Virus record (IMG/VR): IMGVR_UViG_3300024352_000044
Span: 1 to 41,483 of that record
Length of the DNA stretch: 41,483 nt
Strand: one strand, 5' to 3'
Origin: a virus
Part shown: positions 1 to 41,483 of the stretch, piece by piece
Position numbering within the stretch: the stretch's first letter is position 1
Layout: the number at the start of each line of letters is the position of its first letter
Made by a program: the position numbers and the translations under genes
Notes under the pieces: generated by a model
The model's database searches: none
What the model was told of the DNA's origin: nothing
What the model saw: the letters and a program-made list of their open reading frames with translations, nothing else

Positions 1-1
1 A

Positions 2-61
2 ACCCCGCCCGATCCAGACGGCGGTGAACCAGTTCCAGTTCCAGAACAAAAGGCTGCGTGA
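2..61 (+). CDS. C-terminal end of an upstream gene (partial)
   Basis: An open frame enters from the left edge and ends with TGA at 59-61. The visible tail, TPPDPDGGEPVPVPEQKAA, is rich in proline and acidic residues. The stop overlaps the ATG of the next gene (TGATG), which supports it as the end of a real gene in the same operon. The family cannot be told from this fragment. Confidence 0.6.
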   Translation, partial: TPPDPDGGEPVPVPEQKAA

Positions 62-195
62 TGGTTATTGAAATCGTGATGTGGGGATTCCTATCAGCTT
101 TTGGCTGGTGGGGAGCCAACCATTATGTAATTGAACCTTACTTTCCTCCACCTATCGAAAAAAAGAAAGAAGACAATGGGATCGATTCTAAGTGA
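61..195 (+). CDS. Small membrane protein, 44 aa
   Basis: Starts at an ATG overlapping the previous stop and runs 44 residues. Residues 1-19 are hydrophobic and aromatic (a WGFLSAFGWWG stretch), suggesting one membrane segment, followed by a PYFPPP turn and a charged KKKEDN tail. It overlaps the next gene by 20 bases. No family is recognised; such mini membrane proteins are common in T4-like phages. Confidence 0.55.
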   Translation: MVIEIVMWGFLSAFGWWGANHYVIEPYFPPPIEKKKEDNGIDSK

Positions 196-850
196 TATTT
201 TTGATGATTGGAGAAACGATGCGTCTTATTACAAGCCGCAACATAAAAACTACAATCAGCCTGTAAAGATTATTAGGGTTCCGTGTTGTCACAATGACGA
301 TCAAGAACCTGTGTCTATCATTTGTCCAGACATGAAAAACGGGCCATGGATCGCCGGTGGTGCATGTCTACGCTGGTATCAAGGTCTTCCTGTAGGAGAT
401 GCTGATATTGATGTGTTCTGTTCATCTCCTGAACAGGCACAACAAATTATCGATGAGATTAAAAGCTACGGTCGTTATTCTACAAAATTTGAAAGTGAAA
501 ATGCCACCACGTTAAGCTATCATAGTAAAGATAGTAAGTATTGGACTTTACAGATCATTAAGCGTAGGTATTTTAAAAACTTACAAGAAGTTATTGATAA
601 TTTTGATATTAGTGTTTGTCAAATTGGCACAGGAGGTCAAGAGTGGTTAATGGGTAAAACTACTGCTCGAGATATTCGTGAGAAAAATCTAAGAATGAAC
701 ATGCCATTGCAACCAGATGCTGCTAAACGTCTTGCAAAATATTGGACTTATGGTTATCGTCCTGTAGACGGTTTGCTTGATTCTGTTCGAAATAATCCTG
801 TAGCAAAACAAGAATTCCAAGTAGATGGAGATTACGAAAATGCGTTCTGA
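176..850 (+). CDS. Putative nucleotidyltransferase-fold protein
   Basis: The 224-residue product contains a GGACLRWYQG stretch followed by a DADIDVF motif. This resembles the GG...DxD head-domain signature of the polymerase-beta/poly(A)-polymerase nucleotidyltransferase superfamily, where the two aspartates bind the catalytic metal. The remainder is not recognised, so substrate and product are unknown. The ATG at 176 is chosen because a purine-rich AAAGAAAGAAG lies just upstream; an in-frame ATG at 131 would overlap the previous gene much further. The gene is first in a run of overlapping genes with an oxygenase and a methyltransferase. A catalytically dead relative is possible. Confidence 0.6.
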   Translation: MGSILSDIFDDWRNDASYYKPQHKNYNQPVKIIRVPCCHNDDQEPVSIICPDMKNGPWIAGGACLRWYQGLPVGDADIDVFCSSPEQAQQIIDEIKSYGRYSTKFESENATTLSYHSKDSKYWTLQIIKRRYFKNLQEVIDNFDISVCQIGTGGQEWLMGKTTARDIREKNLRMNMPLQPDAAKRLAKYWTYGYRPVDGLLDSVRNNPVAKQEFQVDGDYENAF

Positions 851-1220
851 ACTAAGTTGGAGTGTACTAGATCCAAAACCGGTTCTATTGTATATTAGAA
901 ATTCTGACGAATATATATGTTATTGGAACGGCATTGCTATGACACATACTATGGCTATGAATATGGCTTTAGAACCGTTTGGTATCTTTGCTACTCCAGA
1001 AATGAAAACATCTATGGAACAGGACTATCGAAGAATCTATTATGCAGGAGGTTTCGATACTCGTGCTTGGGATTTTAAAGTTTCAGAAAGCCCAATATAT
1101 CCATATGTAAAACGTTTAATGGCTGAACATATTAAAAAGACCATTGCTGAACAAAAACGTCCTATTGCAGAAGTATTAGGATGGTTTGATTATAGTAGGG
1201 CTCGAACAGATAATGATTGA
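840..1220 (+). CDS. Hypothetical protein, 126 aa
   Basis: The ATG at 840 has GGAG at 827-830 with nine bases of spacing, inside the end of the nucleotidyltransferase gene; an ATG at 825 in the same frame lacks such a site. The product is soluble and rich in Tyr, Trp and Met, with no motif I recognise. Its stop overlaps the start of the next gene, indicating translational coupling. Confidence 0.6.
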   Translation: MRSELSWSVLDPKPVLLYIRNSDEYICYWNGIAMTHTMAMNMALEPFGIFATPEMKTSMEQDYRRIYYAGGFDTRAWDFKVSESPIYPYVKRLMAEHIKKTIAEQKRPIAEVLGWFDYSRARTDND

Positions 1221-1809
1221 AGATATATTTGCTATTTCAATATATAGAACAAAATATAAAGATAACATTGTTGAATTACAAAACAATGTTATCCCCCTTC
1301 TTGAGCCTGTCTTTGCTGAAACAATTAAAGACAATCAAGGTTCAATGAGGAACGGTGGATTATGCTCTTATAATGTTGTACGCAATTTACAATCAATGCC
1401 CGAACTACAAGGGTTATTAGAATTTTTAACAGAACATGTTAATGCATATTGGCAACATTTAAATTATTCAGGAAAACCTGCTATTGTTGAGATGTGGGCC
1501 AATCGATATGCTCCAGGGTCATTTATCGATACGCACAATCATAGTCCAGTTCCGTTAACATCAAGTTTTTATCTTAAGAAAAATAAAGATTCGGGCAATC
1601 TTGTTTTTGAACACCCAAATGAAGTAATACTTAAACATCAACCATATTCATTTAACAATAGAAGTTCATATCACCAGTTGTTTGATTACGAAGTGCCTGT
1701 TGAAGAAGGAGACCTTGTTATCTTTCCTTCATATCTAAGACACAAGACTATGCCCAATCAATCTACAGAAGATAGAATTATTATTGGTACAAACATATTC
1801 GCTGTATGA
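1213..1809 (+). CDS. 2OG-Fe(II) oxygenase-like protein
   Basis: The 198-residue protein has the jelly-roll oxygenase pattern of the TIGR02466-type group: a THNHSPV segment (His108, His110) that would give the first iron ligand, the strand SSFYL, a hydrophobic GDLVIFPSYLRHKT segment with the distal His177, and Arg188 in EDRIIIGTN that would bind 2-oxoglutarate. Such enzymes use iron, oxygen and 2-oxoglutarate to hydroxylate a substrate; the target is unknown. The start at 1213 overlaps the previous stop. A TTG at 1186 would add nine residues. It is one of six such proteins in the window and overlaps a methyltransferase gene. Confidence 0.85.
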   Translation: MIEDIFAISIYRTKYKDNIVELQNNVIPLLEPVFAETIKDNQGSMRNGGLCSYNVVRNLQSMPELQGLLEFLTEHVNAYWQHLNYSGKPAIVEMWANRYAPGSFIDTHNHSPVPLTSSFYLKKNKDSGNLVFEHPNEVILKHQPYSFNNRSSYHQLFDYEVPVEEGDLVIFPSYLRHKTMPNQSTEDRIIIGTNIFAV

Positions 1810-2456
1810 TAAGAACTATTGAACCGGATATATTAATGCTCGATCCTGATCAGTGTATGGAATTTTATTCTGCACATAGAGAAGGGTTAAGAGAGTTTTT
1901 CATTAGTCAGATAGCCACTCACAAAGTACAAGGTGATGTTGCTGATTTAGGATGTGGTCCTGCAGACTATTCTTTTGCATTATCTAGAGAATTTAGAAAC
2001 ATTCATATTGATTGTTATGACGGTTCCCCTGCTATGATAGATCTTGCTAGAGAATTTGTTGTTGCAGATAATAGACAAATTACATTATACAACAAAATGT
2101 TTAGCGATATTGATAAAAAGTATGACTGGATTATATCTACAAATACTCTACATCATTTTCACAACCCAAATGATTTTTGGAACGTTGTAAAAAACATTTC
2201 GAAACCAGGATCGAATGTTTTTGTATTGGATCTAGCTCGACCCGACAGCGAAGATACAATTGAGTATTACATAAACACATTTTCTTTTTTAGATGGCGAG
2301 AAATTTAAAGAAGATTTTAGAAACTCTTTAAGAGCCGCTTTTACCAAAACCGAATTAGAAGAACAATTAAAACTAAATGGGCTGACAGGCCTATCTGTAC
2401 AATCATTTTCATTCCCTTTGGAAGTGTTAATTGTACAAGGAAAGATTGACAACTAA
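1806..2456 (+). CDS. Class I SAM-dependent methyltransferase
   Basis: The 216-residue protein carries motif I of Rossmann-fold methyltransferases (VADLGCGPADYS, about residues 45-56), an acidic motif II region (HIDCYDGSPAMID) and the post-I sequence DWIISTNTLHHF, typical of the methyltransferase 11/25 groups. It should transfer a methyl group from S-adenosylmethionine to an unknown, probably small-molecule or protein, acceptor. The ATG overlaps the oxygenase stop by four bases, so the two are likely co-translated and might act on one substrate. The last codons contain the -35 box of the next promoter. Confidence 0.85.
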   Translation: MIRTIEPDILMLDPDQCMEFYSAHREGLREFFISQIATHKVQGDVADLGCGPADYSFALSREFRNIHIDCYDGSPAMIDLAREFVVADNRQITLYNKMFSDIDKKYDWIISTNTLHHFHNPNDFWNVVKNISKPGSNVFVLDLARPDSEDTIEYYINTFSFLDGEKFKEDFRNSLRAAFTKTELEEQLKLNGLTGLSVQSFSFPLEVLIVQGKIDN

Positions 2457-2474
2457 TAATAATTCACGTATAAT
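2446..2474 (+). promoter_or_regulatory. Sigma70 consensus promoter
   Basis: TTGACA (2446-2451) and TATAAT (2469-2474) are separated by 17 bases. The -35 lies inside the end of the methyltransferase gene. It would drive the genes at 2496 and 2732. Confidence 0.85.
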
Positions 2475-2495
2475 GTAGTTAGAAAGGACACAAAG

Positions 2496-2735
2496 ATGGA
2501 CATGGATCAAGCAGCAGTTTTTTTGGCTGGATCAATTTTGACGGCTATAGGATTTTTAGTTATACTAGGAGCAATCTTAATTGCTAATAACCTTATAGCC
2601 AAGTACTGGAAGTCTTGGGGTTGGCATTGGATGCCGTGGTGGGCAGGCGAGCCTCAAAGATTTATGACTCAAGAAGAAGTAGAGAAAATTGCACCAACAT
2701 TAAATGACACAAACGACATTAAGGTGAATAAATGA
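2496..2735 (+). CDS. Small membrane protein, 79 aa
   Basis: Residues 7-34 form one strong hydrophobic helix (FLAGSILTAIGFLVILGAIL), followed by a Trp-rich KYWKSWGWHWMPWW patch and a hydrophilic tail. This order, one membrane span then an aromatic interfacial motif, is recurrent in small proteins of marine T4-like phages, but the function is unknown. An AGAAAGGA ribosome site lies upstream and a consensus promoter precedes it. The stop overlaps the next ATG. Confidence 0.75.
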   Translation: MDMDQAAVFLAGSILTAIGFLVILGAILIANNLIAKYWKSWGWHWMPWWAGEPQRFMTQEEVEKIAPTLNDTNDIKVNK

Positions 2736-3274
2736 TTACTCTAAAGCAATTTATGGAAACTTGTAACTATCGTATTACTGAAGGTAGTGAATACGGTTGG
2801 CAATGTTTTGGGCGTGATGCTTATCGCTTAGATTCTTGGAATGGCGATATTGAAGGACACACAATTACCATTGTGTTTGATACCAAAACACAGGTTGTCT
2901 ATGAAGTAGAAGCATTTGACTATAAACGTGAACGTGCTTATCGTATGATCAATCTTGCGTTCAAACCTGCCTTTGATGCAGAAGTTGAGGATCGAGAAAT
3001 CCTTGATATGGCTTGGGAAAAAGATGACGGTACACCCGTTAAGTATGTTGACATTGATGTAGATGAAGACTTTCTTGAAAAGGCCTATGCTATCTGCAAC
3101 GATCAAGAATATGATACTCGTGTACAGGTTCAAGTAGAGTTCTCAGACGAAGAACTTTTAAATTACATGAAGATTGCTCACGAACGCGATATTACTTTTA
3201 ATCAACTTGTAGAACAAGCATTAAAGGCTGCAATCGATCTTAATGCTTCTATTAAGAATCTTAGATTAGACTAA
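2732..3274 (+). CDS. Hypothetical protein with ribbon-helix-helix-like C-terminus
   Basis: The 180-residue acidic protein has an uncharacterised N-terminal two-thirds. Its C-terminus reads VQVQVEFSDEELLNYMKIAH followed by ITFNQLVEQALKAAI. A strand and two helices in this arrangement resemble ribbon-helix-helix DNA-binding domains (about residues 131-172), so a regulatory role is possible but not shown. The start overlaps the preceding stop (ATGA). Its end overlaps the convergent YqgE-like gene by nine bases. Confidence 0.7.
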   Translation: MITLKQFMETCNYRITEGSEYGWQCFGRDAYRLDSWNGDIEGHTITIVFDTKTQVVYEVEAFDYKRERAYRMINLAFKPAFDAEVEDREILDMAWEKDDGTPVKYVDIDVDEDFLEKAYAICNDQEYDTRVQVQVEFSDEELLNYMKIAHERDITFNQLVEQALKAAIDLNASIKNLRLD

Positions 3275-3823
3275 CCAAGTATTCACTGCCTGTGTTCCTG
3301 CAAGTTCACAGCAGTGACTCCATAGGTCTCTTGGTGGTATTGTAAATAGATCTTCTGGGCCTGGAGCACGGGCAACTATCCAGCTAGAATCAATGGTCCA
3401 CGGACCTTCACCGTCCATTTCCATTTCAAGTTGTCCTGGTGCCCAACTGCTTAGACCAATCATAACTCTAAACCATTTTGGTCTATCGCCATCGATGATC
3501 TTGTGAAACATATTCATTGAACTGGTCATTGACCAATGTGTTCCAATTCTTAAGGTATTGTCTGCTGTCCAGCTTGGGTCATGCAACATCCATACCGTGT
3601 TAACTCCAACTGGCCCACCCCAATATAAAGGAATGTCTTGTTCCAGAGATATTTCAATTGGTTTTATTATTTCATTAACGGTATGACCGGACGGTCTGTT
3701 AATGCACAAGCCCTGACTACCCTGATTTGTATCCTGGGTCAATAATATTACGGTTTGTTTAAATCTTGGGTCTGCCATTGCTGGCGGAGATATCAATAAA
3801 TCTCCAGGGCGGTATTGAGTCAT
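3266..3823 (-). CDS. YqgE/AlgH (UPF0301) family protein
   Basis: The 185-residue product matches the family along its whole length and has the usual size. It has the N-terminal GDLLISPPAMADPRF segment, the TVILL strand, the GLCINRPSG segment, the YWGGPV segment and the GLSSWAPGQLEMEM segment. In bacteria the family is a conserved protein of unknown biochemical function linked to alginate regulation (AlgH). A phage copy is unusual. It is the last gene of the leftward block 7370-3266, four bases after the capsid-tag gene, so it is probably expressed late. Confidence 0.88.
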   Translation of the reverse strand: MTQYRPGDLLISPPAMADPRFKQTVILLTQDTNQGSQGLCINRPSGHTVNEIIKPIEISLEQDIPLYWGGPVGVNTVWMLHDPSWTADNTLRIGTHWSMTSSMNMFHKIIDGDRPKWFRVMIGLSSWAPGQLEMEMDGEGPWTIDSSWIVARAPGPEDLFTIPPRDLWSHCCELAGTQAVNTWLV

Positions 3824-3826
3824 TGT

Positions 3827-4315
3827 TTAACTCCAATCAGGTAAAGGGCCTCCGTATTTTTTGCCTTTGATCTTTTTGCCTCTAACTTTAACACGTTCGC
3901 TGCCTACCTTGTGTGATTTGCCGCCTTCTCTTGATCTGTACCCTTGACTCTTGCATGAAGCAAGCTGGCTGGCTCCAAGGGCACTATCGGGCTTTCCCGA
4001 TGTACATAAGGCACGCGATGCAGGTTCTTCTGCAACTGCTTCATCGTCTGTGCCACCTCCAAACATAACATCATCGTTGATTGGAAAATCTAAATCCATA
4101 AAACGCTCAGGTAATTGAGCTGTGCTGATAATCATTTCAAGCTCTTCTTCTGTTGGATGTACTTTCAAAAGAACTTTGGCAGCTTCATCGTGAGCATCGC
4201 CATTTTCCCAAATATTAATATCATAGTGTTCTTTGTAAAGTTCAGCCACGGCCTGCATGACCTTATGATAATCTGTGGTGAATATATTTTCTGTAATAAT
4301 ATCTTTTATTTTCAT
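3827..4315 (-). CDS. Probable capsid-targeted small protein with basic C-terminus
   Basis: The 162-residue protein starts MKIKDIITEN, similar in layout to the N-terminal capsid-targeting tags of T4 internal proteins, with a possible prohead-protease site after Glu9 (I-T-E). The middle is acidic. The C-terminal 60 residues (about 100-162) are Gly, Ser, Lys and Arg rich, with an ASQLASCKSQGYRSREG stretch and a final KYGGPLPDWS. A basic tail suits DNA contact or packaging. It lies in the leftward late block between small unknown genes and the YqgE-like gene. Function is inferred only from the tag and composition. Confidence 0.65.
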   Translation of the reverse strand: MKIKDIITENIFTTDYHKVMQAVAELYKEHYDINIWENGDAHDEAAKVLLKVHPTEEELEMIISTAQLPERFMDLDFPINDDVMFGGGTDDEAVAEEPASRALCTSGKPDSALGASQLASCKSQGYRSREGGKSHKVGSERVKVRGKKIKGKKYGGPLPDWS

Positions 4316-4316
4316 A

Positions 4317-4550
4317 TTAAGCTACCTGAGCAACTGCGTAGATCGCGTTGACTAAAAGTGTTTTAGTATCTAGGTCAGTGGCTTCTGCATCAAGTCTATC
4401 TGCTCGAACTAGGTCTAACATTAGTTCTCGATATTCATCCGCTGATATACCACCCTGTTGATATTGGCCAGCAATTTCCAAGGCCATTTGAGCTCTTTGT
4501 GCTGCCCAACTTGGGCCATTGGCTGCTAGATGTTGTAGGTGTTCAAACAT
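4317..4550 (-). CDS. Hypothetical protein, 77 aa
   Basis: A short, mostly helical, Ala-rich protein beginning MFEHLQHLAANGPSW. No family is recognised. Its ATG overlaps the stop of the upstream lipoprotein gene by one base and its own stop sits one base before the next gene, so it is firmly embedded in the operon. Confidence 0.65.
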   Translation of the reverse strand: MFEHLQHLAANGPSWAAQRAQMALEIAGQYQQGGISADEYRELMLDLVRADRLDAEATDLDTKTLLVNAIYAVAQVA

Positions 4551-4939
4551 TAGAATCTCCCAAGGATACTAGCTGCGGCACGCTCTGCTTGTGCTGCCAT
4601 TAGTTTCTTTTTAATTTCACAATAGACCTTAGAACCCTGTTGTGTCTGTGCTCGAGTAACCATGTCTCCTACGGTTTCCTGTAAGGGTTTGATAATGTTA
4701 ATAACATCCTGATGTCTACGACCAGCGGATTGGCTGTATAATTCAAACCAACGTAGATCCTGTTGTATCTTTAGTACCTGTGGTAACTGCTCTTGAGAGC
4801 AGTCCAAACGATCAATGTCTGCACGAACATCGATTATTCTAGAACTTTGATTAGGATCCGAAAAACTAGGAATCATGCCTACTAGGCTTGAGCAGCCAGA
4901 AAGCATGAAAACACATACTAGAGCAATTAGTCTATTCAT
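4550..4939 (-). CDS. Putative lipoprotein, 129 aa
   Basis: The N-terminus is a lipoprotein signal: MNR, a hydrophobic core, then the lipobox LSGC with Cys16 as the predicted lipidation site, followed by Ser-Ser, which would favour the outer membrane in Gram-negative hosts. The mature part is helical with many Gln residues and ends AAASILGRF. It could be a spanin-like or envelope-modifying protein, but it is longer than Rz1 lipoproteins and no Rz partner is adjacent. A TAAATA late-type element lies six bases upstream of the ATG. Confidence 0.7.
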   Translation of the reverse strand: MNRLIALVCVFMLSGCSSLVGMIPSFSDPNQSSRIIDVRADIDRLDCSQEQLPQVLKIQQDLRWFELYSQSAGRRHQDVINIIKPLQETVGDMVTRAQTQQGSKVYCEIKKKLMAAQAERAAASILGRF

Positions 4940-4944
4940 AAAAA

Positions 4945-4951
4945 TATTTAG
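4945..4951 (-). promoter_or_regulatory. Candidate T4-type late promoter (CTAAATA)
   Basis: On the minus strand CTAAATA lies just upstream of the lipoprotein ATG, inside the gap before the oxygenase gene. It resembles the T4 late -10 element TATAAATA. No sigma70 -35 is evident. Confidence 0.35.
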
Positions 4952-4954
4952 TTC

Positions 4955-5536
4955 TTAGGCTAGATTAAATGCTATGCTGACTCGCTGTTTATCTGTGCGG
5001 TTAACTCCTACCTTGTGTGTTAACCAACTAGGAAACATGATCAAAGTTCCTGTTTTTGGCTGTATATGATGGCTCTGACGTTGTGGCAGTAGATCTGCGG
5101 GCCATAGTCTAAGATGATCTACAGGGTTAGGGCTTTTAAAGGTTAAATTACCCTCATCACCATCTGCTTGATAATAGTAGCAGCCCGAAATAGCTCGTTC
5201 CGGATGTACATGATCGTACATGAAGTTTTTGGGCTCGTAGATATTGACCCAGCTGTCTGTGAGCCTAAAGGGTCTAACTGGATATTTGATAAAATTACAC
5301 CAATCACGTAGACTTTCAAATATAGAGTCAGTTAGGTGGTTCATGCCCAGGTCCACAATATCGTTGGAGCCGTCAAATTTAAAGCTGGAACTAACTTCGT
5401 CGTCCCAGGGATTATCCTTGACTTCCAACTGGTCTAATGCTTGTTTGATCTGTGCCTGTACTCGATCTAGTTCTTCGCCCTCTAGTTCACGTACATAAAC
5501 AGGAGCATAAAATAAGTGTAGTTTTTGTGATTTCAT
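4955..5536 (-). CDS. 2OG-Fe(II) oxygenase-like protein
   Basis: The 193-residue protein shows MYDHVHPERAISGCYYY (His109, His111) as the first iron-ligand region, GTLIMFPSWLTHKV with the distal His174, and Arg185 in KQRVSIAFNL for 2-oxoglutarate binding. It belongs to the same general group as the gene at 1213. The ATG at 5536 overlaps the stop of the next oxygenase gene (ATGA), so two oxygenases are translationally coupled. An upstream in-frame extension would run 26 codons into the neighbour and is rejected. Confidence 0.85.
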   Translation of the reverse strand: MKSQKLHLFYAPVYVRELEGEELDRVQAQIKQALDQLEVKDNPWDDEVSSSFKFDGSNDIVDLGMNHLTDSIFESLRDWCNFIKYPVRPFRLTDSWVNIYEPKNFMYDHVHPERAISGCYYYQADGDEGNLTFKSPNPVDHLRLWPADLLPQRQSHHIQPKTGTLIMFPSWLTHKVGVNRTDKQRVSIAFNLA

Positions 5537-6144
5537 TTGAATACCAAGTAAGTTGAAAGAATGTATTTGGTTTGTCCGTCTTGGGGCATAAGCCCTGCAT
5601 GAGGAAAATGCCAAGTGGGTGTGAATATACAGAGCCGACCTCGACGAGCAGCCACGGTCATGTTTTCCAAAGGAAACTCTGTGCCAGCGTCCGAATCGTT
5701 GAGATAAAACAAACAGGCCAAAAATCTAGATGAAGTTTCTAGGGTAGTATTATCAGCGTGTAGTTTAAACTCATGACGACCATTGGGTCTATAGCATTTG
5801 ATTCTAAAACCCTCTAGGGCAAAGTCATAGGGCAAGATGTTTAGAGTGTCCCAATCACGCTTATAGTCACTGACCAAGGGTATGACCCTAGCTGAGAGTT
5901 GATCGCAGGTCTCAGTCCAATCATAGGCCCAGTGGCTGCTTTTCTTATAAAGATCCCAGGGATTACGAGCCTGAGGGTGGCGTGTAGAGTGTAGATCTAA
6001 TTCAATTAATTTGGCCCACTCGCCCGGACGTTCCTTATGGAATCGAGCGCAGAGTTCAAAGGCCTTGACCATTTCATCGCAGAATTCTGGGTCAAGGGCA
6101 GCGTCAATGACCCGTATGTAGTTTTTGTCGTAGACTATTTCCAT
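5533..6144 (-). CDS. 2OG-Fe(II) oxygenase, prolyl-4-hydroxylase-like
   Basis: The 203-residue protein has the classic HxD motif (FKLHADN, His129 and Asp131), a following strand RFLACLFYLND, and the distal His182 in WHFPHAG. Lys193 in QTKYILSTY takes the place where prolyl-4-hydroxylase-type enzymes often have a Lys for 2-oxoglutarate. This looks like a more canonical oxygenase than its coupled neighbour. A TAAATA element lies four bases upstream of its ATG. Confidence 0.85.
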   Translation of the reverse strand: MEIVYDKNYIRVIDAALDPEFCDEMVKAFELCARFHKERPGEWAKLIELDLHSTRHPQARNPWDLYKKSSHWAYDWTETCDQLSARVIPLVSDYKRDWDTLNILPYDFALEGFRIKCYRPNGRHEFKLHADNTTLETSSRFLACLFYLNDSDAGTEFPLENMTVAARRGRLCIFTPTWHFPHAGLMPQDGQTKYILSTYLVFK

Positions 6145-6148
6145 GCAG

Positions 6149-6154
6149 TATTTA
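6149..6154 (-). promoter_or_regulatory. Candidate T4-type late promoter (GTAAATAC)
   Basis: The minus strand reads CAGTAAATACTGC directly followed by the oxygenase ATG. The TAAATA core matches those at 7013, 23997 and 25071. A start site about seven bases downstream would make the transcript leaderless or nearly so. Confidence 0.35.
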
Positions 6155-6164
6155 CTGCTGGGGC

Positions 6165-7007
6165 CTAGCTGCCAAATACGATTGTGAATGCTGTTTGTCT
6201 AAGGGCCAGGTTATCCACATAGGCCTTGGTAGTGGCCTGAAGGGGTTCTGTTACTGCTTCTGTTAGGCTAAGGGTACCCAGGGTAGTTATGTGTAGCCAT
6301 TGGGGGTCTGTGTATTCTTGAGTTTCTAAAACAGCACCCTCTTGATAGGGCCCTGTTTCAAGCTCAAAGTTTAAGACATAGTCAGGGCCAGTGCCTTCAA
6401 TGGTCACTGAGCTGCCCGAGCCCGAGGGTCTAGTTGTAACAGAGCCTATGCTGATCTCAGGTGCAGGGCCTGCGACATAGCCAGCTACCTGTTCACGCCC
6501 ATCCGACCAGCGATATATGAGATTGCCCGTGGCTGTGTCTACTCTAAGACTTTCTATTTGCTGAGCTGCGGCCGAAGTTTGTACCACTTCTGTAGTGATC
6601 AGCTGTGCCCTAGGCGTTTGAGCAGTTTCATCGCTGACCAAGCCTGAGGTAGTCAAAGCCCAGGTTAGGCTAAGATTTTCAGCTGTGACAATGTTGTCTG
6701 TGGTTAATAGTTCAAGGGGAAACTGAGTGCCCAGAACTGATCTGCCCTTGCGAATGTTCTGTTGATAATGATCAAACCAAGCACGTGACCAATCAATTCT
6801 ATTCTTATACTCTTCACGGTCTATGGTGATGCTGACAATGGTCTGTCCTAGCAGATCCGAGCTAGGCGGGTTAGCTGTGCGTATTTCCTTACTGGTAAAT
6901 TTAAGCGCAACTTCTCGAATGGCTCTAGCATTGGCCCTAGTGGGTGTAACTCCTGAGCGTATCAAGGAGTCTGTGAGCACACGATGTTGATTTTTGGTAA
7001 GAGCCAT
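6165..7007 (-). CDS. Tail-fibre-like structural protein
   Basis: The 280-residue protein has a helical N-terminal region (about 1-125) and a middle segment of the kind found in phage tail fibres, with a GSVTTRPSGSGSSVTIEGTG repeat-like stretch followed by a NFELETG strand. Near the C-terminus LQATTKAYVDNLALRQ is a tail-fibre-type ending, where a short helical motif precedes the final strands. It is probably a distal or short fibre or a fibre adaptor. It is far shorter than full adhesins, so it may act with other fibre proteins outside the window. Confidence 0.65.
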   Translation of the reverse strand: MALTKNQHRVLTDSLIRSGVTPTRANARAIREVALKFTSKEIRTANPPSSDLLGQTIVSITIDREEYKNRIDWSRAWFDHYQQNIRKGRSVLGTQFPLELLTTDNIVTAENLSLTWALTTSGLVSDETAQTPRAQLITTEVVQTSAAAQQIESLRVDTATGNLIYRWSDGREQVAGYVAGPAPEISIGSVTTRPSGSGSSVTIEGTGPDYVLNFELETGPYQEGAVLETQEYTDPQWLHITTLGTLSLTEAVTEPLQATTKAYVDNLALRQTAFTIVFGS

Positions 7008-7012
7008 ACTAG

Positions 7013-7018
7013 TATTTA
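7013..7018 (-). promoter_or_regulatory. Candidate T4-type late promoter (TAAATA)
   Basis: The minus strand reads TTAATTAAATACTAGT directly before the ATG of the tail-fibre-like gene. A structural gene behind this element supports its reading as a late promoter. Confidence 0.4.
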
Positions 7019-7019
7019 A

Positions 7020-7370
7020 TTAAACCCAGCTGCGACTATGACTTCTAGATAATTCTGGGTATTTGATTTCAAAGAACACACGATTACGATCAGGCACAAA
7101 AAAGTCTATGTCGCCCCCAGGTTGTATACTGAGAAAGCCACCCCACGCTTGTACATCACGCCAAATCTGTTCAGGATCTAACCCATGTCGAAAGTGATGA
7201 TATCTATAACAATGATCTGTGATCTGAATCGCCATCCTGTACTTATCCAAAATGGCCGAGCATAATTCTATAAGCCGCGAAGCGGCAGCGGTAGCGCCAT
7301 AAATATCAAATGAGGAAATTGCTGTTAATTTTAACTCTAGGCCTAGAGGCATGCTCACAGCTTTGCCCAC
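7020..7370 (-). CDS. Hypothetical protein, about 116 aa
   Basis: Start may be GTG at 7370 (preceded by TAAGG) or ATG at 7352. The product has a hydrophobic N-terminal third and an aspartate and aromatic-rich C-terminus (PGGDIDFFVPDRNRVFFEI) but no recognised family. Its stop lies 13 bases before the tail-fibre-like gene, so it is probably first in the leftward block. The divergent gene at 7423 begins 53 bases away. Confidence 0.6.
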   Translation of the reverse strand: MGKAVSMPLGLELKLTAISSFDIYGATAAASRLIELCSAILDKYRMAIQITDHCYRYHHFRHGLDPEQIWRDVQAWGGFLSIQPGGDIDFFVPDRNRVFFEIKYPELSRSHSRSWV

Positions 7371-7422
7371 AGGGCCTTACAGAAGATCCACATAGAGTGT
7401 GTGTGCAGATAAGGATACAGGT

Positions 7423-7680
7423 ATGAAACAACAGGTTTGGTATCTGGTGCATAAAGACACCCAAAGACGCTTAAAGTACTACAGGTCTCTTGCGGGTGCT
7501 CGTATAGCACAAAGAGCACGTAATCATAGACTGGGCTTTATTGAGCGTGTAGAGCGTGTAGAGATATGGGATAACTGGGAAGTGGAAAGGTGCAAAAATA
7601 AAGCGGGTCTTATCTTAGAAGCAACTTGGTGTATAGTAGAAGACACCGTGGACATTGAGGATTTATATGCAGAAGAATGA
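7423..7680 (+). CDS. Hypothetical protein, 85 aa
   Basis: Begins MKQQVWYLVHKDTQRRLKYY after an AAGGA ribosome site; a GTG at 7399 would lengthen it by eight residues without support. The N-terminal half is basic, the C-terminal tail acidic (EDTVDIEDLYAEE). No family is recognised. The 3' end overlaps a 29-residue membrane peptide. Confidence 0.6.
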   Translation: MKQQVWYLVHKDTQRRLKYYRSLAGARIAQRARNHRLGFIERVERVEIWDNWEVERCKNKAGLILEATWCIVEDTVDIEDLYAEE

Positions 7681-7756
7681 TACGAAACTACAAGCATTAC
7701 TAGCAAGTATAGTCTTAGTCTTGGTCTACTGGCTGTTTTGGATCATAACACATTAA
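7667..7756 (+). CDS. Membrane micro-peptide, 29 aa
   Basis: An ATG overlapping the end of the previous gene opens a 29-codon frame. Residues 11-28 are almost entirely hydrophobic (LLASIVLVLVYWLFWIIT), a clear single membrane helix with a hydrophilic N-terminus. The AGAAG close to the ATG and the overlap suggest coupling. At this length the call rests on the composition only. Confidence 0.45.
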   Translation: MQKNDTKLQALLASIVLVLVYWLFWIITH

Positions 7757-7796
7757 ATACTTGTATAACAACAAACAACTACGCAGGAGCGTGTAT

Positions 7797-8000
7797 ATGC
7801 GTAATCCAGAAGAAATTTCTAAATGGGTAAGAACAGAACTGGCTAGAGTAAATCCCTATACAGATAAACTTAGAGCACATCTTTGGGCAGTGGGTTTTCT
7901 AAGTTCAATTATAGCTAGTCTAATATGGGCAGACTCTAAGAACTTGACGAGTTTTAGACTGGCTGTGGCTGCTAAACTCAAAGAACAAGATAGACTATGA
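7797..8000 (+). CDS. Hypothetical protein, 67 aa
   Basis: The ATG at 7797 follows a GGAGCG-type ribosome site. Residues 38-54 (LWAVGFLSSIIASLIWA) could span or lie on a membrane; both flanks are charged. A weak TATAAC at 7764-7769 could be a -10 but has no good -35. The gene ends at the edge of the large repeat-rich non-coding stretch. Confidence 0.65.
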   Translation: MRNPEEISKWVRTELARVNPYTDKLRAHLWAVGFLSSIIASLIWADSKNLTSFRLAVAAKLKEQDRL

Positions 8001-8496
8001 CCTATAATGGCCCCGCTGTAGAATCAACGTGTACATATATGTAGTATAGGCCTAAAGGCCGAGGGAACTATATATACATTCTTACTGAAGGATAAGAATC
8101 AAAGATTCTTACTGAGCTGTAGACGTTGATTTTACTGGGGTTTTGCAGCTGGGTCAGTAAGTAGCAAAAAGTGTGATTTACTGAGCCTAGACTCGCGTAC
8201 AGGCCCCGCTGCGTAGGGTGTGCGCAAGGAAAAAGTGCAGAAAAGTGTGATAAAGTGTGAAATTGTGTGGTATTTGAACTATGCCTCATAACCAATTCAC
8301 CACGGTAGAGTCTACACTAAAAGATTCTAGCCTAGACTCTGCTCAAACGATTCAGAATCCACCATTTCTCAGGGAGAATCCACCGTGAATCCACCGTGAA
8401 CTAGTGCTCTTAAACCAGTCTACGGTAGGCGCAAAGTGGCCCCGCTGCTGTAGATTGTGGTTGACATACTCACGTAATGACTATATAATATCGCAT
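8001..8496. repeat. Repeat-rich non-coding region
   Basis: I see no credible gene in these 496 bases. Contents: GGCCCCGCTG at 8009 and GGCCCCGCTGC at 8202 and 8438; two direct copies of ATTCTTACTGA (8078, 8105), with a 7-bp inverted repeat AAGAATC/GATTCTT (8094-8110); AGTGTGA repeated near 8170, 8246 and 8255; GAATCCACC three times (8355, 8376, 8387); and an 8-bp inverted repeat AGAGTCTA/TAGACTCT (8307-8314, 8333-8340). The layout is compatible with a replication origin or a regulator-binding region. It ends with the promoter of the TraR-like gene. Confidence 0.6.
8461..8489 (+). promoter_or_regulatory. Sigma70 consensus promoter, leaderless output
   Basis: TTGACA (8461-8466), 17 bases, TATAAT (8484-8489). 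Only seven bases separate the -10 from the ATG at 8497, so the transcript should begin at or next to the start codon. Confidence 0.85.
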
Positions 8497-8751
8497 ATGA
8501 CACAAAGAGAAGTATTTGAATATAACAATGAAGAAGAAGCCGAAATGGCTCAGATTCATAGTCTACACATTAATCAGAACGCTATAGATTCTGTACAAGC
8601 AGAGTTGGCTCGTCAAAGATCACAGCCTAGTCTAGAGGAATGTGAAGACTGCGGTGAAGCTATTCCACAGGCTAGACAGCAAATGGTCCCAGGTTGTACA
8701 CGCTGCGTATACTGCCAAGGCTTATTTGAGCGTCGTAGAGCTGGATACTAA
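8497..8751 (+). CDS. TraR/DksA-type zinc-finger protein
   Basis: The 84-residue protein ends in a four-cysteine finger of TraR/DksA type: CEDCGEAIPQAR (Cys49, Cys52) and CTRCVYCQ (Cys70, Cys73). The IPxxR segment and the PG before the third cysteine fit plasmid TraR and phage TraR homologues. Those proteins enter the RNA polymerase secondary channel and change promoter choice, mimicking DksA with ppGpp. About 45 residues precede the finger, as in TraR. The start fits a leaderless transcript, and no ribosome site is present. A role in shifting host transcription early in infection is inferred. Confidence 0.8.
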   Translation: MTQREVFEYNNEEEAEMAQIHSLHINQNAIDSVQAELARQRSQPSLEECEDCGEAIPQARQQMVPGCTRCVYCQGLFERRRAGY

Positions 8752-8753
8752 TA

Positions 8754-8764
8754 GGCCCCGCTGC
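8754..8764 (+). repeat. Dispersed GGCCCCGCTGC repeat
   Basis: Exact 11-base copy immediately after the TraR-like gene. Others lie at 8202, 8438 and 17147, with a 10-base copy at 8009. Each is intergenic. Confidence 0.6.
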
Positions 8765-8820
8765 TATACACACGTACATGTATGCAAAAGAAAAGACTAT
8801 TATCTAAAAGCAGAGACTCT

Positions 8821-9120
8821 ATGACCCTACCTGATGAACGTTATCGCGCTGTAGAGCAAACACAGCGTTTTCTAGAATCACTATTAGATTCTGCACAAAC
8901 TCCCAGAGTACCCAAAAAGATCCGAGATTCAGCAAGAAGTCTGCTGCGCCACTATCCCTCACGTTGGGATCTAGATCGTGCAGCAGCAGCTAGTCCTGAT
9001 GTTTTTATACGTAGACTTGATCCCTTGTACAAGATGGTCAAGACTCATGACATGCAGCAGCGTATGGCCGAGGATGTGGAAGAAGATCTACGTGAAGCTA
9101 AGAATAGAGGTGAACTATGA
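8821..9120 (+). CDS. BPSL0761 family protein
   Basis: The 99-residue product starts MTLPDERYRAVEQTQRFLES and continues with a PRVPKKIRDSARSLLRHYPS block, the signature of a small family of unknown function that I know from Burkholderia and other betaproteobacteria. The ATG at 8821 is chosen because it gives exactly this N-terminus; an ATG at 8782 would add 13 unrelated residues. The C-terminus is coiled and acidic. The gene is a hint of recent exchange with a betaproteobacterial host. Its function is unknown. Confidence 0.8.
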   Translation: MTLPDERYRAVEQTQRFLESLLDSAQTPRVPKKIRDSARSLLRHYPSRWDLDRAAAASPDVFIRRLDPLYKMVKTHDMQQRMAEDVEEDLREAKNRGEL

Positions 9121-9293
9121 CTAGGATAAAGATTGTTCAACCGGTGGAAGCGGACGGGGAAGTGGCTATGACTCCAGAAGAACTAGCACTAGCACAGGCT
9201 CGTCAACGTGCTGCGCTGGTGCCTAAATACGGGGAACCTGGCTGGAATCCTGATGCTCGCGACCCCGACACTGACACCTTACCCAATCAATAA
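9117..9293 (+). CDS. Hypothetical protein, 58 aa
   Basis: Starts at an ATG overlapping the previous stop (ATGA). The product has an Ala/Gln-rich helix (PEELALAQARQRAALV) and a Pro/Asp-rich tail ending DTDTLPNQ. It is not recognised. The tRNA-Arg gene begins six bases after its stop, so gene and tRNAs may share a transcript. Confidence 0.6.
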   Translation: MTRIKIVQPVEADGEVAMTPEELALAQARQRAALVPKYGEPGWNPDARDPDTDTLPNQ

Positions 9294-9299
9294 TTAATT

Positions 9300-9376
9300 C
9301 ACGCATTAGCTCAGTTGGATAGAGCAACAGCCTTCTAAGCTGTGGGTCAGGGGTTCGAATCCCTTATGCGTGGCCA
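9300..9376 (+). tRNA. tRNA-Arg (anticodon TCT)
   Basis: Full cloverleaf: acceptor CACGCAT/ATGCGTG, D arm GCTC...GAGC, anticodon stem ACAGC/GCTGT around loop CTTCTAA, T loop TTCGAAT, and encoded CCA. It reads AGA codons. Confidence 0.93.
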
Positions 9377-9380
9377 GTTA

Positions 9381-9458
<78 letters not shown>

Positions 9459-9463
9459 CTTGA

Positions 9464-9499
9464 GAAACCCTATAGTCAACTCAGCTATAGGGTTTTTTC
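9464..9499 (+). terminator. Rho-independent terminator after tRNAs
   Basis: A 10-bp stem AACCCTATAG/CTATAGGGTT is followed by a run of six T. The T run flows directly into the -35 of the next promoter. Confidence 0.9.
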
Positions 9500-9528
9500 T
9501 TGTCCAAACGGCTGTGATCGTGTACAAT
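9500..9528 (+). promoter_or_regulatory. Sigma70-type promoter
   Basis: TTGTCC (9500-9505), 17 bases, TACAAT (9523-9528), ahead of the 42-residue gene at 9551. The -35 is weaker than most here. Confidence 0.65.
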
Positions 9529-9550
9529 ATGCATTTAAACAAGGACAGCA

Positions 9551-9679
9551 ATGACAGCACTACAGCAAAAGTTCTACGCTGCGTTAGCCTCGCTACAGCA
9601 GCACACAAATTTAGATGACGAAGAACAGCAAGACGCAATTGCTGCACTCGCGCAGCTAATCGAGGATCACGTCAAATAA
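9551..9679 (+). CDS. Hypothetical protein, 42 aa
   Basis: ATG follows an AAGGA ribosome site and its own promoter. The product is a small, acidic, Ala/Gln-rich helical protein (TALQQKFYAALASLQQH start, LAQLIEDHVK end). Promoter, ribosome site and terminator context support it as a real gene although it is short. An inverted repeat CCCTAG/CTAGGG follows the stop. Confidence 0.6.
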   Translation: MTALQQKFYAALASLQQHTNLDDEEQQDAIAALAQLIEDHVK

Positions 9680-9712
9680 CCCTAGGCCCTCTAGGGTCTT
9701 AGACAAAATTGG

Positions 9713-9741
9713 TTGACATTTTGGCGCAGAGATCGTACAAT
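9713..9741 (+). promoter_or_regulatory. Sigma70 consensus promoter
   Basis: TTGACA (9713-9718), 17 bases, TACAAT (9736-9741). Drives the GIY-YIG-like gene and probably the one after it. Confidence 0.85.
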
Positions 9742-9765
9742 ATACATATGTTGAAGGAGCGGCGA

Positions 9766-10086
9766 ATGCGAGCAAAGAGATCAGATCGTAATCACATCAT
9801 CTATGAACTACGTGTTAACGGTGAGAACTACATTGGTGTCACAGCCAAGACTGAATCAACTATTAATAAGAGTGTTCGCGCTCGTGCTGCCAAGCACTTC
9901 TATCGTGCCAAAACAGAAACTAAGAATTGGCTGCTTTGCTCAGCTCTACGCAAGCTCAACAGCAAAGAAGAAATTGAAATCATTGTTCACGAGATTGTTC
10001 GTGGCAAAGCCCTGGCCCATAAGCGCGAAGTAGAAATCCGCAGACTGGTAGGCCCTACACTAAACACAGACACACGAGGAGACTAA
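9766..10086 (+). CDS. GIY-YIG-like nuclease-domain protein
   Basis: The 106-residue protein has IIYELRVNGENYIGVT near its N-terminus, matching the GIY...YIG strands, then conserved-looking Arg and His residues (SVRARAAKHFYRA), KNWLLCSALR, and a glutamate with a closing PTLNTDTRG, the LN-type end of the domain. GIY-YIG proteins cut DNA and include phage homing endonucleases and repair nucleases. No DNA-binding tail is visible, so it may be a free-standing small nuclease or an inactive relative. ATG at 9766 follows AAGGAGCG. Confidence 0.7.
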   Translation: MRAKRSDRNHIIYELRVNGENYIGVTAKTESTINKSVRARAAKHFYRAKTETKNWLLCSALRKLNSKEEIEIIVHEIVRGKALAHKREVEIRRLVGPTLNTDTRGD

Positions 10087-10087
10087 C

Positions 10088-10342
10088 ATGGACTTGACCG
10101 TAGAAATGTATCGTATAGATCGTCGCTGCAAAGCGGGCCGAGTACTAGTAATGAAGCAGGACTACACAGACGTGAGCTGGGCCCAAATGGAGCGCATGTA
10201 CCCACGTCGTCCACGCTACATCGTAGAGTTTCACGAGACTTGGGTTACAAAGACTAACCTTATGACGGGCTTGCCCTATCAGGAACGTTACGATACCCCA
10301 CATTGCTGTTCAGCAGCCAGCGAGACCTACTGGAGCATGTAG
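10088..10342 (+). CDS. Hypothetical protein, 84 aa
   Basis: Follows the GIY-YIG-like gene by one base, with its own GAGGAG ribosome site. The C-terminus RYDTPHCCSAASETYWSM contains a Cys pair and aromatic residues. I recall similar endings in small proteins of marine T4-like phages, but no function is known. Confidence 0.65.
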   Translation: MDLTVEMYRIDRRCKAGRVLVMKQDYTDVSWAQMERMYPRRPRYIVEFHETWVTKTNLMTGLPYQERYDTPHCCSAASETYWSM

Positions 10343-10345
10343 GGG

Positions 10346-10374
10346 TTGACAACTAGGAATTTTGGCAGTATAAT
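10346..10374 (+). promoter_or_regulatory. Sigma70 consensus promoter
   Basis: TTGACA (10346-10351), 17 bases, TATAAT (10369-10374), with TTTGG just upstream of the -10. Drives 10403 and 10576. Confidence 0.9.
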
Positions 10375-10402
10375 ACAGGCTTACAACGTTAAGGAGCGAC
10401 CT

Positions 10403-10579
10403 ATGACTAACCCAATCCCTTCTAGCAACATTTGGCACACACCCGCAGATCTCAACGAGCTGCAGGATATGATCAATCAGTTCACAGGCCAGGAAGCTGC
10501 GCTGGCTGCACACGTGATGATGTTGACCCTGAACACCTGCCACAAATTAGTCGATGAAGCTATCAAGGAGGCCGCATGA
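10403..10579 (+). CDS. Hypothetical protein, 58 aa
   Basis: ATG at 10403 follows AAGGAGCGACC, which is fully complementary over nine bases (GGAGCGACC) to GGTCGCTCC in the 3' UTR RNA at 13757. The product is helical (ADLNELQDMINQFTGQEAAL) and not recognised. The stop overlaps the next ATG. Confidence 0.65.
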   Translation: MTNPIPSSNIWHTPADLNELQDMINQFTGQEAALAAHVMMLTLNTCHKLVDEAIKEAA

Positions 10580-10941
10580 GGTACTGGGACGAACTGCTGC
10601 GCGAGCAGCGTAATGGTCTAACCGTGATCGTGGACAAGACCTGGGAAGACTGCTCTATTCGCGATCTCTTTGATGAAAGCTGCTGTGATGTAGAGGACCT
10701 GGAACGTAAGGTTAACAGGGGCGATTTGGATTGGTTTATGCTCAGAGCTCGCGTCATGTACAATGATCTGGAACTGGGCTCAGAGATCTGTGGAGGGTTC
10801 CTCTACGAAGATGCTCGCGATGTGCTGCGTGATGGTATGGCTGACGAGATGATCTGGCAAGCAGAGGAAGAAGCCAAACGACAATTACCCGGCCTTATTG
10901 AAGGGTTATTGCGTGTAGAGGTTGACAAATTGGCTGCGTGA
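10576..10941 (+). CDS. Hypothetical protein, 121 aa
   Basis: Translationally coupled to the previous gene (ATGA overlap). It is acidic, with two Cys in SCCDVEDLERK and the segment LELGSEICGGFLYED, which I have seen in hypothetical proteins of T4-like marine phages. No enzyme motif is visible. Its last codons contain the next promoter's -35. Confidence 0.7.
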   Translation: MRYWDELLREQRNGLTVIVDKTWEDCSIRDLFDESCCDVEDLERKVNRGDLDWFMLRARVMYNDLELGSEICGGFLYEDARDVLRDGMADEMIWQAEEEAKRQLPGLIEGLLRVEVDKLAA

Positions 10942-10950
10942 GCATACAAT
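10922..10950 (+). promoter_or_regulatory. Sigma70 consensus promoter
   Basis: TTGACA (10922-10927), 17 bases, TACAAT (10945-10950). The -35 lies inside the upstream gene. Confidence 0.85.
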
Positions 10951-10977
10951 AGAGACTTAGCAACAAAGGAGCGCGAT

Positions 10978-11316
10978 ATGCAGACACTTTTTAGCACAGC
11001 AGGCGACGGCTTGTGGAGCAACGTAGCAAAGCCTGTACACATTGTAGACATGCAACTTGCCTACATTAACGACGAGAGAGATTTTGGCGAGCTGCGTGTT
11101 TACTTTAACACTAAGTTTTGGGACGTTAACAAAGACGGTCTCATTTACACAGACAGCAACTTTATTGAAGAACTGCGCAATTTTTTAATTGCACAAGAAC
11201 TAACTGACGACTGCGACTACAGCGAGCAAGGCATGCAGGGAGACAACTACGTTAGCTTAGACGTGGGAGAGGGCTTTATTGCTGCGTGGGATGCAAAGTT
11301 TAACTTGTTTGCATAA
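10978..11316 (+). CDS. Conserved hypothetical phage protein, 112 aa
   Basis: Starts after AAGGAGCG. The product is acidic with the blocks VHIVDMQLAYINDERDFGEL, DGLIYTD and YSEQGMQG; these look like a conserved small protein found in many T4-like marine phages. No catalytic motif or membrane segment is visible. Confidence 0.75.
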   Translation: MQTLFSTAGDGLWSNVAKPVHIVDMQLAYINDERDFGELRVYFNTKFWDVNKDGLIYTDSNFIEELRNFLIAQELTDDCDYSEQGMQGDNYVSLDVGEGFIAAWDAKFNLFA

Positions 11317-11321
11317 GCACA

Positions 11322-11349
11322 AAACGGGGGTTGACAACAGCCCCCGTTT
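11322..11349 (+). promoter_or_regulatory. Hairpin with promoter -35 in its loop
   Basis: A perfect 9-bp inverted repeat AAACGGGGG/CCCCCGTTT encloses TTGACAACAG, so the -35 box is the loop. No T run follows. It could act as a transcript-end hairpin for the upstream gene or influence promoter opening. Confidence 0.55.
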
Positions 11350-11359
11350 ATAGTACAAT
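11331..11359 (+). promoter_or_regulatory. Sigma70 consensus promoter
   Basis: TTGACA (11331-11336), 17 bases, TACAAT (11354-11359). Drives the gene at 11389. Confidence 0.85.
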
Positions 11360-11388
11360 AGACACACATTAACACAAAGGAGCGTGAA

Positions 11389-11811
11389 ATGGCTACTCGA
11401 AGCACTATTGCAATGGAGCAACCCGACGGTCGCGTAATGCAGATCTACTGCCACTGGGACGGTTACCTTGATCACAACGGAGAGATCCTTCAGGAGCACT
11501 ATCGTGATCGCGCTAAGGTTTTGGCACTCATGTATCTGGGCGATATCAGCTCCTTAGCTCCTAGCATCGGAGAACCGCACGATTGGGACAACTGCCCTGA
11601 GGGTGTCTGCAACGCCTACGGACGCGATCGTGGCGAATCGGGCTGTGAAGCTCGTGTGTTCAAGGACTTTGAGGACTACAAGGCCAACCACCAGTACGAA
11701 GAATACGAGTATATCTTCCGTTCGGACGATCAGTGGTATGTTTCCGAATACAGCCGAGCCTACCGCGCACTTGAGCAGGTGCTGGCAGAAGCAGAAACCC
11801 TAGAGGATTAA
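11389..11811 (+). CDS. Conserved hypothetical protein (MATRSTIA-type)
   Basis: The 140-residue product begins MATRSTIAMEQPDG and continues YCHWDGYLDHNGEIL, a recognisable N-terminal signature of a conserved small family of unknown function in phages and bacteria. The rest is acidic and aromatic. It has its own promoter and GGAGCG site. A short inverted repeat, AACCCT/AGGGTT (11796-11816), spans the stop codon and recurs at the end of the gene at 20586. Confidence 0.75.
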   Translation: MATRSTIAMEQPDGRVMQIYCHWDGYLDHNGEILQEHYRDRAKVLALMYLGDISSLAPSIGEPHDWDNCPEGVCNAYGRDRGESGCEARVFKDFEDYKANHQYEEYEYIFRSDDQWYVSEYSRAYRALEQVLAEAETLED

Positions 11812-11830
11812 GGGTTATTACTGAATGGGG

Positions 11831-11859
11831 TTGACAACAGCCTCATTTGGTAATATAAT
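11831..11859 (+). promoter_or_regulatory. Sigma70 consensus promoter
   Basis: TTGACA (11831-11836), 17 bases, TATAAT (11854-11859), with TTTGG in the spacer. The flanks AATGGGG/CCTCATT can pair around the -35, as at 11322. Confidence 0.9.
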
Positions 11860-11892
11860 AGAGGTATGTTCAACAAATGCATAGGAGCGAAA

Positions 11893-12966
11893 ATGCCAGC
11901 AGTAATTGAGATTCGTGAGGGTTCGTATAAGATCCGTGGCTCAGATGTGAGCATGGCCGGTAACCGTTTCGAACTAGTAGAGCAATACAAAGAAGGTGCT
12001 CAGGGTGGTTATGTAACCGTAGAAGGTGGCTCTGTACAGCCTGCTAACCCTGGCATTCCAGATCGTAAGATCCGTATTCGTTGCAGTTCAGCACAAAGTT
12101 ACATGATTGTCGCCGGTGAAGTGCCAGCAATGCCCGCAGGTGATAAAAGTTTGGAGCAGATTAAAATTTCAGATAATGCCGTAGCACACGAAACGGACGA
12201 GCAGATCATCGAACGTCTTCGTAACCGTTTTGACGTGCTCAAAGATATGACCAAAGCAGTCAAAGAAGGTACCGTGCGAGCTATGATCGTCACAGGCCCT
12301 CCAGGCGTGGGCAAGAGCTTTGGTGTAGAAGAAGTACTAAGCAAGGACGATCTCTTTGATATGATGGGTCAGCGCAAGCCCAAATATGAGATTGTCAAAG
12401 GCGCAATGTCAGCAGTGGGTCTGTACAGCAAGCTCTATCACTACAGCGAAAAAGGCAATGTTATCGTGTTTGATGACTGCGACTCTGTGCTGTTGGATGA
12501 CCTTAGCCTTAATATTTTGAAGGCTGCTCTGGACTCTAGCAAGAAGCGTACTATCTCTTGGAACACTGACAGCCGTGTTCTGCGTTCAGAAGGAGTGCCA
12601 GATCGCTTTGAATTTAAAGCAGGCGCTATCTTTATCACTAACATCAAGTTTGAGAATGTGCGTTCTAAGAAACTGCAGGATCACCTTGCCGCTCTTGAAA
12701 GCCGTTGCCACTACATTGATCTTCAAATGGACACAGATCGCGAAAAGGTCTTGCGCATTAAGCAGATCACCCAAGATGGCATGTTGGACAGCTACGAGTT
12801 TGAAGACTGCGTTAAGGATGAGATCATTGATTACATTCTTGAAAAACGAGCACAAATGCGTGAGCTGAGCCTGCGTACGGTACTCAAGGTAGCAGACCTG
12901 CGCAAGAGCTTTCCTACAAATTGGAAGAGCATGGCAGAAGTTACCGTTATGAAGCGAGGTGCCTAA
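11893..12966 (+). CDS. AAA+ ATPase
   Basis: The 357-residue protein has Walker A GPPGVGKS (135-142), Walker B VIVFDDCD (190-197) and a sensor-1-like FITN later, placing it in the AAA+ class. About 120 residues precede the ATPase core and may bind substrate or partner. A role as a helicase, loader or remodelling chaperone is possible, and no homing or protease motif is present. ATG at 11893 follows AGGAGCGAAA; an upstream ATG at 11866 would add nine residues and leave the ribosome site inside the gene. The stop overlaps the next gene's ATG. Confidence 0.85.
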   Translation: MPAVIEIREGSYKIRGSDVSMAGNRFELVEQYKEGAQGGYVTVEGGSVQPANPGIPDRKIRIRCSSAQSYMIVAGEVPAMPAGDKSLEQIKISDNAVAHETDEQIIERLRNRFDVLKDMTKAVKEGTVRAMIVTGPPGVGKSFGVEEVLSKDDLFDMMGQRKPKYEIVKGAMSAVGLYSKLYHYSEKGNVIVFDDCDSVLLDDLSLNILKAALDSSKKRTISWNTDSRVLRSEGVPDRFEFKAGAIFITNIKFENVRSKKLQDHLAALESRCHYIDLQMDTDREKVLRIKQITQDGMLDSYEFEDCVKDEIIDYILEKRAQMRELSLRTVLKVADLRKSFPTNWKSMAEVTVMKRGA

Positions 12967-13208
12967 TGGAAGGCCCGTCTAAGACCTGTACTTGGATTGG
13001 GCCCGAGCAGGACCCTTTGAAGCACTGGCCCATTCATTACTGCGGGTGTCCTAGTGTTCAAGGGTCTAGCTACTGCGCTGATCACTACTGGAAGGTCTAT
13101 GCTCGAGGCACTTCAGTTAACGGCCGTCGACGTGAACGTGCCATAGAGCAAGAGATTCAACAACTTAAACAAGCACAAGAGCTTGAGGAGTATGAAAATG
13201 AAAACTAA
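12966..13208 (+). CDS. Small zinc-binding protein, GcrA C-terminus-like
   Basis: The 80-residue protein has Cys8, then WPIHYCGCP (Cys26), then SSYCADH (Cys37, His40) and a following aromatic Y. This spacing resembles the C-terminal zinc-binding part of GcrA, a cell-cycle transcription regulator that contacts sigma70 RNA polymerase. The helix-turn-helix half of GcrA is missing. The C-terminus is a Gln/Glu-rich coil. TAATG overlap couples it to the AAA+ gene. The GcrA link is by pattern only. Confidence 0.55.
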   Translation: MEGPSKTCTWIGPEQDPLKHWPIHYCGCPSVQGSSYCADHYWKVYARGTSVNGRRRERAIEQEIQQLKQAQELEEYENEN

Positions 13209-13398
13209 CATCTTTACAATTGCCCTGCTGGCGCTTGTAATCGTATTCTTTTTTGCCGTAGGTCCTATCCTGGTAATTTGGAGTATGAATACACTATTCC
13301 CCGTGTTGGCCATTCCGTATACGTTTTGGACATGGTTAAGCGTGGTCTTGCTCGGCGCATTCTTTCGAGCAAATGTTTCCATTAAACGGAAAGATTGA
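13198..13398 (+). CDS. Small membrane protein, two predicted spans
   Basis: Two hydrophobic stretches (about residues 5-28 and 34-56) separated by a short loop, with a basic C-terminus (SIKRKD). ATG at 13198 has GAGGAG seven bases upstream; ATG at 13192 is too close to it. Overlaps the preceding gene by 11 bases. Function unknown. Confidence 0.65.
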   Translation: MKTNIFTIALLALVIVFFFAVGPILVIWSMNTLFPVLAIPYTFWTWLSVVLLGAFFRANVSIKRKD

Positions 13399-13400
13399 GG

Positions 13401-13429
13401 TTGCTATTTTACAACAAGAATGCTACTAT
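13401..13429 (+). promoter_or_regulatory. Sigma70-type promoter
   Basis: TTGCTA (13401-13406), 17 bases, TACTAT (13424-13429) with TGC before the -10. Drives the gene at 13479 and the 3' RNA element. Confidence 0.65.
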
Positions 13430-13478
13430 ATTGACACGCTGTGGAACACAGCCATATAACATAAAGGAAAACACAGAC

Positions 13479-13754
13479 ATGAAACGTATCTCTAAAGACT
13501 CAAAGACTTTTAAGATTTTTACTGCACTACAAAATGGTGACAAACTAACTGCAAGCCAAGCTGAGAAGCGTTTTGGCGTAAAGAACCTGGCTGCTGAAGC
13601 AAGCCGTCTCCGCCAAGCTGGTTATGCTGTTTATGCTAACTCTCGCAAGGCAGGTAATGGTGTTACCGTTACTGAGTATGAACTAGGCCGTCCTTCACGC
13701 GAGATCGTTGCTCTAGGCTACTTAGCTCGTAACATGGGCATGACATTGGCTTAA
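13479..13754 (+). CDS. Small helix-turn-helix-like DNA-binding protein
   Basis: The 91-residue basic protein has LTASQAEKRFGVKNLAAEAS followed by LRQAGYAVYANSR, a winged-helix/HTH arrangement (about residues 22-57), and a C-terminal helix with LGYLARNMGM. Similar small proteins with this fold and ending are frequent in T4-like marine phages. It may be a transcription regulator or nucleoid-like protein. AAAGGAAAA lies upstream. Directly after the stop is an RNA element with two CGCTCC motifs. Confidence 0.7.
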   Translation: MKRISKDSKTFKIFTALQNGDKLTASQAEKRFGVKNLAAEASRLRQAGYAVYANSRKAGNGVTVTEYELGRPSREIVALGYLARNMGMTLA

Positions 13755-13756
13755 TA

Positions 13757-13830
13757 GGTCGCTCCACAAAACCAAGCCGATTCGCTCCCGGGGCGGTTTT
13801 GGAATAGGGTCCTAAGGGCCCTATTTTTTT
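13757..13830 (+). ncRNA. 3' UTR RNA element A with anti-ribosome-site loop and terminator
   Basis: Starts two bases after a stop codon. GGTCGCTCC (13757-13765) is followed by a hairpin with stem CAAAACC/GGTTTTG plus GCC/GGC and an apical core CCGATTCGCTCCCGG (13777-13791). A terminator follows: stem ATAGGGTCC/GGGCCCTAT, loop TAA, and a run of T (13804-13830). Both CGCTCC motifs are complementary to the GGAGCG ribosome site of early genes. The same core recurs at 19715 on a different stem. It may be a regulatory small RNA; it has not been shown to be made. Confidence 0.6.
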
Positions 13831-13848
13831 GGCCGTTTGTTGCAAAAA

Positions 13849-13869
13849 AGCCACAGGCCGGCACTCTCC
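13849..13869 (-). repeat. Inverted repeat, left copy
   Basis: AGCCACAGGCCGGCACTCTCC. On the minus strand this reads GGAGAGTGCCGG, then CC, then TGTGGCT, matching 17102-17124 (GGAGAGTGCCGG, then GGGG, then TGTGGCT). The two copies bracket the genes 13929-17102. Confidence 0.6.
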
Positions 13870-13876
13870 AAAATGG

Positions 13877-13905
13877 TTGACAGAACTGCTGTTTGATGGT
13901 ATAAT
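13877..13905 (+). promoter_or_regulatory. Sigma70 consensus promoter
   Basis: TTGACA (13877-13882), 17 bases, TATAAT (13900-13905). Drives the gene at 13929. Confidence 0.9.
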
Positions 13906-13928
13906 AGAGTTATTGTTAAGGAGCGATG

Positions 13929-14573
13929 ATGAGCACATTTACAGCAGATCAAGTTTGGGGCCTAGCTGTTAGGGCTGATACACAGAATGGCGGCTACTGC
14001 AAAGAGCCTGTATTCGCTGCTACCGCTACACACGGGATCGATTACAATAACGTGATCAAACAAGCCAACAAGGTTCTGGTCAAGAACTGGCTCAGAGAGA
14101 ATGCTCAGCCTACAGCAGAAGAGATCACTCTTGGCCAAGAGTATCGTAACTATTTCAAAACATTCACCCTCAAAGCACTCACTGGCAAGATCAATGACTT
14201 TGAGACCACAGCTATGAAGATTGCAGCCAAAGACGAGTTCACTGGCCGTGATATGTTGGACTTTGCTGTTGTCAGCTGTTTACCCAGCGTAGCTCGTCGT
14301 GATAAGGCCCAAACAGAGCTCAAGCGAGAGATCTATCAAAGCGAGCAACTCTCCGGCGCTGTAGGTGATGAGATCGTAGGGGAGATCGAAGTGATCCGCA
14401 CACGATTCAACCCTGAATACAACAAGTATCGCATCACTGCTCGTATGGGTGAGAGCTTTATTGATTTTTGGTACAAGGATGATGTCAAAGGCACTATCCG
14501 TATCAAGGGCAAGATCAAGAATGTTCGTGGCGATAAAACAACACAGCTCAACTATGTTAAAAAAGTTGGTTGA
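13929..14573 (+). CDS. Hypothetical protein, 214 aa
   Basis: Soluble protein with a helical N-terminal part and a C-terminal strand-rich part (NPEYNKYRITARMGESFIDF, KGTIRIKGKIKNV). The latter could be an OB-like nucleic-acid-binding fold, but this is only a suggestion. The ATG at 13929 gives a five-base spacing from GGAG; the ATG at 13926 is too close. The stop TGA lies inside the next TTGACA. Confidence 0.7.
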   Translation: MSTFTADQVWGLAVRADTQNGGYCKEPVFAATATHGIDYNNVIKQANKVLVKNWLRENAQPTAEEITLGQEYRNYFKTFTLKALTGKINDFETTAMKIAAKDEFTGRDMLDFAVVSCLPSVARRDKAQTELKREIYQSEQLSGAVGDEIVGEIEVIRTRFNPEYNKYRITARMGESFIDFWYKDDVKGTIRIKGKIKNVRGDKTTQLNYVKKVG

Positions 14574-14598
14574 CAACTGCACCAAGAGGTGCTACAAT
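14570..14598 (+). promoter_or_regulatory. Sigma70 consensus promoter overlapping a stop codon
   Basis: TTGACA (14570-14575) contains the TGA stop of the upstream gene; 17 bases later is TACAAT (14593-14598) preceded by TGC. Drives the MoxR gene with a leader of about 45 bases. Confidence 0.85.
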
Positions 14599-14650
14599 AA
14601 TGATACTGGGAAAGTAATTGTTTTAACTCTTTTTATTAGCGAGGTCTAGA

Positions 14651-15736
14651 ATGGCAAAAGCACAAGACGTTTCCGTCCGTCAAGTTGGCCCTAAGGGTGC
14701 CAAAAAAGCAATCCGTCACGCAATTAAAATGCGTCGTCCTGTATTCCTGTGGGGCCCTCCAGGTATTGGTAAGTCCGATCTCGTGAAGCAGATCGGTGAT
14801 GATTCCAACCGTGAGGTTATTGATGTGCGCCTAGCACTTTGGGAACCCACCGACATCAAAGGTATTCCGTATTACAACGCAGACCAGGGCAAGATGGTTT
14901 GGGCTCCTCCCGCAGAACTGCCCATTGACCCAGAGTCCACTGCTATCATCTTCTTGGATGAATTGAACTCTGCTCCTCCTGCTGTTCAGGCCGCGGCCTA
15001 TCAGTTGGTGCTGAACCGTCGTGTTGGTACCTATGTTCTGCCTAAGGGTGTTGACGTAGTCGCCGCTGGTAACCGTGAAGGTGACCGTGGTGTTACCTAT
15101 CGTATGCCTGCTCCGTTGGCTAACCGCTTCCTGCACTTGGAAATGAAGGTGGACTTTGATGACTGGCAAGATTGGGCTACCCTTAACAAGGTGCATCCTG
15201 AGGTTGTAGGTTATGTGGGTTTTGCCAAGCAAGACTTGTATGACTTCGATCCTAAGAGCCCTAGCAAGTCATTTGCTACTCCTCGTTCTTGGAGTTTCGT
15301 CAGCGACCTGTTAGGTGATGACGGTGTTGACGAAGATACTTTGTCTACATTGGTAAGTGGTGCTATTGGTGACGGCTTGGCTGTTAAGTTTATGGCTCAC
15401 CGTAAGATTGCTGGCAAATTGCCTAAGGCAGAAGACATCCTTATTGGCAAGGTCAAGGACCTTCAGATCAAGGAAGTGTCAGCGATGTATTCTTTGACCG
15501 TTTCATTGTGCTACGAGTTGAAAGACCGTGCAGAGAAAAAGGTTAAAGATTGGGATGCTCAGGCAGACAACTTCTTCCGCTACATGATGGACAATTTCCC
15601 AACTGAGATTGTGGTCATGGGTGCTAAGACTGCTCTTACCAACTACGACTTGCCGTTGGACGCTACAAAGATGAAGAGCTTTGACGAGTTCCACAAGCGT
15701 TTTGGTAAGTATGTTTTGAAAGCGATGGAGAATTAA
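14651..15736 (+). CDS. MoxR-type AAA+ ATPase
   Basis: The 361-residue protein has Walker A GPPGIGKS (35-42), Walker B IIFLDELN (99-106), the sensor-1 Asn in AAGNREGDRG and PLANRF, all typical of MoxR/RavA-type ATPases. These act as chaperones with a VWA-domain partner. The next gene encodes such a partner with a metallopeptidase-like N-terminus, so the pair probably works together on an unknown target. Ribosome site GAGGT precedes ATG. The gap to the partner carries a complex set of hairpins and a terminator, so the two are transcribed separately. Confidence 0.9.
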   Translation: MAKAQDVSVRQVGPKGAKKAIRHAIKMRRPVFLWGPPGIGKSDLVKQIGDDSNREVIDVRLALWEPTDIKGIPYYNADQGKMVWAPPAELPIDPESTAIIFLDELNSAPPAVQAAAYQLVLNRRVGTYVLPKGVDVVAAGNREGDRGVTYRMPAPLANRFLHLEMKVDFDDWQDWATLNKVHPEVVGYVGFAKQDLYDFDPKSPSKSFATPRSWSFVSDLLGDDGVDEDTLSTLVSGAIGDGLAVKFMAHRKIAGKLPKAEDILIGKVKDLQIKEVSAMYSLTVSLCYELKDRAEKKVKDWDAQADNFFRYMMDNFPTEIVVMGAKTALTNYDLPLDATKMKSFDEFHKRFGKYVLKAMEN

Positions 15737-15738
15737 GA

Positions 15739-15760
15739 CCTCGCCCATCGCCGGGCGGGG
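15739..15760 (+). other. Hairpin after the MoxR gene
   Basis: Stem CCTCGCCC (15739-15746) and GGGCGGGG (15753-15760) around ATCGCC. Its 3' arm can alternatively pair with CCGCCC at 15777-15782, giving mutually exclusive structures before the terminator. Confidence 0.55.
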
Positions 15761-15794
15761 GCTCACCCAGGGCTTCCGCCCACCTTTTGGAGTG

Positions 15795-15837
15795 CCGGGC
15801 GGTGTTGTAAATACGCAACATCGTCCGGTTTCTTTTT
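15795..15837 (+). terminator. Rho-independent terminator
   Basis: A 13-bp stem (two G-T pairs) CCGGGCGGTGTTG/CAACATCGTCCGG with an eight-base loop, followed by TTTCTTTTT. It ends two bases before the VWA gene's -35. Confidence 0.9.
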
Positions 15838-15839
15838 GG

Positions 15840-15868
15840 TTGACAAACCCGGATCCTGGTGCTATAAT
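15840..15868 (+). promoter_or_regulatory. Sigma70 consensus promoter
   Basis: TTGACA (15840-15845), 17 bases, TATAAT (15863-15868) with an extended TGC. Drives the VWA gene. Confidence 0.92.
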
Positions 15869-15893
15869 ATACACATACTAAGGAGAGCGACTA

Positions 15894-17102
15894 ATGTCTA
15901 CAAACATCGTTGATAAATTAACTACTGCACGGGTCGGTCTATTGCTCAAAGCACCGTTCTTTGGCAACATGGCAACTCGTATGCGTTTAGTCTGTGCTGA
16001 CGACTGGTGCCCTACTGCGGCGACCAATGGCCGTGACTTTTATTACAACACAAAGTTCATCGAAAAACTTTCAGAGAAAAAACTAGAGTTCCTGTTTGGT
16101 CACGAGATCCTTCACTGCGTGTTTGATCACTTTGGCCGTGTAGGTAGCCGTGATCGTCAACTTTCTAACATCGCACAGGACTTTGCTGTAAACCAAATCC
16201 TTGTAGACGAGCGTATTGGTGAGAAGATCACTGAGGTTAAGATCTGTTATGATCCTAAGTTCCGTGGACTTGCTTGGGAAGAAATCTACGATATTCTGTA
16301 TGAAAAAGCAGAGAAGATTCCTATGGATCAACTGATGAAAGAGTTGGGCGATCTGTTGGACGAGCACATTAAGGAACAAGAGGGTGCTGGCTCAGAAGAT
16401 GACAAGACCAAAGACGGTAAGAGCAAGCCTAGCCTTAGCAAAGAAGAAGCAGAACGCATCAAGCAAGAGATCAAAGAAGCAATGATCCAAAGTGCCGCGG
16501 CCGCTGGTGCAGGCAAGACTCCTGCAGGCATTATGCGTATGATTAAGTCTATGACTGAGCCTAAGATGGACTGGCGTCAGTTGGTGCAACAAGAGATCCA
16601 AAGCATTGTTCGCAACGACTACTCCTTCCAGCGTGTTAATCGCAAGAGTATGCACTCAGGCGCAATCTTGCCAGGCATGAAAGAAGCAACTACCATTGAC
16701 GTGGCTATTGCTGTTGACATGAGTGGTAGTATTGGTGAAGAAGATGCCAGCACATTCCTTTCGGAGATCAAAGGCATCATGGACCAATACGAGGACTTCA
16801 AGATCAACCTGTGGTGCTTTGACACAGAGATCTATAACCCACAAGAGATCACTCATGACAACTCACATGACTTGCTTGAGTATGAACCTCAAGGTGGCGG
16901 TGGCACAGACTTTGATGTCAACTTTACCTACATGGAAGAGAATGACATTCGCCCTAAGAAGTTCATTATGTTCACAGACGGCTATCCCTGTGGTAGTTGG
17001 GGTCCTGAGGACTACTGCGACACAATCTTTATCGTTAAGGGCAATACACAAGCAGAGGCGCCCTTTGGTCAAACGGTGATCTACGAAAAAGAGGCGGGCT
17101 AG
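15894..17102 (+). CDS. Metallopeptidase-like and VWA-domain protein (MoxR partner)
   Basis: The 402-residue protein has an N-terminal putative metallopeptidase domain with HEILH (70-74) and a further His79, as in DUF2201-type proteins. Residues 160-215 form a charged linker (EDDKTKDGKSKPS). The C-terminal VWA-like domain has the metal-ion-adhesion start DMSGS (275-279), a later GGGGTDF threonine motif and FTDGYP. The pairing with a MoxR ATPase is as in RavA-ViaA or CbbQ-CbbO systems. Whether it is a protease or only binds zinc is open. Its own promoter and an AAGGAGAGCG site precede it. Confidence 0.88.
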   Translation: MSTNIVDKLTTARVGLLLKAPFFGNMATRMRLVCADDWCPTAATNGRDFYYNTKFIEKLSEKKLEFLFGHEILHCVFDHFGRVGSRDRQLSNIAQDFAVNQILVDERIGEKITEVKICYDPKFRGLAWEEIYDILYEKAEKIPMDQLMKELGDLLDEHIKEQEGAGSEDDKTKDGKSKPSLSKEEAERIKQEIKEAMIQSAAAAGAGKTPAGIMRMIKSMTEPKMDWRQLVQQEIQSIVRNDYSFQRVNRKSMHSGAILPGMKEATTIDVAIAVDMSGSIGEEDASTFLSEIKGIMDQYEDFKINLWCFDTEIYNPQEITHDNSHDLLEYEPQGGGGTDFDVNFTYMEENDIRPKKFIMFTDGYPCGSWGPEDYCDTIFIVKGNTQAEAPFGQTVIYEKEAG

Positions 17103-17124
17103 GAGAGTGCCGGGGGGTGTGGCT
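17102..17124 (+). repeat. Inverted repeat, right copy
   Basis: GGAGAGTGCCGG, then GGGG, then TGTGGCT. It is the inverted partner of 13849-13869. A partial copy, TTTTGGAGTGCCGG, lies at 15785-15798 between the MoxR and VWA genes. Confidence 0.6.
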
Positions 17125-17136
17125 AAAAAGCCACAC
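17117..17136 (+). terminator. Hairpin after the VWA gene
   Basis: Perfect 8-bp stem GTGTGGCT/AGCCACAC with loop AAAA, 15 bases after the stop. No T run follows, so it may stabilise the 3' end rather than terminate. Confidence 0.45.
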
Positions 17137-17146
17137 TTCCACCAAA

Positions 17147-17157
17147 GGCCCCGCTGC
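17147..17157 (+). repeat. Dispersed GGCCCCGCTGC repeat
   Basis: Exact copy, 29 bases upstream of the next promoter's -35. The copy at 8438 has a similar place (13 bases before a -35). Confidence 0.6.
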
Positions 17158-17185
17158 TACACGTATGCACGTATATAGATTATGG

Positions 17186-17214
17186 TTGACAGATAGATAA
17201 TTTGGCCTTATAAT
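17186..17214 (+). promoter_or_regulatory. Sigma70 consensus promoter
   Basis: TTGACA (17186-17191), 17 bases, TATAAT (17209-17214), with TTTGG in the spacer. Drives the four-gene run 17246-17911. Confidence 0.9.
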
Positions 17215-17245
17215 ACATATACACAGACACAGAAAGGGGCGGTAA

Positions 17246-17389
17246 ATGGAACTAGTAATTGCATTTGTCCTTGGGCTCATAGTAATGGACTTAATGTGGG
17301 CCTGGCGCTTGGGCATCCCTCAGATGCTTTGGGCACGTTGGAAGTATCGCAAAGTCCTTAAACAAATGTCAGAACAGGAGCAATCATGA
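17246..17389 (+). CDS. Small membrane protein, 47 aa
   Basis: ATG follows AAAGGGGCGG. The N-terminal hydrophobic helix (LVIAFVLGLIVMDLMW) is followed by a basic WARWKYRKVLK stretch, giving an N-in/out single-span layout. The stop overlaps the next ATG (ATGA). Confidence 0.6.
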   Translation: MELVIAFVLGLIVMDLMWAWRLGIPQMLWARWKYRKVLKQMSEQEQS

Positions 17390-17514
17390 AAGTATTCATC
17401 GCAGGTACAATCTTTGGTCTCGTAGTGGCTACCGTAGGATTATCGGGCATCGCTAAGATCTTCGATAATGGGGTTGCCAAAGTCCAGGAAGTATCTAAAG
17501 AAGCTGCGAAGTAA
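17386..17514 (+). CDS. Small membrane or exported peptide, 42 aa
   Basis: Begins MKVFIAGTIFGLVVATVGL, a signal-like or single-span helix, followed by an amphipathic, charged tail. It overlaps both neighbours by one to four bases. No family is recognised. Confidence 0.55.
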   Translation: MKVFIAGTIFGLVVATVGLSGIAKIFDNGVAKVQEVSKEAAK

Positions 17515-17723
17515 TGCCTAGATACACGTTCTGGCGCAATTCTATAATCTGCGAAGTCTACGAACTTGAAGCAGGTTCAGAAGAGGAAGCACGTGAAAAG
17601 CTCATGAATGGAGAAGTGGACCCAATGACCGAAGAATGGGTTGATTGGGCCACTGACAACTTCGAGCTGGAAGACGTGGAAGATGAATTGGTAACATTCT
17701 TAAAATCAAAGGAAACAACATGA
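17514..17723 (+). CDS. Hypothetical acidic protein, 69 aa
   Basis: TAATG overlap with the preceding gene. Contains ELEAGSEEEAREKLMNGE, a pattern of small phage proteins in which an antiparallel strand pair precedes a helix. Very acidic C-terminal half (ELEDVEDEL). Function unknown. Confidence 0.65.
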   Translation: MPRYTFWRNSIICEVYELEAGSEEEAREKLMNGEVDPMTEEWVDWATDNFELEDVEDELVTFLKSKETT

Positions 17724-17911
17724 CTTTTGGTATGATCGTTGAAGATCCCTTTTATGATGAAGATGGTGTACTCATTGACGAGGATGCTGATTGGGAAGAT
17801 GTTGCAGACCCGGGCGACCTAGTCTACAACGAAGACATCGGCGAATGGTTGGACAAAGAGCTAGCTGCTCACGATCGCACCTACAGCCCATTCGATACAA
17901 TCAACAGCTAA
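17720..17911 (+). CDS. Hypothetical very acidic protein, 63 aa
   Basis: Overlaps the previous stop (ATGA). More than a quarter of its residues are Asp or Glu, with almost no Lys or Arg. Such acidic phage proteins can mimic DNA or bind basic host proteins, but there is no direct evidence here. Confidence 0.6.
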   Translation: MTFGMIVEDPFYDEDGVLIDEDADWEDVADPGDLVYNEDIGEWLDKELAAHDRTYSPFDTINS

Positions 17912-17926
17912 CGTACATCATTTTGG

Positions 17927-17955
17927 TTGACAACTTGGCTTTTTGGTGTTAAACT
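17927..17955 (+). promoter_or_regulatory. Sigma70-type promoter
   Basis: TTGACA (17927-17932), 17 bases, TAAACT (17950-17955) with TTTTTGGTGT before the -10. Drives the GTG-start gene at 17981. Confidence 0.75.
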
Positions 17956-17980
17956 ATAGGCATAGTGAAAGGAGCCAGCT

Positions 17981-18184
17981 GTGAATCAAAATGAATTTGA
18001 ATACCTGAAGCGAGCCGTTGATGCATTGGGATCGTCAGAGACAACTCCGATGGCCCGTGTCAAGATCTTAAGGACGATGGAGCAGATCGCCGGACGCTGT
18101 GCCGTGGTGATCGAGAGGGAGTTCCAAGACCGCGTAGATCAGAACTTGGCCAATGCACATTTGGTTGACCTTTTGAGAAAATGA
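17981..18184 (+). CDS. Hypothetical protein, 67 aa (GTG start)
   Basis: GTG start with AAAGGAGCC six bases upstream. The product is helical (LKRAVDALGSS, RTMEQIAGRCAVVIERE) without a recognised family. Its 3' end contains the -35 of the next promoter. Confidence 0.6.
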   Translation: MNQNEFEYLKRAVDALGSSETTPMARVKILRTMEQIAGRCAVVIEREFQDRVDQNLANAHLVDLLRK

Positions 18185-18193
18185 TTGTATAAT
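18165..18193 (+). promoter_or_regulatory. Sigma70-type promoter
   Basis: TTGACC (18165-18170), 17 bases, TATAAT (18188-18193). Its -35 is inside the previous gene. Confidence 0.85.
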
Positions 18194-18218
18194 TTTAACA
18201 CTAACTTAAGGAGCGAAT

Positions 18219-18845
18219 ATGCCTAATTGGTGCAACAACAACTTGACGCTGGAGCATGATGATCCAGCAATGATTACCCGTGCTAAAGAAGCACTTGATC
18301 GTGGAGAGTTCCTGCAGGAGTTTATTCCTGTGCCCAAAGAACTCACAGAGACCATGGCAGGATCCTACGGGGATGATGCCAAACAAAAGGATCTGGAAGC
18401 ACAGATGAAAGCCAATGTGGCCAAATATGGCTACAGCAACTGGTATGACTTCTGCGTGGGTGAATGGGGAACCAAATGGGATGTAGGCGGTGATGGACAA
18501 AGCGACATCCACCCAGACGGTAAGAGTCTATTCACTTCTTTTGATTCAGCATGGTCACCACCCGTGAATGCTTATCAGAAGTTGGAACAACTTGGCTTCC
18601 GTGTGAACGCAATGTTCTACGAATCCGGTATGGCATTTGCTGGTATTTACGAAGATGGCAACTGCGAGGACTTTAGCCTAGAAGGCATGAGTGCCGATGA
18701 GATCGAGCAGAACTATCCAGAGTTGGACGAAGCATTCTGCATCGCCGAGGCTATCCGTGAATTCCAGGAAGAGGACGAAGAGCTCACAGAGTGGATCAAG
18801 GATGGTGTTGAGCAGAACAAGAAACTAGGACTTGTTTCAGAATGA
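18219..18845 (+). CDS. DUF1281/Api92-like protein
   Basis: The 208-residue protein starts MPNWCNNNLTLEHDD, the hallmark N-terminus of the Api92-like ferredoxin-fold family found in phages and plasmids (also YubB-type). Later blocks NWYDFCVGEWGTKWDV and FDSAWSPPVNAYQKL fit the same family. Function is unknown. The ribosome site AAGGAGCGAAT is complementary over nine bases to the conserved loop ATTCGCTCC of the two 3' UTR RNAs. The acidic C-terminus overlaps the next start. Confidence 0.85.
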   Translation: MPNWCNNNLTLEHDDPAMITRAKEALDRGEFLQEFIPVPKELTETMAGSYGDDAKQKDLEAQMKANVAKYGYSNWYDFCVGEWGTKWDVGGDGQSDIHPDGKSLFTSFDSAWSPPVNAYQKLEQLGFRVNAMFYESGMAFAGIYEDGNCEDFSLEGMSADEIEQNYPELDEAFCIAEAIREFQEEDEELTEWIKDGVEQNKKLGLVSE

Positions 18846-19141
18846 TGCACATTGTTAAACTCGACAAGAGATACGATGGTTATGGAAGATTTAGCCATCG
18901 TGTCGAGTTTATCAGTTATGGCGCAGGTGCGAGGCTTACAGATCAAAAGAATTGGATTAAGTCTCGCAACTACTTGTGGACGCAATTCGGTCCGAGTGCC
19001 GAATTGCACCTAGCTCGCCCAGAGTTATTCGATGGGGTCCAACCAAAATGGGCCTGGGATGATTCTAAGAGTGCTATATATTTGAAAGACGAATCTTACA
19101 CAATGTTCGTTTTGAAATGGGAGTCATGGCAAAATGCCTAG
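18842..19141 (+). CDS. Hypothetical protein, 99 aa
   Basis: Two tandem ATGs (18842, 18845) overlap the previous stop. The product is aromatic-rich (WAWDDSKSAIYLKDESYTMF, FVLKWESW) with no recognised domain. It overlaps the following gene by eight bases. Confidence 0.65.
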   Translation: MMHIVKLDKRYDGYGRFSHRVEFISYGAGARLTDQKNWIKSRNYLWTQFGPSAELHLARPELFDGVQPKWAWDDSKSAIYLKDESYTMFVLKWESWQNA

Positions 19142-19328
19142 AGAGTTTAACTTCAGTTTTCACGTGGTCTGCGCCGGGGACGGCAAGGCAGACGTGGGCC
19201 GAGTCGAAGAAATGATCGATTTGGCCATGCAGGATCTGGTCTACGACGACGAGTTCATCGCCGCCTTGGACGAGAAGGACAGCGTTACTATTCAAGTAAT
19301 TCCGCAATTTGGACAAACAAATGGTTGA
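19134..19328 (+). CDS. Hypothetical protein, 64 aa
   Basis: Starts inside the previous gene's end. Strand-helix-strand pattern (FNFSFHVVCAG, VEEMIDLAMQDL, SVTIQVIPQF). The stop TGA is embedded in the next promoter's TTGACA. Function unknown. Confidence 0.65.
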   Translation: MPREFNFSFHVVCAGDGKADVGRVEEMIDLAMQDLVYDDEFIAALDEKDSVTIQVIPQFGQTNG

Positions 19329-19353
19329 CAAACTTGAATAGTGATGCTACATT
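19325..19353 (+). promoter_or_regulatory. Sigma70-type promoter overlapping a stop codon
   Basis: TTGACA (19325-19330) includes the stop at 19326-19328; 17 bases later is TACATT (19348-19353). Drives the gene at 19410. Confidence 0.8.
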
Positions 19354-19409
19354 ATTAACATGCCCAATAGGCATATCTTTAACACACACACTTTTTGGAG
19401 AACTTTAAA

Positions 19410-19712
19410 ATGGCTACAGATAAGAAATTTGCGGTTGCTGGTGTTTCGACACTGGAAGGTAAGACCAAGCTTCGTTTCGCTAACGATGTTATGCGCATCA
19501 AGATCTTGGCAAAGAACGGTCACAAGGATGTTGAGCTCGTTGAGCTGCCATCAGAGATGACCAAGGCTGAGGCTGTACAACACCTCAAGAGCGTTGGTTT
19601 CGGCTCAGGCAATGCTGCTGTACAAGCTGCGATCGCCTACGCTGAGAAGAAGAATCCAGCCCCTAAAGCTGTTAAGACTACTGCCGCGAAGGCAGAGGCT
19701 GTTACCGCTTAA
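19410..19712 (+). CDS. Conserved small phage protein, 100 aa
   Basis: Product reads KFAVAGVSTLEGKTKLRFAN, then ILAKNGHKDVELVELP and MTKAEAVQHLKS, a pattern I recall from a widespread small protein of T4-like marine phages of unknown role. The C-terminus is an Ala/Lys tail (KAVKTTAAKAEAVTA), suitable for binding nucleic acid. GGAG is nine bases from ATG. The stop codon lies in the stem region of RNA element B. Confidence 0.75.
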   Translation: MATDKKFAVAGVSTLEGKTKLRFANDVMRIKILAKNGHKDVELVELPSEMTKAEAVQHLKSVGFGSGNAAVQAAIAYAEKKNPAPKAVKTTAAKAEAVTA

Positions 19713-19781
19713 ATCCGATTCGCTCCCGGTAGCGGTAACCTTGGGCCCTAGTATGCACACGTATACTAGGGCGTTTTTTTT
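19701..19781 (+). ncRNA. 3' UTR RNA element B with anti-ribosome-site loop and terminator
   Basis: Stem GTTACCGCT (19701-19709) pairs with AGCGGTAAC (19731-19739); the apex holds CCGATTCGCTCCCGG (19715-19729), identical to element A although the stem differs. A terminator with 10-bp stem GCCCTAGTAT/ATACTAGGGC and eight T ends at 19781. The 5' arm covers the last codons of the upstream gene. The apical ATTCGCTCC is complementary to GGAGCGAAT ribosome sites. Confidence 0.6.
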
Positions 19782-19789
19782 GACTTCGG

Positions 19790-19818
19790 TTGACAACTGG
19801 ATTAACTGATCATATAAT
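19790..19818 (+). promoter_or_regulatory. Sigma70 consensus promoter
   Basis: TTGACA (19790-19795), 17 bases, TATAAT (19813-19818), shortly after terminator B. Drives 19858 and 20184. Confidence 0.92.
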
Positions 19819-19857
19819 AGTATTAACGAATTGGAGCACAGGAGCTTAAATACACAC

Positions 19858-20184
19858 ATGAGCAAATTAGAATACCTTGCAAGACCTCTGGTAGCATTCG
19901 ATGCTTATAACAAAGATCATAGGCGCTACTACGCAGAGTTCCTAGAATACGGTGGATGGGGGCGATGTCCAGTTCGCTTTATTTGTCCCAGTGATTCCGG
20001 TTCAGATCTAACACTAATGATCAAGAACCACCTAACTGAATACTACATTGATCGCGAGTTTGGGGGCGGCAAACTGCAACAGCTCAAAAGCGAAGAACTC
20101 AGCGAAACCGCAGACGAAATGTATCGAAGAGCAGGGAAACTTCGTAAGGAAGCAGCCGCCCTGTTGAATCCCAGGAGAACCTAA
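19858..20184 (+). CDS. Hypothetical protein, 108 aa
   Basis: ATG at 19858 has CAGGAG about 13 bases upstream, longer than usual; a TTG at 19831 has no better site. The product has a Tyr-rich N-terminal half and a helical, charged C-terminus (LSETADEMYRRAGKLRKEA). The stop overlaps the next ATG. Confidence 0.6.
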   Translation: MSKLEYLARPLVAFDAYNKDHRRYYAEFLEYGGWGRCPVRFICPSDSGSDLTLMIKNHLTEYYIDREFGGGKLQQLKSEELSETADEMYRRAGKLRKEAAALLNPRRT

Positions 20185-20570
20185 TGAGCGACCTTGATGT
20201 AACCATGATCATCCTTTACGGCCTTGGCCTACTTTCAGGCTGGTGGGCATCTAAGATCTTTCATCTGCACCTACTACGCAGCATCCTGAAGGATCTTGGG
20301 GTGAGTCAGCAGGATCTACTCGCACTCCTTAACCGATCAGAAGAAGAATCATCCGATGATCCCGAGCTGGATCAGATCGATATCAAAGTTGAGAAGCATA
20401 GTAACACACTCTATGCGTTTCGTAAAGACAACGATCAGTTCCTAGGGCAGGGCAACAGCAAGGAGCAGCTGATCGAAGCCATGGCGCAGCGTATGAAGAA
20501 TGTAAGGTTGATCGTGGTTGAGGGCCGTGAATACATGGAGTCCAAAACGGTTGACACGACCGCGGTTTGA
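20184..20570 (+). CDS. Membrane-anchored hypothetical protein, 128 aa
   Basis: An N-terminal membrane segment (MIILYGLGLLSGWWASKIF) is followed by a soluble acidic domain of about 100 residues. No family is recognised. The next promoter sits inside the final codons. Confidence 0.65.
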   Translation: MSDLDVTMIILYGLGLLSGWWASKIFHLHLLRSILKDLGVSQQDLLALLNRSEEESSDDPELDQIDIKVEKHSNTLYAFRKDNDQFLGQGNSKEQLIEAMAQRMKNVRLIVVEGREYMESKTVDTTAV

Positions 20571-20579
20571 GCTTACAAT
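20551..20579 (+). promoter_or_regulatory. Sigma70-type promoter, leaderless output
   Basis: TTGACA (20551-20556), 17 bases, TACAAT (20574-20579). Six bases separate the -10 from the ATG at 20586. Confidence 0.85.
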
Positions 20580-20585
20580 TGAGTT

Positions 20586-21137
20586 ATGAAAATTACAGAA
20601 CTCCAGAACCTATACCGCGCAGGCCAGATCATCCGCAAGGCAGATCACGCAGACAAGTTGGACATCCAATTGGATCCCACAATGACTCGCGAGCTGTTTC
20701 GACAAGAAGTTGGCCGTGTTTACTTCATCGTAGTCAACGGTGAAATCAAGAAGATTGGCGGCTCACAGGCCAAGGGCGGACTCAAGGGAACCTTAGGGGC
20801 CTACTTCACTGGTTTTGCCAAGGGCATGAGCGCCAGGACCTATTGCGTATGGAACTTCATGCGCCAGCAGATCGATCAAGGGCACACGGTTGAGATCTAT
20901 GTTACATTTGCTCCCCTGGTTGAAGCAACCATTCCAGGTCCCCTGGGACATGTAACCGTACACATTCCTGTAGACTATCATACCATTGAGAAGAGCTACG
21001 TGGATCACTTCGTGCTGGTCGAGAGCAAGCATCCTTACTTGAACATGCAGGAAAGTGCGGGCCGTTGGGAAGATACGGGGCTTTTAGAAGGCTATCACGG
21101 GCTTTGGGTTCCACAACAAGAAACCCTAGCAGCCTAA
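20586..21137 (+). CDS. Conserved hypothetical protein, 183 aa, leaderless
   Basis: Product contains VYFIVVNGEIKKIGGSQ, GTLGAYFTGFAKGMSARTYC, VWNFM and DYHTIEKSYVDHF, a conserved-looking set. The first strand pair (VYFIVV...IKKIGG) is loosely reminiscent of a GIY-YIG fold, but the usual catalytic residues are not clear, so function is left open. The promoter places transcription start at the ATG and there is no ribosome site. An inverted repeat around its stop (21123-21140) resembles that at 11796. Confidence 0.7.
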   Translation: MKITELQNLYRAGQIIRKADHADKLDIQLDPTMTRELFRQEVGRVYFIVVNGEIKKIGGSQAKGGLKGTLGAYFTGFAKGMSARTYCVWNFMRQQIDQGHTVEIYVTFAPLVEATIPGPLGHVTVHIPVDYHTIEKSYVDHFVLVESKHPYLNMQESAGRWEDTGLLEGYHGLWVPQQETLAA

Positions 21138-21156
21138 GGGTTATTCAAAAAAGTGG

Positions 21157-21185
21157 TTGACAACAGCCTCTAGATCGCATATAAT
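21157..21185 (+). promoter_or_regulatory. Sigma70 consensus promoter
   Basis: TTGACA (21157-21162), 17 bases, TATAAT (21180-21185); the TTGACAACAGCC start is shared with 11331 and 11831. Confidence 0.92.
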
Positions 21186-21216
21186 ACAAGCTCAACAAAC
21201 AACTTAGGAGCGAAAC

Positions 21217-21570
21217 ATGGAAGCACAAGCACGTGAGTATTTTGTCCGTCGTCTTAACGAAGTAGCACAAGAAAAAGTGCAGGCCAAAGCAGTAGAACTT
21301 TACGGCGCAAGTGGCCGTCCAGAACAGCCTACTTGGGGCATGGTGTTTGAGGGCATTAAATCCGGCGAGATTACCCTTAAAGCAGACAAGGTGGACTATA
21401 CGGGTCCTTACCTCAACCCTACGGACGTGGAGTGGCCTGCTATGGAAGCCAAAAAGGCAGAGCTGGAAGCATATCGCAAGTTGGTAGCCGCTGAGAAGCA
21501 ACGGGCTATGGACGCTGTCTATTTGGACGAGAGCGCACAAGAAGCCCTTAAGGCTTTTGAAGCAATTTAA
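21217..21570 (+). CDS. Hypothetical protein, 117 aa
   Basis: Alpha-helical, Ala/Glu/Lys-rich protein, with AGGAGCGAAAC before ATG. An N-terminal helix (REYFVRRLNEVAQEKVQAKA) and a C-terminal coil (EAKKAELEAYRKLVAAEKQR) flank a short strand segment. It has its own promoter and terminator and so is a single-gene cassette. Confidence 0.7.
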   Translation: MEAQAREYFVRRLNEVAQEKVQAKAVELYGASGRPEQPTWGMVFEGIKSGEITLKADKVDYTGPYLNPTDVEWPAMEAKKAELEAYRKLVAAEKQRAMDAVYLDESAQEALKAFEAI

Positions 21571-21576
21571 ACAACA

Positions 21577-21605
21577 AAAGCCCTACACTCCGTAGGGCTT
21601 TTTCT
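21577..21605 (+). terminator. Rho-independent terminator
   Basis: Nine-bp stem AAAGCCCTA/TAGGGCTTT, loop CACTCCG, then a T run that merges with the following -35. Confidence 0.9.
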
Positions 21606-21633
21606 TGACCTTTTGGCACTTTGGACATATAAT
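21605..21633 (+). promoter_or_regulatory. Sigma70 promoter fused to terminator
   Basis: TTGACC (21605-21610), 17 bases, TATAAT (21628-21633), with TTTGG in the spacer. Drives 21658-22332. Confidence 0.88.
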
Positions 21634-21657
21634 ACACTTACACAGAAGGAGAAGTGT

Positions 21658-21840
21658 ATGAGAGTAGAAGTCAAAAGCCTATACAGAGTTCAATGCACAG
21701 AGTATGAAAGAGGCTATGGTCAAAGGGACATGGGTGTGGTGTTCTTTGACACAGAAGAAGAAGCCAAGCAGTTCTGCCTAGAATACGCCTCGGGTGATAG
21801 CGAATGCTACTTCCGAGCAAGCTACGAAAAGATCAACTAA
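21658..21840 (+). CDS. Hypothetical protein, 60 aa
   Basis: ATG follows AGAAGGAGAAGTGT. The product is strand-rich then helical (FFDTEEEAKQFCLEYA) with a D/E-A-K-type pattern typical of small phage proteins. Function unknown. Confidence 0.65.
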   Translation: MRVEVKSLYRVQCTEYERGYGQRDMGVVFFDTEEEAKQFCLEYASGDSECYFRASYEKIN

Positions 21841-21856
21841 TTCTAGAAAGCCTAAA

Positions 21857-22093
21857 ATGAAAAGCAAAGACACACAGATCTACAAGAACATTGGCTCTAT
21901 CCAGGCAGTACAGGGTGACGAAGGCCGCTACTACTTCTACACTCACTTTGCTACAGGTAACACCTGCGACGAAGACACTATCAAAGGTGCCAAAGAGATG
22001 TTGGATTGGGAAGAAAAGAACCATCAAGAAGTACAGGCTGCGATCCGTGTGCTTCAGGGTCGAGGTTACAGAGTATTCAAAGAGGTTTGTTAA
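21857..22093 (+). CDS. Hypothetical protein, 78 aa
   Basis: Weak AGAAAG ribosome site; 16 bases after the previous stop. Product contains GRYYFYTHFATGNTCDEDTIKG and a final VLQGRGYRVFKEVC. The stop overlaps the next gene. Confidence 0.6.
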   Translation: MKSKDTQIYKNIGSIQAVQGDEGRYYFYTHFATGNTCDEDTIKGAKEMLDWEEKNHQEVQAAIRVLQGRGYRVFKEVC

Positions 22094-22332
22094 TGGGATG
22101 GGTAGTCTACGATGCTCGTACGGGGCACATGCAAAAGTATTACAAGCTGGCCCGTACAGCCAAGAGTATCGTCACGCAGCACAACACAGAACGAATCTAT
22201 GAGGACTGGATCTATCGTCCTCAGAGCACTTGGGCCTGCTGCTCCTATGCAGACTACGAAGGGATCTTAATGGGTCTGCGTGGGGAAGCGTTTAAGATGT
22301 GGCAGTTTGTTAAGAATAACCCGCAGAGCTAA
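22093..22332 (+). CDS. Hypothetical protein, 79 aa
   Basis: TAATG overlap start. Reads MGWVVYDARTGHMQKYYKLA and later RPQSTWACCSYADYEG, a pattern I recall from small proteins of T4-like phages. No catalytic motif is seen. Confidence 0.65.
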   Translation: MGWVVYDARTGHMQKYYKLARTAKSIVTQHNTERIYEDWIYRPQSTWACCSYADYEGILMGLRGEAFKMWQFVKNNPQS

Positions 22333-22349
22333 AGGGTCTTTCTTTTTGG

Positions 22350-22378
22350 TTGACCTTTGGGCCTTTTGGTGCTATACT
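22350..22378 (+). promoter_or_regulatory. Sigma70-type promoter
   Basis: TTGACC (22350-22355), 17 bases, TATACT (22373-22378), with CTTTTGGTGC before the -10, directly after a T-rich tract. Confidence 0.8.
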
Positions 22379-22401
22379 ATAGGTATAGTAAGGAGCGTGA
22401 A

Positions 22402-22650
22402 ATGATAACAGAAAAACAACGTGTTGTAAATGCCCTAAAGGGTTGGCAGTTCATCCGTGGAACCCATGGTTGCTTGTATGATCGTGGCTCAGCAGATTCC
22501 TACTACGGCCGTCCACGTCAACCTCACTACGGTGGAGTGGGAGGCGATTCCGGCCGCCGAGTCTCGGTCAACGATGCTGCATCCGTGGCCGAATACTTGG
22601 CAGGCTACGACTACAACGAGCGTTATGGAGACAAAAAGAACTATGATTAA
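22402..22650 (+). CDS. Conserved hypothetical protein, 82 aa
   Basis: ATG follows AAGGAGCGTGAA. The product has a conserved-looking core: FIRGTHGCLYDRGSADSYYG, a PHYGG turn, and YLAGYDYNERYGDKKNYD at the end. I associate this Gly/Tyr/Asp-rich pattern with a small family of proteobacteria and their phages. Function unknown. It overlaps the next gene by eight bases. Confidence 0.7.
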   Translation: MITEKQRVVNALKGWQFIRGTHGCLYDRGSADSYYGRPRQPHYGGVGGDSGRRVSVNDAASVAEYLAGYDYNERYGDKKNYD

Positions 22651-22867
22651 TCATGGCCTACAATGGCTGGGCACAGCCGCTCTGATCTCTATGTATATTG
22701 TGATGAGCTTCTTTCCTGAGCGATATCCGCTGAATATCCTCTTAGGATTACTGGGAGGTCTATGCTATTTTGCGTGGTCGTATCGTGTGGCAAATAAGCC
22801 ACAGATGATCGTTAACTTCGCAGGAATAGCCGTGTGTGCCGCAGGGTTATTTCGTTATTTTGATTGA
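22643..22867 (+). CDS. Small membrane protein, 74 aa
   Basis: Three hydrophobic stretches (about 8-23, 29-45 and 55-70). GGAG at 22627 is 12 bases upstream of ATG. The open frame extends left into the previous gene, but that part is a shadow of it. The stop TGA is inside the next TTGACA. Confidence 0.6.
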   Translation: MINHGLQWLGTAALISMYIVMSFFPERYPLNILLGLLGGLCYFAWSYRVANKPQMIVNFAGIAVCAAGLFRYFD

Positions 22868-22892
22868 CACTCAGGCACTTTGGCTATACAAT
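22864..22892 (+). promoter_or_regulatory. Sigma70-type promoter overlapping a stop codon
   Basis: TTGACA (22864-22869) contains the stop at 22865-22867; 17 bases later TACAAT (22887-22892), TTTGG in the spacer. Confidence 0.82.
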
Positions 22893-22924
22893 TAACACAT
22901 ACGCTAAACAACTAGGAGCAGAAA

Positions 22925-23107
22925 ATGGTTACACAAGCACAGGCAATGTTTGTATTTGTAGTAGGACTACTAATCACAATGTTGGGCACAGGTGGTGTAG
23001 AAGCCAGCATCTCTAACCTAGAACTTCTACAAGGTCTAGCAGTGGCCATCACTGGCCTAGGCTGTATGGGCTGTGGTGTGCTCATGCTTAGGCAAGCCGA
23101 GGACTAA
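22925..23107 (+). CDS. Small membrane protein, 60 aa
   Basis: Two hydrophobic segments (MFVFVVGLLITMLGTGG and LAVAITGLGCMGCGVLML) with a short loop. TAGGAGCA lies before ATG. No family. Confidence 0.65.
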   Translation: MVTQAQAMFVFVVGLLITMLGTGGVEASISNLELLQGLAVAITGLGCMGCGVLMLRQAED

Positions 23108-23108
23108 T

Positions 23109-23420
23109 ATGGAAGCCCTAGTTGAAACAACTGGGGGCCAGTTCCCCGCGCACACATATCTACTAGACGGTACTACCCTAGTAGCCTATGTAAAGGTCAA
23201 CGAAACTACGCCCGTCTATTTCAAAAGCGGTATCAAGGGCTTTGATAAGCGTGGTAGGCAGTTCGTTAAGGGTAACATCAACTTATTCAAAGTAAAGGCA
23301 ACTAATGACACAAGATCTGTCCAAGGCTCAAAAGGCCAAGTCTACTCAGTCAACGACGCAGAGAAAACCTGTACCTGTCCAGGATTTACATTTAGAGGTA
23401 CCTGCAAACACTTGGGCTAA
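23109..23420 (+). CDS. SWIM zinc-finger-like protein, 103 aa
   Basis: The C-terminus has CTCPGFTFRGTCKH, a CxC-x8-CxH SWIM finger. SWIM fingers bind DNA or proteins. The N-terminal part is strand-rich (TYLLDGTTLVAYVKVNE) and may be a separate domain. It begins one base after the previous stop. Confidence 0.75.
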   Translation: MEALVETTGGQFPAHTYLLDGTTLVAYVKVNETTPVYFKSGIKGFDKRGRQFVKGNINLFKVKATNDTRSVQGSKGQVYSVNDAEKTCTCPGFTFRGTCKHLG

Positions 23421-23441
23421 CATGATAAAGGTATTGATGCA

Positions 23442-23669
23442 ATGAGCATACAACTACACGGACTGACCCGCCAGCAGTATCAGATCGCTGACATGATCTG
23501 GAGCTGTGAATCACAAGAGGATGTTCAACGCTTGATCAATAACCTGCCCGCAGAGTATAAGAAGGACGCTGTGGTCATACACGATCTAATGATAGCAGCA
23601 GTCATGGACCAACATATGGAGATCACTGAAGATGTTCGTGCGCTTATTCATAGTATTGCTAGCCGCTAG
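23442..23669 (+). CDS. Hypothetical protein, 75 aa
   Basis: Starts after AAAGG. The product is helical with a Met-rich C-terminal half (IHDLMIAAVMDQHMEITEDV). No family is recognised. The lipoprotein gene begins inside its end. Confidence 0.6.
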   Translation: MSIQLHGLTRQQYQIADMIWSCESQEDVQRLINNLPAEYKKDAVVIHDLMIAAVMDQHMEITEDVRALIHSIASR

Positions 23670-23838
23670 CTTAACAGCCTGCACAGCCTTTAGGGATCCA
23701 CGTGATGCTGCGTGGGATCCTAGGCAGGATCAAGGTCGTTACCTTCACGAACAGATTCCAAATTGGCAGCATGAAGCCCTCAGAGTCTGTGGTGGTGGTG
23801 ACCGAGTGAGGAGACCTGGTATGACCGATCGGTGTTGA
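23632..23838 (+). CDS. Putative small lipoprotein, 68 aa
   Basis: The N-terminus is a lipoprotein signal: MFVRLF, hydrophobic core, lipobox LTAC with Cys17. The mature part is Arg/Asp-rich and Gly-rich. It overlaps the previous gene by 38 bases in another frame. It could be a small outer-membrane lipoprotein such as an Rz1-type spanin, but no Rz partner is seen beside it. Confidence 0.5.
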   Translation: MFVRLFIVLLAASLTACTAFRDPRDAAWDPRQDQGRYLHEQIPNWQHEALRVCGGGDRVRRPGMTDRC

Positions 23839-23839
23839 T

Positions 23840-23897
23840 GGTCGGTCGGTGGTCGGTGGTCGGTGGTGAGGGGTAACATATGTTAGTAAGTACTAAC
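23840..23897. repeat. GGTCGGT repeats and palindrome
   Basis: GGTCGGT is repeated three times, with variants, at about 23840-23871; GACCGA upstream (23823) can pair with TCGGTC. A hairpin-like GTTAGT-AAGT-ACTAAC follows at 23882-23897. It lies in the 169-base gap between the rightward early block and the next cluster. No terminator T run is seen. Confidence 0.5.
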
Positions 23898-23996
23898 AAG
23901 CTAGTAAGGGGTAGCAAATCACCACCCTGAAAAGAAAAGTACTGCCCTTAAAAATTTTGCGCGGCCAATTTTTTCCCCTGTAGACCCATTTTGCTG

Positions 23997-24002
23997 TAAA
24001 TA
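23997..24002 (+). promoter_or_regulatory. Candidate T4-type late promoter (GTAAATAC)
   Basis: GCTGTAAATACACTC directly precedes ATG at 24008. The TAAATA core matches elements at 25071 and, on the minus strand, 6149 and 7013. Confidence 0.35.
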
Positions 24003-24007
24003 CACTC

Positions 24008-24172
24008 ATGAAAGATCAAATTGAACGTAACGGGCGACTCTATGAGTACTCAGCCACTGACGATTGTTGGTATCCTGTGCCCACTGAAGACCAGTATGAT
24101 TTTCAACGTTTTGTTATTTTTATCAGCACAATTCTAGTTATTTGTTATCTAGCCTATGCAACACTCACATAA
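24008..24172 (+). CDS. Small membrane protein, 54 aa
   Basis: Hydrophilic N-terminus (KDQIERNGRLYEYSATDD) then a C-terminal membrane helix (FVIFISTILVICYLAYATL). It has no ribosome site and lies six bases after a TAAATA element. It overlaps the next gene by 17 bases. Confidence 0.6.
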   Translation: MKDQIERNGRLYEYSATDDCWYPVPTEDQYDFQRFVIFISTILVICYLAYATLT

Positions 24173-24320
24173 TTATATTGGCCCACATTGGCGTAGTAGT
24201 CTGCCATTTTACCCATGGACCATACTTGCTCGTAGGCCCGAATTTGTCGCTGATCCCTTGTTGAATCAAAAGAGCTCATGGGAGTTCAAGCCCGATCCTG
24301 TTATACATCCTAAACTATGA
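24156..24320 (+). CDS. Hypothetical protein, 54 aa
   Basis: Pro and aromatic-rich protein (PHWRSSLPFYPWTILARR) starting inside the previous gene and ending in an ATGA overlap with the next. The chain of overlaps supports a real gene, although it is short and unrecognised. Confidence 0.5.
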   Translation: MQHSHNYIGPHWRSSLPFYPWTILARRPEFVADPLLNQKSSWEFKPDPVIHPKL

Positions 24321-24514
24321 TAGAATACGCTGTACTCACACGGGATCCTGATTTTTTGAAGTTTGCGGAATTTATACAAGCACACAATCTCAGCCACGAA
24401 ATACATCTTAATCGTACTCGTGTACACCTAGTTGAAAACTCTAGTCTACACCTAGAGTTTTTATTGAGATTTCCCAGTGCTTTTCCCATAACCACTTTCA
24501 CGGAGTCGCTATGA
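24317..24514 (+). CDS. Hypothetical protein, 65 aa
   Basis: Both ends overlap neighbours by four bases. Mixed strand-helix protein (AVLTRDPDFLKFAEFIQ, VHLVENSSLHLEFL). Upstream partner of an oxygenase gene in the same operon. Confidence 0.55.
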   Translation: MIEYAVLTRDPDFLKFAEFIQAHNLSHEIHLNRTRVHLVENSSLHLEFLLRFPSAFPITTFTESL

Positions 24515-25065
24515 CTGAACCTAGAATAATACCTAATTTATTAGGCCCCAGCACATTTGAATATGCACAATCACGTTTTACGGATCTAGGCATACACTGG
24601 TACTACATGCCCGTGACCAGCTGTGAAAAAGATCAAATGCAGTATGCAGGCAGCTTTAGTCATTTGATCTATAAAAATGGAGAACCCATTAGTCCCTTAT
24701 GGGATCTTAGTCTACAGATACTCTTAGCTGCCTGTGATCATCACGGTGAACGACTAGCAGAAATTGCTCGTGTTAGACTGGGCTTTTGTACTCGTACACC
24801 CTATGCTGTGGAGCATACACCGCATCAAGATTTTCAAGGACCGCATCGTACGGGCATATATTACCCTATTACCGCTGACGGCCCTACTACTATCTACGCA
24901 GAGAAAACAGAACAACTTGATGGTGCGTATACTCTGTTGGCTAGTCAACAGCCTAGGGCTAACCTTTGGATGGACTTTGACGGCGAACATTTTCACAGCA
25001 GCACTACTCCCGTAGATCACGAAAATCGCTTGGTTTTGACCCTAAACTACAGAATACAAGAATAA
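24511..25065 (+). CDS. 2OG-Fe(II) oxygenase-like protein
   Basis: The 184-residue protein has HQDFQGPHRTGIYYPI with HxD ligands His105 and Asp107, distal His162 in GEHFHSST, and Arg173 in HENRLVLTLNY for 2-oxoglutarate. Substrate unknown. It closes an overlapping four-gene run. Confidence 0.82.
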   Translation: MTEPRIIPNLLGPSTFEYAQSRFTDLGIHWYYMPVTSCEKDQMQYAGSFSHLIYKNGEPISPLWDLSLQILLAACDHHGERLAEIARVRLGFCTRTPYAVEHTPHQDFQGPHRTGIYYPITADGPTTIYAEKTEQLDGAYTLLASQQPRANLWMDFDGEHFHSSTTPVDHENRLVLTLNYRIQE

Positions 25066-25070
25066 TGTCG

Positions 25071-25076
25071 TAAATA
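25071..25076 (+). promoter_or_regulatory. Candidate T4-type late promoter (GTAAATAC)
   Basis: TCGTAAATACAAGAT precedes the ATG at 25083 by six bases, like the element at 23997. Confidence 0.35.
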
Positions 25077-25082
25077 CAAGAT

Positions 25083-25307
25083 ATGCTTCTAGTGTATCTT
25101 GAACCTTTTGTTCGTGAGCAAGAGGACCTACTACAATCCTGGCGGGATCTAGTACACTATTGGCCTCGTAGTTATGCGCACACAGATGCTTATAACTCTG
25201 CTATACCTACAGATTGGTGGCTCTTGTTTAGGGATGCTCGTTACTCTAGTATATGGTTGATCAAATACCCTGAACACTCAAGAATTATGCTGACCTTATT
25301 CGACTAA
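25083..25307 (+). CDS. Hypothetical protein, 74 aa
   Basis: Aromatic-rich protein (WWLLFRDARYSSIWLIKYPE) with no recognised family. No ribosome site; a TAAATA element is next to the start. A short GC-rich spacer follows. Confidence 0.55.
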   Translation: MLLVYLEPFVREQEDLLQSWRDLVHYWPRSYAHTDAYNSAIPTDWWLLFRDARYSSIWLIKYPEHSRIMLTLFD

Positions 25308-25312
25308 AAAAT

Positions 25313-25362
25313 CTTGCGCTTGGCGCTTCGCGCTAAAAAATTGCGCTGCGGCTTCGCCGATC
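25313..25362 (+). other. GC-rich spacer with small UUC-loop hairpins
   Basis: Contains GCGC-TTC-GCGC and CGGC-TTC-GCCG palindromes in an A-rich context. Too short and lacking a T run on the plus strand to be called a terminator. Confidence 0.4.
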
Positions 25363-25366
25363 TTGA

Positions 25367-25372
25367 TAAATA
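25367..25372 (+). promoter_or_regulatory. Candidate T4-type late promoter (GATAAATA)
   Basis: GATAAATA is the closest match in the window to the T4 late consensus TATAAATA. It lies 18 bases before the ATG at 25391, leaving room for the CAGGAGCA ribosome site. Confidence 0.45.
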
Positions 25373-25390
25373 TTCGAAACAGGAGCAATC

Positions 25391-25597
25391 ATGCCACAGG
25401 CCTATAAAATCATGGCACGTAACACTAGAACAGGTGTCAGAATACAAAAACAATTTCTAGATGGAGCCACCGTCACAAACTATGATATGGCTCTAGAACA
25501 CGCTCAAGATCTAGCTCAGCGTCAAAGTTCACGCAGTCGCGAAACTTGGGTGGGCGAAGTAGAAATCTACACCGTGGGCAACAAGCCCGGTCAGTGA
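25391..25597 (+). CDS. Hypothetical protein, 68 aa
   Basis: ATG follows ACAGGAGCAATC. Basic N-terminal strand region (KIMARNTRTGVRIQKQF) then a Gln/Arg-rich helix. The 3' end overlaps the convergent GNAT-like gene by seven bases. Confidence 0.65.
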   Translation: MPQAYKIMARNTRTGVRIQKQFLDGATVTNYDMALEHAQDLAQRQSSRSRETWVGEVEIYTVGNKPGQ

Positions 25598-26025
25598 TAC
25601 ATATAGTTCACTGAATCTTCATTTTCCCTAAATGTCTCGGCCCCGTTTTTATGATGAAAACGTCGGGCCATTTCTGTCTTTGGACTTAGAGTAACAAAGG
25701 TCTTGACTTCGGGGCTGTTTTCTTTGATGTCTGCCTGTGCTTGTGTGATCAACTCACGACCTGCACCTGCGGCATAGCTCCAAATGGTATAGAACACAGC
25801 AGTGGTAGAGTTTACTGCTAGATTGGCTAGATCATCAACATTCTTAGGAATGTCTGCTAGAAACTTAACACAGGTCACAGCCAAAGGACGGTTTTCTTCA
25901 TCTTTGAGTACATAGACCTTGCCGTGTTCGTCAACTCGAAAGTCCGCAGGAATTTCTGGACGCACAGGATCGTCTTTGAGTAGGCTCAATAGTTCTTCGT
26001 TGATGGTGGTGATTTTTTCTAGCAT
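25591..26025 (-). CDS. GNAT-like acyltransferase
   Basis: The 144-residue protein has a C-terminal half of acetyltransferase type: FYTIWSYAAGAGRELITQAQ resembles the acetyl-CoA pyrophosphate loop (AxGxGR), followed by VKTFVTLSPKTEMARRF, a pattern like that of malonyl-CoA decarboxylase-type GNAT folds. Similar proteins occur in marine T4-like phages. The acyl donor and target are unknown. It stands alone on the minus strand behind its own promoter. Confidence 0.65.
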   Translation of the reverse strand: MLEKITTINEELLSLLKDDPVRPEIPADFRVDEHGKVYVLKDEENRPLAVTCVKFLADIPKNVDDLANLAVNSTTAVFYTIWSYAAGAGRELITQAQADIKENSPEVKTFVTLSPKTEMARRFHHKNGAETFRENEDSVNYMYH

Positions 26026-26035
26026 GATGTTAATG

Positions 26036-26065
26036 ATTATATAACATTACTTATCATCTTGTCAA
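26036..26065 (-). promoter_or_regulatory. Sigma70-type promoter (18-base spacer)
   Basis: On the minus strand TTGACA (26060-26065), 18 bases, TATAAT (26036-26041), ten bases before the GNAT-like ATG. The leader would be very short and without a ribosome site. Confidence 0.7.
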
Positions 26066-26080
26066 TAAAACTAGCAGATA

Positions 26081-26974
26081 ATGTTTTACCAGATAAGTAT
26101 GCTTATGACAGAACCGAGATTATTCATTACCGGCGATAGCTTTGCCATATTTCCCAAAGATCCTGATCCAGTGAAAAATTGGGGACTGCTCTTAGCTGAC
26201 CTGTTGGGTCAGGAATTAGGACAGACCCTACAGGTGGTCAATAACAGCCTTATGGGCTGTGCTCAAGATTGGAATTGGCTGAGTCTTCAAAATTGGTACG
26301 AACATACAATCACAGAACATGACTATGTGGTCATAGCTCTAACTCATCCTAGCCGTCAGTGGTTCTTTGAAAACAGCCCTGAAATTGCCAATGCTAATCT
26401 AATTGATCTAGATCGTTGGGTCACTCGAGAGCAGGCCAAGACCGTAGAGCTGTTTATCAAATACATGCAACGTCCTAGTTTAGATCTAATAGCAGTTCAA
26501 AATCGTTTGGCCTATTTGGCCTATATGACTAGACTTAAGGGTCTAAGGCCGCCTGTGATTATGAAATGTTTTACACAGGAATTTGGACAGGCCAATACGT
26601 GGCCAGATCTTAAGATTGCTCAGGGTGATCTAATGAACATACAACGTTATGAGTTTGAGGACATAGACATAGATATTCGTTCGGATTTTTGGAAAGGACT
26701 AGACAGCAGGTACAATCATCTGTGTAGATCCAATCACACCATCCTAGCTCAAAAGGTCTTTGACACCCTAACCAAAGGCGCAGAGTTAGATCTTACCACA
26801 GGGTTTATTCAAGGTCTGCTTAAAAACAATACTCTTGATGACCTAGACTTTGTTCAACGAGAATTGGATTATCCTACGTTTCTAAAAAATCGTGAAAAGC
26901 TCAAAAAGAGCCGTGGTCCAATACTGCCGTGGAAAACCAGAGTTAATATCCAAACCGGACAGGATGATGCTTGA
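26081..26974 (+). CDS. SGNH/GDSL-type hydrolase-like protein
   Basis: The 297-residue protein has FITGDSFA (GDS block I), VVNNSLMGCAQDW as a possible oxyanion block, ALTHPSRQWFF, and DSRYNHLCRSNH near the C-terminal third as a DxxH-like block V. These suggest an SGNH esterase or lipase fold acting on esters or carbohydrates. The catalytic assignment is by pattern. The start could also be ATG at 26099 or 26105 (MTEPRLF); none has a good ribosome site. The stop TGA is part of the next TTGACA. Confidence 0.65.
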   Translation: MFYQISMLMTEPRLFITGDSFAIFPKDPDPVKNWGLLLADLLGQELGQTLQVVNNSLMGCAQDWNWLSLQNWYEHTITEHDYVVIALTHPSRQWFFENSPEIANANLIDLDRWVTREQAKTVELFIKYMQRPSLDLIAVQNRLAYLAYMTRLKGLRPPVIMKCFTQEFGQANTWPDLKIAQGDLMNIQRYEFEDIDIDIRSDFWKGLDSRYNHLCRSNHTILAQKVFDTLTKGAELDLTTGFIQGLLKNNTLDDLDFVQRELDYPTFLKNREKLKKSRGPILPWKTRVNIQTGQDDA

Positions 26975-26999
26975 CACCTGCTGTTAATCTTAGTATAAT
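26971..26999 (+). promoter_or_regulatory. Sigma70 consensus promoter overlapping a stop codon
   Basis: TTGACA (26971-26976) contains the stop at 26972-26974; 17 bases later TATAAT (26994-26999). Drives the Bax-inhibitor-1 family gene. Confidence 0.9.
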
Positions 27000-27019
27000 A
27001 CATAGACAAGGAGACCACA

Positions 27020-27700
27020 ATGTTTGATTCAATTACAACTTATCGTTCAGCTGAAGCTATCAATAGTGCCATGGCCAGTGTTTATAAACACATGGGTCTA
27101 GCAGTATTGACCAGTATGATCGTTTCATTGTTTGTAGGAACCAATCCTGCACTATTGGCCTTTTTCTTTACAGGCTTTATAAAATGGATTGTTATATTTG
27201 CACCGCTGGTAGCTATTATTGCTCTTAGTATGAATATGGATTCTATGAGCAAGGGCACAGCACAACTAGCTCTACATGGCTTTGCCGCGCTAATGGGCTT
27301 GAGCTTTGCTACTATCTTTGCTGTCTACACTATGGGCAGTATTTTTTCAGCTTTTATGAGTGCCGCAGTATTGTTTGGCGTTATGAGCTTTTATGGTTAT
27401 TTTACCAAGAAGAGTTTAGATAGCCTAGGCCAGTTTATGTTCATAGGCCTAATTGCCATTATCATTGCTAGTCTAATCAATATCTTTATTGGCAGCACCT
27501 TAATGCAAATGGTTATTTCGGCTATTGCTGTTATTATCTTTCTAGGCCTTACTGCCTACGACACACAAAAGATTCGAGAAATGGTCAGCTATGATACAGC
27601 GGAAGGCAATGCTGAAATTGTTGGCGCACTAACTCTGTATCTTGATTTTATTAATCTTTTCCTAAATCTTCTACAACTATTTGGCGGTAGAAAAGATTGA
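27020..27700 (+). CDS. Bax inhibitor-1 (YccA/YbhL) family membrane protein
   Basis: The 226-residue protein has about seven membrane helices and the family landmarks GLTAYDTQKIREM and ALTLYLDFINLFLNLLQLFG at the C-terminus; length is normal. Bacterial homologues include YccA, a substrate and modulator of FtsH, and YbhL. A phage copy in the inner membrane might protect phage or host proteins from FtsH or adjust the envelope. It has its own promoter and AAGGAGA site. Its last bases overlap the following oxygenase gene's TTG start. Confidence 0.9.
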   Translation: MFDSITTYRSAEAINSAMASVYKHMGLAVLTSMIVSLFVGTNPALLAFFFTGFIKWIVIFAPLVAIIALSMNMDSMSKGTAQLALHGFAALMGLSFATIFAVYTMGSIFSAFMSAAVLFGVMSFYGYFTKKSLDSLGQFMFIGLIAIIIASLINIFIGSTLMQMVISAIAVIIFLGLTAYDTQKIREMVSYDTAEGNAEIVGALTLYLDFINLFLNLLQLFGGRKD

Positions 27701-28260
27701 ACGAATATGTTTTATTCCCTACAATAGTTAGGGAATACGATTTCAGCAAGGACCCAGATTTTCATGTCCTTGCTGATTTTGTTTCTAAACAAAAAACAGA
27801 ACCACATAGACTAGTAGGCTGGGCAGAAAGCAGTTACGGTGTAGGCCGTAGTCTTTTTGATAATTTTATTCTCAAAGGCATACGACAAAAACTACAGGCC
27901 GCTGTTGATGCATATATCATTGAACTTGGTATAGCACCAGTTAAAATAACCAATAGTTGGTTTAATAAACTAGGTCAACATCAACGTGTAGAAACTCATA
28001 GACATGAATTAAGTGTTGTGTCAGGAGCATTCTATGTTCATGCAGATCCCGGTAGTGTGGGACTAAAATTATTCAGTCCTTTGGCACAACTTCGTATGTA
28101 CGAACAGATTGTAAATCACAATGCTGTTAATGCTAATTTTATTGAAATGGAATGTTGTACAGGTCAGCTAATTTTATTTCCTAGCTGGATAGAACACGGA
28201 ACCGATAATAATCAAACCGATAGTAGAATTACGGTTAGTTTTAATACAGAATATTGTTAG
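27697..28260 (+). CDS. 2OG-Fe(II) oxygenase-like protein (TTG start)
   Basis: Oxygenase pattern: VETHRHELSVVSGAFYVH (His101, His103), ILFPSWIEHGT with distal His167, and Arg177 in DSRITVSFN. It is coupled to the membrane protein gene through a TTGA overlap; TTG at 27697 is the only start that keeps the N-terminus (MNEYVLFPTIVREYDF, typical of this group). The 3' end overlaps the convergent gene by 20 bases. Confidence 0.82.
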   Translation: MNEYVLFPTIVREYDFSKDPDFHVLADFVSKQKTEPHRLVGWAESSYGVGRSLFDNFILKGIRQKLQAAVDAYIIELGIAPVKITNSWFNKLGQHQRVETHRHELSVVSGAFYVHADPGSVGLKLFSPLAQLRMYEQIVNHNAVNANFIEMECCTGQLILFPSWIEHGTDNNQTDSRITVSFNTEYC

Positions 28261-28951
28261 TCTGTTCTAGACTAAGTTCTTGATCTTCTAATTCACGAAT
28301 CTTTTCAGTAATCTCGTCAATAAGACCTAGGTTACGTAGAATCTTAAAAACTAGATTTTCCACAGACCATTCTCCGGCACGCTCAAGTCCGGCCTTTCTC
28401 ATAGTAGTAATTTTTTCTTTTACTGCTCTAAGTTTTTCTAGATCCTTAGAAACCATCGCTTCTTCAATGGCTTTCATTATACCATCTTTCTTTGCTTCCA
28501 CGGCAGCATCGTCTACTTCCGGCTTGACCTTCTTTGGTTCTACCAGCCATTGACCTTTAGCTATGCTATACACTCCTGTGCTGTGGTGCGGCTCATCTTC
28601 TCCTTGAACATAACATTCAACTGGAAGACCTTTGATAGTGATAGTGTGTTGTTCTGCCCAAAGTGCCTTTTTGGCGCTGTATAATTCTCGTTCGTCGTCC
28701 GTTGGAGAACCTTTGACAATGACATGAAGATCTAGGTCAGAATGTTTAGTCCAGGTATAATTTGCATTAGATCCTGTTATGGTATAATCAACAATATCTA
28801 GATCCACTCCAACAAAATCTACAAAGGCTTTGGCAATGTCCATTAGTTTGGCTTCAACTTCTAGATCTAATGAATCACCGTCCCATATTCTAGGATTTAA
28901 TCTTTTATTGACCGTAACAACAGAAGATGCTGTAAACTCACGTAACTTCAT
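28241..28951 (-). CDS. Nucleotidyltransferase with capsid-tag-like N-terminus
   Basis: The 236-residue protein starts MKLREFTASS, similar to neighbouring capsid-tag-like N-termini but without the E-cleavage residue. It contains TGSNANYTWTKHSDLDLHVIV, a GS...DxD nucleotidyltransferase motif (GS 60-61, Asp72, Asp74). A helical C-terminal region (about 150-235) is rich in Glu and Lys. The protein resembles MNT-type or polymerase-beta-type transferases that modify proteins, RNA or small molecules. If packaged it could act early in the next host, as T4 Alt does. Confidence 0.7.
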   Translation of the reverse strand: MKLREFTASSVVTVNKRLNPRIWDGDSLDLEVEAKLMDIAKAFVDFVGVDLDIVDYTITGSNANYTWTKHSDLDLHVIVKGSPTDDERELYSAKKALWAEQHTITIKGLPVECYVQGEDEPHHSTGVYSIAKGQWLVEPKKVKPEVDDAAVEAKKDGIMKAIEEAMVSKDLEKLRAVKEKITTMRKAGLERAGEWSVENLVFKILRNLGLIDEITEKIRELEDQELSLEQTNNILY

Positions 28952-29350
28952 TTAAACTCCAAATCGATTACGTTTTTTTGTTGCAACAGGACTGCTCTTA
29001 TTGACGTCTTTGGTTTCATGACTACCTGTTGATGTAATTTGTTTTTTAGCACTAGAACTTAAACCAATTTGATTTAATGCATCATCAATAATATCTTTGG
29101 TTGTGTTAGTATAACTAATAACAATAGCGTTTTCACCCCAAGGACTTTTTGCTTGAAACGTATCTCTTTTAATAACGTCGTCTTTGGCTTTATTTGCTCG
29201 AGCATTTGCTAAAGCAACACCAAATCGGTATTGCTTATATGGGTCTTGATTAGGTAGAGCAGGAATAACAAATGCGCTTGGAATCGCTTCCGCGACATCG
29301 TCTTCCATGCCATTCTCTCTAGACTCTTGAATAAATTCTTTAGCTCTCAT
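28952..29350 (-). CDS. Small capsid-tag-type protein, 132 aa
   Basis: N-terminus MRAKEFIQES closely matches the tag on the next gene and has an I-x-E possible cleavage site at Glu9. The middle, ALPNQDPYKQYRFGVALANA, is a block I have seen in proteins of marine T4-like phages. The C-terminus is basic (KKRNRFGV). ATG at 29350 overlaps the upstream stop (TAATG). Confidence 0.68.
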   Translation of the reverse strand: MRAKEFIQESRENGMEDDVAEAIPSAFVIPALPNQDPYKQYRFGVALANARANKAKDDVIKRDTFQAKSPWGENAIVISYTNTTKDIIDDALNQIGLSSSAKKQITSTGSHETKDVNKSSPVATKKRNRFGV

Positions 29351-29976
29351 TAGCAGTTCCAACGTCTACGTGCTTTACAGATTGCCTTATCTGGAGTTTT
29401 CGAACAATCAATGTGATGCATTTTCTTTTGACCGGCTGATCTTGAGCAATAGCTCTTACGACGTTTGCTGGCCTTAGAACCTTTTTTAAGTTTACTTGGT
29501 TTGGTAGTTACAGCAGTTTTTAATTTGCTGCCTGGATGTTCTCTACGATAAGCATTAACAGCTTTTTTGCTCATGCCATCGGTTTTGTCTTTCTTGTTGA
29601 CTTTTTGCCAATCTTCTAATACAGGTTGTGTAACTGCAAACACATATAATTCGTCATCAGTTAGAGATTCTAAATCTTCCCATACTAGATCAACATCAAC
29701 TTGATTATGTTCTGCAATTCTAGAAATGATAGATTCGATTAAATCAAATTCTTGTTCTAGACTTTCATTTTTAGGTTTTTTGCCTTGCTTTTTCATATTG
29801 ACAGCAATAGCTGCCTGTTGTGCCGGGCTACCTGCTTCATCGACACTTTCGTTAGGAACGCAATTATTAACACGAACACCACCTTTAATTTTGGTGCCCT
29901 CTTTGTGCTTGCCTTTCCAACATTTAGCGTCTAAACGTTGTTTTATAGCTTCTGTAATAAATTCTTGTGCTCGCAT
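29350..29976 (-). CDS. Basic capsid-tag-type protein, 208 aa
   Basis: Starts MRAQEFITEA, like T4 internal proteins. The C-terminal half is very basic and Cys-containing: KLKKGSKASKRRKSYCSRSA, then DCSKTPDKAICKARRRWNC. I associate this C-terminal pattern with a family found in marine T4-like phages. A basic, tagged protein fits a DNA-bound internal head protein. A TAAATA element lies just upstream. Confidence 0.7.
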   Translation of the reverse strand: MRAQEFITEAIKQRLDAKCWKGKHKEGTKIKGGVRVNNCVPNESVDEAGSPAQQAAIAVNMKKQGKKPKNESLEQEFDLIESIISRIAEHNQVDVDLVWEDLESLTDDELYVFAVTQPVLEDWQKVNKKDKTDGMSKKAVNAYRREHPGSKLKTAVTTKPSKLKKGSKASKRRKSYCSRSAGQKKMHHIDCSKTPDKAICKARRRWNC

Positions 29977-29997
29977 AGTGTAAATCCGATTAATACA

Positions 29998-30243
29998 CTA
30001 TTTAGCCCATCTTAGGTGATACTCTACTTCTATTTTAGAATCGTAAAATTCTACTACAAGTGCAAGATTTTCAGCTATTTTTTCAACAACTAATTGACAC
30101 TTTGTTTTGGGCTGAGCTAAAATCCATTCTAAATGATCTACACCAATCAGCTTTTGTATTTTAGGCCAATCTATATCAATGTTGCCAACAACTTCAATAT
30201 CTGGGGACGACCACTCTGCTAGAGTAACTTTAGTATGTTTCAT
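29998..30243 (-). CDS. Hypothetical protein, 81 aa
   Basis: Soluble protein with strand-helix pattern (VTLAEWSSPDIEVVG, LVVEKIAENLALVVEFY). It overlaps the end of the helicase gene by 14 bases, so it is part of the replication operon. Unrecognised. Confidence 0.6.
   Translation of the reverse strand: MKHTKVTLAEWSSPDIEVVGNIDIDWPKIQKLIGVDHLEWILAQPKTKCQLVVEKIAENLALVVEFYDSKIEVEYHLRWAK
29999..30004 (-). promoter_or_regulatory. Candidate T4-type late promoter (TAAATA)
   Basis: On the minus strand CTAAATAGTG lies 22 bases upstream of the tagged-protein ATG at 29976, at the end of the gene at 29998-30243. Confidence 0.4.
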
Positions 30244-31675
30244 CTTCAGAGCTCATCGAATTTAAAATCTCACGCAATTTTGTAGATTCGACATTAGCTC
30301 TTACTTTACCCAAACTTGCACCTTGTGTAGGATCTGTAATAACTCCATCACTATCTACGTTCTTTGGTGCTTGTACGGTTGTTCTTGATTTGATAGATTC
30401 GATAATACTAGAACTTCCTCTACTTGCCCCTGCGTGTTCTTGTTCGTCTTCTGGTAGATCAGAAATCTTTAAACTTTCTAGATTAAATTCTAAATCTACC
30501 TTCATACCAACACCGCTAGAACTACGTGTTTTCATAAGTTGAATTTGATAGCGTCCACGTTCACGCATAGCACGTGATGTAAAAATACCAAACACATTAT
30601 CTGCGGTTTGAATTTTACTTAAACCACCTGAAATATGTGAATGATCAAATTCTACTTCTTCAACAGCGCCACGATTCAACTGACTCGCAGTTACAAGTAT
30701 ACAATTCTTTTCTACTGCTAGATTACGCAATTCTTCCGATACATATTTGTCTTTAATAAACAAATCTGCTGGACTAATTTTCTTACTCATAGGCATTAAT
30801 AAGTCTAGATAGTCAACTAACAATACATCAACTTTTCTGCCTGTTTTAATTTCAAATTCTTTTAGATATGCTCTCAGATCGTTTGCAGTTTTACCAGAAG
30901 GCATATATTTGATTTGCAATGCTCCAGATTTCTTTCCAATGATCTTAACTTTCATTTCAACATCGTCAAGATCTTTAAAAATTTCTTTTGTTGGAATTCC
31001 AGTTGTCATTGCATCAATACGCATAGCAACTAAATCTTCCGAAAGTTCTAATGTTAGGTACACGACGTTAAGTCCTTGCAAACACCAATTAACACCTAAG
31101 TTTGCCAAGAACAAAGATTTACCTGCACCCGAACCACCGGCAAAAATATTCAACTCTCCGCGGTTCATTCCACCAAACAATTTACGATCAAGACTTGGCC
31201 AACCTGTGCTAATTTGTCCGTTCTTATCTTTAATTTTTAATAAACGAGCTCTCGGGTCTGCAAAATAATCAGTGCCCATATCTTTAGTTAAAGATATTTG
31301 AACTGCTTCTTTAATCTTCGTTTCAACCTGACCGTAGTCTTTCTTTTCTAATAAATCTGCTGAGTCAATGATTGCACGTTCAAGCGCCTTGTGCCTAGTA
31401 AAAGACTCGAATTCATCCATTAGCCATTCGTTGTGACCTTCTTTTATATCTTCAGGTTTTTTAAGATCTATCCTGCAACTTGCATTAACCATTTCATAGT
31501 CAGGCAATACAGCATATTCTTTTGCATACACATTGATAAATTCTGCTGCATCTTGTAACTTTCGATCAAACAATGTGTGATCAAAGATACCTTGACAACG
31601 AACAAATACTTCTGCATCTGCAAGCATCAACTCGAGATATAATTTTTGTACTTCGTAATCGTATGTTTTTATCAT
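30230..31675 (-). CDS. gp41: gp41-like replicative DNA helicase (DnaB family)
   Basis: The 481-residue protein has Walker A GGSGAGKS (180-187), VVYLTLELSEDLVAMRID after it, VDVLLVDYLDLL as Walker B and ASQLNR and TSRAMRERGRYQIQLMKTRS later, the RecA-like motifs of DnaB/gp41 helicases. It unwinds the replication fork 5' to 3' as a hexamer and works with the primase encoded upstream at 34351. The start at 31675 overlaps the upstream oxygenase stop. The N-terminal 130 residues are the usual primase-contact region. Confidence 0.92.
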   Translation of the reverse strand: MIKTYDYEVQKLYLELMLADAEVFVRCQGIFDHTLFDRKLQDAAEFINVYAKEYAVLPDYEMVNASCRIDLKKPEDIKEGHNEWLMDEFESFTRHKALERAIIDSADLLEKKDYGQVETKIKEAVQISLTKDMGTDYFADPRARLLKIKDKNGQISTGWPSLDRKLFGGMNRGELNIFAGGSGAGKSLFLANLGVNWCLQGLNVVYLTLELSEDLVAMRIDAMTTGIPTKEIFKDLDDVEMKVKIIGKKSGALQIKYMPSGKTANDLRAYLKEFEIKTGRKVDVLLVDYLDLLMPMSKKISPADLFIKDKYVSEELRNLAVEKNCILVTASQLNRGAVEEVEFDHSHISGGLSKIQTADNVFGIFTSRAMRERGRYQIQLMKTRSSSGVGMKVDLEFNLESLKISDLPEDEQEHAGASRGSSSIIESIKSRTTVQAPKNVDSDGVITDPTQGASLGKVRANVESTKLREILNSMSSEDETY

Positions 31676-32277
31676 CTTATAATTTTATAATCTACAACAA
31701 TGCATCGTCTCGGTGTTGACTTTACCGGATATACACCATGTAAGACACTTCCTGTCATTAAAATACAACGCCCTTCTTTAGGCATTAATGTTTTATAAAT
31801 CGTTTCCTCACCACCTGCTATTACAGCAAAAATAGAACCCCACGCTGATTCTTTTGGCGGATCTTGCGGTTTATAATGATATAAATTATCAAGATAAATG
31901 ACCTGCGTAACACAATCGCTATCATGATTATGCATACTTTGCCATCCGTTTTCTTGATAGTCCATATACCACGCAATAGTTGGCTGAATATTTAAATTCA
32001 ACTCGTGATCAAATAATGTCTTTTTAGTCCATTCAAAAAGTTTTTCCTGAATGTTTTGCCAATTATTATGTGGTTTAAAATTGCCTGAAAATTGCCTATG
32101 ATAAAATGTTTCTGATAATTTATTATCGCACCAAAGTGGATACTGCCTGGCATTGACTGCTACGGTTTCTTTGCTATATTCTTTTGTTTCATCTAAATCT
32201 GTTGTTAATACAAATAGTTCTTTGTAATTGGGATAAAATGAATCAACAAGCCATTGTGTTCCACTAACATATTTCAT
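31672..32277 (-). CDS. 2OG-Fe(II) oxygenase-like protein
   Basis: The 201-residue protein has MHNHDSDCVTQVIYLD (His116, His118), the distal His180 in GSVLHGVYPV, and Arg190/191 in TPRRCIVVDYK. ATG at 32277 is chosen over a GTG at 32292 because it fits a leaderless -10 geometry and overlaps the previous gene normally. It is inserted between helicase and carbamoyltransferase. Confidence 0.82.
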   Translation of the reverse strand: MKYVSGTQWLVDSFYPNYKELFVLTTDLDETKEYSKETVAVNARQYPLWCDNKLSETFYHRQFSGNFKPHNNWQNIQEKLFEWTKKTLFDHELNLNIQPTIAWYMDYQENGWQSMHNHDSDCVTQVIYLDNLYHYKPQDPPKESAWGSIFAVIAGGEETIYKTLMPKEGRCILMTGSVLHGVYPVKSTPRRCIVVDYKIIR

Positions 32278-32283
32278 AACTTT

Positions 32284-32313
32284 ATTATACACGAACCTCT
32301 ATGTGTTTTACAA
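32284..32313 (-). promoter_or_regulatory. Weak sigma70-type promoter
   Basis: On the minus strand TTGTAA (32308-32313), 18 bases, TATAAT (32284-32289). The -10 is six bases before the ATG at 32277, the same spacing as three stronger leaderless sites. The -35 is poor. Confidence 0.4.
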
Positions 32314-33229
32314 CCCCAAGGTTAGCATTCCAGACTCGTTGCTTGGTATGATATAATACAGCACCGATACTACTACTAGGATCACCAGGTTGTGGCAGGC
32401 TCCAAATATAGTTAAACTTTGGCTCTACTACTGATTTATTTGTTTTACTATTCATCGCGCAACCGCCCATGTATACTAGACAATCAGTACCTGTTAGATC
32501 TTTGGCTTTTTTCATAACCATATCAACTTGTTCAGTAAACACTTCTTGAACAGCGGCAGCTATGTGATATTTGTTTTCTTCTGTAACTTCAAACGGCCAA
32601 TCCCAAATACCTTTATGCATGTTTTTATATGCAGTTACTAAAGTTCCCATATATTCTTTTACAGCAAAATAATATTTGTTAGGATCTCCCTTATCGGAAT
32701 CTTGTTGTAATAAAAATTCATCTTGAACCGGTTTGTAACCAATAAGTTCTGTGAATGCAGAATAAAATAATCCTAGGCTATTAGGATAATCTTTATGCCA
32801 AACTTTTTTAATTTCTCCGTGCTTACCTTCCCAGATACTAGCACATTCCCACTCACCTATAGCATCAAGGACTACAATTGCACAATGATTAAAGGGACTG
32901 GTATAATATCCGGCAGCAGCATGGCTAGCATGATGTGGGGTATAATGAATCTTTGCATAGTCGGCTCTAATTTGTCTAATATAATTTGATGGTAATGCAG
33001 AAAAATCAAACACTCTATTCCATTGACCTGCATAGGCCTGGCGTGTTTTCTTAACCCAGGGGCGTTCATACCAAAAAATATTATCCGGAGTCCCTACATC
33101 AAGAGCCTTCCTGATAGTGCTACTTTCTAGTGTATCAGATTTATCGAATGTGTTCGAAACAAATTCGTTATTTTTAAACACGGCTAGACTCGAGCCGTGA
33201 TTGAGTGCGTTAATTCCCCAATTAATCAT
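32285..33229 (-). CDS. Short carbamoyltransferase (N-terminal Kae1-like domain)
   Basis: The 314-residue protein has INALNHGSSLAVF at the start, HHASHAAAGYYTSPF, VVLDAIGEWE and VYMGGCAMNSKTN, the ATPase-type motifs of the N-terminal half of NodU/CmcH/TobZ carbamoyltransferases. Full members are about 550-600 residues with a C-terminal domain; this one lacks it. It may still make a carbamoyl-adenylate or act with a partner, or may be a diverged fragment. It overlaps a 38-residue gene upstream and sits between primase and oxygenase. Confidence 0.78.
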   Translation of the reverse strand: MINWGINALNHGSSLAVFKNNEFVSNTFDKSDTLESSTIRKALDVGTPDNIFWYERPWVKKTRQAYAGQWNRVFDFSALPSNYIRQIRADYAKIHYTPHHASHAAAGYYTSPFNHCAIVVLDAIGEWECASIWEGKHGEIKKVWHKDYPNSLGLFYSAFTELIGYKPVQDEFLLQQDSDKGDPNKYYFAVKEYMGTLVTAYKNMHKGIWDWPFEVTEENKYHIAAAVQEVFTEQVDMVMKKAKDLTGTDCLVYMGGCAMNSKTNKSVVEPKFNYIWSLPQPGDPSSSIGAVLYHTKQRVWNANLGVVKHIEVRV

Positions 33230-33342
33230 TTGTAGATAAACGGATCACGTTTTCTCAGTTCAGCAAGACGTTTTTTCCATGCCTTGTGTTCTTGATATTT
33301 CCTCCAGGGAAATGTAATAAAATCAATTATTGTTTTCAGCAT
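33226..33342 (-). CDS. Small conserved protein, 38 aa
   Basis: A short frame between primase and carbamoyltransferase encodes a hydrophobic start (MLKTIIDFITFPW) and a basic helix ending RDPFIYK. I recall very similar 35-40-residue proteins with this FIYK ending in T4-like marine phages. It overlaps both neighbours. Confidence 0.7.
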   Translation of the reverse strand: MLKTIIDFITFPWRKYQEHKAWKKRLAELRKRDPFIYK

Positions 33343-34351
33343 TTTTTAATATCTCTAATTTAGTTTGAAGGTTACGTTTAGCAATTTCAATTTTAATAGG
33401 ACCTTCTTGTGCTGTTTTAATAGCATCGACAATGACAAATAATTTTCCATATTTTTGTACTGCATCGGCAGTATCTTTTACATCATTGTCCCACGTTGGA
33501 AAAGCTACCTTCCATCCTAATTCTTTGGCCTGTTCTATCAAAATTAAACCTGCTTTGTCTTGGTCAGGAATCACAATAACTTCCTTGCCTAGACTATTAA
33601 TTATCCTACTTTGTTGTTCAGAAACTTCATTAGTGAGAAGTGCAACACCGCCTACAGCTAATGCATCAAATGGTCCTTCGCATACAAATACATATTTGTG
33701 ATCTTCAGATTGTTCGTCAACATTAAAGACAAAAAACGGATGTTGATCTGATAGATATTTTGGTTTTCCGTCGGTGACTTTTCTGGCAGTATTGCCAACG
33801 ATTTTTCCTTGATAGAAAAACGGAATAATGACTCGAGTTTCGTAACCGGCAGCAGGACTCCAATAAAAATGATTATCTAATGGATCAAATCCTCTCAAAG
33901 ATATGTATTCTATAACAGGATCTAACCAAAGAGCAGTCATGTCGTCATACATGTCAAGCCATTTGGCTATTGGCATTGCGCCTTCTGGAAGCTCTTTTTC
34001 TGTAAAGTCTACTTTAGGTTGGTATTGTTCAGGCTTGTACTCTTCGCTTTCTGTTTTAAGAGCTTCAAAGATCATTTCTTTAACTATATCATCGCTGGCG
34101 CCCATCCATCGAACCAACGTTTTCATTTTTTCGCCAATTGGACTTCCTGGTTGCCATCCGGTGGTAAATTTGCAGTTAAAGCAGTTATAGACTATTCCGT
34201 TACCGTCGAAGCGAACGCCTGCCCGTTTACGAGTATCCGGACTATGTCCGCGATGCTGGCAACAAGGTGCGTTGAAACTGAGCCAACCAGAAGGGCTCGG
34301 TTTAGTTTTAACAGGAAGCAATCTACGAAATAAGTCTACGACCATAGTCAT
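33323..34351 (-). CDS. gp61: gp61-like DNA primase
   Basis: The 342-residue protein has an N-terminal zinc finger (Cys30, His33 or Cys31, Cys57, Cys60) and a Toprim domain with CEGPFDALAV and IPDQDKAG. This is the layout of T4 gp61-like primases, which make RNA primers on the lagging strand with the gp41 helicase found here. A promoter upstream places its start at the ATG; an ATG two codons later is possible. The C-terminus ends in a Lys/Asn helix. Confidence 0.9.
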   Translation of the reverse strand: MTMVVDLFRRLLPVKTKPSPSGWLSFNAPCCQHRGHSPDTRKRAGVRFDGNGIVYNCFNCKFTTGWQPGSPIGEKMKTLVRWMGASDDIVKEMIFEALKTESEEYKPEQYQPKVDFTEKELPEGAMPIAKWLDMYDDMTALWLDPVIEYISLRGFDPLDNHFYWSPAAGYETRVIIPFFYQGKIVGNTARKVTDGKPKYLSDQHPFFVFNVDEQSEDHKYVFVCEGPFDALAVGGVALLTNEVSEQQSRIINSLGKEVIVIPDQDKAGLILIEQAKELGWKVAFPTWDNDVKDTADAVQKYGKLFVIVDAIKTAQEGPIKIEIAKRNLQTKLEILKNAENNN

Positions 34352-34357
34352 AAACTT

Positions 34358-34386
34358 ATTATACTATCTGTATAGTATCTTGTCAA
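34358..34386 (-). promoter_or_regulatory. Sigma70 consensus promoter, leaderless output
   Basis: On the minus strand TTGACA (34381-34386), 17 bases, TATAAT (34358-34363), six bases before the primase ATG at 34351. It lies inside the end of the structural gene. Confidence 0.9.
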
Positions 34387-35194
34387 ATGTTCCTGTATTA
34401 GGAATTGCCGGTTTGTGTTTGACTCTTAACCATTTCCATTTTCCTTCAATATTTGAATAGGAAAGATTATTAGTGGTAAAGGTCAGTGTGTCCAATGTGG
34501 TCCAGGATGTTGGAGTTCCACCTTCAAACATACTACCTTCTATAGTAACTTCGCCGGAATAATTGGTCATATAAAAAGCAAAGGTATGTGTGCTTTTTGA
34601 TGTTGATAATTCATAACTAGCGTCAATTAAACTGCTATAATAAATTGGATTTCCGGTGTCACCTGTTACGCTAGGCTGTAATAATAAAAACTTTGTTATT
34701 TCAATACTATCTAACGGATCGCCTTGGGCATCTCCTTTAATCTCAATAACAGCTTCGGTGCCGTATTGGCTATCAATGTATACCGGAGTTTTTTTGGCAA
34801 CGTATTTGGTTGTATCTGCACTATCTAAAGTACGTTCTTCTTTATAGATGCTATATTGATAAAAACCAGGTCGTAAATCATAAAGTTCGCTGGCGGTTAA
34901 CTCGACATTGAGTTTACCAGACGACAGCGTAACTACGGTACAATCTTTGGATAATACAAGTTCTCGATTTTCACGATTAACAAGATTAAAAACAAATGAA
35001 TAGTTTTTGTTTGTTAAATCAATTGCTTTTTCGTCTGAATTTCTAACCTGTATATCTATAGGATTATCAATACCGCGATAAATTTTTATATTTCTATTAT
35101 ACACTCTACGATACCTCTCTGTTGTCCAAGATCCGGGAACATTTGTATAGACATCGATTCTATTTGGATATAAATAAACTGGATTTAGTTGCAT
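34364..35194 (-). CDS. Probable virion structural protein
   Basis: The 276-residue protein is strand-rich throughout: NPVYLYPNRIDVYTNVPG at the start, then many Thr/Ser-rich strands and a C-terminal WKWLRVKHKP segment. This composition fits a baseplate or decoration protein with immunoglobulin-like folds. I recall similar N-termini in structural proteins of marine T4-like phages. A TAAATA element lies 21 bases upstream of its ATG. Confidence 0.6.
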   Translation of the reverse strand: MQLNPVYLYPNRIDVYTNVPGSWTTERYRRVYNRNIKIYRGIDNPIDIQVRNSDEKAIDLTNKNYSFVFNLVNRENRELVLSKDCTVVTLSSGKLNVELTASELYDLRPGFYQYSIYKEERTLDSADTTKYVAKKTPVYIDSQYGTEAVIEIKGDAQGDPLDSIEITKFLLLQPSVTGDTGNPIYYSSLIDASYELSTSKSTHTFAFYMTNYSGEVTIEGSMFEGGTPTSWTTLDTLTFTTNNLSYSNIEGKWKWLRVKHKPAIPNTGTFDKILYR

Positions 35195-35215
35195 ACACTA
35201 GTGAGCCCTTTAGCA

Positions 35216-35221
35216 TATTTA
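35216..35221 (-). promoter_or_regulatory. Candidate T4-type late promoter (TAAATA)
   Basis: On the minus strand ACTAAATATGC, 21 bases upstream of the structural gene ATG at 35194. It lies next to the divergent gene start at 35224. Confidence 0.4.
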
Positions 35222-35223
35222 GT

Positions 35224-35595
35224 ATGAGAATAACAGAAAATTTACAACAAAACTTTCCTTTTATAAGTGTTATAAACCACGTAAATCAAGAATACGTGGG
35301 TATTATCATTAATCAGGATGCGCAGGTAACCAGCTTTTACGATTACGTAGCATTACGGAGCGAAGAAGAAAAATCTAAGTTTTTAGAGCTTGGAGAAGCA
35401 TGGTGGTGGGAATCAAATAGACAAATTCCTATCAACATATTCCTAGCTAAAGAAATACAGGTATTTAGATACGCTATTAAAAATTTTGCAACTAAAGATG
35501 TAAGGGTAATGTTTGGACCGTGTACTAGTTTAAATGATATTATCACAAAAAGAATTAAGCGTAAATCAATTACACTAGTTAGGCGAAGTACTTAA
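35224..35595 (+). CDS. Hypothetical protein, 123 aa
   Basis: The only rightward gene between 28.3 and 41.5 kb. Starts MRITENLQQNFPF and ends with a basic IKRKSITLVRR. The KDVRVMFGPCTSLNDII block resembles hypothetical proteins of T4-like marine phages. No ribosome site is evident. Its end overlaps the convergent mini-polymerase gene by four bases. Confidence 0.65.
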   Translation: MRITENLQQNFPFISVINHVNQEYVGIIINQDAQVTSFYDYVALRSEEEKSKFLELGEAWWWESNRQIPINIFLAKEIQVFRYAIKNFATKDVRVMFGPCTSLNDIITKRIKRKSITLVRRST

Positions 35596-36170
35596 CTAAA
35601 TCCGTAACTAACACCTTCGCAGATTAGATTCATCTGAACAACAATAGCCATGGCATATGCTGTAGCATGGCTTTTCTTAAAATAGTATTCGTCATTCTCC
35701 GGTTTCGTCCATACTTCCGTCATCACCGTAGTCCAATCTTTGCCAATCAGATAACGTTTCGCTGGGCGTATCATTGCTAGAATGGCCGCCAGTTGTTCCA
35801 CACTCTTTGGCTTCATTTGTCTTAATATAGAACCATGCCCGTTTACGTGAAAGAGTAAGTTGACGAAATCGTCTTGCTCTAAAAGATCCCATAGTGGCTC
35901 CGTATTCATTAGTTGGATAAGATGTTCTTCATTACGTACACCTTTGTATATGTGAACATTTAAAAAATCTATCTTAAAATAACCTAAATCCTCTGCCTGA
36001 TCGTAAGGAATAGAACAAAGTCCAGAAACGGCATCAACAGGAACATCGTGTAGGTATATTCCTGTATTATGTTTGACTAATTTAGTATCTTCAAGTCTAC
36101 TTGCAGATGTAGTCTTAAAAAATTTAAGAGCCTCGTCTCTGTTAACAAAGTCTATATCGATATCTGGCAT
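35592..36170 (-). CDS. Miniature DNA polymerase III alpha-like protein
   Basis: The 192-residue protein begins MPDIDIDFVNRDEALK, matching the PD(F/I)D(V/I)DF catalytic palm motif of bacterial DnaE/PolC. Later HNTGIYLHDVP fits the KHAGG segment, YFKIDFLNV fits the KFDFLGL motif with the third catalytic Asp (Asp68), FVNLLFHVNG and AAILAMIRPAKR fit the following palm, and KKSHATAYAMAIVVQMNL fits NKSHSAAYAL. The PHP, fingers and beta-binding parts are missing. It is far below DnaE length (about 1160). It might be a non-polymerising relative or a regulator. Confidence 0.75.
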   Translation of the reverse strand: MPDIDIDFVNRDEALKFFKTTSASRLEDTKLVKHNTGIYLHDVPVDAVSGLCSIPYDQAEDLGYFKIDFLNVHIYKGVRNEEHLIQLMNTEPLWDLLEQDDFVNLLFHVNGHGSILRQMKPKSVEQLAAILAMIRPAKRYLIGKDWTTVMTEVWTKPENDEYYFKKSHATAYAMAIVVQMNLICEGVSYGFS

Positions 36171-36394
36171 TACTGCAACCTAGTGCTTTCAAATAATAAT
36201 AAAGGTAGTGTGTCTGCTAAGAATTGTGCATATTCTTCGGCATCTTCTTCGTCGTCAAACCCGCTAAATTTAACATAAACATCGGGCGAATCAGAACCAA
36301 CCACTACCTCAATATCAATGTCATCCCTTGAAATAAATTCCTCGTTTTCTTTAAGTTCTTCTTCTACTATCTCTTCTTTTTGTCGTTTTGGCAT
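36170..36394 (-). CDS. Hypothetical acidic protein, 74 aa
   Basis: Very acidic (Glu/Asp-rich throughout, IVEEELKENEEF) with a strand region VVVGSDSPDVYVKFSGF. Overlaps both neighbours by one base each. Possible DNA mimic or partner of the mini-polymerase, but unsupported. Confidence 0.6.
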   Translation of the reverse strand: MPKRQKEEIVEEELKENEEFISRDDIDIEVVVGSDSPDVYVKFSGFDDEEDAEEYAQFLADTLPLLLFESTRLQ

Positions 36395-37077
36395 TATTGT
36401 ATCTTCGCCTCCTTGATGACATCTTTAACTAATTCAATATCGGCGGGCAGTGATTTAAAACGTCTAAGCCAGAACTGAGGATCAATAACTGGACCAACTA
36501 TTTCTAACTGCTCGTCGTTCATGCGTGTAAGCATGTCTTTACCAGACTTGCTATTTAACAATATCCATGGACTAATTAATCCTTCTCGAATATCGTGAGC
36601 AGCTCTATTTAAATTAACAAATGCAAAATAATGTTCCCACGGAGCATTGTTTTTTTCACCCCAATCCATCATAGTTGATATAGTTCTTTGAATTGCTCCG
36701 TCTGCAGGTTCTTTCTTAATCATCTCGGTGATATAAGTTTCGTACAATTCATCTCTACACCAGTGGTCTAATTTCACCCCACTTCGTAAAACGTAGTCTA
36801 TAAACATTTCCGGATAAATGGGGGCGGTGTTAACTAAAAAACTTCCAAATTTTACAAATGCTGTGTAATAAGGACTTGATGCAAATTCGTCAAAGGTTTT
36901 TTGAACTTTTCCTTTGCTAGACAATTCATAAAATTTCTGAAATGTTAAAAGTCCTGCCTGAACATGTTTTTCATTTTTGGCTAGGTATCGACGTTTTTGT
37001 TCACAAATATGCACGGTCAAAGTTTTTTCTTTGACAAATTCCTTACCGCAATGCTCGCATTTAAAATTTGATTGCAT
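36394..37077 (-). CDS. Zinc-finger protein, 227 aa
   Basis: The N-terminus has CEHCGKEFVKEKTLTVHIC, a finger with Cys7, Cys10, His23 and Cys25, followed by a helical body of about 200 residues (FQKFYELSSKGKV, KFGSFLVNTAPIYPEMF, GVKLDHWCRDELY). I recall this arrangement in conserved hypothetical proteins of T4-like marine phages; its role near UvsW and replication genes is unknown. ATG at 37077 overlaps the upstream gene by 17 bases. Confidence 0.7.
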   Translation of the reverse strand: MQSNFKCEHCGKEFVKEKTLTVHICEQKRRYLAKNEKHVQAGLLTFQKFYELSSKGKVQKTFDEFASSPYYTAFVKFGSFLVNTAPIYPEMFIDYVLRSGVKLDHWCRDELYETYITEMIKKEPADGAIQRTISTMMDWGEKNNAPWEHYFAFVNLNRAAHDIREGLISPWILLNSKSGKDMLTRMNDEQLEIVGPVIDPQFWLRRFKSLPADIELVKDVIKEAKIQ

Positions 37078-37540
37078 TGATTTCTTTTTTATCCCAACCA
37101 AGTGACGCACAATATTCCTTAATTTCTTTATCGGTAGATATCATGGCAAGAGTCTCGACATCCGACCATTTCATGTTTGGAAATAAATTTGCTAAAAACT
37201 CTTCTTTTTTGTTTTTCTCACGTTTTAAAGGAAGCCATTCGTGAAAATATGTTTTCTTAGTTTCGTGAGAGCATAAACACAAAGACTGCCATAAAAGTTT
37301 AGGATGTTTTTGTATTCCTGCCCAATTCTTGTTATAAAATTCATTTACGGTTAATACAAAATGTTCTTGTAATTCTCGATTACTCGATTTTACATTACTA
37401 ATATAACGTGTAAGATTCCACAAGTCGCCTTTGATTTCTTTACGACCATCTTCTGTAGCAGCATCCCAAAGTTCTTTTAATCCCATGTCCACTGCTGGGA
37501 TCATATCTTTAAAAAGGTCTACGTGTTTATTCTTGCCCAT
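37061..37540 (-). CDS. Hypothetical protein, 159 aa
   Basis: Helical, Trp-rich protein (WNLTRYISNVKSSNREL, FYNKNWAGIQKHPKLLWQSL) with basic patches. I considered a clamp-loader-type role because of the neighbourhood, but no motif supports it. It overlaps neighbours at both ends. Confidence 0.6.
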   Translation of the reverse strand: MGKNKHVDLFKDMIPAVDMGLKELWDAATEDGRKEIKGDLWNLTRYISNVKSSNRELQEHFVLTVNEFYNKNWAGIQKHPKLLWQSLCLCSHETKKTYFHEWLPLKREKNKKEEFLANLFPNMKWSDVETLAMISTDKEIKEYCASLGWDKKEINAIKF

Positions 37541-37811
37541 TATTTTTACTCAGGTAATACAACATTTTAACACGATTAAGCGCCTCGTGTAAAGCAGGAT
37601 TAGTCTTCGCGGCCTGCCGAATATTGTACCAAAGTTGATTTTCTAAAATGCTTTCTCTTGAAGCACCGCGAACTCTTGACGGATTATCTTCGGGTATCCA
37701 GTCCCACCCTATTGGCATTCTTTCTTCAACCGGTGCACCTTTTTCTCGAGCATATACAACACCTTCTTGGCGTTCATAGATATACTCGGCACCTGGTTTA
37801 AGACTGCCCAT
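37527..37811 (-). CDS. Conserved hypothetical protein, 94 aa
   Basis: Starts MGSLKPGAEYIYERQEGVVY, a segment I know from small conserved proteins in T4-like marine phages; later AIKTNPALHEAL-type helix (AAKTNPALHEALNRVKML). Function unknown. It overlaps the cupin gene by 14 bases. A longer start at 37874 is rejected. Confidence 0.68.
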   Translation of the reverse strand: MGSLKPGAEYIYERQEGVVYAREKGAPVEERMPIGWDWIPEDNPSRVRGASRESILENQLWYNIRQAAKTNPALHEALNRVKMLYYLSKNNGQE

Positions 37812-38154
37812 GATTATATCCCACCGTTTCTCTTTCAATGTCGTCATGATCAAATTCTGCCCAATACAATTCAAATGCTACCGTATCTTCAAGGGCTTCA
37901 AATTGATGATATTCGCCAGGCATCACTTTAGTAAAATCGCCTGCTTCTAAGATAGTCTCATCGACAAGATCGTAGTTGTTTTTCCAAACACGAATAATAA
38001 GTTTACCTGATTCAACAAAAAATCCATTCCACTTATATTTGTGTTTATGCTTTGAACAGACGCCGCCTTTCCGGGCTTCAATACGGTGAAACTCTAATAC
38101 ACCATTGGCTTCAAGGAGTTCTGTTTGACCCCACACTTTACCTGCTTTCATCAT
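37798..38154 (-). CDS. Cupin-family protein
   Basis: The 118-residue protein has CSKHKHKYKWNGFFVESG (His36, His38, Glu48) and PGEYHQFEALEDTVAFELYW (His83), the two metal-binding halves of a single cupin barrel. Cupins bind metals and act as isomerases, dioxygenases or sugar-binding sensors; which applies here is unclear. An AAGGA ribosome site precedes tandem ATGs at 38154 and 38151. Confidence 0.75.
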   Translation of the reverse strand: MMKAGKVWGQTELLEANGVLEFHRIEARKGGVCSKHKHKYKWNGFFVESGKLIIRVWKNNYDLVDETILEAGDFTKVMPGEYHQFEALEDTVAFELYWAEFDHDDIERETVGYNHGQS

Positions 38155-38161
38155 AATCCTT

Positions 38162-38668
38162 TTAAATGACCTTATCGAGTTGAAGTATCTCGCATTGTCT
38201 ACTTACTTCTTTAACAAAAAATGCACACGGAGGATTATCTCCGTCGTGCAATGGAACCGTGAGCATATGTCCGTTTTTCATTTTAGGAAAATACCAACGA
38301 ACATCTTGATAGATATTAATAATTTCAATAGGAAAATATTCTGCCTTAAATCCTTTAATAGGATTAAAAATAAGAGCATCAAATCCCCGTTCATTGATGC
38401 TAGTTAACGGCAATACTTCTGGATCTAATCCGCAGTCTTTATCCCCTACTACCATACACCAATCCAAAGGCATTTGTACTTCATACCCGCCAATGTTTAA
38501 TAAAATGGCTGGGCTATTAAATGACTCTAAAAATATTAGAGGCATAAAATAAAAATCTGGTTCGCTAGGGTTAGAATTATCTAATACACTAAATCTCGTA
38601 TCTTCATCTACCTCTTCTGGTAAATCATTTAAATCAAATGATTTATTGTTTAATGTTAAAATTCTCAT
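38162..38668 (-). CDS. Conserved hypothetical protein, 168 aa
   Basis: Begins MRILTLNNKSFDLNDLPEEV. It contains VLPLTSINERGFDALIFNP and NGHMLTVPLHDGDNPPCAFF, a pattern I recall from T4-like marine phage proteins of unknown function. Strand-rich, no enzyme motif. Overlaps the UvsW stop by four bases. Confidence 0.68.
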   Translation of the reverse strand: MRILTLNNKSFDLNDLPEEVDEDTRFSVLDNSNPSEPDFYFMPLIFLESFNSPAILLNIGGYEVQMPLDWCMVVGDKDCGLDPEVLPLTSINERGFDALIFNPIKGFKAEYFPIEIINIYQDVRWYFPKMKNGHMLTVPLHDGDNPPCAFFVKEVSRQCEILQLDKVI

Positions 38669-40119
38669 GTTGTTACCTTTGTAATTGTGAAAGGATATTT
38701 TGCTTCTTTATAATATTTTTTCCTTTCAGTTAAATGCCGTTTGGCATATTTGCATGTAGAGGTAATATCCCAAATCTCTACATGGTCTTTGTCTTCTGCT
38801 TTTCTAATGCCTCGTCCAATAGATTGGATAACGCGGACAAAGCTCTTTCCGGGCTCAATAAGAACCAGATTAAAAATCCTTGGAATATTAATACCCACAG
38901 CGGCCACACCGTAAGTCGCCACAATAATCTTGTCATCACTTGTTTTAACATCATCGTATTCTTCTTTCCTGTCATCTAATTTAACAGAGCCGTTGATAAA
39001 GACCGCACCGGGTAGTAGGTTAATTAACTTGTCTCCTGTGTCAATCCTGTTGACTAAGACAAGTGTATTTCCTGAAGTGGAAATATCTTTAACCTTATTT
39101 GCAATCCAACTAATTCTAGTAGGATCGGTAACTAACCATGAATATTCTTCGGCGTAACTTCTGAATACTTCTATGTTGTTAGTTTGTAAAATATTAATAT
39201 TGAGTTGAGCAAGAACATCTTTTTGTTGTAAATCATAAGCAGATACACGATTAATAACTGGACCTATACTTGCAAGTATGCCTTGAAACTCCCAAGCTTC
39301 TTTAGGTATGGTGCCTGTTAATCCCCAACGTATAGCGCAGTTTTTAAAATTTTGAGTCAATAATTTTGTTAAAACATCTGCTTTGGCCTGATGAACTTCG
39401 TCAACAATAATAGCCACAACCCCTTCGCAAAATTCTGCAAGGCTAAGACTTTCTTCATCATAGCTTTTTTTGTCTAATACATTAAGACTTTGCCATGTAC
39501 AGATAGTGTGTGTTCGATTTAATTCTTTTCGATCACCGAAATACACACCAACATCTAAACCTAGGTTTTTGTAGTCTTCTTCAGTCTGGACAACAAGCGA
39601 TTTGTTCGGAACAATAACCATCGTACGACCATACGGTTCACAAAGATGCGACAACGTCGCTGTAGTAATCGTTTTACCTGCACCTGTTGCTACCTCCTGT
39701 AAGGCTTGTTGATTTTCTAAAAATTTATTAACAACATCGTATTGATAATCTCTCAATATGATAGGTTTACCTGCTTCTGGATGACCTTTTGGCCATGTCT
39801 TGCCTTTGTCAGCCCAATAGTTTTCATTTATTTGCTTAAAGTCAAACGCATGAGGTTGTCTTAGATCCTCTACATCAATATCAAATCCTGATTCTTCAAT
39901 AATAGGTAATATAACATCTAAGTGTGCTAGATATCCATTGCCGCCAATACCAAAATATGTTTTAGTACCGTCCCATCTACCTAGTTTGTAAGCGGGCATA
40001 TGACGTGCATAGGGAAGGTCATACTTGAGTTTGTTTGCTAGCTTTCTTCGAACTTCAACAGGCAAACCGTCAAGTTTAATATTAACCTCATCCTTAATTA
40101 TTAATTTACAAGTCGACAA
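38665..40119 (-). CDS. uvsW: UvsW-like SF2 DNA helicase (TTG start)
   Basis: The 484-residue protein has Walker A EVATGAGKT (142-150), DEVH (motif II), GLTGTIPK (motif III), TLVLVNRIDTGDK and QSIGRGIRK (motif VI) of superfamily 2, together with an N-terminal UvsW-type domain (IIKDEVNIKLDGLPVEVRRK). UvsW in T4 unwinds branched DNA and R-loops and shifts replication from origin-dependent to recombination-dependent. TTG at 40119, with AGGA close upstream, keeps the conserved N-terminus; ATG-only starts would remove it. It overlaps the preceding gene by 14 bases. Confidence 0.9.
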   Translation of the reverse strand: MSTCKLIIKDEVNIKLDGLPVEVRRKLANKLKYDLPYARHMPAYKLGRWDGTKTYFGIGGNGYLAHLDVILPIIEESGFDIDVEDLRQPHAFDFKQINENYWADKGKTWPKGHPEAGKPIILRDYQYDVVNKFLENQQALQEVATGAGKTITTATLSHLCEPYGRTMVIVPNKSLVVQTEEDYKNLGLDVGVYFGDRKELNRTHTICTWQSLNVLDKKSYDEESLSLAEFCEGVVAIIVDEVHQAKADVLTKLLTQNFKNCAIRWGLTGTIPKEAWEFQGILASIGPVINRVSAYDLQQKDVLAQLNINILQTNNIEVFRSYAEEYSWLVTDPTRISWIANKVKDISTSGNTLVLVNRIDTGDKLINLLPGAVFINGSVKLDDRKEEYDDVKTSDDKIIVATYGVAAVGINIPRIFNLVLIEPGKSFVRVIQSIGRGIRKAEDKDHVEIWDITSTCKYAKRHLTERKKYYKEAKYPFTITKVTT

Positions 40120-41287
40120 TATTCCTATCCTTTTGAACAGCTGGTTTTACATCGCTTAGATATAAAACACAATAGTGGTTATCAATCCACGTTTGAGACA
40201 TATTGCTCATAGGAGGAAAAGATTTGTTCACTACTATAATACTAACATCGTCTTCTTCTTTAATCAACCACTTTGCAGGCTTTTTAAAGATTAGTAATCT
40301 ACCTTCAGACAAATCTCCACCGAGACCCGAAGCTCTAACCCATTCGTTGAACTTTGGATCTTCGTCGTTCCTACTTCGAAAACAAATTTTTATTTCCTCT
40401 TTGCTAACTCCATTGTTAATGGCGGAGATAACAAACGACTCTAACCAACTTTTTAAATGATTATCTTCACTGACTATTAAAATAACTTTTTTCTTTACGG
40501 TTTTATACAAATTAAAAAATTTACTAAAATCGTCGGTCCAAAAATAATTTGTATTATATGAGGCTACTCTATGAATAAGATTTTTTGATGTAGACCCGTA
40601 CAATACATAACCCATACGCTTTGCCAGCATTAGGTCGTGATCTAATTCTTTTAATTTTCTAGAATCAAAATACTCTTGTGCAGACGAAGTTGCGTTTTGT
40701 AATACTACTTCATCGTTTACAATTTTGCAGGCTGGAGCATAATACTCTGCGTCGTTCCAAATCTGTTCAACATCTGCTAGTGCATGATTAAATGATTCGT
40801 CAATATTAAATCCGTGTCTAATTGCAAATTCATTTACTAAAATTAAATTTAAATCGTAGATGTTATATTTTCTAACTTTATCGTCTGGATTCCAAAGAGA
40901 TCGATCTTCTCTGTTATTTTTAAGAACTTCTTTTTCAAAAACTTCTTTAAGAGAATAAGGATGTTTTAAGCATAACCAAAGTTTATCATTTTTGTCTTTT
41001 TCAACAAAAATGCTTTTAGTCATATCTAAATTTCTAAAAGGATTTTTCCATGTTGCGTTTTGTAATCTAAAATTTAAATTTAATTGTCGTGTACTAAAAT
41101 GATTTTTATATTTTTCCATTAACTTGATAACATAGTTTGCCTGCGCTTGGGTAAGATTTTTGTTATCTGCAATTAAATTGAAAAAATTTGTCAATACGAC
41201 AATGTCCTGATTATTCAAGAAATTTGTAGATATAACCGAAGTATAAAATTCGGTAAAGATGTCTTCGAAATATTCATTCGCCGCCAT
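40106..41287 (-). CDS. Hypothetical protein, 393 aa, next to uvsW
   Basis: Large protein with an N-terminal Asn/Phe-rich helical part (LNNQDIVVLTNFFNLIAD) and a C-terminal half with a possible Rossmann-like pattern (KKVILIVSEDNHLKSWLES, DDVSIIVVNKSFPPM). No helicase motif is complete. The promoter upstream places the start codon at the first transcribed base. It may be a partner or helicase-related protein, but this is a guess from position only. Confidence 0.6.
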   Translation of the reverse strand: MAANEYFEDIFTEFYTSVISTNFLNNQDIVVLTNFFNLIADNKNLTQAQANYVIKLMEKYKNHFSTRQLNLNFRLQNATWKNPFRNLDMTKSIFVEKDKNDKLWLCLKHPYSLKEVFEKEVLKNNREDRSLWNPDDKVRKYNIYDLNLILVNEFAIRHGFNIDESFNHALADVEQIWNDAEYYAPACKIVNDEVVLQNATSSAQEYFDSRKLKELDHDLMLAKRMGYVLYGSTSKNLIHRVASYNTNYFWTDDFSKFFNLYKTVKKKVILIVSEDNHLKSWLESFVISAINNGVSKEEIKICFRSRNDEDPKFNEWVRASGLGGDLSEGRLLIFKKPAKWLIKEEDDVSIIVVNKSFPPMSNMSQTWIDNHYCVLYLSDVKPAVQKDRNIVDL

Positions 41288-41293
41288 AATAAT

Positions 41294-41321
41294 ATTATAG
41301 CAGAAATAATTTAAAAATCAA
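41294..41321 (-). promoter_or_regulatory. Sigma70-type promoter, leaderless output
   Basis: On the minus strand TTGATT (41316-41321), 16 bases, TATAAT (41294-41299), six bases before the ATG at 41287. The -35 overlaps the stop of the upstream gene. It likely drives the overlapping operon down to 35592. Confidence 0.7.
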
Positions 41322-41482
41322 GACTTTTGTAAAATATTTACTAACCTTTTTTGAGGAATTCCGTCAACCATTTCTGATAATAACCACTCGGTATGACAAA
41401 GTTTTTTGAACCAGTCGCTCCGTTCAGGAATAATTGGGTTTTCTATATTTTCAAAGTTATTAGAAAGTTCGCCTGCAAGGCT
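41318..41482 (-). CDS. C-terminal part of a gene (partial)
   Basis: An open frame enters from the right edge and stops at 41318-41320. The visible 54 residues include NPIIPERSDWFKKLCHTEWL and a final QKRLVNILQKS. The family is not recognisable from this tail; the stop codon falls in the next promoter's -35. Confidence 0.55.
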   Translation of the reverse strand, partial: SLAGELSNNFENIENPIIPERSDWFKKLCHTEWLLSEMVDGIPQKRLVNILQKS

Positions 41483-41483
41483 T

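Follow-up and report, generated by a model that had tools for sequence, protein, structure and literature searches.

Freshwater phages of a large family appear, to judge from their sequences, to end some of their early messages in hairpins with a loop that is the exact complement of the ribosome-binding sites of many of their own early genes, and matched changes of loop and site between these phages point to an early-gene off switch coded in RNA. The reading preferred here is that an antisense RNA, derived from the 3'UTRs of early messages, base-pairs with the start regions of early genes and thereby switches their translation off, and it is given a probability of about three in four. Sequence comparison between phages supports the hairpin and the loop that it presents, early sites that are complementary to this loop, and the covariation of loop with site. 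In the absence of transcript, 3' end, protein or expression data it is an inference that the RNA is transcribed and processed, that it pairs with its targets in the cell and represses them, when it does so and where the transcripts end.

The window, i.e., the whole stretch of DNA that was analysed, is one IMG/VR virus record (G000) of 41,483 bases. Its early-type region occupies the + strand from about 7.8 to 22.9 kb, and many of the genes in this region have a TTGACA-17-TATAAT promoter of their own and a short leader. Two genes, here called carriers, are followed by the predicted hairpin and by an intrinsic terminator:

13479..13754, + strand: carrier gene 1 (P0001, 91 aa, winged HTH family HTH_39), with the Shine-Dalgarno sequence (SD) AAAGGAAAAC, which lacks GGAGCG
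13757..13765, + strand: GGTCGCTCC directly 3' of the P0001 stop codon, a possible second pairing site and the exact complement of GGAGCGACC (10393-10401) ahead of the gene at 10403
13767..13801, + strand: hairpin 1, with outer stem 13767-13773/13795-13801 and internal loop AAG/GGC, from covariation and folding
13777..13791, + strand: inner part of hairpin 1, with inner stem CCG/CGG at 13777-13779/13789-13791 and loop AUUCGCUCC at 13780-13788
13803..13830, + strand: intrinsic terminator directly 3' of hairpin 1, with its own hairpin at 13803-13825 and a T-tract to 13830
19410..19712, + strand: carrier gene 2 (100 aa, without a family match, end rich in Lys/Ala), with the SD TTTTTGGAGAAC, which lacks GGAGCG
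19701..19739, + strand: hairpin 2, with stem GTTACCGCT/AGCGGTAAC (19701-19709/19731-19739), inner CCG/CGG and loop AUUCGCUCC at 19718-19726
19745..19780, + strand: intrinsic terminator 3' of hairpin 2

The preliminary description of this DNA had placed a complementary segment, a hairpin-apex motif and a strong terminator after a small HTH-like gene. All of these are found, the segment at 13757-13765, the motif at 13777-13791 and the terminator at 13803-13830, and the gene matches Pfam HTH_39 (PF14090) with an E value of 1.4e-7. The nine-base match that had been claimed with the site before the gene at 10403 is likewise exact, and T(C/T)GCTCC is found again at the position of GGTCGCTCC in some relatives and in type-3 phages (see below). 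The apex motif is the 15-mer CCGATTCGCTCCCGG, within the 3'UTR hairpin ahead of the terminator. A second exact copy, at 19715-19729, had been overlooked and brings the total in the window to two. The 9-bp outer stem of hairpin 2 includes the coding end and the stop codon of carrier gene 2.

Folding energy does not make the case for hairpin 1. The terminator hairpin (13803-13825) has a predicted energy of -13.5 kcal/mol and a z value of -3.0, hairpin 1 in isolation is no more stable than its shuffles (z = -0.93), and when all 111 nt of the region are folded, the structure of lowest energy favours another pairing of the first copy, without hairpin 1, and is ambiguous. The case follows instead from the covariation of the arms in related phages. 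The 15-mer CCGATTCGCTCCCGG occurs in at least 120 stretches of viral contigs, and most of the matches listed are hairpin tips just ahead of T-tracts, often as tandem pairs; some matches in coding sequence are due to chance, as expected for a 15-mer in so large a collection. The 11-nt sequence GATTCGCTCCC was counted 51 times in 31 related records, where its reversal, used as a control, is absent, from which follows that its presence is not accidental. Since the rows used for covariation had been chosen for an exact loop, conservation of the loop was scored on 58 distinct P0001 3'UTRs chosen by protein. The exact 11-mer is present in 40 of them and versions with one or two mismatches in none (0/58), while the remainder have either a type-3 loop (2/58) or a plain terminator (16/58).

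The arms behave differently from the loop. When the flanks of 71 non-redundant copies are paired with each other, own flanks give a mean of -14.6 kcal/mol and swapped flanks -8.6, and the best of 10,000 permutations reaches only -10.6. In 23 homologous P0001 3'UTRs all seven outer-stem pairs (7/7) have two-sided changes, and the covariation is 0.379 vs 0.124 for shuffled alignments and breaks down if the two arms are set one column out of register. The fair tests of the stem are the flank-swap test and the count in fixed register; the table of in-register pairs is not one of them, as its rows were selected for at least six pairs, so that pairing in the first six columns is a result of the selection. 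Covariation of flanking complementary arms in related phages, proposed earlier as a check on the element, is accordingly found, around an invariant loop. The same loop is presented in several structural settings, with an AAG/GGC internal loop, a UAARY bulge or CAAC/GGYAA. That the motif is an ordinary terminator region with a CGCTCC that arose by chance would be compatible with the ambiguous fold of the whole UTR and with the fact that hairpins beside terminators are common, but this explanation can practically be dismissed in view of the 51 to 0 count against the reversed pattern and of an invariant loop between covarying arms.

In other phages of the family two or three hairpins follow each other in tandem after an AAA-ATPase gene. 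No sigma70-type promoter was found within 200 nt upstream of 35 such tandem arrays. The simplest view is then that the RNA is the 3'-terminal part of an early mRNA; to act as a separate molecule it would have to be released by processing, or the 3' end would have to be abundant. A small hairpin, GCCnACAAGGC, recurs between the two loop hairpins of tandem arrays, e.g., in loci L005 and L111.

Consider now the sequence to which the loop is complementary. GGAGCG occurs 16 times in the window, compared with 8.7 +/- 2.7 times in shuffled sequences. Ten of the 16 lie in the early region, on the + strand, 3-5 nt ahead of an ATG that opens an ORF, and nine of these ten are just behind a sigma70-type promoter. 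The earlier estimate that GGAGCG serves as ribosome site for at least ten early genes is in keeping with these ten start sites, listed here with their predicted energies of pairing with the loop:

7786..7791, + strand: GGAGCG target site of the ORF at 7797, no adjoining sigma70 promoter seen, -10.6 kcal/mol
9756..9761, + strand: GGAGCG target site of the gene at 9766, promoter at 9713, -11.4 kcal/mol
10393..10401, + strand: GGAGCGACC target site of the gene at 10403, promoter at 10346, -12.3 kcal/mol
10968..10973, + strand: GGAGCG target site of the gene at 10978, promoter at 10922, -10.2 kcal/mol
11379..11384, + strand: GGAGCG target site of the gene at 11389, promoter at 11331, -10.4 kcal/mol
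11884..11891, + strand: GGAGCGAA target site of the AAA-ATPase gene at 11893, promoter at 11831, -13.3 kcal/mol
13920..13926, + strand: GGAGCGA target site of the gene at 13929 (or 13926), promoter at 13877, -12.4 kcal/mol, downstream of hairpin 1
18210..18217, + strand: GGAGCGAA target site of the gene at 18219, promoter at 18165, -14.3 kcal/mol
21207..21214, + strand: GGAGCGAA target site of the gene at 21217, promoter at 21157, -13.3 kcal/mol, downstream of both hairpins
22392..22397, + strand: GGAGCG target site of the gene at 22402, promoter at 22350, -10.4 kcal/mol, downstream of both hairpins

The mean over the ten sites is -11.9 kcal/mol, whereas the leaders of the two carriers give -2.3 and -5.0 and genes on the opposite strand -3.8. 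These sets of sites were picked by motif, and a comparison that takes all early leaders of the window is fairer. The loop then pairs with a mean of -9.2 kcal/mol vs -5.35 for shuffled loops, and 18 of 2000 shuffles are as good. The conserved single-stranded seed complementary to several unlinked mRNAs that is a criterion for a trans-acting, base-pairing small RNA is present, given the invariant loop, the ten targets in the window and the coupled change described below. In the leader CTAAGGAGAGCGACTAATG of the gene at 15894 (15869-15896 in the window) GAGCGA is shifted by two bases, to give GGAGAGCGA. This form is enriched in other type-1 leaders as well, and the shifted site of this gene is possibly weaker or tuned.

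Phages with the GATTCGCTCCC loop will be called type 1. Of their early leaders 415 out of 719 contain GGAGCG; about half do not, which counts against the explanation. At the motif-bearing loci the SD core AGGAG is followed by C in 68% and then by G in 60% of the SDs, and CGAA follows in 217 of 777. The tail of 16S rRNA (CACCUCCUUA) pairs with AGGAG and cannot read the CGAA after it, so something else must maintain these bases. The motif is also largely confined to early genes: in six genomes (G001, G009, G010, G022, G026 and G028) GGAGCG is present in 58 of 171 early leaders, with sigma70-type promoters, vs 4 of 223 late leaders, with T4-like TAAATA motifs (Fisher p = 1.5e-19). This test and tests at the level of genomes replace a first comparison of loci with and without the motif, which was too favourable in that several of the minus loci came from genomes with the motif elsewhere. 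All loci are kin to one another and the p-values overstate their independence, and the existence of three types, together with the switch in orthologous genes, is a stronger argument than any p-value.

The second type is represented by a single genome, G006 (357,559 bases), which has a relative of P0001 but neither GATTCGCTCCC nor an enrichment of GGAGCG. The SDs of its early leaders end in AGAGGGCA, and it has three hairpins with the loop TGCCCTC within about 85 bases at 19.80-19.89 kb, of which the last is a terminator. The array forms part of the 3'UTR of an AAA-ATPase gene with orthologues (67-73% identity) that precede tandem GATTCGCTCCC arrays in G009, G010, G022 and G028; these four orthologues have GGAGCG in their leaders, and the G006 gene has the leader AGAAAGGGCAAAGGGC. 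Orthologues of eight G006 genes with GGGCA leaders have GGAGCG in 138 of 181 type-1 leaders. A broad scan for further type-2 phages with TGCCCTC three times gave only coding noise apart from G006. Between 11.6 and 23.3 kb of G006 the leaders contain a second copy of the tag, CATAGGGCAAACA, farther upstream than the AGAGGGCA SD, and each mRNA may be able to bind two loops.

In the third type the loop is GGTAGTGT where relatives have ATTCGCTCC, and the leaders contain ACACTA. The pairing here comprises six bases, mostly just upstream of the SD and not on it. Members of one group (L159, L190 and L434-L475) have the GGTAGTGT loop at the same place and in addition T(C/T)GCTCC, unpaired, 3' of the stop codon, and two different antisense segments may act together in them.

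When 6-mers in the leaders are ranked without any information about the loops, GGAGCG/GAGCGA comes first in type 1, AGGGCA/GGGCAA in type 2 and ACACTA/CACTAA in type 3, and in each type the top 6-mer is the complement of that type's loop. Over 110 type-1 and 30 type-3 loci, the fraction with GGAGCG is 0.52 vs 0.09 (p = 3e-14) and the fraction with ACACTA 0.07 vs 0.46 (p = 4e-15). The difference is seen gene by gene in 24 orthologous early-gene families: of the 21 that are informative for GGAGCG, 20 have it more often in type 1, and of the 22 for ACACTA, 20 have that motif more often in type 3. The predicted pairing between loop and early starts is therefore strongly supported at the level of sequence comparison. 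Relatives that lose the loop and keep GGAGCG would, as had been pointed out beforehand, refute the proposal. No clear phage of this kind was found among the relatives; G018 and G020 have sites without a loop, but they are fragments in which the site cluster reaches the contig end.

Two claims of the preliminary description depend on this coupled change. The first was a phage-encoded anti-SD RNA that shuts down the phage's own early genes. That the RNA is aimed at these genes is upheld, in that loop and leader covary over three types and G006 has a complementary pair of its own; the shut-down is only inferred, without expression data. The second, that the RNA acts as a sponge and soaks up a GGAGCG-binding factor, is not sustained: the loop is the complement and not a copy of the site, and where the two sequences differ between phages they still match each other as complements. 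Much the same applies to the suggestion that the hairpin is a binding site or decoy for a protein and its match to the SD secondary. A loop that is strictly constant in varying structural settings is often found in protein sites, but a decoy for a factor that binds the SD would be expected to have the sequence GGAGCG and not its complement, and complementarity across three different loop sequences makes the suggestion very improbable. A role of the motif as DNA operator was rejected, as what is kept is complementarity and not identity, and the arms covary as RNA.

If the loop acts on messages with GGAGCG, the sites of the carriers themselves become of interest. In the two carrier families GGAGCG is present in 0 of 45 type-1 leaders, compared with the overall type-1 count given above, and ACACTA or GGAGCG in 0 of 38 type-3 leaders. 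In the phages with tandem arrays, the array follows an ATPase gene that is itself a target, and 24 out of 24 GGAGCG-bearing carriers are of this kind. From this follows that the exemption of carriers is not general, and the ATPase gene as target would make the system self-limiting in these phages.

It is conceivable that the loops act exclusively in cis, each hairpin pairing from the 3'UTR with an SD of its own long early mRNA, so as to limit the translation of this mRNA or alter its stability, as in icaR. Site and loop may indeed share an mRNA for those window genes that lie upstream of the hairpins; in G009, G010, G022 and G028 the site cluster is mainly upstream of the array, which in turn is in the 3'UTR of a target gene; and pairing between an SD and a C-rich 3'UTR motif is known for icaR (PMC3868564). 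But the window sites at 21207 and 22392 lie 3' of both hairpins and have their own promoters, so that the loops can reach messages from these promoters only in trans. Several GGGCA-type sites of G006, at 20.3-23.3 kb, are similarly downstream of the array at 19.8 kb, and the window carriers have no site of their own. An action confined to cis is for these reasons unlikely.

The preferred reading, an antisense off switch in the 3'UTRs, can be put as a sequence of proposed steps. Many early genes would be read from their own strong sigma70-type promoters, with a short leader that ends in the SD AGGAGCGAA. The transcripts of carriers 1 and 2 are predicted to end in a hairpin that shows the single-stranded loop AUUCGCUCC just ahead of the terminator. 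As early mRNAs build up, their accumulated 3' ends would expose the loop, which could then pair with 6-8 bases of the SD and adjoining bases on early mRNAs. A paired SD would exclude the 30S subunit, and early translation would be turned down. The action would be in trans and probably in cis as well, carriers of the window type, with other SDs, would escape, and early leaders with GGAGCGAA would have a matching UUCGCUCC loop in the same genome.

The nearest precedent is c4 of phages P1 and P7, an antisense RNA (PMC12197685). As here, a structured RNA encoded by the phage has loops complementary to a phage ribosome-binding region, with a specificity that differs between related phages (PMC12197685). 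Unlike the present case, c4 blocks translation of a single target, ant, and serves immunity, whereas the sites described here belong to many scattered early genes with their own promoters, and the window hairpins are in 3'UTRs of protein genes and match no Rfam family. The analogy suggests that the RNA of a resident phage might silence the early genes of a related superinfecting phage, with the loop types as immunity groups. It is true that phages differ in loop type and that each type fits its own leaders, and c4 gives P1 and P7 their heteroimmunity by pairing at the ribosome-binding site (PMC12197685). The self-matching pattern is, however, equally expected from self-regulation, no sign of lysogeny was found, in that the search used detected no relative of P0001 in a collection of bacterial and archaeal genomes. 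Immunity is improbable as the main role, and may be an added effect.

The nuclease RegB of T4 cleaves early start regions at GGAG, while RegA and the ribosome compete for about 30 mRNAs (PMC3014915). The proposed switch resembles this system as a post-transcriptional shut-off of early genes at the SD, but the agents of T4 are proteins and the agent here would be RNA. Neither RegA (PF01818) nor RegB (PF10715) was detected in 15 related records (0/15 each), with a positive T4 control. In the icaR mRNA of Staphylococcus aureus a UCCCC motif in the 3'UTR pairs with the SD in cis (PMC3868564), which resembles the present element in being C-rich, in a 3'UTR and complementary to an SD. It differs in concerning a single mRNA in cis, where in the phages a hairpin of constant loop is repeated and has many predicted targets, some of them accessible only in trans. 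Neither c4 nor icaR is regulon-wide with a swappable loop. Hairpins that present an anti-SD sequence are also found in the UCCC-motif RNAs of S. aureus and the alphaproteobacterial 'cuckoo' RNAs, where they match the general SD. Unlike these bacterial sRNAs with C-rich loops, the phage loop reads an extension of the SD that is specific for the phage type and changes together with it.

Searches of databases gave no known counterpart. Rfam at gathering level returned only tRNAs in the window and in seven loci, and a permissive Rfam search with two elements nothing credible. A DNA search of the region in phage records gave no match to it, the nearby matches being tRNAs only, and among the papers searched for the letters of the motif and for phage anti-SD RNAs there was nothing matching. 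The nearest isolates by protein are PA5oct-like Pseudomonas phages; in three stretches of PA5oct (137 kb of 287 kb) there were no comparable leaders, and no shared loop was apparent in the annotated ncRNAs.

How early genes are turned off post-transcriptionally in lytic phages other than T4 is largely open, and the present data offer an answer in terms of RNA, with unusually direct sequence evidence for the pairing in that, over three loop types, a change of the loop goes with a change of the early leaders. We lean, with some reserve, towards a more general view, in which a constant 3'UTR loop and an early-leader tag that coevolve as lock and key form a swappable RNA address code, i.e., a regulon-wide off switch that replaces RegA and RegB in large lytic phages and could also set the compatibility of co-infecting phages. 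The pairs of loop and leader are candidates for orthogonal translation switches, for instance the leader TTAAGGAGCGAATATG with a hairpin array.

Outside the early region, positions 27020-27700 of the window encode a predicted membrane protein that we take to resemble the Bax inhibitor-1/YccA family. The ORFs at 1186-1809, 4955-6144, 24511-25065, 27697-28260 and 31672-32292 resemble 2-oxoglutarate/Fe(II) oxygenases and may be related to them, and their number would be unusual for one 41-kb fragment.
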